The translations under genes were made by a program, and so were the position numbers. A stretch of 64,000 nucleotides of DNA from Fragilaria crotonensis (Eukaryota > Bacillariophyta > Fragilariophyceae > Fragilariales > Fragilariaceae). Shown here in pieces: positions 1 to 64,000 of the stretch. Where the stretch lies: NCBI GenBank assembly GCA_022925895.1, contig JAKSYS010000009.1:62001-126000 (forward strand). The letters run 5' to 3'. Position 1 is the stretch's first letter, and each line of letters begins with the position of its first letter. The notes below the pieces were generated by a model, which saw only the letters and a list, made by a program, of their open reading frames with translations, was not told the origin of the DNA and made no database searches.

Positions 1-2
1 CT

Positions 3-110
3 GAAATAGGCAAGATTGTCTATGATGTGGTGGATGGGATTGGTGCCTCCCGAAGGCAAGCTACAGCACTTGTACCATGTACGTCGGTTACCGCTGCTGT
101 ACTGTTGTAA
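3..110 (+). CDS. possible 3' end of a gene entering from the left
   Basis: An open frame runs from the window edge and stops with TAA at 108-110, giving about 35 residues with ordinary protein-like composition. No motif is recognisable. It could be the C-terminus of a gene beginning outside the window, or chance. Nothing but the open frame supports it. Confidence 0.2.
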   Translation, partial: EIGKIVYDVVDGIGASRRQATALVPCTSVTAAVLL

Positions 111-895
111 TCGAGCACAAGCAGAGACCAGAGACCCGTGGTCATGGCACCGGTACATGCGCTTATAGTAGCGTTAGGCCGAATCGTCACGGGACCTGTC
201 ATGTAACCGTCTCAGTCACACTTCGACATGGGACCAAATTGGTCCGTCATCCAGTGAAAATATCACTAGTCCAAGATCAGTGGAAGCAGTACTCTTCTTC
301 CATTTGGGATTGTCCTCGTGCTCAATTCTCCAAACCTCACTTGTTCCTCGCTATCCATACATACGCAACACGTCCCAGGATGATTATCAACTACTTTGAT
401 GGTCCAAACTTTGTGAAGCAGCATAGTGCAAACGACAACGACGACGACAACGACGACGACGACGACGACGACCTACTTCTGACATATAAATCCGTGACAG
501 TGCTGGTTGTTCTGGATTCAGGTGTTGCCGTCTCAACTCAATCCCATGCATTGGTGGTCACTCCAGGAAGGCACGCCAAGATCACTGTCACCGTGAACCA
601 CCACCCAGGCACGCTTGACCCTTTGCTGGTTACTCCGGTAGAATCCATAGACTGTCATGAAGTTGTCAAATGTATAAGGGTCTACCTTCAAGACCGGCAG
701 CGCCGCGGTCTGACAGTAGCCAAGGCTGAAATTACCATTCCTGGTGACTTTGAGGACATGTTCGTCCAGCCTGTCAGGCAGGCCAATTCCTCCGCCTCTT
801 GTCGGTGCAGGGCTGCGCGTGTGAGCTCGCCATTTCGAATTTCGTATGGTAGTGCTCACATCGTACCTCCTTTACAAGCTCAAACGCGCCCGTAA
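77..895 (+). CDS. uncharacterised open reading frame with an Asp-rich run
   Basis: The 272-codon frame is not recognised. Its middle carries an Asn/Asp tract coded by a GACGACGAC repeat at about 430-470. The stretch after it, roughly residues 150-250, has the alternating hydrophobic pattern of a beta-rich domain and looks more like real protein than the first 60 residues. It may therefore be an exon whose true start is inside. The frame ends abruptly at 895, and an overlapping frame at 846-1256 could be a continuation after an intron or a one-base shift. An open frame on the opposite strand (533-859) is a weaker candidate. No function can be offered. Confidence 0.3.
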   Translation: MYVGYRCCTVVIEHKQRPETRGHGTGTCAYSSVRPNRHGTCHVTVSVTLRHGTKLVRHPVKISLVQDQWKQYSSSIWDCPRAQFSKPHLFLAIHTYATRPRMIINYFDGPNFVKQHSANDNDDDNDDDDDDDLLLTYKSVTVLVVLDSGVAVSTQSHALVVTPGRHAKITVTVNHHPGTLDPLLVTPVESIDCHEVVKCIRVYLQDRQRRGLTVAKAEITIPGDFEDMFVQPVRQANSSASCRCRAARVSSPFRISYGSAHIVPPLQAQTRP

Positions 896-1788
896 CCCCA
901 ACTCTGCCATCCCCAATCGGAGCAGGGCTGGGAGACGCGAAACTGTCGATTCGATGCCGACACAGCATCACTGTGATCTTCCTGCGACAAGGCCGCCTGC
1001 TGCTTCTACTAGTACAGTCGCATCGCTTTCCAACGCAGCCCGCAGCAGGAGCACGCACTTACTCCTTACCACCGTCGCTGCGGTGATGGTGGCAACACTG
1101 CTGATGCTGCAAGGAGCAACTATGCCAATGATGGTGATGCGGATGCCGGCGGAGCGACATCCATGTCGTACACAGCATAGAAACAACCAGAAGTGGTTGT
1201 TGTTGAGACTCGAGACGGTATCATCAATGTTCACGCCGTTATCAATGATGTTATGATTTTGTACTCGTACTAGTACCAGGTTGCTAGTAGGAATTCGGAG
1301 TATGATATACTGTATACTGTATAGGGAGCTATACGACTGCCCCCGTAACACTCCCGTAACACAGCGCAGCAGTACCCCAGATTCTGGCTCTATGTACTAT
1401 GTACTAAAACTGCAGCACTCGAGTGCTCCAGTACAACCTATGTAGTACGAGCTACTCTACCGGTAGTGCTACTACTTCGAGAAGCCCATGATAGCACACT
1501 GGTTAATAAAAAAATCGTATAATGTGTTCAAAGTTCAAGGTTCAAAGTTCAAAGCATTGCTCTGAGCATTCGTACACGCAGTATTCTCGTATGCATACGG
1601 CGTACATCAGAACAGTTCACCTTCTTCCCCGACACACCGAACCCCGCCCGACCCCTGCTGTGATCATCATTCTCATTTCTTAAGAAAGTAGTTGCGACTT
1701 TACCAGGCACTGTACATACCTGGTACTCTGACGACAATTCACCCCACGGCATGTGAGAGTTGTGGATACTGCATCATTCGACGAGACG
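896..1788. other. intergenic stretch with GTAC palindromes
   Basis: No convincing gene is seen. From about 1260 to 1500 the DNA is dense in GTAC, TACTAG and CCAGTAC words of the type that recurs in most long intergenic gaps here. A short direct repeat of GTTCAAAG lies at about 1528-1552. Confidence 0.5.
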
Positions 1789-3307
1789 ATGGGTGTGAAT
1801 GCGAGGGATCAAATCGGCTGGACCGCCCTTATCCGCGCAAGCTACAATGATGATTTGGAAATGGTTCGCGAGTTGCTAAGTGACAACAAGGTGGATGTGA
1901 ATGCAACAGATAGGCTTGGCAACACAGCCCTTATCATTGCAAGCGGAATGGGCCATGTGGATGTGGTTTGCGAGTTGCTCGATCATGATGAGGTGGATGT
2001 GAATGCTAGAAATGTCAATGGCAGGACGGCCTTTATTCAAGCGAGTGCTTCAGGCCATCACGATGTAGTTTTGGAGTTGCTAGATCATGACAAGATTGAT
2101 GTGAATGCGAGAGATAATGAGGGCGACACAGCCCTCATCCTCGCAAGTGAAGATGGACATGTGGATGTGGTTTGCGAGCTGCTCAATCGCGAGGACGTGG
2201 ACGTTAATGCGAGGAATGAAGACGGCGTCACAGCCCTTCTCAGAGCGTGTGAGTATGGTTTTGTTGATGTGGTTCGCGAGTTACTAGATCACGACATGGT
2301 GGATGTGAATGCATGTGATTATGGTGGCGACACAGCCCTTATGTTTGCAAGCGAATGTGGTCATGCGGATGTGGTTAGTGAGTTGCTAGATGTTGACGAG
2401 GTGGATGTGAATTCCAGAAATGAAAGTGGCGGCACAGCCCTTATCATGGCATGTAGATCGTGGAGCCATGTTGATGTGGTTCGCGAGTTGCTAAGTAACG
2501 ACAAGGTCGATGTTAACGCGAAGGATGATGCGGGTAGCACCGCCTTTATCTACGCGAGCTCTCAGTGCGATGTGGATGTGATGCGCGAGTTTCTCAATCA
2601 CGACCTGTTGGATGTCAATGAAAGAGATATTGCTGGTCAGACAGCTCTTTTTCGCGCAATTACACAGGGTGATGTAGATGTGATTTGTGAGATTCTCACT
2701 CACGATCAGGTGGATGTAAATAAGAGATGTATGGGGTACCACAGCCCTTATCCAAGCTAGCAAATTGGGCCGTGTCGATGTGGTTCGCGCGTTGCTAAAT
2801 CACGACATGTGGAATACTTGTGAGGCAGACCTTTCAAAGACTCACACTGAAGGAATCGTGCGGGAAAGGTTGACAAACAGCATGGTCGATGTAAATGCCA
2901 AGGATCACAAGGGTCGCACATCATTGTACTGGGCGTGCCGGAACGACCACTGGGATGTTGTTGGTGAGTTGATGAAAAGCGAGCAGGAGGTCGACGTGAA
3001 TGTTCAAGGCCCACTTGGTTACACAGCCCTCATCTGGGCTAGCCTGAAGGGCAAATTGGATGCTGTTGCCATGATGTTGGGCGACAACAATGTTGATGCA
3101 AATCTCAAGAATATTGCTGGCTCTTCAGCTCTCGATGTTGCCCTGGCGTGCGGTATGCTCGACGTTGCGCAATGTCTCGAGGAACACAAGAAGGCTTGTT
3201 TGCGTCGTTGCGAGGCGAAACACAGCGGTAGACGCAAAGATGAGGAAGTGTGTCCTCGCGTTCTCAAAAGATCGAAAATCGTGCTGCCACTCAGTCTATG
3301 TGAATAG
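1789..3307 (+). CDS. ankyrin-repeat protein (13 repeats), one frame break
   Basis: Thirteen ankyrin repeats of 33-35 residues follow directly from the first ATG at 1789. Most units carry the G-x-TAL-x-xAS / VDVVxELL pattern, so the protein is essentially a bare solenoid for protein-protein contact. Repeat 10 is enlarged by about 20 residues, and the C-terminus after repeat 13 is short and basic. The reading frame changes inside repeat 10 at about 2734-2738, where the run GGGG would restore the frame if it were GGG. Downstream repeats 11-13 remain intact to the stop at 3307. The unit is also visible as a 102-base repeat in the DNA. No kinase, TM segment or F-box accompanies the repeats, so the biological role is open. 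An upstream GTG at 1753 is in frame but unlikely as a start. Confidence 0.8.
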
Positions 3308-4128
3308 ACTGTCCACCCGCAACTCGTTGAGAGATTTTTGAAGCCACCATCGTACAATGAACGCCGATCATTGCGTCCACTTATTGTCTTCTGACAATCA
3401 TGCTGATGGATTGAACCCACTAAGTCGTATACAACCCGAGCCCGAGTTTTTTTGCCATCTTGGAAAACCGCATGCAGGTGCATTTGCTGCAGATTAGAGT
3501 TCTGCATCACAGATACGGAATGCCACCACTGCTCTTGATCAGTGTGATGGAACAATCTTTTGAACGCTTGACTCCGTGAGGTGTCTGGCATCGTAGATTA
3601 CCTCAAGTGCCATTTCACCACTTATCACTTATCACCTATCTTCCTCGTATGATAGTACCAGTATGATATATATGATAGTGGTCATTCCCAAAACATTAAC
3701 TACTCTACTAGAGTACGACAGTACTGGAGTACGATGAACCTCGGTAGGACTTTTAAAAACGCTGAAAATTGCCAAATCAAGACTCCTGGTCGCTGAGCAT
3801 GATGAGGCCTGTTCTTTGCGAGAAAAATAGTAGAACGGAAAACTGCTTTCAATTGCCGTACGATCAACGTCGTAATGCCCCTCGTCCACAGCCGTTTGCC
3901 CACGCGGATATCCATTGGTGCATTGAACAAACAGCCCCTCAACCCTCGAACCATTCGGGCCCAACTGAGCCATTGCCCCTCGTTCGAACTGTCACTAATC
4001 AGGACAATCTTGTGCACCGCAGTCGCAATCGCACCTCCGTCGGATATCGGACCACATTATACATCAAACCTCAAATCTTGAATCTTGTGTCTTCGCGGAA
4101 GTCAACCGGTGTATTTTGAATTCATATC
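3308..4128. other. intergenic, upstream region of the HMG-box gene
   Basis: No supported gene. Open frames on both strands here lack motifs and overlap one another. A GTAC-rich patch lies at 3640-3740. The last 60 bases before 4129 are a plausible leader for the HMG-box gene. Confidence 0.5.
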
Positions 4129-5829
4129 ATGGATCGGATCCACAACAACGCTGCCAACTCCAACAATGGCAATAATGCCGATGTCAACAACAATGCCACT
4201 GCTCTTAATCACCAGTCGCAGCAGGGCACTGCCAACACTACTACTGCTTCGACAATGACACAGGCGACCGATCCAATGCAACCTGGTGTCTATGTTGCTG
4301 CCCCTTCAGCGATATCTCAATCGGGTGGGCAGCAGCAGCAACAACAACAGCAGCAGCAAGTGCTATTGTACCAACAACTCATTGCTCCGGGACAACTCAT
4401 GATGCAGCAAAACCAACACCAACAATCTAATGTCCTTCATCATTCCCATCTACAACATCCGAGTATGCTCCAACACATCCAACAGCAGCAGCAACAGCAA
4501 GTACCACAAATGCAGTTCCTGCAAACGCTGGTGCAAGACCAGACGACTCAGCAGCAGCAGCAGCAGATTCAACAACAGATGCAACAGCAACATACCACGT
4601 TCCTTGTCGCAACGGACAACGATGCACGCGGCAACGCAACTGCCGTGAACAATACCAACAACACCTCCACCAACAACAATAATAACATGGTGTTCTTCAA
4701 TCCTGCTGCTGCCATGGGCATGATGCAACCTCAACAATATGTATTGACGACCACCAACACAAGTAACAACAATAACAACAACGGCAGCGGTGTCGCTTCA
4801 GCGAATGCTCCACAAGCTCCAACAGGAGGAACCTTTGTTGTGACCAATCAATATCCAATGATGCATCATCATCATCACCATCCACAGAGTGTCATGGCGG
4901 CAGCAGCAGCTACTGGAACACCGTTTTTCATCCCACATCACATGTTTAGTCATCAACAACATGCTGCCATGGTACAACAACAGCAGCAGCAACAACAAAA
5001 CGTGATGCATCATCACAACACAATGTTGACTAATTCTGCCGGAAATGGAGGACAGCTTGCTTATACCGCCATGCCGACCGGAGTCATGTTGCAGCAAGTT
5101 CCACCTCAAATGCTACAACAGCAGCAGTTACAACAACAGCAGCAGCAGTCATTGTCGATTGATTTGGAAGGAAATTTCCTTCGTGCCAATACGAATAGCA
5201 ACAGCGGCAGCAGCAATAACAAACGAGGTGGTAGTGCCAATGTTGAGGGACAACCCATTCGACCCTTGAGTGCCTACAATTTCTTCTTTGCCGATGAACG
5301 TGAAAAGGTATTGAAGGAAGCTAGGGATGCTGCAATGAAAAAGGATTCAACAACAACGACTGTTTCGGAGAATGGGAAACGGACTACTGCAACTCCTACT
5401 ACGGATGGTGGTGCCGAGGAAAAACATTCGAACGGAGTCGCTGCGGGGGACGAGTCAGCGCAAACAAGCAATGGTACTACCAATACTGTCAAAGCTGAAC
5501 AACATCATGATGACAAGGATAATGAAAACGATGACAATGATGATGATGATGATGGTGTTCCACCAAAAGAAGAATCATTTGATGACATGAAGAAACGTTT
5601 GTTGGGACGGCATGTGCACAAGGATCGTACGAAACGTCGGCCGCATCGCAAGACTCATGGGAGCATTGGATTTACAGCGTTATCCAAAATTGTGGGAGTG
5701 CGATGGAGGGCATTGCCAGAAGAAAAGAAGCAAATCTACAAGGATATTGCTGCAGCTGATTTGGATCGCTATCAAAAGGAAGTAGCCGAGTTCAATAGTG
5801 ATCGTCTCACAAAGAGACTCAAGGTTTAG
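4129..5829 (+). CDS. HMG-box protein with long Gln/Asn-rich N-terminus
   Basis: The 566-residue protein starts at ATG 4129. Residues 1-370 are low complexity: many Gln runs, Asn runs and a His run, typical of intrinsically disordered transcription regulators. From about residue 375 the first part of an HMG box appears (RPLSAYNFFF followed by an acidic-basic helix). It is interrupted by about 110 residues of Thr/Glu/Asp-rich sequence. The box then resumes at about 511 with GFTALSKIVGVRWRALPEE and a final helix rich in Asp, Tyr and Lys. Both halves together match one HMG box, so the protein probably binds DNA in the nucleus. The insertion in the loop between helices 1 and 2 is unusual. The gene converges on CAP-G with 121 bases between stops. 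Confidence 0.85.
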   Translation: MDRIHNNAANSNNGNNADVNNNATALNHQSQQGTANTTTASTMTQATDPMQPGVYVAAPSAISQSGGQQQQQQQQQQVLLYQQLIAPGQLMMQQNQHQQSNVLHHSHLQHPSMLQHIQQQQQQQVPQMQFLQTLVQDQTTQQQQQQIQQQMQQQHTTFLVATDNDARGNATAVNNTNNTSTNNNNNMVFFNPAAAMGMMQPQQYVLTTTNTSNNNNNNGSGVASANAPQAPTGGTFVVTNQYPMMHHHHHHPQSVMAAAAATGTPFFIPHHMFSHQQHAAMVQQQQQQQQNVMHHHNTMLTNSAGNGGQLAYTAMPTGVMLQQVPPQMLQQQQLQQQQQQSLSIDLEGNFLRANTNSNSGSSNNKRGGSANVEGQPIRPLSAYNFFFADEREKVLKEARDAAMKKDSTTTTVSENGKRTTATPTTDGGAEEKHSNGVAAGDESAQTSNGTTNTVKAEQHHDDKDNENDDNDDDDDGVPPKEESFDDMKKRLLGRHVHKDRTKRRPHRKTHGSIGFTALSKIVGVRWRALPEEKKQIYKDIAAADLDRYQKEVAEFNSDRLTKRLKV

Positions 5830-5950
5830 TGCGCAAGCGATGCGTTTGGGGAGTTTGTTCTTTACAGAAGTAAATTGAGATGTAGTACATGTTAACGTGG
5901 GTCTTTACGTAGGAGATATTAAATGGAATTCTTAAATCATTTCTCAACAA

Positions 5951-8646
5951 TTAGTTCTTTACCCCCAAAGCCTGTCGAGTCCTTCGTTTCGGAGCACCAT
6001 CTTTGACCGACGCGACAGGGTTTTCCTTCTCCAACGTCACCGCTCCCATGGTTTCGACAAGCACATCTTCGACCTCATCATCGTCGTTGTCATTACCGCT
6101 TTCAACCACCTCCTGAACATCTTCCAAAAGTTCCGTCATCGTTTCCAACGATTCCAACGAAGGATCATCCGAGATAAGCATTGTCAACTCATTCACATTT
6201 TCCTTGAGTTCGATCAACTTTGCGTTTGAGGCCTTGTCCAGATCAACGTCGGCGCCGCCCAACAGCTTGCAGAGAATTCGAAGGCTCGTGGTTGAGATGT
6301 TGTCGCTGCTGTGTAGCAAATAGTTGGAAAGCTCGAGACACACAAGGAGAGCGTTGTTTGTGTTTTCGTCCTTGTTCTCTTCCAGTCCTTCTTCGGCCAT
6401 GGCATAGACAAACTCAATCATCTTTGCAATGGGGAACACCTTGCGCCCACGTTTCTTGGTGGCTGTTGCAGCGAGCATAGGCCCAATGGCGGGCACCAAC
6501 TGGAAACCCTTTTTCGAGTAGGCCTGGAAGAATAGGCTCAATAGCTGTTGCATGCGGTAGACACTCCCAACTTCTTGAACGTCGTCGTTTTCATCGTATC
6601 CATCGTATTTCTTGTCGAAAAAGACAACAAGAAGAGCAGCGACAAGGTCATAGTCGTTGACTTTTCCTGAAAACAGCAGTTTCGTTGCAACTTCTGAAGC
6701 GACCGCAACGACAGATGGGTTCTTGTTTTGCAGCATGACGCCGACGTGGTCAACCAATCGTACTTCTTTGCCATCCAGATCCACAGCAAGCAATATATTG
6801 TCAAACAGCATGGTCAAATCGCACAATGCGAGCATGGCCTGGGCCCGAATTTCCATCTTTTCTTGCTCGTTCGAGATAATGCCAAGCAAGAGTGGTTTGA
6901 AATCTGCCATGACCGTGGCTTCCTCTGATAACAGTGCGAGTCGTCCCAAGCAACCGACCCCGGCTTCTCTAATCATCGGGTTGGTGTCGTCGTGAACTGC
7001 AGGAACGACATGCTTGACAAAGGCCTTGAGCGAGGCATGTGTGGCCATCCGAGGGGATGTATTCTCTAGAACCAGTGTCAAGATGGACACAGCGAAGCTG
7101 ATCCGTCATTGGCGCAATGATGTTTCCGACGCTGTCGAGGTACTCATCTTCGCGATCGTGGGCGCCCCATGGCCTTGATGGCTTCTTCCAAGACATCCTC
7201 AGGAGTATTGGTTGCAGCTAAGATTGAACGGCATGACGCTAGAAAGTGACGACGGCTGCCTTCTTCTTGCAAGTCCATGAGCTGAGCCAATTTAAAGAGC
7301 TGGTTGCAGCAGAAGATGTTCGTCTCATCGTCTTGGTCGACAATGGTCTCGATACAGCTTTGAATTGCGTCGCAAAGCATAGGAATGTCAGTCACAATCT
7401 TTTGAAGCATATCTGCTCTTTGGCTGGCGAGGTTTCGAGGTGGCACTGAAGTCGTGCGACGAGGAGATTTTCCGAAGCAAGACGCTGATTTCTGGTTGAG
7501 TTGCCATACCTTGACGAAACGCTCTGACTTCGGCGTCGCTGAGGTCCTTGAGAAAGTCTGAATCAACTTGAAGGAGTATCGTGATGACTTTTTCACACTC
7601 GGCTTCGTAAGCGCTGGTTTCAGAGAAGTGAGAAGTGCGAGCGGGTCGTACTTGGCTGCCTTGAACCAACGAGTGCAAAGAAGGACTGTGGTTGCGTCAC
7701 TGGTTTCTTGCAGCTGGAAGGGTTTGAAATTAAAACGCGTGGTGAATTTGTGAGTATGCCATTGGATGAGGAGTCATGTTTCTGATTGGTCAGACTGAAT
7801 AAATTCTGCCGACTTACCGATCGGTGAAGCCGGCTCTGATAATTTCTGCGCATTGATATGGGGTCAATTTATCGAGTGTGACTGAATGCAATCGGTGAAT
7901 GGCGGCCACTGCACTTTCGGCTTGACATCCCTCAAGCGACGAATGACATGATGAATGTGACTTGGAACAAGAGGAAGACTCTGGAGGGCCTGACATCGAT
8001 TGGTCCAACTTGGATCATGATGTAGATTCCAAAGCAGAGCCTCCGTGAGTTCCTTTGGTGGCTCTGCCAGTGTTTGATCTTGTTCCGTGTCCAATGCCGC
8101 TTGTGCTCCGATGAGTGCGGCCAAACGAACAGATTGCGCCTTGTCAGTAAAGCGTGGCAGCAAGAGTGGGATAAGTTGTGTCGCGTGCTGTGGTGCTTGC
8201 TTGATACAGGCAGTCATCATGCGACATGCCAATACTCGCATGCGGTCTGCAGCGGCAACCGATGCTGGACGAATAAGTGTGTAAAATGTTTCGTCAAGGA
8301 CGTTATATGCGACAGCAACGGCGGCCATCAAGTCAAACAGCGAGTCAGCGTCGTCGACTGAAGGTGATGTTTCCGAGACGAGAACGCACTCGAGACATTT
8401 GAGCAGTGCGGTCGAGACTTGTTGAGAAAGCTGAAGTTCAGTGTTTGTATCGTGTCGGGATGTTTGAGTCCTGTTGTTGCGGGCGGCTTTACGGTTCTTG
8501 ACGGACAAGGCATCCAACTCTGCGCAGAGGCCCACTTCATTCAAATCGTTCTGAACAAGTCGAACATAGTCTCGACTATTCACCTCATTGGATTCAGTCT
8601 GAAACGCATGGAAATGTCGAACGACAACTTGATGAACGGTCGTCAT
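5951..8646 (-). CDS. NCAPG: condensin complex subunit 3 (CAP-G / YCG1)
   Basis: This is the HEAT-repeat subunit of condensin, which compacts mitotic chromosomes. From ATG 8646 the order matches the family: N-terminal HEAT repeats, a conserved RLRDVKPKVQ stretch, then FTDR at a splice donor GTAAGT (7817). The acceptor at 7701-7700 gives a 118-base intron, followed by a TRWFKAAKYDPLALL segment. The C-terminal Cnd3-type HEAT region (5951-7090) ends in an acidic tail and a basic tip. About 860 codons are expected, close to the usual length. The frame changes at about 7905, 7610, 7470, 7165 and 7085, yet family-like sequence continues across each. The 7165 break sits at a GGGG run. I read this as one essential gene with consensus errors, but a decaying copy cannot be excluded. 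Confidence 0.85.
7700..7817 (-). other. CAP-G intron
   Basis: The intron has a GTAAGT donor and an acceptor ending ACCAG. Removing it joins the FTDR end of exon 1 to the DATTVLLCTRWFK start of exon 2 in one frame, as the family alignment expects. Confidence 0.6.
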
Positions 8647-9429
8647 CGTCGTGGTTTCGAGTGTTCGAGTGGTCGTCCAGTACTGGTAATTGAACCTTAA
8701 TCACAACCAAAAGGAGTTGTAGTATGCAGTATCGAGTACTGTTCGAAAGGTCGGAGTAAGAGTGTGTGAGAGTGAGGTGAGGCGAAAGACGAGTGCTTGT
8801 GTATCACACATGAACTGCGAGAATCCAAGGCACAAAAACGCAATGAGCTGCATGCAGTGTTGGGCATGTTGCAATTCCACGATGATTTTGGTCGTTGGAA
8901 CAGGATGAAATTTGAATTTCGAATTGGGAGTTCTGCTACACAATCGTTGTGCAGGTAAAGACCGTACAGTAGCGCGTAGAACTGCAGTCCGAGAACGACA
9001 GTACAGAATACTGGCAAAAGTTTTCGAACTGGTTGCAACTTTACTGTTGCGCGTTGTACGGTACCTGGTACTACTAGTACAGTCCTGAAGGATGCATCTA
9101 CTGGTAGGGACCGTATGTCCGCCGACCATCGTCGGATCAGACCGGCCGACGACTTTGCACGTCTCCAGCCGCACCCTCCCACCTCCCACCTCCCACCTCC
9201 CACCTCCCACCTCCCACCATCGTCCGCCTTCGTCTCGCGTTGATCATCAACATCAACAAAGGCTCGCAGATTGAATCCGAGTTTCTCCACACTCCTCTCC
9301 TCTCGACACCTATCTGCTATAGTTTGTGATACTGAAATTGATAACAGTCGTGCATACATTGCAACTCCGCAATATTTGAATCAGATTTGACACCATCCAC
9401 CTTCCTTCGTTCACAGATTACAAAGCACA
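8647..9429. promoter_or_regulatory. shared divergent upstream region of CAP-G and eIF3i
   Basis: The 780 bases lie between two genes transcribed away from each other, so both promoters must be here. No coding sequence is supported. A GTAC-palindrome patch occurs at 9050-9080, and a 7-base minisatellite at 9176-9217 occupies the half nearer eIF3i. No canonical TATA box was identified. Confidence 0.5.
9176..9217. repeat. 7-base minisatellite (CCCACCT)n
   Basis: About five and a half head-to-tail copies of CCCACCT lie about 210 bases upstream of the eIF3i start codon. The repeat is pyrimidine-pure on the plus strand apart from single A residues. Confidence 0.9.
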
Positions 9430-10646
9430 ATGGTACGTTCAATTCTTATTTGACAGTCCTGTTCACATGTTCGCGGTATGCTGTTGGTTCATTCAAGCGC
9501 TCTATCTCACACCCACACACCACTACTACTATTTCTCTTACTACAACGACTAAACTCCAGAGACCAATCCTCCTCAAAGGCCACGAGCGCTCCATCACTT
9601 GTGTCAAATACAATTACGACGGGGACTTGCTCTTCACCGCCTCCAAAGACCACGTCCCTTCCGTCTGGCGTGCCGAATCAGGCGAACGCCTTGGTACCTT
9701 CAACGGTCACAAGGGAACCATTTGGGATTTGGATTGCAATCGTTTGTCAACCCATCTCTTGACGGCATCGGCCGATGCGTCGGCCAAGCTTTGGTCCTGC
9801 GAGACGGGTGAATGCCTTGCCACCTACGAACACCGTGGTCCCGTCCGCGGTGTCGCGTGGGCGGAGGGATCGAAATTGTTTGCCACCATTTCCGATCCAT
9901 TCGTCGAACACAATGCCAAAATATCTGTCTTTCATGTGGATGATCTTGACACTAACAATAATAATAGCGCTCCAAGATTGGAAATTGATTTGCCCAAGGA
10001 CTTTACCAACAAACGGGTCAATCCGACCAATGTCGCATGGATGCCACTCAACGAACACATTCTTGTCACATTTGACAATGGGGCCATTCGATTGTACGAT
10101 CCCATCACGGGCAACGAAGAAGATGAAATCACGGCACACGACAAGAAAATCAATCGCATTTCCTTCAATCGCGACAAGACATTCTTCATCACGGCATCGG
10201 CGGACTTTACGGCTAAATTATTTGATACAGTAGATCTCAAACATCACAAAACGTACAAGACAGATCGTCCCGTCAACGATGCAGTCATTTCTGAAACCAA
10301 GGATCACATTCTTCTGGGTGGAGGGCAGGAGGCCATGTCTGTTACTACCACATCGGGCAAGGTGGGGAAGTTTGAAACGAGATTCTTTCATTTGGTCTAT
10401 GAAGAAGAATTCGGTTCGGTCAAGGGACACTTTGGACCCATCAATGCGCTGGCCATCAACCCGAATGGATTGTCGTATGCGAGCGGTGCCGAAGACGGAT
10501 ACATTCGACTTCATTTCTTTGATAAGTCGTATTTGGATATGAAGGATCCTGTTCCAGAGGAACATATTGATGGAGAAGTAGATGATGAAGAGGATATTGT
10601 GGACGGAGAAGAACAACAAGACGAAGAGGAGAGTCCGGAGCAGTAG
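9430..10646 (+). CDS. EIF3I: translation initiation factor eIF3 subunit i (WD40)
   Basis: A WD40 beta-propeller subunit of eIF3, the scaffold that brings mRNA and initiator tRNA to the 40S subunit. The first exon is only the ATG (9430-9432). An intron from GTACGT at 9433 to CCAG at 9560 is removed, giving the start MRPILLKGHERSIT, the near-invariant N-terminus of eIF3i. WD repeats follow throughout, including TASKD, GTIWDLD, TASAD and the family signature KGHFGPINALAINPNG. The spliced protein is 362 residues against about 325 in animals; the excess is a Glu/Asp-rich C-terminal tail from about 10540. A longer open frame starting at 9387 reads through the intron and should be ignored. Confidence 0.95.
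9433..9560 (+). other. eIF3i intron immediately after the start codon
   Basis: The intron starts GTACGT and ends in a pyrimidine-rich tract with CCAG. It splits the ATG from the second codon (AGA). The conserved N-terminus of the family fixes both junctions. Confidence 0.85.
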
Positions 10647-10968
10647 GCCCTAATGAAGTACAACTTTGAACTCGGATGTAATAATCCTAAGTTAGAACAT
10701 ACAATAAGTATTTGGCATAAATAGTTCAAGGTCTTGTTTGGGTTGTCAACAAGACGATGAAGATGCACTTGGAATTCAATCTAATGTGCTGCAAGCTGGA
10801 CGATGTAATTCGGAACGTAAAACATCCCGTCGTAACGACAAAGAGCGAGCAGCCTTTCCTTGGATATCATCATCCACGAACTCTTTATCGTCGGGTCACA
10901 TGACACTATGAAAATTAATAATCGTCAACGCTCGGTGTGTTGCCATGTCTTCACAATCCTTCGTGTGT

Positions 10969-12080
10969 TTAACTCGCTTCCTTCAAGCTCCTTTGATGCA
11001 TTGTTATTATCCTCCAAAAGTTATTCAGATACCCAAAGCTCACAAATCGGATCACGCTCATCATGGAAACCTGTGTGACGGCATCGATCCACGAGGTTTC
11101 GGGACTCATACCCGCCGTCAGCGTGCTGATCATCCACCCCTTCAGAGCGAAGTACACCGAGAATTTTGGCGAAGAGCAAGTGGCTTCCTTTAACATACGC
11201 TTGGCAACTTGTTCGGGTTGCATTAATTCCATGCCTTCGCTAATCAAATGCGTCTCGCGTGGTTTGTCCACATTTTCTTGATGAAAACCCGGCGTATCGG
11301 TATCTGGCGGATACACAACTTGCACATAAACGTCTTTATCAACAGTTCCATGTGCAAACACTCGGCAAAGCCGCGGAGTGCAAATTTGGAGGGAGCATAG
11401 GCAGTGTGCCCAAAGACACCAATCTGACCAGCCACGGAACTGGTCAACACAATGGTCCCACACGTCATGCGAGGCAAAAACGCGTGAACGGCATGCACGG
11501 TGCCCAGGTAGTTGGTTTGCATTTGTTCACCAAAGTCTGCGGGTGATAGTTCACCAAATCGACCAGATTTGGCAGTGCCGGCGCAGCAAAGAATACACTG
11601 GTGATGCTGTCCCTTGATCGTCGTCCTGCAAGACGATGGCAAGACTTTCGGAGCAACTGACGCCATGGCAGAAGAGTCTGTAACGTTTACCGAAATGGCT
11701 TGAACGTTGGTCTTTCGTTTATTTTTGGAGTTGGACACAATCGCCTCAATCGCCTCTAGCTCTTGCTGGCATTGATTCAATTTTCCCTCGTGACGAGCCA
11801 ATATTGTAACTTGATCCATTCCTTTCATGACACTCCTGGCAATGGCAAGTCCAATACCACTGCTCCCTCCAGTTATAATGGCGTGGCCGCGCACGTATAG
11901 TTGGTGTTGCGCTTCATCTCGGTGAATATGGCTACTACAGTTGCGACGATTTGGCTTTTGAAATGCAAGCAATGCCATGGAAGAAAAATAGCACCCAAAC
12001 CATGATCGAGACAAGGACACTGATCATGAGGGCAGGAGTGCCAATATGCCGCCAACTGTGAGACGCAGCAGCTGCAACAT
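10969..12080 (-). CDS. KDSR: 3-ketodihydrosphingosine reductase (SDR family)
   Basis: This NADPH-dependent short-chain dehydrogenase reduces 3-ketodihydrosphingosine in sphingolipid synthesis on the ER face. The nucleotide-binding motif TGGSSGIG, an NYLG, the catalytic Ser region (TSSVAGQIG) and Y-x-x-x-K (YAPSK) are present in order. The family hallmark YPPDTDTPGF follows, with PE-x-VA and a C-terminal hydrophobic region. The N-terminus from ATG 12080 encodes a strong membrane anchor. Three frame changes separate otherwise continuous family sequence: near 12027 (a CCC run), near 11935, and at about 11350 between HMEL and VYVQVVYPP. It converges on eIF3i with 322 bases between. Confidence 0.85.
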
Positions 12081-13747
12081 GTTGTACTATTCTCTACTCA
12101 ATGGAGTACCTCTTGTTGTAGTAACTTGCTTGACAAACCCCTTCTAATAAAGTACAGCAAGTAGTGGACGTAAGGTGGATGGAAGGCATGCCAGCAATGC
12201 CCTGCGCAACTTGCCAACTATTTATATAAAAGTGGCAAACATTGCGCATATACGCCGTATCATACTACAAAGGACGAGTGCTACATGTACCTACCGTAGT
12301 ACCAAGTACAGACTGTCGAAAAGTGGGTGGCTGCATACGCTCAGACATACTACGTAGTACATACCGTACAGTATGTTGCTGTTGGTGATACTGTTATACT
12401 GAACTGCAGTACTCGGAGACAGGTGAGGCCACTACTGGAATACTGAACCAACAAGTGATACTTCGTACCGGTACCAGGTATAGGTACTCCAATACTAGGT
12501 ACACAATACACTCCACTGGAGTGCCTGATACCAGTACATGTTGTATGATATATCATACCGGTTCACGATTGAGGAAAAAGAACCAGTGGTACTGTACCTG
12601 ATTCAAGTACTCGGAGTAATTGTAACCGGAACTCTCTTGGGCTATCATGCTATCAAACTATCATACTCTTTAGGGGTGATAGTTAAGCCCTACTCCAGGA
12701 CTGCTGCTGCAAAACAGAGATGACGCAGTGATGAAATCCATAGTAGAGAAACGGGATCAAACGCATCTACGCGTAGACTCGAAACGCGACAAGCAACTGC
12801 AAGCTGAATGGCAAGCGAAGAGTGCAGGAAGGAGCTAGTCGTGGTTGAATCTCTGGTTTCGTAAAACCAATCGCTTAAAAGAGTTGAGGTTGTCGTACAC
12901 TCAAACGCTGGAAATACCTGGTACGTATACCACCTCCCAACCTCCAAACAAATATATGTATGTACACGCAAGGCAAACAACGATAGCAGGAGAAAGGTTG
13001 CAACTTAGTCTTGATTGATGGAGCCCTGGAGATATGCATAAAATCTGAAGAAGGGAAAGTCAGTATTTGCATTTTGCATAGTCACGCATCTCACTAGGCC
13101 GTCAGATCGAATTCCGTCGACTGGACATAATCGTTACAGTCAGGAAAGGAGTGCTCGACTGAGTTTCCCAGCATGGAAAGTTCACTTAAGTACGATACGT
13201 TCACAGCCTTATAAACGGAGGAATGAAAAAGGGACCGGTTTTCACCAAACGGAAGCCTGTGATAAGCCCTCAAGGGCTTTAATAAATGTTAGGGGCTTAG
13301 GATGTCACTGTTGGGTCGGACTATGTCGCGGCAAATTGATATAGGCCGTATTGGAGTGTTTCACTAAAGTCGTGTTTCTGTGCATAACGAATCTCATTTC
13401 TCCTTGCAATGGCCTGGATGCATTACTCATATAGTGTAAATCGTCATCTAGAATAGTGTCATTGGTCAGACATAATTACCAATAAGATTCCTTATACAAA
13501 CTCACCTGTAAAACTAAATGAGGAAAAGTTGACAAATGATACAGATCGTACTGCATAGTACTTCGTGCTCATCCGGTTATGACGTGCGGTCTGCGGTGTC
13601 GTACTCACAGGTTCTGAAAATGTCGCAACATTTTTCGTTTCAACCACGACCACTTCACACAAGTTCCGCTAATTACGCTGGAACATCTAAAAGAATCTCA
13701 CAAAACCACGAAACGGTAAATTGTAAGGCTCAGAACGTGAAAGTGTA
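12081..13747. other. intergenic, palindrome-dense
   Basis: No gene is supported in these 1.67 kb. From about 12280 to 12640 nearly every line contains GTAC-centred palindromes (for example GGTACC, TACCGGTA, CCAGTAC). From 12730 to 13740 the sequence is plainer, AT-richer and without motif-bearing open frames. Confidence 0.55.
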
Positions 13748-14400
13748 ATGATGTATTGCTTTACTTTGCTCTTCGCCCTCTTCGCCATTCATCATGGGAG
13801 CTCTCAGGCTGCCGTGCATGATGGAAGTGCCAGTGATGGGCAGGAAGGAAGGACATCGGAGCTTTTCCATAAGAATTGACGCTCTCTGGTCGATGCTGTT
13901 CCGCCATGCCCAGGTAAGGCAGGGGCAATCAGGTACTTCAGCATCGAGTTTTCATTCATTCCTGGAGATGATGTTAACGCCAGCGAATGCACCGAATCCA
14001 TGTTGGGCGAAATTGTTGATGACGTGAACAACCTTCTTCTCGATTACGGCATCGGAGAAGCGGGCAAGGCAGACAACGCCACCTTCCTTGCCGAAGTATG
14101 TCCTGATGTACCTGTAACACGCCGACAAATGCAAATCATCGGGTTTGCTTGGAAAATTGGTGGAGCTGCTATCTGCAGATTGTGTCTTGGAGGGGGGATG
14201 GTGACGGTAGGCGCCGCCTCGGTCTTGGAAGCCTATCCTGGTTCAGCAACATCTTTCTACCTGACCTCCATCTTTCGTTGAGGAATGCGACATTGGAAAC
14301 AATTGCTGGAAAATACGTTCCATGCCTTGGAACCAAACCTGATGTGGAGGTTGATCTCGAACTCAGCACGAAAGCAGCATTAGCTGGCATTAGTTGCTAA
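13748..14400 (+). CDS. small secreted diatom-type protein, two interruptions
   Basis: The frame from ATG ATG at 13748 begins with a clear signal peptide (MMYCFTLLFALFAIHHGSSQA). It continues to a single in-frame TGA at 13877-13879 and resumes in the same frame with RSLVDAVPPCPGK and the segment IPGDDVNASECTESM. At the six-G run around 14192-14198 the frame shifts by one base. One more G would join it to a C-terminus ending CLGTKPDVEVDLEL (stop 14400). The layout of signal peptide, Cys-containing body, basic RRR stretch and CLG-x-x-PxVEVDLE end resembles a family of short secreted proteins I associate with diatom genomes. That association is from memory and untested. The TGA replaces what could be CGA. 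Either a pseudogene, a null allele or a sequence error. Confidence 0.5.
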
Positions 14401-15103
14401 AGCTAGACTGTGGCTTCAGGGTCGTGGTGGTTGCAGCTCTCGTATGCCTCTCTACTCTAGTAGCGTAAACTGAGTGTTTCTTCATTTTGTCCAGTATTTA
14501 CTGTACACAACCAGTTCCAGTCGTTTCCTATACTCATACACTGTAATTTTGCAACTAAACTTAGTATACGGTGAACTCGCCGTACAGTGCGAACTGTATG
14601 CACTATGGAGTAGAGATGCTCTACTGCACACTCCAGTACTATGCGCCCCGCTCTGCTGTTTTGCGTCTCGACTCTCGACTCTCGACTCTCGACTCTCGAC
14701 TCTCGACTTGTATGATATGCATATGTTCATACGATACTGGTGACATACGTACAAGCGCTTCGAAGAATAACTTTAGAGAGTTCTAGTAGAACGAACCCAT
14801 TCGCTTTTAGATCCAAATCGTCATTTTCGTAAGCAGATATCGGTGTGACGCAAATTGTTGAGTGCAATATTGGCTCGGCGCTGACGTCAGGGGGAAAGTG
14901 GAGGGTATGACGTATGCACATGACCCAAAAATGATACCAAAAAACTAACGTCTTGCATAACTCCAGTACTTGTTCTACGGACTTTCCCACACTCAATGAA
15001 AAAAGGAACAAGGAAGAATGCCGTCACGTCACGACGTCACGACATCCGCAGCAGACCTCCAAAGATCACTTGGATCGAGATTTGGAAAGATTAAAAGCGA
15101 ACC
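14401..15103. other. intergenic with a 7-base minisatellite
   Basis: No gene is supported. GTAC-type palindromes occur near 14560-14640, the CTCGACT array lies at 14667-14708, and the part after 14780 may be promoter for the LRR gene. Confidence 0.45.
14667..14708. repeat. 7-base minisatellite (CTCGACT)n
   Basis: Six perfect head-to-tail units of CTCGACT. It is the second 7-base array in this window, with an unrelated unit to the one at 9176. Confidence 0.9.
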
Positions 15104-16860
15104 ATGAGCTCGCCACCTTGCTCCTATCGCAATGTCGACAAGGATTGTCCTAATCTGAAGGATGAGGAAGAAATCTTTCTTGAAACTCTGAGCCATGCAT
15201 GTGAGATTTCTATCCGCTTGATTGAGCGACGAGACCTCAAAATTTCATGCAAGGAATCTTTCAGTCGAGTTAACATCCAGAGCGTTGCCAGACTCGAGGC
15301 GAGATGTCATTCATCCTGACCAAAAATGGCATTCGCAACCCGGCCTCCTGGCCTGTCTTTACCTTCCTAGTGGATGACTCTGCAGCGACACCTTCTCTGT
15401 AACAGATTGCTTCCAGCGTTGAAGAGCACCCTGACCTGAGGACCTTGACACTTCAAGGCTGCTCTCGCATCCCTGGATTTTACACCTGTTTGCTGCAAAC
15501 CATTACTGTCTCATCCCTCACAACCTTGAATATTGCAAGCTGGGTTGATTTCAGTTCATCAGTGGATTGGACTGTGGCGACCTGGCGTCTGAAACAACTT
15601 GAGCACTTGTCGGTTATGTACTACAAGTGGGATGAGACGAGTACGCGAGACATGTGTACCTTGCTGTCCAGCATCAGTGGCGGCTTGCAAACCTTAACAT
15701 TGGAAACAGGAACCATGCCCGGTGAAATTTGGGTCGCCATGAAGGATGGATTGCAAGGGTTGGTATCACTGAAGGAGCTCTCATGGCTGGGCAAGCTCGA
15801 ATCGATGTCGGGCAACCATGGGGACAATGAACAAGTGCGACAGCAGCAGATGGCGACAGTAGTAGCAATGGAACAAGCTTGCCGAGCATTAAGTTCATCG
15901 CGACAGTTGGAAAAGCTTGAATTGGCTTGGAATATCCTGCCGTGGCCATGTCTAAATGAAATTTTTTCATTACAAAAAGGTGGCATGAAGCTTTCGACAT
16001 TGTCACTTTCGGCCGTAGATACAGATGGTGCTCATGTGCTCGGCGAATTTTTAGAAGCGGACAGCTGTCTTACCGCACTGAAGGTTGCTGTGGCCGATGA
16101 TTATACTGATGTCACTCGATTGTTGGAGGGAGTCATGCGCCACTCAACGTTGATCCAAGTTTCACTTTCAAACGTAACAATTGACAATGATACAGCGAAA
16201 ACAGCACTCAAACTCTTGGTCTACAACAATGTTCTCCGAGACTTCACCCTGGCTTCCAGAAACATGGATTGTGGATACCTTCAGGACGTTCTCATAGGAC
16301 TCCGATACAATACGACTCTTCAGTCGGCTCGTTTTCCCGCTCCCAGCTTCACCCTAAATCTGCACGCATGCTTTGCCCTCCAAGATTTTTTGGTTGAAAA
16401 TGCCACTCTCCTGGAACTGCATTTAGGTGACTGTCAAGTTCCGTCATCTGACGACGATTGCGCATGCATTGTTGCAGATGGGATCATGGCCAATTCAACA
16501 CTCCGCAGGTTATGTGGACTCTCCTGTTCAGAGGCCAGAGCATGCATCTGGAACACAATGACACATGCGCTCGAGTCCAACATGACTTTGGTCGAATTTC
16601 CATTCTTCAATTCATCGAAGGAGACTACGACTCGATGTGCTTCTTCCCTATGTAAAGTACCTCCACATGATCAAGGGTATCATTTACCATACCCCCCTAA
16701 CTTCTATCTGGATCTCAATAAGATTGGTCGGAAACACATCTTGAGTCCAAACGCTTTGGATACGGCACTTGCGCCCCATGTTTTGGGAAAGGTGTTCTCT
16801 ACAGATCAAATGTACTATCTCTTGCAAGCTCGGGTGGATTGGTTTCGAGGGACGGCGTAA
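15104..16860 (+). CDS. leucine-rich-repeat protein, N-terminus unresolved
   Basis: The body (15403-16860, about 485 codons) has irregular leucine-rich repeats of the RNI/SDS22 type, with recurring L-x-x-L-x-L and TLxxLxL patterns. It ends in a distinctive tail containing FYLDLNKIGRK and APHVLGKVFS. Proteins of this build are common in diatoms and usually have no assigned function. No ATG opens the body frame. Upstream, 15104-15310 gives a plausible N-terminus in another frame (MSSPPCSYRNVDKD). The segment 15308-15399 is in the body frame but separated by TAA at 15400. CTCTGTAACAG just before 15405 could be a splice acceptor, so an unplaced intron is an alternative to a broken gene. Cytoplasmic location is assumed because no signal or TM segment is visible. 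Confidence 0.65.
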
Positions 16861-18240
16861 TCGTAGGAGCCGGCGCTAATTGATGTATACTATTGTGAAT
16901 GAACTGAGTTGATATTCTTTTGATAATAAAGGAGAAAACAGAACCTTTCCTACATATTGTCAGACCCGAAGAACCGATAATTGAGTAGAATAATATTAGA
17001 GCATCTACAAAAGCGTGTATGTATGTATGTCATATATGCCTGCAGAACTTAATGACATTTGTGTATGATAGAACCTGGGAGGTGGGGTAAGCCGTGCCAT
17101 AGCATTCACACATGAACATGTGCGTTCATATGAAGAACATCTAAAAAATTCACCACTTTCAAAAGCTTTTTGATTTATGCTTGACCTGTACTCCAGTACA
17201 ATACTCTACTAGCTAGTAGTAGAATATTCCGTACGACTGAACTGTTGTCACTGGTCACTCTCGTAATTTGCGGTGTTGCGGGTTCTGCGTACTGCGGACC
17301 ACGTCGTACTGTACAGCGTTGTACTTTACTACTACTCCATAATTGACCTTGGCTGTTGACGATAGCACTACAGGCATAGTACTTTAAGCCACCGCATTCT
17401 GTGAGCAGGCAGCAATACGCACCTGCTAAGATTACCAGTAGTCTAGCTAGCAAGGGGAAAAATTACAAAGTTGCTACTGCAGCACTTGCACTCCTTTCGA
17501 GTCTCGCGTTTCTTTAATACTTAAGTACAAATACTGGAGTCCTCGGGGTACTGGAGTACTCCGACTACTTGTACTGGAGAACGTGGCTGGAAGCTCCAGT
17601 AGGTATGCAGTACTTGTACGATGTAGTAGTACAATCATGGGTTGTACTGTGTAGGCTGTAGTACGTACGAGTAAACGAGTTCCTGGTACCAGTACATTAC
17701 TACCGGTAGTACCTGGTACTGTAGTACGGTGGATGGTCAATAAGGGTAATCCAGTACAAGTACTACAGTACTACAGTAGTCGTACTCCAGAACCATGGTG
17801 CCAGGCAGTACAAAGAACAAGTGCCTCTATCGGAGTGTACGAGTACACGCTGTGAAAATGAACATCTCGTTCTACGAGTACTGGTACAAGTACTTGTACC
17901 TTACTACCGATAGAGTACACATGAAAAGGGTCACAGGACACGGGACATGGACATGGGACAAGTTACAGCAGCTGACGTGCGTCTGACGATTCCCTCCCGT
18001 CTTGCGTGCAGTGGAATGCGAAATGCCGACTGTGCGGTTCATCAATTAGATGGGTTGCTTTATACTCTTATTCATAGCTTTGTATATGATATTCTGATGA
18101 CGTCGTCCATTGGTATCAGTTCATTCTCATTGATGACCATCAGGATATATTTGTACCTGGTAGCATCTTTATACTTTATATATGCATATGTATGTTTACA
18201 AGGATTGGCACTGGTATAAAATTTCAGTGCATTCGAATTG
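16861..18240. other. intergenic, palindrome-dense
   Basis: No supported gene. The stretch 17170-17920 is among the densest for GTAC palindromes, with GGAGTACTCC, GGTACC, GTACTAC and TACCGGTA words following each other. The part 18000-18240 is plain AT-rich DNA. Confidence 0.55.
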
Positions 18241-18241
18241 T

Positions 18242-18428
18242 CTCGAGCATGCCATAGAATGCTCGAGCGTGCAATGGAATGCTCGAGCATGCCATAGAAT
18301 GCGATTTTTATCAAAACGTATTTAGTAGTTATAGTTTCATAGTGAACGACGTCTGGCCGGCTCGAATGCATTCCATAGCATGCTCGAGAATGCGATTGCA
18401 TTCTCGAGCATTCCATTGCATGCTCGAG
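18242..18428. repeat. inverted repeat built from a 20-base satellite (hairpin)
   Basis: The left arm (18242-18303) holds three copies of a unit beginning CTCGAGCATGCCATAGAATG. The right arm (18361-18428) is its inverted counterpart with roughly ten mismatches over 61 positions. The loop of about 57 bases is unrelated AT-rich DNA. A transcript of either strand would fold into a long imperfect hairpin. An open frame on the minus strand through the repeat (18072-18464) is a by-product of its period. Confidence 0.8.
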
Positions 18429-19568
18429 AATTCTAATGCATGCTCCTCGCATGTATACATTCATTTAAATTAGAATTATCGTTAGGTACACATCCATATG
18501 TAGCCAATGGACAATCCTTGACTCTGCACATTTACTTACACATATTGTCATGATTGAGCAACTGAATAAAAACACTCATTTTGAGATAAAGAACGTTGCC
18601 TCCCCAAAAAGTATGCCCGTACTTTGAGTATGTACTACTACTGGCTACGTCAAAACTCAAAACACAAAGAACAGAAAAGATCAAAGCAGCCAACGATCAA
18701 TCCACTACTAATAGTACTTGGTACCGGGATAGAGATCCGAAGACAAGATGGAAAAGTCTAACTTTCATTTTACTGTGGGAATCGTCAGACACACGTCAAC
18801 TGCTTTAACTCGTCACGTGTCATGTGACCCTCTTTGTCGGTACAATTCAAGAATGACATACTCTGTACAAGTAGTATTGTACTCGGAGTACAAAGATTCA
18901 ATGCACATCCACAATCCACAGAGTGTTGTACGACGTGAAGCAGCATTTTGATCCACGGCCTGGTACTTGTACTAGTACCAGGTACTGGAGGACTTGTAAC
19001 TTGTACAGTAGGAGTACCTGGTACCCGCCTTTTTATTCACCACCCAACGCACAATAGTACAAGGACTGGTTTAACTCAGAGTACAACCAGGGTTGTACTC
19101 GGATACTGGACCTTCCACGTTCTCGAGGATTACAATACACCAGTACTACATACTTGTACCGTAGCAACGTGAATGGAGTAGTACTCCAGTACAAGTCCAA
19201 CTACTCGAGTATGCGTTAGCGGTAGCATGTTGTACGATACTAGAGTTGAGCTTTCGTACAAAATAAATGTCAAGTACGAGTATAGTCGTATGTATCAGTA
19301 GTACAGTACTGCGTTGTACAGTACGACGACGTCCGCAACACCGCGAACACCCCAAACCGAACCCAGGAAAGAGTTTTTGGAATTCGAAATTAGAAGGACG
19401 GTATGTATAGTGCAAATCCTCCAGAAATATTCTCTCTACTAGACTACCGGTAGTAGAGGTTCCAGCGTAAATCGAGAGGCTTTTAAAGCGGGGAGAATTA
19501 TTTTCATACATGTTTTCACATAAATGCAGCGTGTGCATGCAATGGCACGGTTTACCCCACCTCCCTGG
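18429..19568. other. intergenic, palindrome-dense
   Basis: No supported gene. GTAC palindromes cluster again at 18840-19020 and 19060-19460 (CCAGGTACTGG, GTACTAGTACC and similar words). Confidence 0.5.
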
Positions 19569-19571
19569 TAA

Positions 19572-20746
19572 GGCCCACCCCTTACGGTAGTGAAAAGTTG
19601 AGATGAAAAACTGACCCCCAAACTTTTTTAGAATATACTGCTTCCCCGGCCTTATCGTGAACGCAGAAAAGTTGTGTTTTCGGGTATTTTTGTCCTTACT
19701 GTCGCATTTTATTCCATACTACGAACTCCAGTACTATTATTAGAGGCAATTCCACTACAAGCCGTCATTGCTGGTGACCATAGCGATACTCGCCAACATC
19801 ATCGTTGAAGGCGAGTGATTACAACAAGGTACTGTAGTGGAAAACAATACACAAGTAGCATTTAATTTTTCAGGGTGTCGCCATCATGGTTGCTAGCATC
19901 GTCGTCGTTGCTACCGTCTAGTGTCGCCGTTGTCGCTGGTGTTGTCGTCGTCGCGAGGTCTGGTGTCATTAGTGTTGCCGTCGTCTTGTCGTCGTTAGAT
20001 CTAGTGTCGCTTGCGTCGTCGTCGTTGACGACGTCTAATGTCGACGTCGTCGCTAGCGTCGTTGTCGTCGACAACGCCAAGTGTCGCCGTCGTCTTCGTC
20101 GTTGCAAGGAGTACCGGTAGTATTGTAGTCGTCGCTGTCATGGCTGCTACTCTAGTCGCAGTCGTCTTCGTCATCGCTAAGATCGCTCGTTGTCGTTGCT
20201 AGCGCCTCGTCGCCGTCGTCGTCTCTAGTCGCCGTTGTCGTCGCTTGTCGTCATCGTCGCGAATTATAGTGACACCGTCGTCGTCATGGTCGCTGAGTGT
20301 TGTCGTCGCCGACGACATCAAGTGTCGCATCTCTAGTCGCCGTCGACTTCGTTGTCGCTAGTGTCGTCGTTGTCATCGAAGATGTCTAGTGTTGCCGTCA
20401 CTAGTGTCGTCGTCGTCGCCGTCGCCGTCGCGAGGTTAAGTGTCGCCGTTGTCGTCGTAGACAACGACAACGCTTGACATGACACCTACATACGTTTACT
20501 CGAATGGTGTGACAACTTGACACTTGGCGACAAGATCTCGTTTCACGCAGCGATGATTCAATCGACTCGAAGATCTCAACTTTTCATGAAAGAAGTTGCG
20601 TTAAAGGGCCCCAACTTTTACAAGCAGCTTTTCGATGAATCGGACCAACAGTTTTTCATGCAACTTTTCACCCATAAGGCCGGTCAACACGAAAAAAAGT
20701 TGGGGGTCATTTTAATCTCAACTTTTCACTACCGTAAGGGTGGGCC
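19572..20746. mobile_element. MITE with terminal inverted repeats, PIF/Harbinger-like
   Basis: The ends are inverted copies starting GGCCCACC(C)TTACGGTAG and remaining alike for about 55-60 bases through GTGAAAAGTTGAGAT and the TGACCCCCAA / ACTTTTTT part. Weaker similarity (CCGGCCTTAT, AAAAGTTG) continues inward. TAA flanks both sides (19569-19571 and 20747-20749), as expected of a 3-base TWA target duplication of the PIF/Harbinger superfamily. There is no transposase frame. The core from about 19875 to 20480 is degenerate (GTC)n. Confidence 0.75.
19875..20480. repeat. degenerate GTC-rich simple-sequence core of the MITE
   Basis: About 600 bases composed almost wholly of GTCGTC interspersed with GCTAGTGTC and GTTGTC, giving a loose period of 20-30 bases. 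Open frames on either strand are artefacts of the triplet repeat. Confidence 0.85.
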
Positions 20747-20749
20747 TAA

Positions 20750-21326
20750 GTGTTCCATTGCAACTTTATTAAAAAGCACACGTTCAAGGTAAGCAACCTC
20801 CATTGTCCATTCATCATGGTTGCTTCTACAAGCTCGTTTTGTCAACCTTGAGAAAACAGGAGCTGAGACTCGATGGCATGTTGGTGGATTTCGTGCATAC
20901 CATACGCGCGTAGAATCCATCTTGATCGAACTGCTTTGCTGTCGATGTCACATCACAGTAGTATTGGCATCAGGTAGTACTGTGGCCAATATGTCCCATT
21001 CCTGCTAATTGATTAAGATAGCAGGAAGTATGCACAAGGGATACTTTTTGAATGCAAGCACCTGGGTGAGGTGCGTTTCGATATCGTTGATTCAAGACGA
21101 GTCGTGGCAATGAGCTTCGTTGACTACATTCCTTCTTCTACTATCGTCTAGACTCGCGCCATGGTGATGAATATGCCCTTAAGCCACCTCATTTCACCAA
21201 AATTTCTCACACCTTCGTCCTTGCTTTCTCGATCAGATTGGCCAAAGGATCACGATTGTCACCGCACACAACCAATTCAGTTACTATTAGGCGCAACGCA
21301 AAGGCTACCTCTGAGAATTAGAAAGA
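20750..21326 (+). promoter_or_regulatory. leader of TAZ copy A, homologous to the CBP leader
   Basis: The sequence CCATTGCAACTT, then AAGGTAAGCAACCTCC with a splice-donor look at about 20788, then ATTTCGTGCATACCAT, is shared with 22671-22860 and 25684-25860. It therefore looks like a duplicated promoter, leader exon and leader intron of the CBP gene. The MITE sits directly against its left end. Confidence 0.6.
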
Positions 21327-21718
21327 ATGGTAGACGAAGCTCCAGAAGGTGCAGTTAACCTGCACCGCCCGCACCAGCCGTGGGTGATGTTGACAGACGC
21401 AGTGCTCGCAAACGTGTCAAGGAGATCAACACAGCAGCACGAATCGCGCGTCAGCGCCTCTTTTTGTTGTATCATGCTGCCAAGTGTCCAGAGGAGGAGG
21501 GTCATTGCCGTATGACACCGCATTGTGCTTATATTAAACGGTTGTGGAATCATCTGAAAGTATGCAAAGATTGCAATTGTGCGGTGCAGCATTGTGTCAG
21601 TTCCAGGACTGTGCTGGCTCACTACTGCCGTTGTAAGGATCATCAATGTCCAATTTGCGGACCTGTTCGATATACGCTTCGCCTTCGCAAGCACCGTTTT
21701 TACAGTGGAATGCTCTAA
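21327..21718 (+). pseudogene. TAZ zinc-finger copy A (partial CBP duplicate)
   Basis: The frame from 21380 encodes one TAZ-type zinc finger of the CBP/p300 family. It has the order HAAKC, GHC, TPHC, LWNHLKVC, CAVQHC, HYCRCK and CPICGPVR, so nearly all metal-binding His and Cys are kept. This frame has no ATG: it opens at GTG and is preceded by TAA within 25 bases. The only nearby ATG (21327) is in a different frame. Compared with copy B it has lost two bases before the finger. It is best called a damaged copy, though a non-AUG or spliced start cannot be ruled out. The finger would bind transactivation domains if made. Confidence 0.6.
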
Positions 21719-22660
21719 ACCCTCGGAACAGTTGTGACGTTTGGAAGGAGACTCTATTAGCTCATTGCATGATAGTACGTGTGTGCGACAGAAATTTATC
21801 TTGCGAATTAACGGTGTTGCCAATCGCGTCGATGAAATAATTTATGATGGAGAAATCATGTGCATTTTGCTTCGGTGAGAAGTCTAGCATGTAATATTAG
21901 CTGTCAATGGCAGCTACTGTATGCATAGCAAATGCTGTCGATGCGAACGGAGTCACTTCATCATAATGTCGGGTTAAAGGTTAGAAGAGAGCAGTACCCC
22001 GATAAGACTGTAGACGGCATTGTTGCTGCGGTCAGGAGTGTGACATTGTTGTTGCCACCAACGAAGTGCATACTCTCATACTACCACACTGTACACATCT
22101 TTTGACACCACATGACCTCCACAAATCTGCAAAGCATACTTCAGGTACCAATCGTGATGGATTATCAAAGCATCCATGGCCTTCTTTTGTGTCAAGGAGA
22201 GAGTTTGTAACCTAACAGATCTTGGACCGTCAAAGTTTGACCATCTTTCACACGGCATTGTGCGAGAGAAGGTCCACGTTAGCGTTTAATTCGGAAGTTT
22301 TGCATTCCTTAATTTCAGGAAAACTTCGTGAAATAGGCCAGCTCCTGCTGCGCAGAAAACTGCGAGACAAACCTACTGTTTTCCCTCTGCTACCCTTTCC
22401 CCAAAACCCCAGTCGTTGCATTGAGAAGTTAACCATGCCATGTGGGTTGTGTCGTAAATGCTAAATACATCCACACGGTTACATCCGTTCTGCAAGCTTT
22501 ACGTCCAGGATTGGTGGAAGTTCGTGCAAAGAATCATAAATTGCTCATAAGTTAACCGAGTCTACATCTTGCAAGACCCTACGGTAGTACCTTGAACCTC
22601 ATTGTCACGAACTACACCACCGGGCTGTGTGGTGTGATTCGTTCCTTTCGTCGCCCTCCA
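21719..22660. other. 3' flank of TAZ copy A and plain intergenic DNA
   Basis: The first 260 bases match the flank after copy B (GCGACAGAAATTTA, TTGCCAATCGCGTCGATG, ATGGCAGCTACTGTA). The rest, to 22660, holds no gene that I can support. Confidence 0.5.
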
Positions 22661-22670
22661 AGCTCTGCTA

Positions 22671-23201
22671 TTCTGATCCATTGCAACTTCATCTATTACT
22701 TTCAAGGTAAGCAACCTCTTTTCGTCCATCGTCGTCGTTGCTTCTGTATCGCTCGTTGTGACAACCTTGCGAAAATCAGAAGCTAATACAATGGATGGGA
22801 CGGCATTTTGTTGATTTCGTGCATACCATACTTTCGTAGAATCCACGGTGCACAGCATTTGTTGTGAGTCTGCTTCGAGCAGCCAGCTACATGACGCAGC
22901 AGTGTCATGAAAATCAAGAATATTTTGGCACCGAGTGTTGCATTCCCTGATTCGAGTGCTGGGAGTATATGCACGAAACTTTTGAATGCATTGTTCATGA
23001 TTTGAAACACATGGGTATGATACGTAAAGATGTCGTTGATTCGAGACGTGGCGTTGAGCGTTGAACCCTTGACGCCTCATTACACCAAAACATTTCTAAC
23101 ACCCCTCGTCCTAGCTTTCCAGATTCTGATCAGATCGGCATCACCACCACAGTAAGGAACTCTACCACAAGTCGAAAGCTGTCACTGAAACACCCGCGAG
23201 T
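22671..23201 (+). promoter_or_regulatory. leader of TAZ copy B, homologous to the CBP leader
   Basis: Contains CCATTGCAACTTCAT, TTTCAAGGTAAGCAACCTC (donor-like) and ATTTCGTGCATACCATAC, in the same order as in copies A and C. A leader intron running from about 22706 to an acceptor shortly before 23202 is inferred. Confidence 0.6.
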
Positions 23202-23630
23202 ATGCAATCTGTAGAAGAGAAACTCCAGAAGTTGCAGTTGCAACCTGCGCCGCCGGCACCACCACCACCACCACCGCCACCAGTAGCAGCCGTGGGTGAT
23301 GTTGACAGACGCAGTGCTCGCAAACGTGACAAGAAGAACCGTAAAACACTGCGAATCAAGCATCAGCGCCTCTTTTTGTTGTATCATGCTGCCAAGTGTC
23401 CAGAAGAGGAGGGTCATTGTCGTATGACACCACATTGTGCGAATATGAAAGAGTTGTGGAAGCATATTGAAGAGTGCAAGGATCAAGTGTGTGGTGCAGC
23501 ATTGTATGAGTTCAGGTACTTGCTATGTCACTACCGCCGTTGTAAGGATGTTCGATGTCAAGTTTGCGGACCGGTTCGACGTGTGGTGCACAGTCGTGCG
23601 CCGCGTATTACAGTGGAACCCTCGGGATAA
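23202..23630 (+). CDS. TAZ-finger-only protein, copy B (CBP-derived)
   Basis: A complete 142-codon frame begins with ATG at the same place as the CBP gene (MQS at both). It passes through a Pro run of about eight and reaches a TAZ zinc finger at residues 60-125: HAAKC, GHC, TPHC, LWKHIEEC, CHYRRCK and CQVCGPVR. One finger position is altered: the CVxHC seen in the other copies reads CGAALYEF, so one His/Cys pair is missing and folding may suffer. There is no KIX, bromodomain or acetyltransferase part. If expressed, it could act as a small competitor for CBP partners; that is inference. Confidence 0.6.
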   Translation: MQSVEEKLQKLQLQPAPPAPPPPPPPPVAAVGDVDRRSARKRDKKNRKTLRIKHQRLFLLYHAAKCPEEEGHCRMTPHCANMKELWKHIEECKDQVCGAALYEFRYLLCHYRRCKDVRCQVCGPVRRVVHSRAPRITVEPSG

Positions 23631-25445
23631 GTGTGAGGGTTCTGTGGTAGGAGGTCCTAATATCTAATTGCTCATTGTGGTCCTTGAATGCGACAGAAAT
23701 TTAACGCTTTTGCCAATCGCGTCGATGTGATTATGTGTACTTTCCATCGGTGAGAAGCCAAGGATGTATTGTTGACTTCCGATGGCAGCTACTGTAGCAA
23801 ATGCTGTCGACGCCAGAGAGCCCCTTCATCGTAAATGTCGAGGTACCGGTAGAAGCATGGAGTCATAGATCCAAATCAAGATGCCGCATAGGAGAGTACG
23901 ATACGGGCACTCAACCGTAGCTACTACCGGTAGGAGTACTGTAGATGTCCCTTAATCGAGCCGATCGACCTGCTAAATAGATCGCCTTCGTGAAATTACG
24001 TTGTGAGCAGACGCACCTTGTCTGGACGAACAACAGCACGGATCCCAGTACTCCAGATAGCATTTTGAAAGCATGCTGATTGGTTCGGCTTGACGTCATG
24101 AATTGTCTTCTAATCGAACTGTATTTGAATATCACAGACTGTGATGTAGAAGCTACAAAGCAGTGTAGAGCGATTTATTTAGAACTGATGCCAAGTTCCG
24201 ACTTCCGACGCTCAATTACGTGACATCGTGTGATTGAGCGAACGAGTTGGCGGCACAGACGAACACGTTCTGGGTTGGACGTGTTGCGTCTGTCTGGCTT
24301 CAAAACGTCTATGTACTGTCCTATCAGGCGAGGCCAGGGCGCACATCAGGTGCTTCACGTTTCCCAATTCTGCACATCCTATCTCTCATGCGTTTCGTAT
24401 GGTACCTGTGCTCATACGTCATTGTACAAGGTACCTGGTACTCAGTGTACATACACTGCCTTCAATACCAAAAGTTGGAAGTGGACCTGCAGTACGTAAC
24501 ATGTAAAAATGTACCGACTCTACTGGTAACACTACATTGTAGAACTTGCAGGCGTGGAGTCAAGTATTCGTATCATACATAGAAAACTTGATGCCAGATG
24601 TGAATTCCTCCCACAAAACGAGCTGCTTCATGTTGTTCTATTGATCTGTTTTTATTTCATGCTATGGAGTACAAAATCTGATCGTTGAACTTGTGGGATG
24701 GATGGATCAGCAAAGTAACAAACGCTTGCATCCACAACAGACACAAGTCCATCATGACCTTACATTCCACTCACAACTCGCTACAACTTGGCACAACTCA
24801 ATCACGAGGAGTTGAGTGCAAATGAGTTGAGCAACGTTACTTTGAAGTTGTTATGACTCTCGAATAACCAAGTTCCGCTAATTGTCCGTTGCTCAATCCC
24901 TGAATTCAAACTCATGCTGCGACTGCGTTGATCCATCCATACCATCGCATTCATCATGCGAATGATTTCTTCTGAATCAAACAGAATTCATTCAAAGCTC
25001 ACATTGTCAACAGGATGTCAATCCGCGTACCGGATTTGATGGAGCCAACTGCTAAGCGTCGCAGTTGACTGTATTCCAGCATCCATGTTGTACGTGGTAC
25101 TGCTATGGTTGTCCGATAACTATGTATTCGAACAGCAGCCGCATGCATTCGGCAGGTGCTGAGTGCATTACAGATTTCGCATCCACAAATTTCATGCAAC
25201 ATGTATCCGATGGAACTTGAAAGTCGCTTGAATTTGTCTCTACTGAAAGGGGTGTTGCTTGGGTGCTGGGACACTACATCAATGGTGTTGACGTCATATA
25301 CTCGTCATTTGGTGTAGTCAATGCAATTCATTTGTCTCGTCGTCGTCGTTGGTGGTTGTTGAAAACGATGAACAACGAATAATCGCCATGTTGGCGTTTT
25401 CTCGTTTTCACACGTTGTTTCAAACTCAAAATCGCAATTCCCTTT
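23631..25445. other. intergenic between TAZ copy B and the CBP gene
   Basis: The first 200 bases repeat the 3' flank of copy A. A GTAC patch is at 23840-23940. Several overlapping open frames at 24230-24580 lack any motif and are not called. The remainder is plain DNA; 24770-24860 has repeated GAGTTG/CAACTC words. Confidence 0.5.
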
Positions 25446-25683
25446 TTGTTTGGGTTAAGTTTTCTGGAAATGACGTCTGTTCGTCGTCAGGGTCGAGCTC
25501 TGATCTTCCAAGAGTTTCGGCTGTCTGACCTCACGGGTTCTCTCACAAAACCATACCCCAGAGCGGATTTGACAGGACCCAGGTACGTAGAGTACATACG
25601 TAATTCTATTCCGAATTTCTTCGACGCGTTGAAACGTGTGGCATCGGTGATTCCTTTTCTTCGCCTTGCGAACTGTTCTTTTC

Positions 25684-26466
25684 GTCCATTGCAACTTCAT
25701 TTCATCACTTTACATGTAAACAACCTCCCTCCTCCATCATCATGGTTGCGTCTGTATGTTCGTTGTGTTCATCTTGGCGACAATGAGCGGAGAATCGATG
25801 TGATGGCTTGTTGATGGATTTCGTACATACCATGCGCGTAGGATCAACGCAGCACACCGTCTGTCGTGAATCCGTTTAGAACTGCCTGCCATGACGAAGC
25901 AGTGTCAAGAATATTTTTCATCACAGGTCTATTGGCACCGTCTACTGTCATTGACATCCTCCATTAGACAATAAACAATGCGGTGAGCCTGCGCAATGAC
26001 ACTGGTGAATGCGTACTGCATGACTCGGTGCTCATGGATTCATGGCATTCATTCGGTTTTCTAGCTTGTGAAGTCGAGTCGTGGTGATGAGCCTTGAATC
26101 ACGTTCCTACATTAGAGTCGCTCTATTGCGCTGAGCTAACGCGACACTTCATTTTTTGAATATCTCTCACATCTTCTTGTTTGCTTTTCTGGTCACAATC
26201 AGATTGGGCAAAGGCTCTCGGTTGTCGAAACAAGAAACTAACGTTCACACGCACCTCCAGTGAAGTGCCTACAATTCCTTCCTTTGGCCTCTATGTGCGA
26301 TTGCGAACACAGCCACAAGTAAGGAACACGGACGCCATTCAGTTTTGTTGTTTGTCGCTTCAAATACTTCAAGGGAAACTATCAGTAGAAGGGAAACGAT
26401 CAGTACGAGGGAAAGTGAGCACTGACGAAGGATTGCTGCTCTGCCTCTGAACCAGATAGAGAGAGT
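25684..26466 (+). promoter_or_regulatory. leader region of the CBP/p300 gene (copy C)
   Basis: Third instance of the shared leader: CCATTGCAACTTCAT, ACATGTAAACAACCTCC and ATTTCGTACATACCAT. An acceptor-like CTCTGAACCAG precedes ATG 26467 by about 14 bases, so a leader intron of about 740 bases is likely. Confidence 0.55.
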
Positions 26467-26619
26467 ATGCAATCGGCACAGCAGCTCCAGCAGCCAGGGT
26501 CGCAACCACCTCCGAATCAAGCCATGGCACCAGCTCCGCAAATGCAAATGCCGCAGTCGGCTCCAGCTCCACCTCAGGGGTATCAGTATGCTTCGGTACC
26601 ACAACAACCGGTACAATAT

Positions 26620-26651
<32 letters not shown>

Positions 26652-29600
26652 AGCTTCTGTTCCGCCACAGCAGCAGCAACAGCAGCAACAACAACCACCA
26701 CCAAAACAACACTTTCAACATCAGGGGCTTAATGGGGGATGGCAAAGTGATAAGGATGAATGATCGGCGGAAGATGATTGCTAGAATGTAAGTGATTTTG
26801 CACGCCCTCGTCGTTGTGTCGTACGCCAGTCTCTAGTTCCATGAGCTCACGTCGCCTCTTTTCTCTCGTTCAACCGCAACGGTGCAGCTTTTGCAGCAGC
26901 GAAACCAAATGCTCCCAGGAGTGGCTGCAGAAGTTACCGCAGATGGCGAAGCGATTGGAGGAATCTCTGTACAGGTCAGCCAGTCGTTTCCAGAATACAA
27001 CGATACCTCGACGCTAAAGCAACGGTTGCAGCAGCTTGCAGTCAATATCGGCATGAAAACCAAGTTGATGGCGCAGAAGCACCAACAAGCGCAGCAGCTG
27101 CAGCAAGGACAGCCCCAACAACAGCAACAAGTTCAGCAGATGCAGCAGCAGCAACCGTTACAACAGCAACAGGTACAGGTACAACAAGTGCAACAGCAAC
27201 AAGTTCAGCAGCAGCAGCAGCAGCAACCCCAGTACCAACAACAGCAACCGCAACAGGTGCAGCAAATGCAGCCTCAACAGCAGCAATACCAGCAACAACA
27301 GCAGCGGCTGCAAGTACAACCTCAGCAACAGCAGCAACAATACCATCCGCCGCAGCAGCAACAGCAGCAATACCAACCTCAGCAACAGCCTCCGCCACAA
27401 CAGTACCAACAGCAGCAAACAACAACAACAACAACAACATCAGCAAATGCAGCCCATGCAGCTTCAACAGCAGCAACCAATGATGCACCAACCGGCTCCG
27501 TGCCACCACCACAGCAGCTTGTTGCACCTGCACCAAAATGTTCCTCAGCAGCAACAGCGGATGGTGAATATGGCGGATATCAATCCCATTATGGGACAGC
27601 AACAGGCTCAACACATGCAAGTGCAGCAACAACATCCCCGCAGCCCCCTCCGCAGGTCAAATGCAATATCAGCAGCCTCCTGCTGTTCAAGCGCCAGTGC
27701 AGCAGCCCGCGCTGTCTGCACAACAACCGGCGGTTGGTGATGTGAATGGAAGCAATGCTCCCAAAACTCTGATCGTCAGCAAGTTTTACGACATCAGCAG
27801 CAGCGACTGTTGTTATTGCGTCATGCTGCGAAGTGTCAACACGAGGATGGTCGTTGTCCTGTGACACCATTGTGCGGGGATGAAACGGCTGTGGAAGCAT
27901 ATGCTGAGTGCAGGATCAAGTGTTTGGTACCTCATTGTGTCAGTTCCAGGTATGTGTTGAGCCACTACCCGTTGTAAGGATGTTCGATGTCCAGTTTGCG
28001 GACCGGTTCGAGAAGCGATTCACCGAAGCCACGAGAAGCAGAAGCAGATGCAAGCTCTCAAACAACGGCATCAGCAAGCGATTCAACAGAACCAACAGGC
28101 ACCAATTGTTGCGAGTACGACCGCTCCACCGTTGCCTCAGCCGAGTGTTCCAGCTCCTGTCACCTCCGAGCCCGCGAACAAGCGACGAAAGGTCGGCCCC
28201 GGTGTTCCTGCACCGATTCCAGTACCAGTACCTGTCGCCCCTTTCAATCAGCAGCAACGACCAGCAGCAATCGCGCAGCCTCCGCCTCAGAGACCGCTTG
28301 CCCCACCTGCGCCTGTTGGGCCTGGCGGACTTGCACAGCGTGTCAACATAAATGCGGGATACACCTACAGCAATCCTGGAGTGGTACGATCGGGCCAGCA
28401 ACCAGCAGCTCCCGGTGTTCCGGGTGTACCTGGCGTTGCGTATGCCAATGGACAAGTGATTATGCCGAAGCACACAGGTCCCAAGCCTCGCGAGGATCAT
28501 ACTCTCATCAATTGTTTCTCAATTGAGCAGATCGAAACCCACTTGGCGTCGCTCAACAAAGGTCTCCAGTTGCAACCCTTGAAGTTAAAGCAAAAATGCT
28601 TGGATGTTCTCAAGATACTGCAATCTCACCAGCATGGTTGGGTCTTTAATTCTCCTGTTGATCCCGTTGAACTCGGACTTCCTGATTATTTTGAAGTAAT
28701 TAAGCGCCCTATGGATCTGGGAACCATCAAGAAACGACTAGAGAATGGATGCTACCACTCGCTGGAAGATTTCGAGGCCCATTGTCACCTGACGTTTGAT
28801 AATGCCATGACGTACAACCCCGAGGTTCAGTTGTGTTCAATATGGCGAACGAGATGAAAGAAATTCACGAGCGAATATGCAAATTTGATCCGGAACTTAC
28901 TGCTGAAGAAGACGCCAAGCGCAAGAATGGGAAGCGTGCTCGCTTTGTGGATGCGAGAAATTGCTTTTTGAACCGCCAGTGTTTTACTGTAATGGTATGA
29001 ATTGCCCATCCAAGAGAATCCGCCGGAATAGTTACTACTACATTGGTGCAAATAACCAGTATCACTGGTGCCATCAATGTTATCAAGAGCTCAAGGATAA
29101 TCAGCAGCTCGACCTTGGTGAAGTCACGATGAGAAAAGAGGAACTCACGAAGAAGAAGAATGACGAGGTACACGAAGAGAGTTGGGTCCAGTGCGACAAG
29201 TGCGAACGATGGATTCATCAGATATGTGCGTTGTTCAACACCCGTCTGAACAAGGACCAGCGGTCGGAGTATACATGTCCCCGTTGCACAATCGACGAGC
29301 GAAAGGCCAAGGGAGAAACGGAAGGGTCTTCCACAACTCCAATGGCTGAGGACTTGCAACGAACGAAACTGTCAGAGCTCCTTGAAAGTCACGTTCGTAA
29401 GAAGGTTGATGCCTACTTCGAGAATGAGGCCAAAGCCAAGGCGGCAGCTGATGGTATTCCTCTTGAGGAAGCGAAGAAGGGACTGCAGATGGGTGGAGAG
29501 ATAACTATCCGTCAAGTTACATCAATGGACAGGAAACTTGAAGTGCGGGAGCGCATGAAAAAACGATACGCCTTCAAGAACTACCCCGACGAGTTCACTT

Positions 29601-31511
29601 TCCGCTGCAAGTGTATTGTTGTTTTCCAGAATTTAGATGGCGTCGATGTTATTCTGTTTGGTCTGTATGTCTACGAACATGACGAGAAGAATCCAGCTCC
29701 GAACACTCGCACTGTCTACATTTCTTACCTTGATAGTGTGTACTACATGAGACCACGGAAGATGAGAACTCTCATCTATCATGAGATTTGATCTCCTACC
29801 TTGATTACGTCCGACGAAAGGGTTTCTCCACAGCCCATATTTGGGCGTGCCCTCCTCTCAAGGGTGACGACTACATCCTATACGCCAAACCCGAGGACCA
29901 GAAGACACCCAAGGATGACCGGCTGAGACAATGGTACATTGATATGTTGGTGGATTGCCAGAAACGCGGAATCGTCGGCTTGGTTACGAACATGTACGAT
30001 CTTTACTTTGCAGTTGAGAAGAACGACGCGTCGGTGGTTCCATACATGGACGGCGACTACTTCCCTGCAGAGGTTGAGAATATTATCAAAGACATTGAAG
30101 AAGGCAAGGGCGGAAAGAAAGGCAGTGGGGCGGGAAAGAAGAAAGAATGCTGCGGCTCAAAAACAGAAGAAGAAATCAGGACGAGGCGGCACAAGGTCAA
30201 CAGGTCTTGACGAAGAGGCTCTAGCTGCCAGTGGTATTATTCCCCCGGGTATGGAGCAGAAAAGTCTCGAGGAAGGTGGACGAGACTACGTCATGGTCCG
30301 ATTGGGTGAGACAATTCAGCCAATGAAGGAGAGCTTCATTGTGGCTCATCTTGCTTGGTCGGGTGCCAAGGAGGAACACATGGTGGTCCCAAAAGAGATC
30401 CAAGATTATAGAGACCAGCACGGGATCACGTGGAGACTGCCCGAAAGTACATCCCAAAATACTGATCAGAAGCGTATTGAAAATTCTCCACCTGCTGCTG
30501 CCGAGCAGACCGCCCCTCCTACCACTGTTGTCTCAGCAGACGGGTCACAACCTGCTGTCCCAACTCTGCCTACGGTGGCAAGCGATGGCAACGCGACTGC
30601 TCCGACGTCTGACTCTGCGCCAGCACAATCGAATACCCAACTGAGCATTCGGGAAGGGAAGTTTGCTGCGATGGCTGCTCGGAAACGTGATCTAGACGGC
30701 AATTCCAAACCACCGGAGATCGTGAGCAGTGTCGCAAAAGATGACAACGAAAAGGATGACAAGAAGGACAAGGAAGACAAGAATCGTGAGACTGTTAAAG
30801 ATAGTAAGGGACGTCTCGTGACTGTTCTTGACGACGATGTTGAAGAATTGGATTGCGAATTCTTGAACAATCGACAAGCGTTCTTGAATCTGTGCCAAGG
30901 AAACCATTACCAGTTCGACCAGCTGCGACGAGCGAAGCACTCGTCGATGATGGTGTTGTGGCATTTGCACAATCGTGACGCTCCCAAGTTTGTCCAGCAG
31001 TGTGCTATCTGCTCCAGGGAAATTCTTCAAGGTTATCGATATCACTGTCCGACGTGTGCGGATCATGATCAGTGCCATGATTGTTATTCGAACCCAAATA
31101 CTCCTCGCCATCCTCATCCTTTGAAACCGATCGCTGTTGCTTCTCAACAACAGAACGATCTGACTGCAGCGCAACGCAAAGAACGTCAGCGATCGATCCA
31201 GCTTCACATGACTCTCTTGCTACATGCAGCCACTTGCCATTCCCCCAAGTGTCCTTCCGCAAACTGTACGAAGATGAAAGGTCTCTTGAAGCATGGCAAC
31301 CAATGTTCGATCAAGGCTGCTGGTGGCTGCCATGTTTGCAAGCGCATTTGGGCTCTTTGCAGTTGCATGCTCGTCAATGTAAAGCGAGTTCATGTCCTGT
31401 ACCTAATGCATGGCCATCCGCGAGCGCTTCCGTCAGCTCAAGAAACAACAGCAAGCCATGGATGATCGCCGTCGTCAAGAGATGAATAGAACCTATCGGG
31501 GTGTTCGATAG
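26467..31511 (+). CDS. CBP/p300-type histone acetyltransferase (KAT3)
   Basis: This transcription coactivator acetylates histones in the nucleus. In order along the DNA: Gln/Pro N-terminus; a KIX-like domain split by an intron (26760-27060, [18 protein letters not shown] and [12 protein letters not shown]); a polyGln tract (27080-27440); TAZ1 (27770-28010); bromodomain (28590-28860, [26 protein letters not shown]); PHD finger (29180-29300); KAT11 acetyltransferase (29490-30010, including [12 protein letters not shown]); ZZ finger (30990-31130); and TAZ2 (31200-31430). The stop is TAG 31509-31511. At least ten one- or two-base shifts interrupt it, concentrated in KIX, the Gln tract and TAZ1. 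Clear ones are at 28838 (GG for GGG) and 29787 (TTT for TTTT). All key domains read well between shifts. Consensus error is my preferred explanation; loss of the gene is the alternative. Confidence 0.85.
26788..26887 (+). other. probable CBP intron inside the KIX domain
   Basis: The donor GTAAGTG at 26788 follows the codons for DRRKMIAR. An acceptor GTGCAG ends at about 26887, before the QEWLQKLPQ part. The donor is clear; the exact acceptor depends on the frame problems in this exon. Confidence 0.5.
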
Positions 31512-31890
31512 ATGTCGACATAGACATGATCCATTGCCATTCATATCATTTTCACTCGTACACATTACAACTTTCGTCTACCAATAGAGCGATTTCACGC
31601 TTGCATGGTGGCGAATACACTCTACACAGTTTGCAAACTGTTCTTTCGCAGTGATGTCGGAACATAATTAATAGATATTGATTCGTCGGACACGATATTG
31701 ATCTGGATCACAGAATCAAGAATAGCTGATCAAATAGCGAGCAAGGCTTCTCTGCAGCATGCGACGCAAGCCCATGCATCGGTGGACCACGAGTGACTAG
31801 GTTGTTTGCTTCTCATATGCATGCAGTCGCAAGTCCGAACGTATCGAAAACGGTATGTTCGCAGCAGCGTTCTCGTAGAACACGTTTATT
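31512..31890. other. convergent intergenic gap, CBP and copine 3' ends
   Basis: No gene, repeat or palindrome cluster was seen. It must hold both polyadenylation regions. Confidence 0.5.
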
Positions 31891-33302
31891 CTATAGGGAA
31901 TTCACATTGATCAATACAACATTCTCGCCAGTTACATGACTGTCTTGCTGGAATGTTTGTCGACGCATGGTCACAAGGATTACACGGAGCTCCGGCTTTG
32001 CCTCACAGCGTTGAATCAATTTGGCAATGTCCATGGACGTGGCATCCGACAGTAGTACCACCAACATTGGTGCTTGCCGGTTGAATGCAGCGTGAATCGC
32101 ACAATCCAAGGCTTTCGTTATCGGGCAATCGCCGAACTGTGGTTTGGTCGACAAGAACGACATGTATGCCATTTGTAAACCATCCGATCCAGATACAGTC
32201 TCCAATTGGCCGCATTGAAAGATGGGCCGAACCTTGCCCTCAATGTTGGCTCCGAGCCCCCAGGGTGTGTACGTTTGTTTGGAGGAAAACAATTTGGCCA
32301 CCTTTTGGAGCGCGAGTTGATATGCATTTTTCTGGACAACAGGATGGATTGAATGAAGGAAGTTTGGCTCTTCAATGGCACCATTTGACCTAGTGAAGTC
32401 AATTGCTACACACACTACCATGATTGTTTCGGACAGGTGAGTCATTGGGTCGCACCACTGTGTTTTGGGGTTCGATGACAGAGGCATTCATCAACTCCAC
32501 ATCCCCTATAATCTTGTTCGCGCTGTCGGTGATGGTAACTTTCTTCGCCGTCATCAAATCGTGCAAATGTTGATAGCAGCTTCCCAGTTCGACGCCTGTG
32601 CGAGTATCGTACACGGAAATACGGATCGGCCAATTCCATTCCAAATTGAATTCCAAAATGGAGGTGCCGAATCGATCTGACTTGACACGAAGACCCTTAT
32701 GGTCAATCATTTTGGATACTTTAATCCGTGTTTCCGATAGTTGTGCCTCTGGATTGGACAGTCGCAAAGTGGAAAGGCGCAATCTAGCACACTTTGGGGA
32801 TCTGTGTATAATGTCTCGATCCAGGACAAGTTCGGCGACAAGGACTCCTCCAAGTGGCAGCTGCTTTATTTGAATACCACTGCAGTTCTGCAGCACGTCG
32901 CTGACATCAAAGGATGCTGCCCCGACAACTTTGAATCCAGTAGCTGTTGTCTTGTAGAGACGAACGTCGAGTTGTACTGCAGACCCCCATTGAAACCGTA
33001 ATTTCATAACTTGAGTCCAAACATGAGTAGACCTGTAACACAAATTAGCTTAAGTGTGAGTCCGAGATCAACACTTTTGTGTCCGAAAATGCACGTGTTC
33101 TCATTACGCACCCGACCTTGCTTTTTGTCATATCCATTGTCTCCTGCTTGCTGCTGTCCTTGACCCCATGACCTTTGTTTGGGTGTACTACAGATACCTT
33201 GCCGACGCAATTATCGACTAGAACATTTTTTGCGGAGACTCGCACTGTCACATCATGATCACAAGTGGCATGATTATGATGATGATGTTGCAGAACTGTC
33301 AT
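31891..33302 (-). CDS. copine (C2 domains plus VWA-like copine domain)
   Basis: Copines are Ca2+-dependent phospholipid-binding proteins that move to membranes. Exon 1 (33302-33112) starts a C2 domain (DVTVRVSAKNVL). A GTGCGT donor and TTACAG acceptor remove 79 bases, joining to THVWTQVMKLRF. A second C2-like region follows (ILEFNLEWNWPIRISVYD). The VWA-like part begins VVCVAIDFTRSNG and continues with LHSIHP, NAYQLALQKV and PWGLGANIEGKVRPIF. The frame shifts once at about 32440-32470, beside TTTT/GGGG runs, between the second C2 and the VWA-like part. The aspartates that coordinate Ca2+ in classical C2 loops are sparse here, so Ca2+ dependence is uncertain. It diverges from the dynamin-like gene. 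Confidence 0.8.
33033..33111 (-). other. copine intron
   Basis: Donor GTGCGT, acceptor TTACAG, 79 bases. Removal keeps the C2 frame and links SKVG to STHVWTQ. Confidence 0.65.
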
Positions 33303-34407
33303 GATGGAGCTGGGTGTTGCACCATGTCAGATTGCAAGAGCTACTGATACGACACAGAGACACCGGTTACTGGTTGTTTTTCAGTTGTTATCATTGAACG
33401 AATTGGCGATGCGAACAGAAAAGCTGGACTTCAACTTTGCGACAGTATTCAGTTCTGACAGTAACCTGTAGAAAAGTCCACAATTGCAGTAATGGGTTTG
33501 GACAGTAGTCCGTGGGTACAGGGTACAATGTGACTCCATGGAGATGGTCGTACTGGTTACTAGTACGCTACGTACCCAGAATAGATGAATCGCTGTTCAA
33601 GTGTCGCGGAAGTCCCGTTTTCTTCCGAAGATCACACTGATGTTCATGGAGTTCGCATTGACAAATATTTGGGTTCACGTCCGGTAAATGGCGGGAACGA
33701 GGGTTTCTGTAACGAGTGGTGTACATTGTATATACATGTAACACTAATAGGAGCCGATGTGTGGGCATACATGCAACTATTTGAATTATCATTTTTTGAT
33801 TGCTATCATCCAAGGCTGAACGGAAAACTAATGACCATTCCTATTAGAGGGTGTAAGACTCTTTTATAAGGGACTGTATGTGCCCCAACCTTGAAGTGCC
33901 CCTTTGACATACGCATGATTGAGCTCTGGAAGTAAGTTTATGTGTTGAAATCTTCTCTCTTTTTATACATATACGAGGTACACATATACTCGGAGTAGAG
34001 TCACTATGCTGGCCTCGAGAGAGTGGTCTACTAGAGAGAGCATACTGGTACAGGTATCATACAGTCACAACGTGTACTGGTGTACTGGTGTACTGGTAGT
34101 CCGCAATAGACCCCAAACCCCCCAAACCGCCAGTCATGCGGTGTTATTCGTATGAATAGGAGTTTAAGTACTCCAGTACGAGGTAGTAGGTAATACGAGC
34201 ATCATGTACTGGAGTTGTACTGCACTAAAACAAAAGTAAGCGCACCCAACGAGACTCAGATAACGCTCGTCAGTTCAATTGACGAGCGGTTGATTGCATC
34301 TTGGTGCCATAAAATTGCTGTCATTGGAGGCTTGCTTTGTTGCCGGGCTTGACCCACTGTCTCATCGGCTCGTTAACTTCTCATCTCTACCCCCCAACAT
34401 AGTGATC
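33303..34407. promoter_or_regulatory. divergent upstream region of copine and dynamin-like genes
   Basis: No gene is supported. GTAC palindromes cluster at 33500-33580 and 34020-34230, the latter including three head-to-tail copies of GTACTGGT. Promoters for both flanking genes must lie here. Confidence 0.5.
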
Positions 34408-36621
34408 ATGTCCTCAGACTTTCCAATTTCATTAGCTGGCAACGCCGACTTGCGCGAGTTCATGGAACTCGTTACATCGACAACACACGTGAAGAGATAC
34501 ATAAAATTGCCCATGATTTGTGTTATGGGAGACACATCGAGCGGAAAATCGTCGCTCCTCTCGGCCTTGAGCATGGTGCAATTTCCGAGTTCTCATGAAT
34601 TGACAACAAGATGCCCGATCCTCCTGCAAATGACGCACTCGAATGAGGCGAGGGCGACTGTTTCGATTCAATGGAACGAAAAGAACAATGCCGTCCAATT
34701 CGAACCAGTTGACGTCTGTGACATGACTCTACTTCCCGGAGCTATCATCGATGCGCAAAATTTGATTCTGCAACAAACCAAGAAGGAAGTGGCTTTCGAT
34801 GTCATTTGCGTATCTGTTTATGGACCTCAGTGCTTGGATTTGACTCTACTCGACCTACCAGGCTTGGCTCGGGCTCGGGCTTCCCACGAAAGTGAATCAC
34901 TCGTTGAGGACATCGATATGCTGCTGCAGTCCTACCTTCAAAATCCCCGTTGCATCATTTTAGCCGTACTCCCCGCTAACGTTGATTTCCACAATTCGCA
35001 GATATTGGGCTTGGCGCAAACTGTCGATCCCGAGTTCAAGCGAACTATTCCGGTCCTCACGAAACCTGATTTGATTGATGCTGGCGCTGAGGATCAAGTT
35101 CTTCAATTGCTGCTTGGAAAAAAGATGGACTTGGGATTCCATATGTGCAAGGGCCGTGGCCAGGCAGCCCTGGATCAGGGCCAGTCGCTGGAAGAATCAC
35201 TGCAAGACGAAGCAGATTTTTTCCTTGCTGAAGAACCATGGAGAAGTGTCACAGATCGCAGCCTCTTTGGAACGGTGCAGTTACGCCAGAAACTGGGTGA
35301 GGTTCAAATGGCATTGATTCGCGAGACGATCCCGGACATTCTCAAGGAAGTACACTCGAAACAACAGTATGCCTTCTCGACGTTAGTGGCCATGGGTAAT
35401 CTGCACCAAACGTCAGCTGACAAAAGACGGTATTACCAAGATTATACTCAATCTTTTGTCTCGAGCTTAAAGGCAACGCTGAGTGGAAAGGGTAAGAAGT
35501 CCAAGCAACCATCGGCTGCAGCCAAGTTGCATGATGTATGCAATGTTTTCATGCAATCTATTCGAGAGGGATCGCTTGGTACTATCAAAGCGATCGTCGA
35601 AGGCGCTCAAGTGTTGGTGACATCAGCGAAAGGCGATGTGCAGGGTGAAGTGGTGCATGTCGATCATGAATACGCTTGTGTTGATTATGTGAATGAAGCT
35701 GATAAGCAAAGTGATGTTTTATTTGAATACGTTGGGTACGTCGCTAAGGAGCCGCTCGAGGAGAATGATGTCTGGTCAGACGGCACGAAGGTGTTTATTG
35801 CGCGTCAAGGCAATACCTTCGACCTTTTGAAACTTATTCCGCTCAACCGGATTCAGACGGATCCGTCGTGGTTGTTATCGAAGATAGCCGACAACCGCAC
35901 GGATGATCTGCCGTGCTTTTTGAATGTCGATATCTTCAAGTCCATTGTGTCGGACTTTATCGAAGAAGACTGGAGACCACATTGCACGATGCTCATTAAT
36001 CAGACTTCGGATATTGTCATGGCGGCAGTATCCGAGTCACTACAAAAGCCAAATGAAATCGAGCGCTTTCCGAAGCTCCATGCCTTGATTAAGCAAAAGA
36101 GCAGTCGCGGTGCACGAGCGCTCTTGATCGAAGCCGAAAAACAAGTGAATGATCACTTGGCCATGGAAAAGCACCCCTACACGCAAGACGATGTGTTGCT
36201 AGCGAATATTGCAGCTGCGCGGCATCGTGGCCTTAAGCGAGAATTGGAGGTTGCACTCCGGTTGGACCAAGAAGATGTTAATTTTGATACAGCAGCTATT
36301 CAAACAATTATGGAAGGCGTTTTCGAGAGGAATCGCCGTAAGTCGGTCGAATTACACATGGCGGAAGATATGGAGATTGTGCTAGAGTCGTATGGTAAGA
36401 TAGCAACCAAGCGCGTCATTGATCGATCCCCCATGATTTGTTGGGAAGTCTTTCGATCGCTGGTTCCGACCATCCAGGACACGTTGTGGAATATAACCGA
36501 TGCCGAGTTGGAACAAGCTATGGCTGATACTGAAGAATTCACCGAGAAGCACAAGGCTCTGACGGAAGAGCTCGAAGAGATGAATAAAGCACTCAATATA
36601 TTTCAATCCCTGTTGCTGTAA
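34408..36621 (+). CDS. dynamin-like GTPase
   Basis: The 737-residue protein starts at ATG 34408; an open frame reaching back to 34294 has no ATG. GTPase motifs are intact: G1 GDTSSGKSS (41-49), the G2 threonines in ELTTRCP, G3 DLPG (149-152) and G4 TKPD (218-221). A helical stalk region follows and the C-terminus is a GTPase effector domain (about 650-730) rich in ELEEM-type heptads. There is no pleckstrin-homology domain, proline-rich tail or TM segment, as in Mx/DRP-type members. Residues about 400-480 form an acidic beta-rich insert that repeats a GEVVHVDHEYACVDYV-like pattern, resembling an SH3/Tudor-type barrel and not part of canonical dynamins. Probable role: membrane remodelling or scission; the organelle is unknown. 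Confidence 0.85.
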   Translation: MSSDFPISLAGNADLREFMELVTSTTHVKRYIKLPMICVMGDTSSGKSSLLSALSMVQFPSSHELTTRCPILLQMTHSNEARATVSIQWNEKNNAVQFEPVDVCDMTLLPGAIIDAQNLILQQTKKEVAFDVICVSVYGPQCLDLTLLDLPGLARARASHESESLVEDIDMLLQSYLQNPRCIILAVLPANVDFHNSQILGLAQTVDPEFKRTIPVLTKPDLIDAGAEDQVLQLLLGKKMDLGFHMCKGRGQAALDQGQSLEESLQDEADFFLAEEPWRSVTDRSLFGTVQLRQKLGEVQMALIRETIPDILKEVHSKQQYAFSTLVAMGNLHQTSADKRRYYQDYTQSFVSSLKATLSGKGKKSKQPSAAAKLHDVCNVFMQSIREGSLGTIKAIVEGAQVLVTSAKGDVQGEVVHVDHEYACVDYVNEADKQSDVLFEYVGYVAKEPLEENDVWSDGTKVFIARQGNTFDLLKLIPLNRIQTDPSWLLSKIADNRTDDLPCFLNVDIFKSIVSDFIEEDWRPHCTMLINQTSDIVMAAVSESLQKPNEIERFPKLHALIKQKSSRGARALLIEAEKQVNDHLAMEKHPYTQDDVLLANIAAARHRGLKRELEVALRLDQEDVNFDTAAIQTIMEGVFERNRRKSVELHMAEDMEIVLESYGKIATKRVIDRSPMICWEVFRSLVPTIQDTLWNITDAELEQAMADTEEFTEKHKALTEELEEMNKALNIFQSLLL

Positions 36622-37105
36622 GAATAACTACACTGGTTGATGGTGACCCTTCTGCTACAGGTAGATCCTTGTCAATCAAATGAGCAAATCAAATCCAGAG
36701 TTCCTACGGTACGAAATATTGATACGACAGACGACAGTACCGGTACCTGTCTACGTCTACGCTCTACGCTACCGATTATGAATGAACCACAGTACCTGGT
36801 ACTACCAGCTTAGCAGCTATCCGTACGCGTACTGCAAAGAGCAGTGAATACTCAGAGCACTGAATACAACTTGCACGGTCTTGCGTGTAACGCAGTGGCG
36901 AATGAGGTTTCTGCGGAAGTCAACGCTTCCCATGTCGAAGCAGTTGCGTGAAGTTTTGACGAACACAACATGCACAACTGAGTTTTAGCCCATTGAGTGC
37001 GTGCACTGGCCTGACTAAAGGGCTCTAACAGTTCGCTTTGGATCACTGAGAATCGTTGATATAGTCCACCACTTTGCTTTCTCGACAAGCAGATTACGAT
37101 TAAAC
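36622..37105. other. intergenic, upstream of the ATM1-type gene
   Basis: GTAC palindromes at 36700-36840 (GGTACC, GGTACTACC). Nothing else is seen. Confidence 0.45.
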
Positions 37106-39097
37106 ATGTGGAGGGTGAAGTGTTCATCTCCCTCGCGACTCTTGGTGAATGCTGCTGTGCGGCATCAATTTCTGTGTCTCCCTCGAAAACGACCCTTCCG
37201 TCATCGATGGCATAGTTCAGGCGCCTTGAGCGGGGGCGGAGGGCTGATTCCCGACGTTAAGACGAACATTGCATCACGGGAACTGCAGATGCGAATCGCT
37301 CGGACGTTGTTCCAATACGTGTGGCCACAAGACTCAATGCAATCCAAGGAAGATCAAGAACGGAAATATCGGGTGAAACTTAGTTTAGGCTTGATGGTAG
37401 CCGGGAAGATGGTCACGATCCAAGTGCCATTTCTCTTCAAGTATCTCGTGGACTCCATGTCTTCTGAAGCTTTGTTGGCGCAGGATCACGTTGTATCGCT
37501 AAGTGGTATGCCATTGGCACTCGTGTTGGGATATGGTATCTCCAGGATCACCATGTCTGGGATGAACGAATATCGCAATGCCGTCTTTGCCCACGTCGCT
37601 CAAGATGCCATTCGCAAAGTCGGGCGTAAGGTCTTTGATCATGTTCATCAGCTTGATATGCAGTATCATCTATCTCGGAATACTGGGCAACTGTCGCGAG
37701 TTTTGGATCGAGGAAACCGATCCATTTCCTTCATCCTCAACGCCATGGTCTTCAATATCGCACCCACTCTGCTGGAAGTAGGCGTTGTTGCTGGTTTGAT
37801 GGGATATCACTGTGGCCCAGCCCACGCCGGTGTCGTGCTGGGCACACTTGCCACGTATATGGGATTTACCGTTGGCGTGACGCAGTGGCGGACCAAGTTT
37901 CGTCGCGACATGAATCGCTTGGAGAATGAAGCCAGTGGTCGTGTTGTGGATTCGCTACTCAATTACGAAACTGTTCAGTACTTCAACAACGCCGAGTACG
38001 AAGGGAATAGGTATGAAGAGTCGCTCCGAAACTATCAGACTGCTGCGCTGCAAGGCCAGCAATCCCTTTCCCTGCTCAACTTTGGCCAAGTCGCCATCTT
38101 TTCCGTCGGTCTTACGAGCGTCATGTACTTGACTGGGCAACAAATAATAGCAGGAACGGCGACGGTTGGCGATTTGGTTTTGGTAAATGGGCTTCTGTTT
38201 CAACTCAGTATCCCACTCAATTTCATTGGCACGGTCTACCGAGAAGTGCGACAGTCGTTGATTGACATGGAACAAATGTTCAATCTTTTGGATACCAAAC
38301 CTGGCATCCAAGACGCTCGTGATGTGATTGAGTACTCGCCTGCTGACATGGGGACCAAGCTCACGTTTACGAATGTTGAATTTGCGTATCCTGGTCTCGT
38401 GCGTCCGATCTTGAAAGGGATCACATTCGACGTGGAAGAGGGAAAAACAGTCGCGTTGGTTGGTTCGTCCGGCAGTGGGAAGAGTTCATTGCTTCGCCTG
38501 TTATACAGATTCTACGAGCCCAACGCTGGCTCCATTGCTATTGGAGGTCATGATCTAAAGGACATGTCGATTCATTCCGTAAGGAAAGCTATTGCAGTTG
38601 TTCCGCAGGATACCGTTCTGTTTCATGAGTCCATCAAATACAACATTCAATACGGTAATTTGGATGCTCCGTGGGATCAAGTCATTGAAGCGGCAAAGAA
38701 AGCTCGTATTCACGATACCATCATGAGCTTTCCCGACAAGTACGATACCATTGTGGGTGAACGAGGACTGAAGTTAAGCGGCGGGGAGAAGCAACGAGTC
38801 GCCATAGCTCGGGCCATCCTCAAGAACGCACCCATTCTATTGTGCGACGAGCCAACGTCGTCGTTGGATGGCGAGACCGAATACGACATTATGTCCAACC
38901 TCAAGGAAGTTGGTCGGAACACAACCACCGTCATCATCGCACACAGGTTGTCGACGATACAAGATTGTGACGAGATCATCGTTGTTGGAGATGGCAGTGT
39001 GGTGGAGCGTGGCACCCATGACGAGCTGGTTGCGAAAGGTGGGCGATACAGTGAACTGTTGGCAATTCAAGAACAACAGCCGGAGATCAATGATTAG
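37106..39097 (+). CDS. ATM1: mitochondrial ABC transporter, ATM1/ABCB7 type
   Basis: A half-transporter of the inner mitochondrial membrane that exports a glutathione-linked sulphur compound needed for cytosolic iron-sulphur protein assembly. The frame is intact at 663 residues. The first 40 are Arg/Ser-rich with almost no acid, a mitochondrial presequence. The six-span membrane domain carries family-typical stretches such as [12 protein letters not shown] and [14 protein letters not shown]. The ATPase has Walker [10 protein letters not shown] (from 453), signature LSGGEKQR (from 557), Walker [13 protein letters not shown] (about 577) and H-loop IAHRLST. A short piece of this gene, around [17 protein letters not shown], recurs in degenerate form at about 41330 and 47085. 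Confidence 0.93.
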
Positions 39098-39527
39098 CAG
39101 GTTTCACCAGTCTTTCTTTAAATTAAAAGGAAAATGATCTTAAGCCTCTACTCGCATCGTGAGGTGGACGCAGAGGCCGTGCCCAGGAATGGAGGACTGT
39201 TCGGCGTCGCCTTCGACGAGAATTGAAATGCCACTCAAGAGCGCTACAGTCACTGTGAGTATGTACTGGCATCACAACATGTTGCCGTTGAGGCTGTGTC
39301 CAGGATGCGAAGCCTATGATTTCTGTGGGCTTATGGTCTATAACACGATTTCCCTCTGTGATCATTCTCTTAAAGTGGTGACTTGAAGGTTGCAGGTGAT
39401 TCTTATCATACACATAAAACTTACTGGCTAGAATTCTACCATACGTACCATCGCATATTCGATACATGCACATTGAATACATTTGTACTTTTGAATATGT
39501 GTATTCCATAATGATTACACATGACGC
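39098..39527. repeat. intergenic, carrying copy 1 of a local repeat
   Basis: The segment 39256-39305 (GTATGTACTGGCATCA, then ATGTTGCCGTTGAGGCTG) recurs at about 41399-41447 and, weaker, at 47325-47400. No gene is supported. Confidence 0.6.
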
Positions 39528-39824
39528 ATGAAATTTAAAAGAGTCTCCTGCTACCCATGGACAACAATTGCGAGCACCATGTTCAATGTTCAGATTCAGT
39601 CACGCTTTGTTTTCATGGGTTTGTACGTTTGTGCTGCACTCTCTGGTGACGCGCGAACCAATTCAGTCATGCAGAGTGCTCATAATCGACAACTCCCTAC
39701 TCTAGAACTGACTCTGGGAAACCAACAAGAGGGAAGCCCGTCAAGGACGACATCGCAAACCAAATTCGAAGGAGTTGGTGAAGAATCCGACTCTTCTACA
39801 TATCTTCTCCTAGATCCAAAGTAA
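39528..39824 (+). other. upstream open frame overlapping the next start codon
   Basis: A 98-codon frame from ATG 39528 ends at TAATG, so its stop shares a base with ATG 39824 of the ubiquitin-oxygenase-RING gene. Residues 18-44 are hydrophobic, like a signal sequence. The corresponding leader of copy 2 (45334-45560) is similar at DNA level but does not keep this frame. It may be a regulatory upstream frame in the leader or chance. Confidence 0.25.
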
Positions 39825-41068
39825 TGCGACGATACTTCGAGTCACCGGGCCAACAGCGCCACGCATCGTCAACTCATGATGTCAATCGCCTCATGCGCAT
39901 TTTTGTCAAGACTCTTACCGGCAAGACCATCACTCTTGATGCTGCAGCCACTGACTCCATGGAGAATGTCAAGGCCAAGATTCAGGACAAGGAAGGAATT
40001 CCACCGGATCAGCAGCGCTTGATTTTTGAAGGAAAGCAGCTCGAGGACGGCCGCACCCTCATGAATTACGGCATCAAGGAGGACTCCATTTTGCACTTGG
40101 TACTCCGATTGCGGGGAATGATTAGCACATTTACGTACAACGACACCTCCGACCCTTTGGTACGCTTTCTTATGCTGACTGACGATGAAAGAGAAGTAGC
40201 TGCTATTCCACGAGATGAGCTTCGTGCTTTGGCAGAGAAGGAGCACGTGAACGCTTTCAGCAACTTCGTTTTCAAGCCAGAGTGCAGGATTCTTTGCGTC
40301 GAACAGTGTCGGTTTTTATGTTCATTTCTCGACTTTATGTGGACAAGCACTGCGCAAGATGCTGCCAGGGACCGTGTTGATATGCGCCTGGTGATTGATG
40401 GCAACACATTTGTGCAGCTGTTGAGTTGCCTCGACCCTGTTGTTTCTTCAATGCAGCAATCCAGCGCTCTTGTTCGGAACTTGCACAACGAGTACCTCAA
40501 AGTACGCCGTGCTACGGGAGAACAATCCGGCATTGATGAATCCAAACTTGCTCTACGAATGACATGCGGACCCACCAATGCGTGTATCAACTTCCATTGT
40601 GACGGGGATTACGCTACCAGTACGTCCCAAATCGCATTAAACTGTCCATCTGAGTACAGGGGCGGCCGTTTGTGTTTCTTTGTCAGTGATGCTCTCCATG
40701 TCTTGGAACGCCCTGTCGGATCCATCACTCAGCACCCTAGAAGTGTGCTTCACGGCGTCACTGCACTGACGGAAGGCACGCGAAAGAGCTTGTTCGTTGT
40801 CGATCGAACCAATGGTCTCGGAGAAGGTGGGGTCATTCAAGTACACAGTGATCAAGTGCAACTCTTCTTGGCGCAGAAGATCTCTCGGCCACATGAGGTC
40901 GACATCAATACAATGCCGACATGTGTCGTGTGTTGTGAGCGAGCAGCGGACCATGTGGTTTTGCCATGTGGACATCTCTGTCTTTGTTCTATCTGTGAAT
41001 CAAGGGTCATCACGAGCTGTCCAATTTGTCGGTCGAATTTTCAACGGAAACAACGTGTGTACATGTAA
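39824..41068 (+). CDS. ubiquitin-like / 2OG-Fe(II) oxygenase / RING fusion, copy 1
   Basis: The 414-residue protein joins three modules. Residues 24-99 are strikingly close to ubiquitin ([48 protein letters not shown]). The C-terminus reads LRLRGM instead of the di-glycine, so it should not be cut off by deubiquitinases. The middle has a 2-oxoglutarate Fe(II) dioxygenase core: H258-C-D260 in FHCDG, the strand RGGRLCFFV, distal H310 in VLHGVT and R320 as likely 2OG-binding residue. Residues 367-406 form a C3HC4 RING ([18 protein letters not shown]), implying an E3 ligase. I infer a hydroxylase that modifies or recognises a client and drives its ubiquitination. Substrate and location are unknown; no TM segment or signal lies inside the frame. 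Confidence 0.85.
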
Positions 41069-41570
41069 CGGCAAAGCGTCGATGGGCAAGGAGTCTGCAT
41101 ATAGACGTGAAGCGTCTAGACAACATCAGCTGTTGTGTTAATGGTGAAGACGACGTTGATTATTGCTCACAAACAGACTTTCGTCGTTAGGTACACGACG
41201 CCGTGTTTTGAACGAAACGATTTGCGTATTTCATATCTTCAGTAGTTGCCTACGTCAACAGCTCTACTTTGAGATTTCCAAAAAACGAATCCGTCTGTGA
41301 ATGCACACCTTGCAGAACTTACGAGTAGATGCCATTCTCGAGGTCGGGCGACAGGCTTTTGATCATGTTCGCCAGCTAAAAACGCTGCATTTACTCTTAG
41401 TATGTACTAGAATCATTATATGTTGCCGTTGAGGCTGCGTCCAGAAAACTAAGAGCCCACGTTCTGTCACTTTCTGTGGAGTATACGCATCAAGCACACA
41501 CAAGTCGAGAACGCTCGCCACCGCCCTGTGCCTCGCAGAAGATTCGTTTCTCCTCGATGGAGTGCCAAGG
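41069..41570. repeat. 3' flank with ABC-transporter scrap and local repeat copy 2
   Basis: Sequence from 41070 matches the flank after copy 2 (CAAAGCGTC, GACAACATCAG, GCTCAC). At about 41330-41380, GATGCCATTCTCGAGGTCGG and CTTTTGATCATGTTCGCCAG resemble the ATM1-type gene at 37604-37655 with several differences. The local repeat follows at 41399-41447. Confidence 0.6.
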
Positions 41571-41807
41571 ATGCCAGAACGACCCATTGCGGACCTCATT
41601 GGTGGCCTCCAACAACTGGAAGCCCGCGTCGTATGTGCACAGGAAACGCTATGTCCAACAGTCGTCATTGAAGCCAGCGGTGGCCTCCGTGGAGGCAATT
41701 TAGACCACGATGGTAACATTCGTAGTGAGGTCCCTTTCGTTGCGTTTTTAATATTCCTTGTTGTTGCGTTTGTTGGTGCTAGTAGAGATTCGAGCTGTTG
41801 TGTGTGA
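41571..41807 (+). CDS. small hypothetical protein with C-terminal membrane span
   Basis: A 78-residue frame from ATG 41571 has a mixed helix (ADLIGGLQQLEARVV) and a hydrophobic stretch near the end (FVAFLIFLVVAFVGA), the layout of a tail-anchored protein. No homologous family is recognised. An ATG at 41556 opens an overlapping frame of similar length. Only composition supports it. Confidence 0.25.
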   Translation: MPERPIADLIGGLQQLEARVVCAQETLCPTVVIEASGGLRGGNLDHDGNIRSEVPFVAFLIFLVVAFVGASRDSSCCV

Positions 41808-41940
41808 TGCTTTGATACTCGAGTACCCGGTTTATTCAAAACAACATTCCATCCACGGGTTTCTCTCAACACCTTTGTGTGCCTGTTTATCATCCTAATG
41901 CTATACATTCAACACACGCCAGCCCGTGATCTGCGGAGAA

Positions 41941-42423
41941 ATGTCATCTCGTGTTCTATCCTTCCAGCTCATGGCGAGGCCTCTCGCCGATGGCGATGTC
42001 CCTGTTTCCATCCAGGAAGCCAACATCGGCCCCTACAATGGCTTGACGATTGAACAATTTGGCTTCGCCGTTGACAGTAAAGGAGACATGGACGCCATAT
42101 TCTACCATTTTCAAAGATCAATGTTCCAAATTTCTGGGAACCATTTTGGTGAAGGGAGATTCCATTTCCGCAAGTTACTTTTTGGCGGCGCTGCCAGAAC
42201 TGGCCAAACGATCAAGGCTCGCGGATGCCGTTCTAAATCCGTCCATGGTGATGTGACATTCGCCAACGTGATGGAAACAAAATGGTTCACTTCGGCTCCC
42301 GACATCATCACCATCACCAGAGATACCACCGTCGCACACAAACTCATCAAGGGAGTCTATGTGGATTATGGTAAAATCCCAGATGTCACCATGAAGTTGG
42401 CCGTGGTGGCGCTCGTTGGCTAG
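41941..42423 (+). CDS. uncharacterised protein, about 160 residues
   Basis: The frame starts at ATG 41941 (an in-frame GTG at 41926 is less likely) and ends at TAG. Composition is that of a soluble globular protein with mixed charges and no signal or TM segment. No motif is recognised. It is followed by 530 bases of plain sequence before a fold-back element. It may be complete, or an exon. Confidence 0.4.
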   Translation: MSSRVLSFQLMARPLADGDVPVSIQEANIGPYNGLTIEQFGFAVDSKGDMDAIFYHFQRSMFQISGNHFGEGRFHFRKLLFGGAARTGQTIKARGCRSKSVHGDVTFANVMETKWFTSAPDIITITRDTTVAHKLIKGVYVDYGKIPDVTMKLAVVALVG

Positions 42424-42956
42424 GGTACTACGACAACGTCTACGTCTGTCCAGGGGTTTGACAGAAGTGGAGCGCACAAAGGCGATTGTTGCCGAAGGCA
42501 CCAAGTAGGGTGTGTGCTACTCCCTAATGCGGCAGAATCTGAAGATTGTTGTGCCATTCATCCAACGGTGAAAATCAGCAACATCATTGAATGGCAATAA
42601 CGTTTTCCCTGGCTGCCTGTAGCGGTGTCAATGTGATTTTTCATGATCCTGCATGCACTGCCAAGACCTTTCCTACCCACTTTGATATGGTGGGAAGTAT
42701 CTGGTTTTCACATGGCCGATTGCTCGCCTCCATCCAATCGAGCAATGACGCAATGATGCAGTGACGCCCTCAGGTTAGCTTTGAACTGAGTCCTCGAGTA
42801 CAACTGTACCATGTTCGCTCTGAGTACTCCCATCTCCCATGTCACCTGCGCCGCAATCGCCTCACGGTACTCCTGATGTACAAGTACCTCTATCTCACAA
42901 AACAAACAAAGCAACCGCGTAAGGCATGGTGCATGGTGGCATGGTGTACTTGTCAA
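42424..42956. other. intergenic
   Basis: No gene or repeat is supported. Confidence 0.4.
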
Positions 42957-44106
42957 GTTTTAAAATACTCTTTGCTGGCCGAGAAAGCTTAATGTCTATA
43001 TATTTCGATCTATTTAGAATCTATATCGAATATAAAAGTAAACACTTTTGTATACATTTATCTTCATTTGTCCTTCAGCCCCATAGACGTCATCCCGTCT
43101 TCGATTTTCACCAATCAGACAGCTCAAAAACTCGGCTGTTCGCAAGATCGGCGCTGGCCCGGTTGCCGAATTTTTGTTTGACATACATGGCGGATGTGTA
43201 ACATACTTGTGTACGTTGCCGGTATGCTTACGCCGTTTATAATCTGGGTTGGTAAACTCCAAATCGACCCCTCAAATATTTTGAAGACAAACCTACAACC
43301 GCTTATTACTCAAAGTCTACGAGTCGATGTCATCTGTCAGCAAATGGCTTATGGTACTACCGGTACTGTTGTACAACACCGCGTTCAATGATTTAAGGGA
43401 GTACTGTAGTATAGCACTATACGTTCGAAAATACATTAGAAATGCGGAGTAGTACACCGTAGATTCTATGCAAGGTACTCGGAGTGGTCCAGTAGCGCAG
43501 TACTCGATTGTGAAACCTACAGTACGTTGATACCGGTAGCCTCCTGTTAAAATTGTTGTTGTCCTGGTTCCTGTCAAAAATGCATTGAATATCTATCAAA
43601 AACAACAAGTTTCATTCCCACAGTTACTACAACTGACTGTAATTGCTACATGCAATACAGACACAGAATGGAAAGTAAGTTAATTAATGAACTACAGAGA
43701 TATTACATGCAGATTGTCTGCAGTTGAGGTGCATTCGGCCAAATTGCAATTGTGGAGTATTTGTGTGATCAGTTTTCAAATGTGTACGATACCCGTAGTT
43801 TGAGTACCATTTCTACGTACGCGTGTAGGAGACATACGTAACTCCCGTGGCTTTCAAATTCGGATTTGGGCGCGGCTCCGTCGACATGCATTCAAAATGC
43901 ACCCTCGTAGACCCCAGTTACCCCAAGTAAGTCATATTGGATACACATGGGATGAGATTGTAATTGCACTGAGGGGTTCGTATCGATGACGTCGAAACGA
44001 AGCTACATAAATGTGTACATGTATCGATAAGTATATCTTCGATATAGATTCTAAATAGATCGAAATATATAGACATTAAGTTTTCTCTTGCTGGCCCTGC
44101 TAAAAC
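42957..44106. mobile_element. fold-back / MITE-like element, 1.15 kb
   Basis: A perfect 43-base inverted repeat begins CTTAATGTCTATATATTTCG at 42988-43030 and is mirrored at 44038-44080. Outside it, the arms extend imperfectly to GTTTTA at 42957 and TAAAAC at 44106. A small segment (TTTGCTGGCC) appears in opposite orientation in the two arms. The interior has no transposase frame but contains a GTAC cluster at 43350-43520. No clear target duplication was found. The identity of the inner arms implies a recent origin or continued homogenisation. Confidence 0.65.
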
Positions 44107-44244
44107 GGAATACCGGTACCGTAGTCGGATTACGACAGTACGATTACTAGGTCTACTACTAGCAGATAGACTATAGACTATAGACCATACAAATGATTTT
44201 TTGTGTCGTTCTTAAATAATACACCGTACAAAACATACAGCGAG

Positions 44245-44604
44245 CTAGAAAACGCTGAAATTAGGATTGAGAGTCCCATCCATCTTATCCCTCTGCAGTC
44301 CATGAATAATGTTGGTCACTGAAGTCTGACCACCATAGACAGCATAAATTTTGTCAATGGCGGTTGCTGCAGTATCCCTCATCCGAATCAATCTTGATAA
44401 CAAGTCCCACACCACCTCGAGTTGGCTGTATGGATGCTTTGAGCGACCTCACGGAGAAAGTCTAGCTGATTTTCTCCCACTGACTCCATGATGAAACTCT
44501 TGCCAGAGGTCATGAAGACTTGTGGGTGTTAGCATCAGTGTCCCCATCATTGTGAGGTTGTTCGCAGCAGCTTGTTCAGGTACCTGCTCTGCTGCTTCGG
44601 CCAT
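44245..44604 (-). pseudogene. GCR1-like DNA-binding domain protein with one stop
   Basis: From ATG 44604 a 119-codon frame has a Gln/Ala-rich start and a segment SLHDLWQEFHHGVSGRKSAR. One in-frame TGA (replacing the residue before GRSKHPY) follows, then VVWDLLSRLIRM, AIDKIYAVYG and VTNIIHGLQRDKMDGTLNP. The pattern resembles GCR1-type DNA-binding domains that occur in many stramenopile proteins and in Crypton tyrosine-recombinase transposons. The assignment is from memory. It is short enough to be a remnant of a larger protein, and no recombinase part is nearby. Confidence 0.4.
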
Positions 44605-45563
44605 TCCTCCTCTCTCTCGTCCACCAGCAGTCCATCACCTTGGTGCAGGTTGCAAGGAGCGAAGTTCTGGGTTACTGTGTAAATCCAGTACTATCTAGTA
44701 TCTAGTCTAAAGGTGATCTAACTAATGTATCATATGCATTATGCTTCCTGCACGGAGTTGCAACGTATTACGCTGCTACGGTACGGTGATTACACTTGCG
44801 GTCGTCACGTCAACAGGTCCAATTCTAGGCGGATCCTGCATACTTGTACGACGTATACTACTGGTACCAGGTACGTTGTACCTAAAATTCAGCAAACTGA
44901 ACGGGAAGATTCTGTTGTGCTTACATATACATGTGACCATACATACTGCTTTCAAATGTGACACGTACTTGTACTCTACACTCTACGACAATATGCATAG
45001 AGGGAATAGAGGGAGGAGAAGTCAGTCTCTATGTAACTTTGTACGTATCATCACCTTAAGTCCTAAAGATTTCCCAACTTCTCAAGAATCCACGGAGTCG
45101 CAGGTAACCAATTGCCCTGCAATGTCCCACAGAGGCAGTATGCTTATCTTCAATTTCGTTTATTCTGTAAACAAGGGAAAACGTGTGCATCGTCAAGATG
45201 TAGTAATACATAAGCTAGCACGTATCTTCACGGGCAATTTCAGAGATTCGAGCAGCCATCAATTTGATTCAATCTCTGCCAGTCGTGCTAGACTACAGTA
45301 TCAAAACATCAGATACTTTGTCTCCTTGGGTTCTTGTTCGTTTGTGCACTCGTCTCGTATTGCCAATTGTGTGATAAGCTCATAATCGAAAATTCTCTCT
45401 CCAGATCTGATTTCGAGAATCCAACAAGAGGAAACGCGTCAAGAACGAAATCACAAACCAAATATAACTTGCATTTCGCATCATTCATTCGACCTATTCG
45501 GATTCGAAGGCGGTGGTGAAGAATCCATCCCTTTTACGCATCTTCTCCAACTAGAACCAAGTT
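44605..45563. other. leader region of ubiquitin-oxygenase-RING copy 2
   Basis: 45380-45563 is similar to 39680-39823 before copy 1 (shared CCAACAAGAGG, CGTCAAG and ACAAACCAAAT words, and ATG in the equivalent position). The remaining upstream DNA has GTAC words at 44690-44880 and no gene. Confidence 0.55.
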
Positions 45564-46815
45564 ATGCAAAGTAGTAATCACTCTGAGGGCCAACCGCGGA
45601 AGCGCCGTGCATCGTCCTCTCATGATGTCGATCGCCCCATGCGCATTTTCATCAAGAATATGATAAATACAATGAATATCATCACTCTTGATGTTGAAGC
45701 CAGTGACTCCATCGAGAATGTCAAGACCATGATCCATGAAGTGTCGGGTTATTTTCCGGAATCGCAGCTTTTGTTCTTTAAGGGAACCAAGCTCGAGGAC
45801 AGCCGCAACCTTGTGTCTTACGGCATCAAGGAGGACTCCACCTTGCACTTGGTACTCGAATTGCGGGGAATGATTAGCACATTTAAATACAAGGACGCCT
45901 CCGATCCTTTGGTACGCTTTCTAATGCTGACCGACGATGAAAGAGAGGACGCTGCTGTTCCACTTGATGAACTTCGTGATATGGCACAGGAGGAGAACGC
46001 GAACCGTTTCAGTACCTTTGATTTCAGACCTGAGAGCAGGATTCTTTGTCTCATACAGTGTCGCCATTTGTGTTCATTTCTTGACTTTGTATGGACTAGG
46101 ACTGCGCATGACGCTAAGAGTGATCGAGTTGATATTCGCCTGGTGATTGACGACGACACGTTTGTGCAATTGTTGAGTTGTCTCGACCCTCTTGTTCCTT
46201 CAACGCATAAAGCCAGAACTCTTGTTCGGAACTTGCACATCGAGTATCGCAAAGTACCCGGTGCTAGGGGAAAAAGGTTCGGCAATGTTGCTTCCCAACT
46301 TGCTCTACGAATGACATGTGGACCCACAAATGCGTGCATCCACTTTCATTGTGACGGAGAATACGCCACCAGTACGTCCCAAATTGCATTAAACTGTCCA
46401 TCCGAGTACAAGGGTGGCCGTTTGTGTTTCTTTGTCAATGACGCTCTCCACATCTTGGAGCGCCCTCTCGGATCCATCACTCAGCACGCTGCAGGAGTGC
46501 TTCATGGCGTCACTGCACTTACAGAAGGCACCCGAAAGAGCTTGTTCGTTGTCGATCAAACTAATGGTCTCGGAGAAGGTGGGGTCATTCAAGTGCGCAG
46601 CGATCTAGTTCAGCTCTTCTTGGCGCATCAGGTCTCTCGGCCAAATGCAAACGACATCAATGCTAAGCGGACATGCGTTGTGTGCTATGAGCGTGAAGCG
46701 GACCATGTGATGTTGCCATGTGGACACATGTCTTTGTTCTGCTTGTAAGTCGGGGGTCATCACGAGATGTCCGATGTGCCGATCGAAGTTTCAACGTAAA
46801 CAGCGTATATACTAG
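45564..46815 (+). CDS. ubiquitin-like / 2OG-Fe(II) oxygenase / RING fusion, copy 2
   Basis: Paralogue of the gene at 39824. The oxygenase is strongly conserved, with [28 protein letters not shown] and the same spacing. The ubiquitin-like part has diverged heavily (IKNMINTMNIITLD, ELRGM) and most ubiquitin lysines are gone. The RING opens normally (CVVC, LPCGHM). A two-base loss at about 46730 then gives TAA at 46746-46748, removing the last four metal ligands. The other frame still encodes the rest (CLCSACKSG, CPMCRSKF) to TAG 46815. As written, the protein lacks a working RING, leaving a degenerate ubiquitin fold plus a probably active oxygenase. Either a real loss or a sequence error. Confidence 0.8.
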
Positions 46816-47482
46816 TCGTACATGTAGTTGCAAAGCGTCAATGGGTGAGGAACCTTCATGTAGAAGAGAAACGCCACGACAACATCAGTTGCTGTGTGTT
46901 CCTGATGAAGACATCGTTGGAAATTGCTCACTAGTCGACTATCGATTTCGGTACTCGACGCCTTGTTGAGAATGAAACGATCTGCATATTGCATACCTTT
47001 TTTTGCTGCATTCATCATCAGCGCTTCCTTGAGATTGCCAGAAGACGAAATTCGTCCATGTACGCGCACGTTACAGGAGCTTGACGCCATTCGCAAGGTG
47101 AGGTTACGTTCACGGATTCGAATTCGGAAATCTTAAAGCAGGGCTTTTGATATAGGCAGCTACTAAAGATGTGTAATACGCAAATCGTTGCGATCTGGAG
47201 AAGGCGCCGATTGATGGAAACGAAAGTCTGTTTGTGAGCGTTTGACAGCGATGTCTTCACCGATAACAGACAGAAGTCGATGTCCCCATGTATGCTAGTT
47301 GAAACATCACTTTAAAAGGCTGCAGTAACTCTTGCAGTGCTGGCATCGTGTTTCTTTTGCCGTCGAGTTCGTGTCAAGCATCGACGAGCCTATGATCCCT
47401 CTGCTTTCGTCGTAAAAAAATCAAATTGTCAGAGAAGTGAAGTCACGTAGGCAGGAGCACTTGTTATTCGTCGCTCGTTGAA
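46816..47482. repeat. 3' flank of copy 2 with the same scrap and local repeat copy 3
   Basis: Aligns with the flank after copy 1 through CAAAGCGTC, GACAACATCAG, TTGAGATT and a GACGCCATTCGCAAGGT remnant of the ABC transporter at about 47083-47100. A degraded local repeat is at 47325-47400. No gene is supported. Confidence 0.55.
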
Positions 47483-48619
47483 CTATAACTTCGAAGTTGT
47501 TTCCGCGACTGAGGCCGCAGCTACCACGCAATGGTCGAAATCATAGGTTGCCGAGATGCAGTCGCCGTAGCCTATCAATTCAATCTTTTCATCGTGCACT
47601 TCCATTATAGCGTAGGTAGCACCCGGTGCCGGAGTTTCGAGAACGGCTTCAACGACTCGAAAATGGATTCCACTAACGTCATCTCGCTTGTATCCTCCCT
47701 TGTGGGCATGACCAGCTAAACTCAAAACAACCACGTCGGCAAACTCCCTCAATACCACCAACACGTCCTCATAATTCCAGATGAGAGTCACTGGCGAACA
47801 AGAATCGGGTAAAATGGGTTGATGCGATAGGAGAACTACTTTCTCGGAGTTTTGTCTTGCTTCTTGTAACGTCCGCCGCAACCACTGCAACTGCGGTTTG
47901 TCGACTCCACCATTGAACGCGACGAATCGTTTCTGAACGTCCTCCAAACCTTCCGGTGAATTTTCGAGGTGTGGGAAATTCGGATTCTCGCGGCTCAAAA
48001 TTTCTTCTGCAAGTTTTCTCTTGCGTGTCCCTTCCGGTCGAAGGCAGCTAACATCCATTGAATCGAGCACGACAAATCGAATCCCTCGATATGAATGGGA
48101 TTGATACCCTACCAACTCATCACTATCTTCCTCCTGCACAAAAGGAATAGCCAACATGCTTCCAATTTGCTCTCGATTCAAATTGTACAATTCATGATTT
48201 CCATACGTGTGTATTGTGGGACCATGTTGGTACGGTGATAGTGCATCCAATACGTGTTGCAAACACGTTTCACCTGGATTCTCGATCTCGTCTCCCCCTT
48301 CTTGTGCAATCATTTGACACTTTCCATCAATCGTGTCACCTAAATTCAAGACCAAGTGCACTTGCGATTCTTGAAAGTGTTGGGCGGCGCGTCGGGCTCC
48401 GACTAGCGCATTACGATAGTAACGAGGGATGCCGGCGTAGGATGTACCATCGGGAATCGGAGCGTATTGAATATCGGCAATGACTCCGACAGAGAATCTC
48501 AATGCCGAGGAAGTGGTTGGTCTCGCATTCTCATTATTGTGCGTCATGTAACCAAAGGCAACACTCGATGCACAAAAGAGCACTGCTGGTAGTAGCAGTT
48601 TCGCACAAAGGAGGTCCAT
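47483..48619 (-). CDS. ADPRM: ADPRM-type metallophosphoesterase
   Basis: Mn2+-dependent ADP-ribose/CDP-alcohol diphosphatase family: hydrolyses ADP-ribose, CDP-choline and cyclic ADP-ribose-like substrates. The 378-residue frame is intact. Metal-binding motifs occur in order: DIQY (49-52), GDTIDG (95-100), GNHE (141-144), H267 in LLSHQP and GHAH (304-307). The family-specific RYYRNAL, FNGGV, WNYEDVL and GHAHKGGY are also present. Unlike cytosolic animal members, it begins with a likely signal peptide (about residues 1-24, ending SVAFG), so it may enter the secretory pathway or, given the FG near the cleavage site, be routed further. It diverges from the plastid gene at 49138. Confidence 0.9.
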   Translation of the reverse strand: MDLLCAKLLLPAVLFCASSVAFGYMTHNNENARPTTSSALRFSVGVIADIQYAPIPDGTSYAGIPRYYRNALVGARRAAQHFQESQVHLVLNLGDTIDGKCQMIAQEGGDEIENPGETCLQHVLDALSPYQHGPTIHTYGNHELYNLNREQIGSMLAIPFVQEEDSDELVGYQSHSYRGIRFVVLDSMDVSCLRPEGTRKRKLAEEILSRENPNFPHLENSPEGLEDVQKRFVAFNGGVDKPQLQWLRRTLQEARQNSEKVVLLSHQPILPDSCSPVTLIWNYEDVLVVLREFADVVVLSLAGHAHKGGYKRDDVSGIHFRVVEAVLETPAPGATYAIMEVHDEKIELIGYGDCISATYDFDHCVVAAASVAETTSKL

Positions 48620-49137
48620 TGCTTCAGAATGAATGAGGAGAATCTTGAATTTAATTTAACGCCGTCATTTTTCCGCGTCAGGAGAAAAACTTTGATCCAA
48701 AGTGAACTGTACTTTACTGAAGTATTATACTGGAACAGTGGATACTGGAATTGGAAGAATCAAAATCCATGACCATGCACGTTCTCGTCGCATGTGACGT
48801 CAGGCTCATCCCGTGGGCGGATGATTCAACTTTCCGATGTCGCTGTCGTGTGCGATGTTTGATGAGAGGTGGCGTGCGGTTTCGGGTTTCGGCACTGGGA
48901 GGCGTGCGCTTCATCCTGCCCAGACTCCTCATCAGCATGGTTCTGACTCGACTACTTCAAAAGATCTCAATTGAATGAGCCGAACATACGCTTTCCATAA
49001 GAGTGGAGAGGTACGACACTAATTCGTAAACATCATTGCAATCCTGATCTGCTTACACAGTTTTGGGTTAGACTTGACTTCAGCAAAAGCGTCGCTATCG
49101 TAACTCTTACTTGACCACTTATAGTAAGCTGCTAAGC
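48620..49137. promoter_or_regulatory. divergent upstream region, ADPRM and plastid-protein genes
   Basis: The 518 bases between oppositely oriented starts must hold both promoters. No clear motif or repeat was identified. Confidence 0.45.
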
Positions 49138-50525
49138 ATGAGAATCATTGTATTTCTCGCAATTTGTCTTGTGCTCGAGACTGGATTGTCTTTTGCGCCT
49201 GCGCCTCTCCAAAGGTCTACTCGGAATACTGTTAAACCAACAAAGTCCCATCTATTTTTGGCCAACAACCAATTTGATCTTTCCAAGCCGGTCTTTGATC
49301 TATTCACCTTTCGGTCCATTCGGGGAGATGCTTTGTTGCGATACAGTTCTTTGAATCAAAGTGAACCGCTACGTATCAATCTCTACGCCTTTTTGGCCTT
49401 GAGTCTTTTTGCATTCCCCACAGTCAGTGAGGCAGTCGGCGTCGGTGAACCTACAGGCCTCCTGCAGTCTGGTGCATGCATTCTGGGAGGAGCGGGCAGT
49501 ATGGGACTGTTTGTCAGAGAATGTCAACGAAGGTCCAATCAATTGTATCGCATCGAAAAGGAACTCAATTCGGAGTTGTTGAAACTTCGTTTGCCCATGA
49601 ATGTTCTATCGGATGCTCCCTTTACTGACCCGACAACATTTGGGACACTGATCAAGACCACAAGCATGCCGCCTCGAATCCTTGTTGTTTCTGGCACAGC
49701 GTCGCAATTATCATCCGTCCTGGCGTCGTTAAAGGTTTATGGCCGACGTTTACGGCAAGCCACAACCTATGTCGTACCAGTCCCTACAGACGGGTCCACT
49801 CGCAAGGATTGGAATTTAGGAACCAACCTGAGATTACCGTGGCTGGCTGACACATATGAATTAAGTTCGTGGCTGGAATATTTGGACGATCTAGCGGATG
49901 ATTCTAAAGAATTTAGATGGTTTGGTCTCAATTCGAACGGACGATCCTTCGGGTCAGGCATCGGACAGGAACCTCAATGGCTGCAGCTGTTTGGTCAGTT
50001 TCTGCGTCCAAACTCCATTTTGGATGAGACAGATACCAATGTCGTCAGTGATGAGACGAGTAGCGTGTCGGATAGTCAGACAGCATTCTACAAAGCTTTG
50101 ACCAGTGGAGACATGGAGGGAATGAAGGCGGTGTGCCTATCGGAATATTCGCCTGAAGTCACTCAGGTTATTCAAGATGGAGGCAGGCTCGATGACTGGA
50201 GCTCGTGCCTCAAAGATGGAGCGAGACCGGACGGCATGAAGCAATCTGGGAGCGATGCGATTCTTGTGTCTAAAACCAAAGCCTACAGCACTGTTATCGA
50301 GTTCCCGGCGAACGCGTCATCTGACAAGGATTTACGGCATCGTTGTTGGCAGTCCAAGAGTGGCATAGAGAATCTGATGAGGACCAGTGGAAGCTAGTCC
50401 TCCATCAGACGATTCCTTGGACTTCCGAGAACAGGGCACAAGGGACTTTGCGTTGTGATTGTCGTGGTTGTGTTGCTCTGACCAGGGAAACAGAAAAACG
50501 AACTTTCGGGGGAATGATAGGTTGA
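49138..50525 (+). CDS. plastid-targeted protein with NTF2/SnoaL-like C-terminus
   Basis: ATG 49138 opens a hydrophobic signal peptide ending TGLSF/APAP, matching the diatom bipartite plastid-targeting motif with Phe at the cleavage site. A Ser/Lys-rich transit stretch follows. The mature part has one TM-like segment (about 85-105). Its middle domain contains RIEKELNSELLKLRLP and VVPVPTDGS. The C-terminal domain has FYKALTSGDMEGM, SSCLKDGARP and, after a one-base frame change at about 50338, LLAVQEWHRE, LHQTIPWTS and GTLRCDCRGCVAL to TGA 50525. The build recalls the LOW PSII ACCUMULATION group of thylakoid biogenesis factors, but I cannot confirm that from memory. Without the frame change the protein would end at 50397. 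Confidence 0.7.
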
Positions 50526-50830
50526 AGGTCCAAACTATCAGGCAATCCAAATCTACATCTTAGAGATGTAAGCTATTAAAAAGTAGAAGCATCGACACCC
50601 AGGAAGTGGATGCAAACCTAGTTTCCCAGGCAAGCGCTTTCCACGCCAAATCATAGATCTGAAATAGAATTTCAACCAGAATAGGACGAAAGCATCTGAG
50701 TACTCTAGTGCCAGTAATATGCGAATGTACTTCAGTTTTGGACAACGCCGCAGCACTAATCGAACTGATAATGGATGGACTAGAGCAGGCTATGTAAAAC
50801 CTCGACTCGAGGAGACCACGAGAGCAGTCT
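50526..50830. other. convergent intergenic gap
   Basis: No gene or repeat seen between the stops of the plastid protein and the hydrolase. Confidence 0.4.
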
Positions 50831-52707
50831 TTATTCAGATCTAGCTGCCTCAAAAGCGTCCACGAAGCTTTGTACAGCGCCGTTCATCCATCCCCACTTC
50901 TCAACAGCAGGATTCACTCCAAGAGGCCAACCGACATGACCGCCTGCCTTTGTCAAAAGCATCATAACGTTACCCGATCCAGCTTTGACAACATTTGACG
51001 GATGTCTCAACCCCTCATTCGCTGCAACGGTTTTCCATGTCATTAAAGGATCGTCGAGCGCGTGTAATATACACAACGGAATCGATACCTTCTTGATTCG
51101 ACCTAGACTTGTGGGCGATTCGAACGGAATGTCTCCCATGGCACTCATTTCTGAATAGTAATGCAAAACATCATTGAATCCGTTGTAGGTCACGACTCCG
51201 TGTTCGTCGACACCCTGGGCATAGCAATGTGAGATGTGTGCTTCCATCTGCGAGATGTTCGGGGCTGTGCTGCACGTACCGTAATATGGGTGGCTCTCAT
51301 CAGTTCCAACATTTGTTTTCGAGTCAGGCGTTCACGATATCTCTCAGCGACTTTCCCAAGTACAAACTGATCTCTCAATGTAATAGCCAACATCGGCTGC
51401 CAAAGCCTCTTGGCTCGCTCGTTGTAGAATTGAAAACGACTATCCAACACTCCCGATACAGCAATTGCGGCATCCAAAGCGCAGTCCTCTCCCGACCTTG
51501 CCACGTAGTTGGCGAGCACAATGGCTCCCATGGAATATCCCGCACCCACCAGCGATTGTCCAGGTGATAATGCCGCTCGCAATCGTTTTGCCGTCACCGC
51601 AATGTCGGAAGTGCGTGCTCCGTGGAAGACGTTCCACCCCTTGACGGGAGTGTCCATGAGCCCTCGTGCAATCATAATCGCAACGGTATGGCCTCGGTCT
51701 GTGGCACGATGCGCGTGGTCCTTTATATACTCCTCTTGAGATCCACCCGAAAGACCATGCAAAATGATGTACACGGGTTTATTGGTTTGGTGACCGTTGG
51801 GAGGGAAGGCGATTTCCAATCTTACGGCCTCATCGTCAATAGTCGGAACCCACACCTTTGTCAAATTCAAGTCTGGCCAAGGGAGCATGTCATTGACAAG
51901 GAAGGGAATACCAGTTCTGGAGTCGCCTGTGGGGGTCCATGGAGTCGCTCCATTGTCTACTGAATAAGTTCGAGCCTCGATTGGCCAATTCTGAACTAGT
52001 CTCTGAACCAGCAGATTCTCCTCGTTGTAATAGAGTCCCTCGGGTACATTATGCGGGAGCTCATCGCCACCAAAATGAAATGTTCCATGCCGGAACGAGA
52101 GTTTCAACGTCAACAGCCACGTGAGGACCAAGAATAACTTGATTGACGTGAGTCCGTGTCGTGTGGCGCAGATAGCAGCGAGCACAGAACTGGCTGTCAG
52201 CAATGATAAACCAAAGGTCGGGCCGAAGTGATAGACGTACCACATGTCGGTCGCCAGGACAGTCGATGACGCCAATGAGAACACAGATGCACTCGAGATG
52301 CGAAATTTGTGAATCCTTTCCCGTTTTGAATCCGTCACGTCCCACGACGGCCCCAACACAGTCCACAAGAGATAGGCAATCCCAAGTGGTGCCAATACTG
52401 CTGCGAACAATCGGAGCCACAATTCTCCCATGGCAAGCAATGCCGGAGATGCCTGTTTCCATGTCGTGAGGATTGTATCCCAGAAGCTGTCATGGAAATC
52501 ATGGTTTAGAAGGGGTCCCATGAGCGGGGCATCCGTGGTAAAGTTTTGCGTGATGCAGTGAGGATGGATGGCCGGTAAGTTTAAAGCCTCCATGAATCGA
52601 CGTGACGACCCAGGGAGCTTGTCCCATGTATTCATCGTTAGCAACTCAGAAGCGCAATATTCTTGCCACGAGAACTGCTCCTTCAGAGCATAGTCTATTT
52701 GAACCAT
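50831..52707 (-). CDS. alpha/beta hydrolase of the YheT/ABHD1-3 type
   Basis: From ATG 52707 the first 230 residues include three or four hydrophobic spans (such as LWLRLFAAVLAPLGIAYLL), so the enzyme is membrane-bound. The hydrolase follows: HGLSGGS oxyanion region, nucleophile GYSMGAI, acid in LHALDDP and the catalytic His in GGHVGWP, as in ABHD1/ABHD3/YheT esterases acting on acyl or phospholipid substrates. The frame changes near 51250, between MRATHIT and MEAHISHCY. The sequence there reads GTACGT...CGCAG over 32 bases. It could be an exceptionally short intron, whose removal restores the frame, or a one-base error. Confidence 0.8.
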
Positions 52708-53162
52708 GACGAATGCGGTCGAGGCGTTTTCATTGGCAGTCACAAGTGATGCTCATGATTTCACAACAGATACGATGCCACCAACACGTTCGAAGATGTT
52801 CGGTCGACCACAAGTGGCCAGGATATGAAAAATGTTATCGACAACGAGTAGCAGTACCAGCTAACACGTACGTACTTGCACTGTACATTCGTAAAACAGC
52901 AGATACCAGCATTTCAGCATTTGGAACGTTGAATAGCAAATACATCACTTTTTCATATGTAATACAAAATAGTATACACTATACATGCTTTATAGTAGCA
53001 TGAAGGTTATTGAAATTTATCACATCAAAGGATCATCATAGATATCATAGATCATAGGATCATAGGTAATGCTTCAGTGCTACCGATTCTAGACCGGTTA
53101 AACAGTATGATCGTCTAACACAAGGCACAAGTAACTGCTACTGTCCTTCTAACATCAAGAGT
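52708..53162. other. intergenic
   Basis: AT-rich, with ATCATAGAT/GATCATAGG words at 53027-53070. No gene is supported. It should contain the hydrolase promoter and the GT61 3' end. Confidence 0.4.
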
Positions 53163-56031
53163 CTACCGAGCAATGCTCATGGTCGTTGGTGGGGCAAGAA
53201 GCCTTGTGGGACCAGATGTCGACGCCCCATCCCGGAACAGATCGTCTAGCGCCTCCAAGAACATGTCAATGTCAACATGTAAACGGTCTCGTGTAGAATC
53301 GGCGGTATAATATAAATGATGGTATTCCGCCCACTGTGGAAACCCATATAGGTACATGTAGGTCTTGTAGCTCCCTCCTGCTTGAATATCTGTCTGGTTC
53401 GGTCGGACCAAAACTCCAACACCTTGGCACGACTTTGACAGGAGTCCGCCACAGGGAGCCACAGGATGTTCGCCAATCCGCTGCCATGCGGACCAATTGC
53501 AATGGTTGCTGATCGGAAGAGGTCAAACTGATGTTGCAAAGACATGGTGGAGCCATTTTCCTGTCCGTCAAAAATGACCAAGTGCTCCTTTCGCCCATGT
53601 TGGGCCATTTTGTCTCGTATCAAGTGGAGCAGAAATTTTTCATGATCTGGATCCATGGTTCGTCCATGGTGAGTATCCCGTCCTCCTCGAGTATAGTATA
53701 CTATGGTTTTCTGGTCTGTTTCAAAGTTCGGCTTCGGCAACACCCAATTGCGAAGCTGGTTGAAGCGGTCGATGATATGACGAGTTTTCGTCGGAGGTAA
53801 GCCTGACATGGACCCTGTAGACACTCGGTAGATTGTTCTTTCTTCTGCCCACACAACTCGTTCCGCCTCGAAGATCGGGTCGATGAATTGGAGACGCTTC
53901 CTGTCGCTTTCATTGTTGACAAGAATGAATTTAGTACTTTCAGGCATCACATGACGAGCATATGCGATAGACGGCAGGTGGTCATGCAAAAAGTGACCAT
54001 AGTTTCCAGGCCAGTGGGCCGTGTAGGTCACGTAGTCACCATCTGGCAAATCTACCATTGGGTATTCATCGTAGATCGTTGCGCGATCAGGGACAACGAA
54101 GGGTTGGTCGTAATCAAAGGCTTCTTCATCATTCCATATGCTCATTCGGACATTGGGTGGCATGATCGGAATTGCTTGCAACACTTCGTGAAACACCATG
54201 TAAGCATGTTCAGTCGCAGGGAGGGTCACGACACCTGGGTCATGTTCCTTTCGGACCATGTTTCGATATATGACCTGTAAGTCATAGTCAGCCCACAACT
54301 TCGATTGCTCCTCAGTATCATGTTGAAGATGAAGAGTTGGTGCATTCTTGCATCCAACGGCATCTTCTGTTGCCACGTCTGCATTAACTTTAGGAACAGT
54401 GAAGAGTAGCTTGTGCTTGTTCCAATCTTCTTCGTTCTGCCAGCTGTCAAAGAGGTCATATCGAATCCCTCTGAGGTCAGCAGAGGCAGCCCGGTTGATT
54501 TCGAGAAGCTGCTGTGAGGTTAAAGCGTTGACGGCTTCGTCAGACGGAGTCGTCTGTCTCTTGACGCCTTCAGGGTATCCCTCGTTGTCGAGAGCAACGT
54601 GTGCGGGGTCTCCTGGTAACCCAGCCAAGTTGACTGGCGGAATCTTACTCGCATCTATCACTTGCACCGTTGAATTTCCAACATAACCAACCATGGCTGC
54701 AGAAGGATTGTGTCAGAGAACAAGCTAGGGGTATCAACGCAGATGCTGTTGCGACAACCGGCACGTACCAAAGAAATCAGTAGCCTTCATGCTGCCAGGA
54801 TCGTCCAACACAACGGCATTATTCCCATTGAGAGGCATAGTGACCGCCGGGAAAAGGCAAGACGGAGAACGAGGAGGACAGATGAGAACTCGGGCGAGAG
54901 TCATTCGAGAGAAAGCGGCAGCCGTACTAGTGGCAATCTTGAATGAGATACCATCCTTGCCCTGGAATCCGTTCCCTAATAGATCGGGGAACAAAGACGA
55001 CAAGTTTTTCGCAAGCGCTTCTCCATATTCGTGACAGGCCTGTCCTGTTGGCAAGTAAGCCTTCGTGCACGCCGGACCGGCAAGTATGGAGATTGATGAA
55101 ACACTAATATGGTTTGGGATCACTGCCAGCACTTCCTCGAATTCCAAGCCAATGCTTGTGGGATCCAACCAATAGACTACTCCACTCTGTTCCTCCATTG
55201 GGGGCTTAGCGGTATTCGCCCATTCTAGAGCTAGCTTGTAGAGGCTCTAGATTTTGAGTTCAGAAGTGTGAGTTATCGGATTTTTGGTGAATGAACACAC
55301 TCCATCGAATTCTGAGCGTGACTTACTTGTCGAATCGGATCCAAGGCAATTCCAATGGTGGCGAGGCCTGCTTCGACGTTCGACTTTTCGTTCGAGCCTG
55401 AAAGTTGATCAACATTGATTTGTTCGGGCCAAGCAAAACAGTGATGGTAGCCATTGGCCTTGATACGAGACACTTCGACGTCTTGATCATAGCTCAGGAG
55501 GCAACGACGGCATTGCTGTTTGATGCGATCAACTCCCATACCAGGGGAATCGTGTGGCATAGGAATACTATCAATGGCCTGTTGTAATGTCGTAAAGTTC
55601 AACCAAGGAGAGAAATGAGTGGCTTTCAGCGTATGGTCGCAGTTGTGGCTGTATTGGATATCTGGAAGGAAGGCGGCAATCATACTTGAAGAAAACATTT
55701 CTAACAGTGACAGGTGTGGAGAACTCCAGTCGCTACAGATATCCTGATCCTCTTCTACAACCTTGAAGGCATGAAAGGGCAAGTCTCCGAGAATGGTCTC
55801 TTGACGAATCAGCTCCTGACACAGAGCGAGATAAAGAGGAACATTGGCATTCGACGGCTGCGGAATCGGGGGAACAGTAAGGACATCGTTGACACTCGTA
55901 AACGCATTCTTGATTACGGAGGTGTCACCTGACAGGCGACGTAATAGTCGACTCCCAATCTTCACATTGAGAAGAAGGCATGCAGCCACCAGGGCGTGGA
56001 GAGCAAGCACTAGTGTGCGTTTCTTTCCCAT
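53163..56031 (-). CDS. glycosyltransferase family 61 (DUF563), type II membrane protein
   Basis: Golgi glycosyltransferase in three exons. Exon 1 (56031-55327) starts MGKKRTLVLALHALVAACLL, a signal anchor, then a long stem with several Cys. Intron 1 (55326-55247, GTAAGT...CTAG) links PIRQ to SLYKLALEW. Intron 2 (54768-54697, GTACGT...GCAG) links ATDFF to AMVGYVG. Exon 3 carries GT61 motifs: HFLHDHLPS, VVYYTRGGR, FDLFRSAT and IGPHGSGLANILWLP. The frame shifts once at about 53395. The alternative frame gives the expected YLYGFPQWAEYHHLYY ending to 53163, whereas the uncorrected frame stops at 53246. About 900 residues is long for the family because of the stem. The sugar donor cannot be told from sequence; xylose or GlcNAc are known in relatives. 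Confidence 0.85.
54697..54768 (-). other. GT61 intron 2
   Basis: 72 bases, GTACGT donor and CTGCAG acceptor; joins codon TTT G|CC in frame. Confidence 0.7.
55247..55326 (-). other. GT61 intron 1
   Basis: 80 bases, GTAAGT donor and CTAG acceptor; phase 0 between CAA and AGC. Confidence 0.7.
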
Positions 56032-58385
56032 GGCCTATATGGCTTGCGTTAATCGAAATGTAGTAGGAGGATGGGTTTACGAGGAAGCGAGTTAGTTTGA
56101 ATGTGACCTCGAAGTGTCACGAGGGCACAATGCCACGTGAAAATGACTACCCTCTAACTAAAGTGAACACTCTACGCATAGAGCATTGTGTACAACTGTA
56201 GCATCGGGGCCTATATCGTTCTCAGTCATTGAATTATGGTCATCTCCGAGATGTCGATGTCTCGCCTGGTCATTGATGGTGAAGATTTGCACTTGCTCTC
56301 ACTTTCATCTATCATACCAAGACAACAACAAGACAAATCCGAAATACTCCTACGCGATGAGCGATGAACCATCTACGGGTAGTAGAAATAGAGTACTACG
56401 GTATCCTGTAAACTGTACTCTATAAATGGGGTTAGCATGTATATATATCTACGAGATGTAGGGTGAAGTCATCGGGTCATCATTAGTGGTCATTTTCGAT
56501 GTCGCAATCTACATCACCGCTACCATTCATATGTCATACTAGTACTTGTACGAGTTTGTGCAAAAAGAAGCGCTTTCGTTCTTCCTACTGGAGCAGCGCG
56601 TACGCAGTCTTTATCAAGGAAAAGCACAGTACAGAAATGTAACACAGAACTCCCTACTTAAAATGTCCTTTGGTGATCATGCATGATAAGACGACAATAT
56701 CAAGCAAGACACTAGACACTGAAAAACGCCTCACCTAACAATGCAGAATCTTCCCGTTCTTGATCACTGGCTCAATCAAAACATTTTTGCTAAGGAGTGC
56801 TGTTGATGAACTTATTTTCAAGTGTTTTTTAAACCCAGAGATACGAACGGTTAATATGAGACTGTTGTACTGTTGAACAATACTCCAAGAAAACCGCTGA
56901 CAAATTGGTACAGACAGATGGTATGTTTGAGTCAAAAGACTTTTACCATCAATAGCTAGAACTTCTGTGCTGTTCATAGGTCTGAAAATTCAAAAGGCAT
57001 GGGGCATGGAGTGCATCATTGGTGGAGCTCATAAAGGTGATGTATCGCTGACAGCATTCACGAATGTGGAGTTGTCATAATTTGCTGCAAGAAATTCAGC
57101 AAGCATTGCCAACATCATCAAGCTCAGAATGGGATCACAACAAAATGTCAGACTTTGAGCACACTTGTTTTCTTTGCAATGACTGACTTGTCATAATCAC
57201 TGCACACCTTTGAAGGCCTTTAGCTATGTTTTCAGTGATACATGTTGATAAATTGGAGGCATGCCAATCCTTTAGTTGGAAAGTGATCCTTCTGGTGTAA
57301 TGTTATTGTCAGTGTTGTATGTGGCCAAATTGCTATTGGAAAGACTGGGCCGCCAGGTTGTGAGGGGCAGAAGCAAGCATACCGAGACATCTGTAGGTTT
57401 TGTACTGGCGTTTTATCCTACAAGAATACAATAGTAATAGGAGTTTGCATAGCTTGCCAAAGCTAGTTGGCACTCAGCTCCCAGCCAGCGGCATTGCTTT
57501 TCCTGTTGGACATTTTGTATCACCCTAAACATGCATTCATGCATCCCTATTTATAAGGTAAGTTGAATTGCCATGAACCTTTTTTGCTGCTTTTATGTTG
57601 TCATCATCCTTGCCAAGGCAGACGGGATTTTTAAGAAGAAGAGGCAACTAACAATGACGCATCCTCCTCTCAAGCGGATGATGACACCATTTACATTGGT
57701 GTCCTAACTAGATGATAGCCTCGAGCACTCCAGAGTTGAGCACCATTCCTTAACGGTCTTCCTTCATTCCTCCTATATGTTTGGTAGGTCGTCGCGTCCT
57801 CGCCAATGGCTAGCTACACATTGAATTCTACAGTCCTTGCTGCAGCATCTTGTTGGCAAGGCGGGAGCCTTAAGCAGATTGCAAGCCCCTATCGGTACAC
57901 CCAGAAATGGAATGTCATTAGAAGTGGATCCCGGATATAAGGTTGATGTAGTACCCAGGAATCTGCCTTAGGACAGACCTTTGCATACATCATGCCCTCA
58001 CACAATGGAACAACCAAAAACCATAAGTACTGGAGTATCACGTAACCGGCAACGGCTGGCATGTGCGTCCCAGGTCCCGGTTACGAAGTACTGGAGTACT
58101 CAGTACCCGGTTAGACTGGTATCGTACTCGTATCATACGAACTCGAACCCTGTCACGACTTACCCTTCGGCTTTTCCAGTTAACCAGAACCTTAATAACA
58201 ATAGTCTGCAAACTGTACCGGTAGCGTTCGGATAATACTTTACCCGGTACTCCAGTACAGAAGAAGCGTACTGTGATAACTAGAAAATTGACAGTTGCTT
58301 TTCCTCACTTTTTTTCTTCCGTTGCCTTTTCACCTCGTTTCAATCACAACATCTCTCCTCGAAATTTTACTGTCAAAATAACATC
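56032..58385. other. long intergenic region, divergent promoters of GT61 and kinesin
   Basis: 2.35 kb without a supported gene. 56340-56560 has GTAC words and short AT repeats. 56730-57960 looks unlike the rest: no palindromes, few open frames, and possibly an old decayed insertion of unknown kind. 58020-58260 is again GTAC-rich (GTACTGGAGTACTC, CGGTAGCG). The last 120 bases are C/T-rich and may be the kinesin leader. Confidence 0.45.
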
Positions 58386-61300
58386 ATGCCTCTTGCAAGC
58401 TCCGCTTCCAAAGAAAGGTTGTCCTTGCCAGCGACGATCGACTCTACTACGAAGGTGACACGACCCAAGGCCATCAGGAGACGCCACAGCCTCCGAAGCA
58501 AACGTGACTCGTCGCCAGCGCCTGTTGGCAAGGAAAATGACAATGAAAACAAACATCATGCTAGAGCCACCAAGCATGCTCCCACAAGACCTGGGCCAAC
58601 ACCCTATTATTTGGTACGTTCCTTTCTTCGGAGCTGTTCAGAACTCCTGATTTCATGCTTCTGACAGCAACTGTGTCATTACGTTACGCCCTTCCTCGCA
58701 GGTTGCTGCCGAACGAGAAAGCAAAGGAGAGCATCCATACTCGCCGCGATTAACTCGATCTGCTCAGAAGAAGAAGCCTCTACTCCCTCCATTTGGTCAG
58801 ACGATTGAAAGGACCAGCAGCAGGGGTATTGCTATGTCGTTCTCGCCACCTGACCAGGAAGCCAACCGACGTCGCGAATCAGAAGAACTGGCCAGAAAAA
58901 AGGCTGATTTTGAGCAGCGCGTAAAGCGAGCGAAAGCTAGTGGGCGATACCTTGCATTCTCTCCTACGTCGGGAAGACCTTTGCAGAGTTTTGATGATGA
59001 CGAAGATGCCGGTAAGGACTATGAACTTGCTCGTCTGGTTGGCGGGCAACAAGAAGCGATTCAAAATCTAGAGGGGCAGATGAATCAGTTCTTGATCATG
59101 CAAACAAAATCTTTTGATGAGGGGAATAAGTCTGAGCAACTTGCAGGATTTCAAGCTACGAACGCCCATCTCACCGATGTTAACGCGCGACTTGAAGAGA
59201 CGATCGAACGAATCGAACGGGAGAAGCTGGACCTACAGGATCAAGTGGGAGAGATGAAAGGTCGGCTTCTGGTTGAAACGACTAAGCATGAAACTGAAAT
59301 CACCGTTGCAAAAAACGAGTCGCGCGCGATTCTAGCTGAAAAAGAGATGCTCAACGCCAAGTTCGAGGAGGCCAAGGAGCAATATCTAATCGAACGGACG
59401 CGAATGGAAGCTGAGCTCGACTCCCTGAAGCGAGAGTCTGACATTCGCCTTGAAGGTCTTGGTGAATCGAGAAAGGGGCTGGAAGAGGAGAAGCAAAAGC
59501 TCTATGCTCGAGTGGAAGAGCTTGAGATTAAACTGCTTCATTCCAAGGACCAATACACCGACATGAAGGCCACACAATCTAAGCTCTCCTCCGATAAAGA
59601 ACACCTCATTGACGCCAAGAATCGCTTAGAGAGTGACTTGGAGAAGATAGCGAGTGAGAAGCTATCACTCCAGCAACAAGTGTCAGGATTAAAGCATGAG
59701 CTACATCTCATTCAAACGAAAGTTTTACCAGACGGAGAGGCCAGGTACGACGCGGTTGTAAACGAGCTTGAAATGCAGAAAGAGGCAACCAATTCCGTGG
59801 AGGTGAAATGGAACGACAGTGTACGCCAGCTCGATGATATGAAGCGGAAAATGAATGATTTGGAAAAAGAAAAGGAAGAAGAACGAGTCAACTTCCAGAA
59901 ACTTAACGAAGACAGCGCGAAGGCGTTTGGAAAGCTGGAGCGTGAATCAGCTGAGAAAAATGCACTCATTGATGAACTGAAGAAGGAAATGGATGTTCTC
60001 GCTGCAGATCTCGAAGTTGAGCAACAGAATCGCCAAGCGTTGGCACAAGAACTGAAGCTACAAGGTGACGAAGCAAACAAAGCAATTGATGATCTAGAAG
60101 CTCAAGCAGACGACCTCGCTGCGGAAGTGGAACGCGAAAAGGGCCTTCGTGCTGAATTAAACACGAAACTCCAGAAAAAGGAAGCCGATATGACCGAAGC
60201 AGTCCAAGAGTTGCAGGCACAAGTTATTTCACTGAAGGACGAGGTTGAAGGCGAACGAATTCGTTGTCAACGTGCACAGGATAGCCTTAAGGAAAGCAAC
60301 ACTAATTGGGAAACGTCGTTTGCAGAGGTTAAGGCAGAAACAGAGCGCTTGGCAGCTGAGGTTGAAGACGGGGAGTGTCTTCGTAAGCAACTCGAAGAGC
60401 AGCTCAAGCAAAATAGAATCGATATGAGAGAGGCGGTGGAGGAGCTTCAGGCTCAAATTGAAACATTCGAAGATAAGCTAAGCCTGGCCGATGCGGACAA
60501 GACTCTGCTCGAAGAGAAGCTCGTGGTTGCTAGTTCGTGTATTGAGGAACTCACTGTTGCCAAGCAAGAGGCGCTCTGTCAGAAATCCGATGTCAAGAAA
60601 TGTTTGAGCGACAACGAGAAAAAGATTGAACAGATGGTGCAAACCATTGCATCTCTCAGAGATTCTTTGAGCAAGACTCAGTTGCAGCTTAAGGAAACTC
60701 AGGCAAAGCTCACTTCTTCCCGATTGGAATGCAATGACGCACACAGTCGGTTGGTGACCTTCGATGACCGCGAGGAAGAGTTATTCCGCAAACTTCGTGA
60801 GAGCGATCGTATTCGCCGTGATTTGCATGCGAAGGTCATGCAACTTAGCGGCAACATTCGAGTCTTTGTTCGTGTCAGGCCGGAGCTTCCAGGCGAGAAA
60901 GAAAAGGAATTGAAGCTACTGGATGTAGATCATTCGAACAACGCGAGAAAACGAAAGCACGCTGCAATTGAAGACGCTCCGTTCAAATTCCCTGGAATGT
61001 TTGACTGCAATGGTAACCCAGAGGCAGAAGACTTGTGCAAGAATCTCGTTGAGGTCACGGAGCCTCCCAAAGATCGGGGCGGATTGAAGGAACGCAAGAG
61101 AAAGTGGCGATTCGGCTTCGACAATGTGTTCCCTCCCTCTCAAGGTCAAGAGGAGATCTGGGAAGCTACTGAACCGTTAGTGCAGAGTGCCATCGATGGG
61201 TACAATGTTTGCATCTTTGCTTATGGTCAGACTGGCTCAGGAAAGACGTATACTATGCTCGGTGATCAATCGAACAAGGGCATTGTTTCCCGTGCAGTGG

Positions 61301-61986
61301 AAAAGTTATTCGAGTCAAAGTTGGAAATCGAAACACTGTCAAAAGGCAGGACATTGGTTTCCATAAGCGTGGAACTTCTCGAGATATACAACGAAAAGGT
61401 TCGAGACTTGTTGTCGACGAGCACTATTGAAGATCAGAACTTGAAGGTCAAAAGCAGCGATGTCGAAGGTAATGTGCTTGCCACGACATCCTCGACTGAG
61501 GAAGTGATGCAGATCTTGGAGATCGCCCAATCCAGGCGATGCGTTAAGTCGACCAATTCCAATGCATAGAGTTCTCGCAGTCACATGGTGTTTACAATCC
61601 ACTTTAATGTGACTGCCGATGGGGGCGTGAGTAGGAAGGGAAAGCTTCACGTCTGCGATTTGGCTGGAAGTGAGCGTCTTGACAAAAGTGGAGCTAATGC
61701 ATCTGTTGGAGGCTCACTGCTGCAAGAGACCAAATCAATTAATTCGTCGCTGAGTGTCCTCTCCAATGTGATTGAGAAGCTTCAACAGGGGAGTCAAAAT
61801 GTTCCCTTCCGGGAGTCCAAGTTGACAATGCTTCTTCAAAACAGCTTGGGTGGGAATTCAAAGACATTAGCAATTGTTTGCTGCAATCCACTGGCTTCTC
61901 ACTTCCACGAGAGTCTTTGCAGCTTGCGGTTTGCTGATAAAGTGAACAAGGTTGAACTGAAAGCCAGTTCAAATTTTAGTTGTTAA
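58386..61986 (+). CDS. kinesin-14 (C-terminal motor), one in-frame TAG
   Basis: Minus-end-directed microtubule motor of the KIFC/ncd class. Exon 1 (58386-58613) gives a basic Ser/Thr-rich head, possibly microtubule- or DNA-associated. An 88-base intron (GTACGT...CGCAG) follows. Residues about 120-785 are nearly continuous coiled coil. The neck LHAKVMQLSGNIRVF joins directly to the motor at about 790, which places it in class 14. P-loop GQTGSGKT is near 917, then switch I SSRSH and switch II DLAGSER. A TAG (61567-61569) sits in frame immediately before SSRSH where most kinesins have a variable residue. Everything after it is intact to 61986. CAG or another codon changed to TAG would explain it. 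As written, the motor is truncated and dead. Confidence 0.88.
58614..58701 (+). other. kinesin intron 1
   Basis: 88 bases, GTACGT donor, CCTCGCAG acceptor, phase 0 between TTG and GTT. Confidence 0.75.
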
Positions 61987-62095
61987 AGCGACAGGCTAAT
62001 TGGTGAAAAAGGAGCAGCGGCTTCAGAATACTAGATTATCACGTTATTTGGGAAGTAGCAGACATGAGGTTGCGTTAGCAATAATATGTGTTGAT

Positions 62096-62831
62096 CTACG
62101 ACGATCCACTCGCAGCTGCTTCCTCAAATTCCGCAGCCGCTTTCTCAGTCAGAGGCTCGTCAAACAACGCGCGAGCTACAAATGGTGAGAAAGTAAACGT
62201 ATCAAGTCCAGCCTCGGCGAGACGGGCGATGCTTTCAACACTGCGAAGACTAGCAGCAAGAATTCTAGTTTCACCTTTCAATCCGTCTACGATATCCAGC
62301 ATTCTCATGCATTCCTCCTCCCCCTTCTTCCCTGCGTCGGTCATGCGACCACAATAGGGCGCAATGTACTCGGCACCCACTGATGCTGCCAACAGGGCTT
62401 GTTTCGAGTCGTAGCAAGCGGTTAAACAGATTCGCACTCCCGCCTGGTGCAATAGATGCGCAGCCTCTACTCCCATCATGGTAACTGGCACCTTGACAAC
62501 AATGCGATCTCGGTCTGGTCGACTTAAAGCCATGCCCGTTTCATAAAGTTCCTGCGCAGTTGATCCCCAGGATTGGCACATAAATTCCTCCGTCTGTGTT
62601 AGAGCCCTTCTGGCCAAGTGATGGATGTTTTCGATTGTACAGGGCTGCTGACATTGCTTCAGAATTGTAGGGTTGGTCGTTACCCCGTAGAAAATACCCA
62701 ACTTTAGCAGGGCATCCCACTCAGCAGTATCAGCAGTGTCCAAAAAGAAACGATTTTTCCTCGATAGAGAGGTGTGAATGCAAGAGCTATCGGAACAAAA
62801 TTGCGATGACGAATGCTTGAAATAGTACCAT
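62096..62831 (-). CDS. plastid-targeted transaldolase-like protein
   Basis: The catalytic part (62743-62096, about 215 residues) matches the short transaldolase/fructose-6-phosphate aldolase group. It has LDTADTAEW near the start, GVTTNPTIL, the Schiff-base lysine in VVKVPVT, ACYDSKQALLA and AGLDTFTFSP near the end. It should transfer or cleave dihydroxyacetone units in sugar-phosphate metabolism. ATG 62831 begins MVLFQAFVIAILFR, and after one missing base ALAFTPLYRGK. That is a signal peptide with an ALAF cleavage motif, pointing to the plastid. A second missing base at an AAAAA run is needed to join it to NRFFLDTADT. Without these the enzyme has no ATG. It converges on the kinesin gene (109 bases). 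Confidence 0.78.
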
Positions 62832-63345
62832 GGTGCTAATGGTCAGTGGGACTGAAGGGGATTGCGAAACAGTTAATTAAACGATTCTAAAATCCAAGCA
62901 ATGCAAAATGCAATATGTTTCGTTCAATTTCCCATGCGCTGTAATTTTCATGAGGCCAGTCGAGTACGCATATTGCTCAGTATATTCAGTATTCGTGAGC
63001 CGCATACTGGGTTTGATCATTAATAGTACTGTAGTATTACTGAGCACTGGTAGTATGAAATACTGAGTATATGTTCCTCTATATCGGGCGCCTACGTAGC
63101 TGTGCATGTGTATAGGTTATACGTCATACGTGACGTGTTCCTACAATAGTTTAGTTACAGAAAAACTGAATGAATCATCAATCATCAGTGATGATTGGAT
63201 GATTGATTGGTGATTCATCAGAGATATTGAGATACCTGCCCGCTCGGTTTTCGCGACATCGTGATGCCCCTCTCATATCGCCACACAAATCATTTTCATT
63301 CACATCAGACGTTCCCGACGACGAGGAACAACAGAAACAACACCG
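62832..63345. promoter_or_regulatory. divergent upstream region with a TGATT hairpin
   Basis: Between oppositely oriented starts. At 63171-63222 GAATCATCAATCATC and GATGATTGATTGGTGATTC form an imperfect palindrome about 125-175 bases upstream of ATG 63346. It is a possible protein-binding site or RNA hairpin. GTAC words are few. Confidence 0.45.
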
Positions 63346-64000
63346 ATGAGCTCCGTCTTATTCCACGAACCACCGACAGCGATCGATGTCATCAACGTGG
63401 CAAAGGTCATTTCTGGAGTCGTGATCCTATTCGCCGCCGGAAAGTACGGCTGGACTCCACGTTCCACCATCTATGCAAGCCTCCACATGTCGTATCTAGC
63501 ATGGTTTATGCTAGAACAGTACTTCCTCCCTTCCTTCTGGAATCGCTTCTCAACAGAGGCGAAAGGCCAGGATTGGATGTTTCTAACCTTGTTTATTGGA
63601 GTATTCTACACTCTTCCGGCCTACAATGTGTTCTGTCGCAAGGATCGAGTGACACAAATCTCGCCCCTCATGACCGTAGTTTGCGTCATGATGTTTACTA
63701 TTGGAAGTCTCATCAACACTTCAAGCGATGTATTCATGTATGCGATGAAGGAAGCAACGGCTCCTAAAAAGGTTCTCATAACCACCGGATTGCACCGACT
63801 GTGTCAGAATCCGAATTGGTTCGGTGACTACTTGAGATATTCTTCCTTTTGTTTGAGTTCCGGAAAGGCGTCATCCTTCCTTGTCCTGGCTTTTGTCATG
63901 TTCCTGAATTATGCTACGACAACGCAAGCCGATTTGAAGGGAGGAATGCGCGAAAGATATGGACCCGCTTACGACGAATGGGTGGAGAATGTTCCCAACG
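63346..64000 (+). CDS. multi-span membrane protein, isoprenylcysteine methyltransferase / steroid-reductase-like fold (partial)
   Basis: An uninterrupted frame from ATG 63346 runs off the window after 218 codons. It has five or six hydrophobic spans (VISGVVILFAA, FLTLFIGVFYTLPAY, VVCVMMFTIGS, LVLAFVMFLNYAT). Between them lies GLHRLCQNPNWFGDYLRY, the counterpart of the G-L-x-x-x-x-RNPxYxGD motif of ICMT, NnrU and DUF1295-type enzymes. Near the end, RERYGPAYDEW matches the family's E-x-x-L/R-x-x-x-GxxYxxY tail. It probably modifies a lipid or prenylated substrate in the ER membrane. The exact reaction cannot be told. Confidence 0.7.
   Translation, partial: MSSVLFHEPPTAIDVINVAKVISGVVILFAAGKYGWTPRSTIYASLHMSYLAWFMLEQYFLPSFWNRFSTEAKGQDWMFLTLFIGVFYTLPAYNVFCRKDRVTQISPLMTVVCVMMFTIGSLINTSSDVFMYAMKEATAPKKVLITTGLHRLCQNPNWFGDYLRYSSFCLSSGKASSFLVLAFVMFLNYATTTQADLKGGMRERYGPAYDEWVENVPN

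What the first reader, a model, noticed from the sequence alone, without database searches (positions are those of the whole stretch)
39824..41068. Ubiquitin-like, 2OG-Fe(II) oxygenase and RING in one protein
Seen: an almost perfect ubiquitin module ending LRLRGM, an oxygenase core (H258-C-D260, H310, R320) and a C3HC4 RING in one 414-residue frame. Known: RING proteins are E3 ligases; prolyl hydroxylases can create degrons; VHL-type systems separate these steps into different proteins. Inference: one chain could hydroxylate a client and ubiquitinate it, or sense oxygen, iron or 2-oxoglutarate. The non-cleavable ubiquitin could recruit E2 or ubiquitin-binding partners, or tune RING activity. 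I know of no characterised protein with this order.
Basis: partly seen in the sequence, partly recalled or inferred. Interest (0 to 1): 0.85.

Follow-up and report, generated by a model that had tools for sequence, protein, structure and literature searches.

The report
Ubiquitin-oxygenase-RING fusion protein
A diatom-like alga carries a gene whose single protein joins a non-detachable ubiquitin, an iron- and 2-oxoglutarate-dependent hydroxylase and a RING ubiquitin ligase, so one molecule might both mark a client with oxygen and tag it for destruction, steps that better-known oxygen-sensing systems divide between separate proteins.

Summary
Window 39824-41068 (+) is one open 414-codon frame with a ubiquitin domain (24-99), a 2OG-Fe(II) oxygenase domain (about 100-345) and a C3HC4 RING (366-414). 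Two paralogues lie on the same contig; one is complete, the other is frame-broken inside the RING. Pfam misses the oxygenase, but NCBIfam and PHROGs profiles, relatives in the same genome and a fold search support it, and the four proposed catalytic residues are invariant in the paralogues. Between paralogues the oxygenase core and RING show purifying selection (dN/dS about 0.2). The ubiquitin has Met at position 76 in all three copies, so it should not be a cleavable ubiquitin; it is relaxed in both paralogues but slower and surface-intact in this copy. The RING is closest to IAP and MYLIP RINGs and keeps an Arg-x-Tyr/Phe tail that in cIAP1 clamps donor ubiquitin from the dimer partner. Best reading: a dimeric RING E3 coupled in cis to a protein hydroxylase, with the fixed ubiquitin acting like the UbΔGG that stimulates such RINGs through the E2 backside. 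Catalysis, substrate and coupling are inferred. Nine library searches showed no description of it; no other eukaryote genome could be searched.

The parts
39824..41068 (+). Uninterrupted frame, 414 aa: N-tail, ubiquitin, 2OG-Fe(II) oxygenase, RING
39824..39892 (+). N-terminal tail, residues 1-23, no sign of constraint between paralogues
   Evidence: dN/dS 0.66 to 1.8 over 23 codons; complete paralogue has Ile at residue 24, so its start should be upstream of the ubiquitin
39893..40120 (+). Ubiquitin domain, residues 24-99, ending LRLRGM; K48 kept, K63 to E, G76 to M; L8, I44, H68, V70 kept
   Evidence: Pfam PF00240 E 7.5e-28; comparison with genomic ubiquitin
40121..40858 (+). 2OG-Fe(II) oxygenase domain with N-terminal helical part, residues 100-345
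   Evidence: AF2 pLDDT 74.3, pTM 0.75; Foldseek; profiles
40595..40603 (+). H258-C259-D260, predicted iron ligands H258 and D260
   Evidence: H258 and D260 invariant in 15 of 15 rows of alignment A6
40751..40753 (+). H310, predicted third iron ligand
   Evidence: invariant in 15 of 15 rows of A6
40781..40783 (+). R320, predicted 2OG carboxylate ligand
   Evidence: invariant in 5 of 5 rows of A3; not invariant in the wider A6, which includes four canonical P4H-like rows
40919..41065 (+). C3HC4 RING, residues 366-414: C367, C370, C382, H384, C388, C391, C399, C402; linchpin-position R403 (recalled role); tail R411-V-Y413
   Evidence: PF13920; closest solved RINGs BIRC3, MYLIP, BIRC2, XIAP; residue list
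45564..46748 (+). Second paralogue (L003), 70% identical, frame broken inside the RING
46681..46812 (+). Out-of-frame RING remnant of that paralogue, 57% identical to residues 371-413 with one stop
   Evidence: G000:C12:108681-108812
39764..41315 (+). Extent of the duplicated segment (79% identical at nucleotide level to 45502-47076), gene plus short flanks

Best explanation
A RING-type E3 ubiquitin ligase with an IAP/MYLIP-like RING, probably working as a RING dimer, fused in cis to an iron- and 2OG-dependent protein hydroxylase and to a permanently attached ubiquitin that cannot be conjugated. Shown by sequence: one frame, three domains, intact catalytic and zinc-binding residues, purifying selection on oxygenase core and RING. 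Inferred: the RING works with a UBE2D-type E2~Ub (a UBE2D-like gene is in the genome); the tail R411-x-Y413 of one subunit packs on the donor ubiquitin of the other, as R614 and F616 do in cIAP1; the fixed ubiquitin, which keeps Leu8-Ile44-Val70 but lacks Gly76, acts like the UbΔGG used in vitro, docking on the back of the E2 and raising RING activity; the oxygenase domain recruits and hydroxylates a client (or the ligase itself), so ubiquitination depends on O2, Fe(II) and 2OG.
For: Domains and frame. Oxygenase: NCBIfam PKHD models E 8.5e-5 and 3.2e-5, PHROG 61 E 1.9e-6 in L002, L008 homology E 2e-13 pairwise and 2.4e-15 with the three-paralogue profile over 163 ORFs, five-sequence profile against the PDB: 11 of 12 matches at E up to 10 are 2OG enzymes, best 5.4e-9; Foldseek: the 50 listed of 502 PDB matches at E up to 0.001 are all P4H/PHD/PKHD-type. 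Selection: dN/dS core 0.19-0.21 in all three pairs, RING 0.16 between complete copies. RING tail: aligned by HMMER to BIRC3, MYLIP and XIAP through the aromatic residue; the complete paralogue has R-V-F at the same place. cIAP1 mechanism, UbΔGG stimulation of cIAP1 and XIAP: passages of PMC6349121. Ubiquitin joined to a RING stimulates it: passages of PMC8897509, an engineered Ark2C fusion in which the ubiquitin sits on the RING rather than the E2 backside. UBE2D-like E2 with the CSAGP segment. Precedent for a protist prolyl hydroxylase fused to the next enzyme of its pathway (PHYa-Gnt1): passage of PMC6437050.
Against: No expression, biochemical or substrate evidence. Pfam does not recognise the oxygenase; NCBIfam matches are far below cut-off; the three-paralogue profile alone matches PDB 2OG enzymes only at E 0.28 or worse, L008 alone at 0.25 or worse, the four-sequence profile at 0.022, and profile-profile comparison with canonical oxygenases of the genome was poor (probability 0.5% and 15.8%). 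The model behind the fold match was built on an alignment with four canonical P4H-like rows and other oxygenase relatives; listed TM-scores by query length are 0.43-0.51 with rmsd 5.9-14.6 A. The ubiquitin is not demonstrably constrained between paralogues (dN/dS 0.66-0.93, intervals include 1), and both paralogues lose parts of the Ile44 surface. One of three copies has lost an intact RING. The tail Arg is shared with BIRC3 but is Lys in XIAP and His in MYLIP. The UBE2D-like E2 has HCN where its best PDB match has HPN, and whether it is the partner is unknown. Use of the backside site here is analogy only.
Confidence: 0.4

Rival explanations
1. The oxygenase domain is not a client-modifying enzyme but a sensor or self-modifying switch: O2, Fe(II) or 2OG occupancy or autohydroxylation changes RING activity or stability.
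For: The proposed catalytic residues are kept, the core is under strong constraint, and oxygenase and RING are joined by a short stretch (345-365) without clear constraint.
Against: Nothing specific; described relatives act on separate proteins (HIF, Skp1 and EF-Tu cases in PMC6437050 passages).
Confidence: 0.2
2. The ubiquitin domain is a docking module (proteasome or ubiquitin-receptor binding, as in Rad23- or Parkin-type UBLs, recalled), delivering the ligase to the proteasome rather than stimulating the E2.
For: Best NCBIfam match is Rad23 through its N-terminal UBL (E 2.3e-10); Ile44 surface kept in this copy; missing Gly76 fits a stable UBL.
Against: The Rad23 match is 40 bits against a cut-off of 207 and covers only the ubiquitin part, as any ubiquitin might; no UBA domain was found by Pfam.
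Confidence: 0.2
3. The ubiquitin is a relic or passive solubility tag left from a capture event; function rests on oxygenase plus RING.
For: dN/dS between paralogues 0.66, 0.87, 0.93, intervals including 1; 20 and 27 differences beyond the six shared ones in L002 and L003.
Against: Over the longer span it was constrained: synonymous difference to genomic Ub-L40 is saturated (pS 0.78) with pN only 0.14 for this copy, although part of that constraint lies on the ubiquitin-gene lineage; and this copy evolves slower than both others (2 against 15, p 0.002; 4 against 24, p 0.0002).
Confidence: 0.2
4. The frame is a non-functional duplicate or an artefact that joins separate genes.
For: One of three copies is frame-broken; no transcript seen.
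Against: Two complete copies with dS about 0.33 keep the same uninterrupted frame and show purifying selection in oxygenase core and RING.
Confidence: 0.04

Closest known systems
IAP-family RINGs (cIAP1/2, XIAP) and MYLIP
   Same: RING sequence closest among solved structures (E 1.7e-7 to 2e-6), RING at the extreme C-terminus of this protein, Arg-x-aromatic tail as in cIAP1
   Different: No BIR domain was found in the protein by Pfam; fused to oxygenase and ubiquitin instead
PKHD-type hydroxylases (YbiX/PiuC), lysyl hydroxylases (LH3 and the 6ax6 enzyme), bacterial and HIF prolyl hydroxylases
   Same: HxD...H...R set and predicted fold
   Different: Only 11-20% identical in the listed fold alignments; those enzymes carry no RING or ubiquitin (recalled)
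VHL-HIF-PHD oxygen sensing
   Same: Hydroxylation and ubiquitination logically paired
   Different: There the hydroxylase and the ligase are separate proteins (recalled); here they are one chain, and protists are said to have PHDs but lack HIFs (PMC6437050 passage)
Protist PHYa-Gnt1 fusions (Skp1 modification)
   Same: A prolyl hydroxylase fused to the enzyme for the next step (PMC6437050 passage)
   Different: Next step is glycosylation, not ubiquitination
Engineered Ub-Ark2C fusion; natural UBL-RING proteins such as Parkin
   Same: Ubiquitin or UBL in the same chain as a RING (Parkin recalled)
   Different: The Ark2C fusion is artificial and of a monomeric RING; Parkin is an RBR ligase (recalled); neither has an oxygenase (recalled)

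Membership tests
C3HC4 RING E3 ligase, dimeric IAP type | Eight zinc ligands in C3HC4 order | tested here: met
   PF13920 over cut-off; ligands C367 C370 C382 H384 C388 C391 C399 C402 (one search list, positions assigned by the alignments)
C3HC4 RING E3 ligase, dimeric IAP type | C-terminal tail with Phe/Tyr (and Arg in cIAP1) that contacts donor ubiquitin | tested here: met
   R411-V-Y413, and R-V-F in L002; role in cIAP1 from PMC6349121 passages; residue present, role not tested
C3HC4 RING E3 ligase, dimeric IAP type | E2 binding, dimerisation and ubiquitin transfer | not testable with these tools
   needs protein
IAP protein family | BIR domain | tested here: not met
   no BIR match in Pfam at E up to 0.1; so an IAP-like RING, not an IAP
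2OG-Fe(II) oxygenase superfamily | HxD...H iron triad and downstream Arg | tested here: met
2OG-Fe(II) oxygenase superfamily | Profile match | tested here: met
   NCBIfam E 8.5e-5 and PHROGs E 0.021 (1.9e-6 in L002), below NCBIfam's curated cut-offs; none in Pfam
2OG-Fe(II) oxygenase superfamily | Double-stranded beta-helix fold | tested here: met
   predicted only; the alignment included canonical members
2OG-Fe(II) oxygenase superfamily | 2OG-coupled oxidation | not testable with these tools
   needs protein
HIF-type prolyl hydroxylase (EGLN/PHD) | Closer relationship to PHDs than to other 2OG hydroxylases | tested here: inconclusive
   by sequence lysyl hydroxylases and PKHD enzymes rank first; by fold a bacterial P4H, PKHD and PHD2 are mixed
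Ubiquitin (conjugable) | C-terminal Gly75-Gly76 | tested here: not met
   Gly-Met here and in L003, Arg-Met in L002; a ubiquitin-derived domain, not a ubiquitin precursor

The most novel reading that the evidence does not exclude
A self-contained 'hydroxylate-then-ubiquitinate' enzyme: a single dimeric RING ligase that marks its own client with an O2/Fe(II)/2OG-dependent hydroxyl group and ubiquitinates it, kept switched on by its own non-conjugable ubiquitin sitting on the E2 backside: a one-protein counterpart of PHD plus VHL that arose independently in an alga.
Probability: 0.2. Interest if true: 0.92.

Novelty: new variant of a known kind. Interest (0 to 1): 0.62.

Why it matters
If the domains work together, protein hydroxylation and ubiquitination, which HIF and Skp1 pathways spread over several proteins, would be coupled in one polypeptide, giving a minimal, directly assayable oxygen-, iron- or 2OG-gated E3. 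The natural ubiquitin-RING chain would also test whether the backside-ubiquitin activation seen in vitro has been built in by evolution, and the three paralogues with graded decay of the ubiquitin surface are a ready-made comparison.

Tried and rejected
Tried without result: whole-protein AF2 on three paralogues gave pLDDT 33.5 and was not used. Scans with the oxygenase core found no relative in viral contigs or in prokaryote genomes, nor did a viral scan with part of L014; these collections hold no eukaryote genomes, so absence says nothing about other algae. Profile-profile comparison with 19 canonical oxygenases of the same genome was weak. The three-row profile and L008 alone against the PDB were not significant. 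A RING search in a wrong frame was repeated correctly. Of 25 RING matches in the genome six loci were fetched, two of them copies of this gene; the other four showed no oxygenase (best E 0.49); the rest were not looked at. Literature: nine searches aimed at this architecture; searches returned no papers, searches returned 9, 2, 2 and 6 papers, whose titles and abstract beginnings do not describe it. All required several terms together, so they are narrow. In PMC2691004 and PMC11354881 a word search found no 'dioxygenase' or 'hydroxylase'. Left aside: the upstream 98-codon frame (39528-39824) as part of the protein; its stop overlaps the start codon; whether that frame is kept upstream of the paralogues was not tested. 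Rejected: recent capture from the genome's Ub-L40 gene; synonymous sites are saturated. Other ubiquitin genes were not compared.

Full report
WHAT IS THERE. The stretch 39824-41068 on the + strand is one open frame of 414 codons ending in a stop. Pfam finds ubiquitin (E 7.5e-28) and a C3HC4 RING (E 5.3e-11) and nothing between. The window lies in a 62.1-Mb genome in 881 contigs, contig C12. That genome has 61 matches to the light-harvesting family PF00504, and the best one is closest to the PDB chains FCPI-7 and Lhcr11, the latter named a fucoxanthin chlorophyll a/c-binding protein; that those entries are from a diatom is recalled. So the source is probably a diatom or a close relative.

THREE COPIES. 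A search of the own genome with the protein gives 13 match rows; four of them are this gene family, all on contig C12 and on the same strand: the window copy, L003 at window 45564-46748 (70% identical) with a separate row for its RING remnant, and L002 about 54 kb downstream of the window copy, outside the window (78%). The unit shared with the neighbour is the gene plus short flanks, 79% identical over about 1.58 kb. L002 has all three domains (ubiquitin and RING by Pfam; oxygenase by NCBIfam and PHROGs). L003 keeps the ubiquitin and oxygenase parts but its frame breaks inside the RING; the rest of the RING is recognisable out of frame with a stop.

SELECTION. Nei-Gojobori dN/dS between the paralogues is 0.20, 0.19 and 0.21 for the oxygenase core 241-345 in the three pairs, and 0.16 for the RING between the two complete copies (0.21 and 0.27 over the 21 RING codons kept for comparison with L003). 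It is 0.34, 0.47 and 0.76 for 100-240, 0.66, 0.87 and 0.93 for ubiquitin, and 1.8, 0.66 and 1.8 for the first 23 codons. Bootstrap intervals exclude 1 for the core in three of three pairs, for the RING in two of three, and for ubiquitin in none. So oxygenase and RING are what selection has held since the duplications, which is the best evidence here that the fusion is a working unit.

THE OXYGENASE. NCBIfam's PKHD-type dioxygenase models match best at residues 269-323, E 8.5e-5 (3.2e-5 in L002), far under their curated cut-offs, and PHROG 61 (2OG-Fe(II) oxygenase) matches L002 at 1.9e-6 and this copy at 0.021. The profile of the three paralogues finds a second oxygenase gene, present as two near-identical loci on C79 (L008, L009) and C81 (L010), at 2.4e-15, and L014 at 4e-4, among 163 ORFs; BLASTP of L008 with this protein gives 37% over 93 residues, E 2e-13. 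L008 itself has only a sub-threshold Pfam 2OG-FeII_Oxy match (E 0.038) and L014 none. A profile of these five sequences finds 12 PDB sequences at E up to 10, of which 11 are 2OG hydroxylases: the lysyl hydroxylase 6ax6 (mimiviral by recall) 5.4e-9, LH3 2e-7, PiuC 4e-4. Leaving out L014 the best is PiuC at 0.022 and 5 of 7 matches are 2OG enzymes; with the three paralogues alone 4 of 5, best 0.28; with L008 alone 5 of 6, best 0.25. Profile-profile comparison with 19 canonical oxygenases of the genome gave probability 0.5% for the three paralogues and 15.8% for the five. In a 15-row alignment with relatives from the same genome, H258, D260, H310 and two glycines are invariant. AF2 on that alignment gives pLDDT 74.3 and pTM 0.75, and the 50 listed PDB matches (of 502 at E up to 0.001) are all prolyl hydroxylases, PKHD enzymes or PHDs, best 2.2e-9; among viral predicted structures the best named matches are 2OG enzymes too. 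Four rows of the alignment were canonical P4H-like proteins, which pulls the model towards that fold; TM-scores by query length are 0.43-0.51 and rmsd values are large (5.9-14.6 A). Taken together the assignment is firm as to superfamily and candidate catalytic residues, open as to substrate residue.

THE RING. Residues 363-414 match, among 27 solved sequences at E up to 0.01, BIRC3 (1.7e-7), MYLIP, BIRC2 and XIAP best, and the HMMER alignments to BIRC3, MYLIP and XIAP run through the C-terminal aromatic residue. In cIAP1 the tail of one subunit of the dimer contacts the donor ubiquitin held by the other, through Arg614 and Phe616, and F616H is defective; BIRC7, RNF4 and MDM2-MDMX have Phe or Tyr there (passages of PMC6349121). 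Here the residues are Arg411 and Tyr413, and Arg and Phe in L002; the Arg aligns with Arg in BIRC3 but with Lys in XIAP and His in MYLIP. An E2 of the UBE2D type, with the CSAGP segment that holds the backside serine (position recalled), is present in the genome; it has HCN where its best PDB match has HPN.

THE UBIQUITIN. Compared with the genome's Ub-L40 ubiquitin, all three copies share Q2R, N60G, Q62K, K63E, E64D and G76M; this copy has 7 further differences, L002 20 and L003 27. Gly76 is lost in all, so the domain should be neither conjugable nor released by ordinary deubiquitinases (inference). This copy keeps L8, R42, I44, K48, H68 and V70; L002 has L8F, R42C and V70L, L003 L8M, R42L, I44F, K48T and R72E. 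Against genomic ubiquitin, synonymous sites are saturated (pS 0.78) while pN is 0.14 here, 0.22 in L002 and 0.31 in L003; in relative-rate counts this copy has changed less than both (2 against 15, p 0.002; 4 against 24, p 0.0002). The synonymous counts point the same way but are too small to judge (0 against 4, 0 against 3), so a lower mutation or conversion rate in this copy is not excluded. Reading: the fused ubiquitin is old, was under constraint, and has been released in the two other copies.

MECHANISM. The most economical proposal for the ubiquitin comes from in vitro work: UbΔGG, which cannot be charged, binds the back of UbcH5B and stimulates cIAP1 and XIAP RINGs (passages of PMC6349121). 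Joining ubiquitin to the Ark2C RING in one chain gives rapid discharge, there through a site on the RING (passages of PMC8897509), which is a second possible mode. A ubiquitin without Gly76, with its Ile44 surface (importance of that surface recalled), tethered to an IAP-like RING is the natural equivalent. The oxygenase, placed where a substrate-binding domain could sit, is proposed to select and hydroxylate a client. Many protist genes for the Skp1 prolyl hydroxylase PHYa are fused to Gnt1-like glycosyltransferase regions, the next step (passage of PMC6437050), which makes a fusion of consecutive steps plausible. None of these functional steps is shown.

NOVELTY. Each module is known; the order ubiquitin, 2OG oxygenase, RING in one chain was not seen in the listings of nine searches of the paper library aimed at it (one search failed on a search word; one search was about RING tails). 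That library lacks most subscription papers, and no protein sequence database was on hand. No eukaryote genome but the window's own could be searched, so how widespread it is remains open. I therefore rate it a new variant of a known kind (RING E3), with a more radical reading kept open.

Noticed in passing
window 41196-41282 with 47123-47209, and 41136-41184 with 47220-47268: Downstream flank of the gene is present in inverted orientation about 6 kb away, besides the direct copy that follows the L003 paralogue; may bear on how the cluster arose.
   Followed up: partly
window 39230-39312 and 41371-41453: An 83-nt repeat lies on both sides of the gene (76% identical).
   Followed up: no
window 41926-42423 (+): A 165-aa frame with a weak match to EPSP synthase (E 8e-4, below the curated cut-off); perhaps a fragment or exon of a shikimate-pathway gene.
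   Followed up: no
window 34294-36621, 37106-39097, 53246-54694, 58834-61569: Neighbours: dynamin-like GTPase, ABC transporter (mitochondrial Atm1 type by recall), glycosyltransferase 61, frame ending in a kinesin motor domain.
   Followed up: no
L007, 117-923: Another ubiquitin fusion in this genome: a divergent ubiquitin ending LRLRGG followed by a CxxC-containing C-terminal part with no Pfam match at E up to 0.01.
   Followed up: no
L008/L009 and L010 (G000:C79, C81): The closest oxygenase relative has an N-terminus resembling a signal sequence and lies beside a frame that looks like a copia-type pol fragment (recalled resemblances); two loci 99% identical.
   Followed up: no
G000: PF13640 (2OG-FeII_Oxy_3) gives 53 matches, 50 marked over the cut-off (three of these only with neighbours): a large oxygenase repertoire.
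   Followed up: partly
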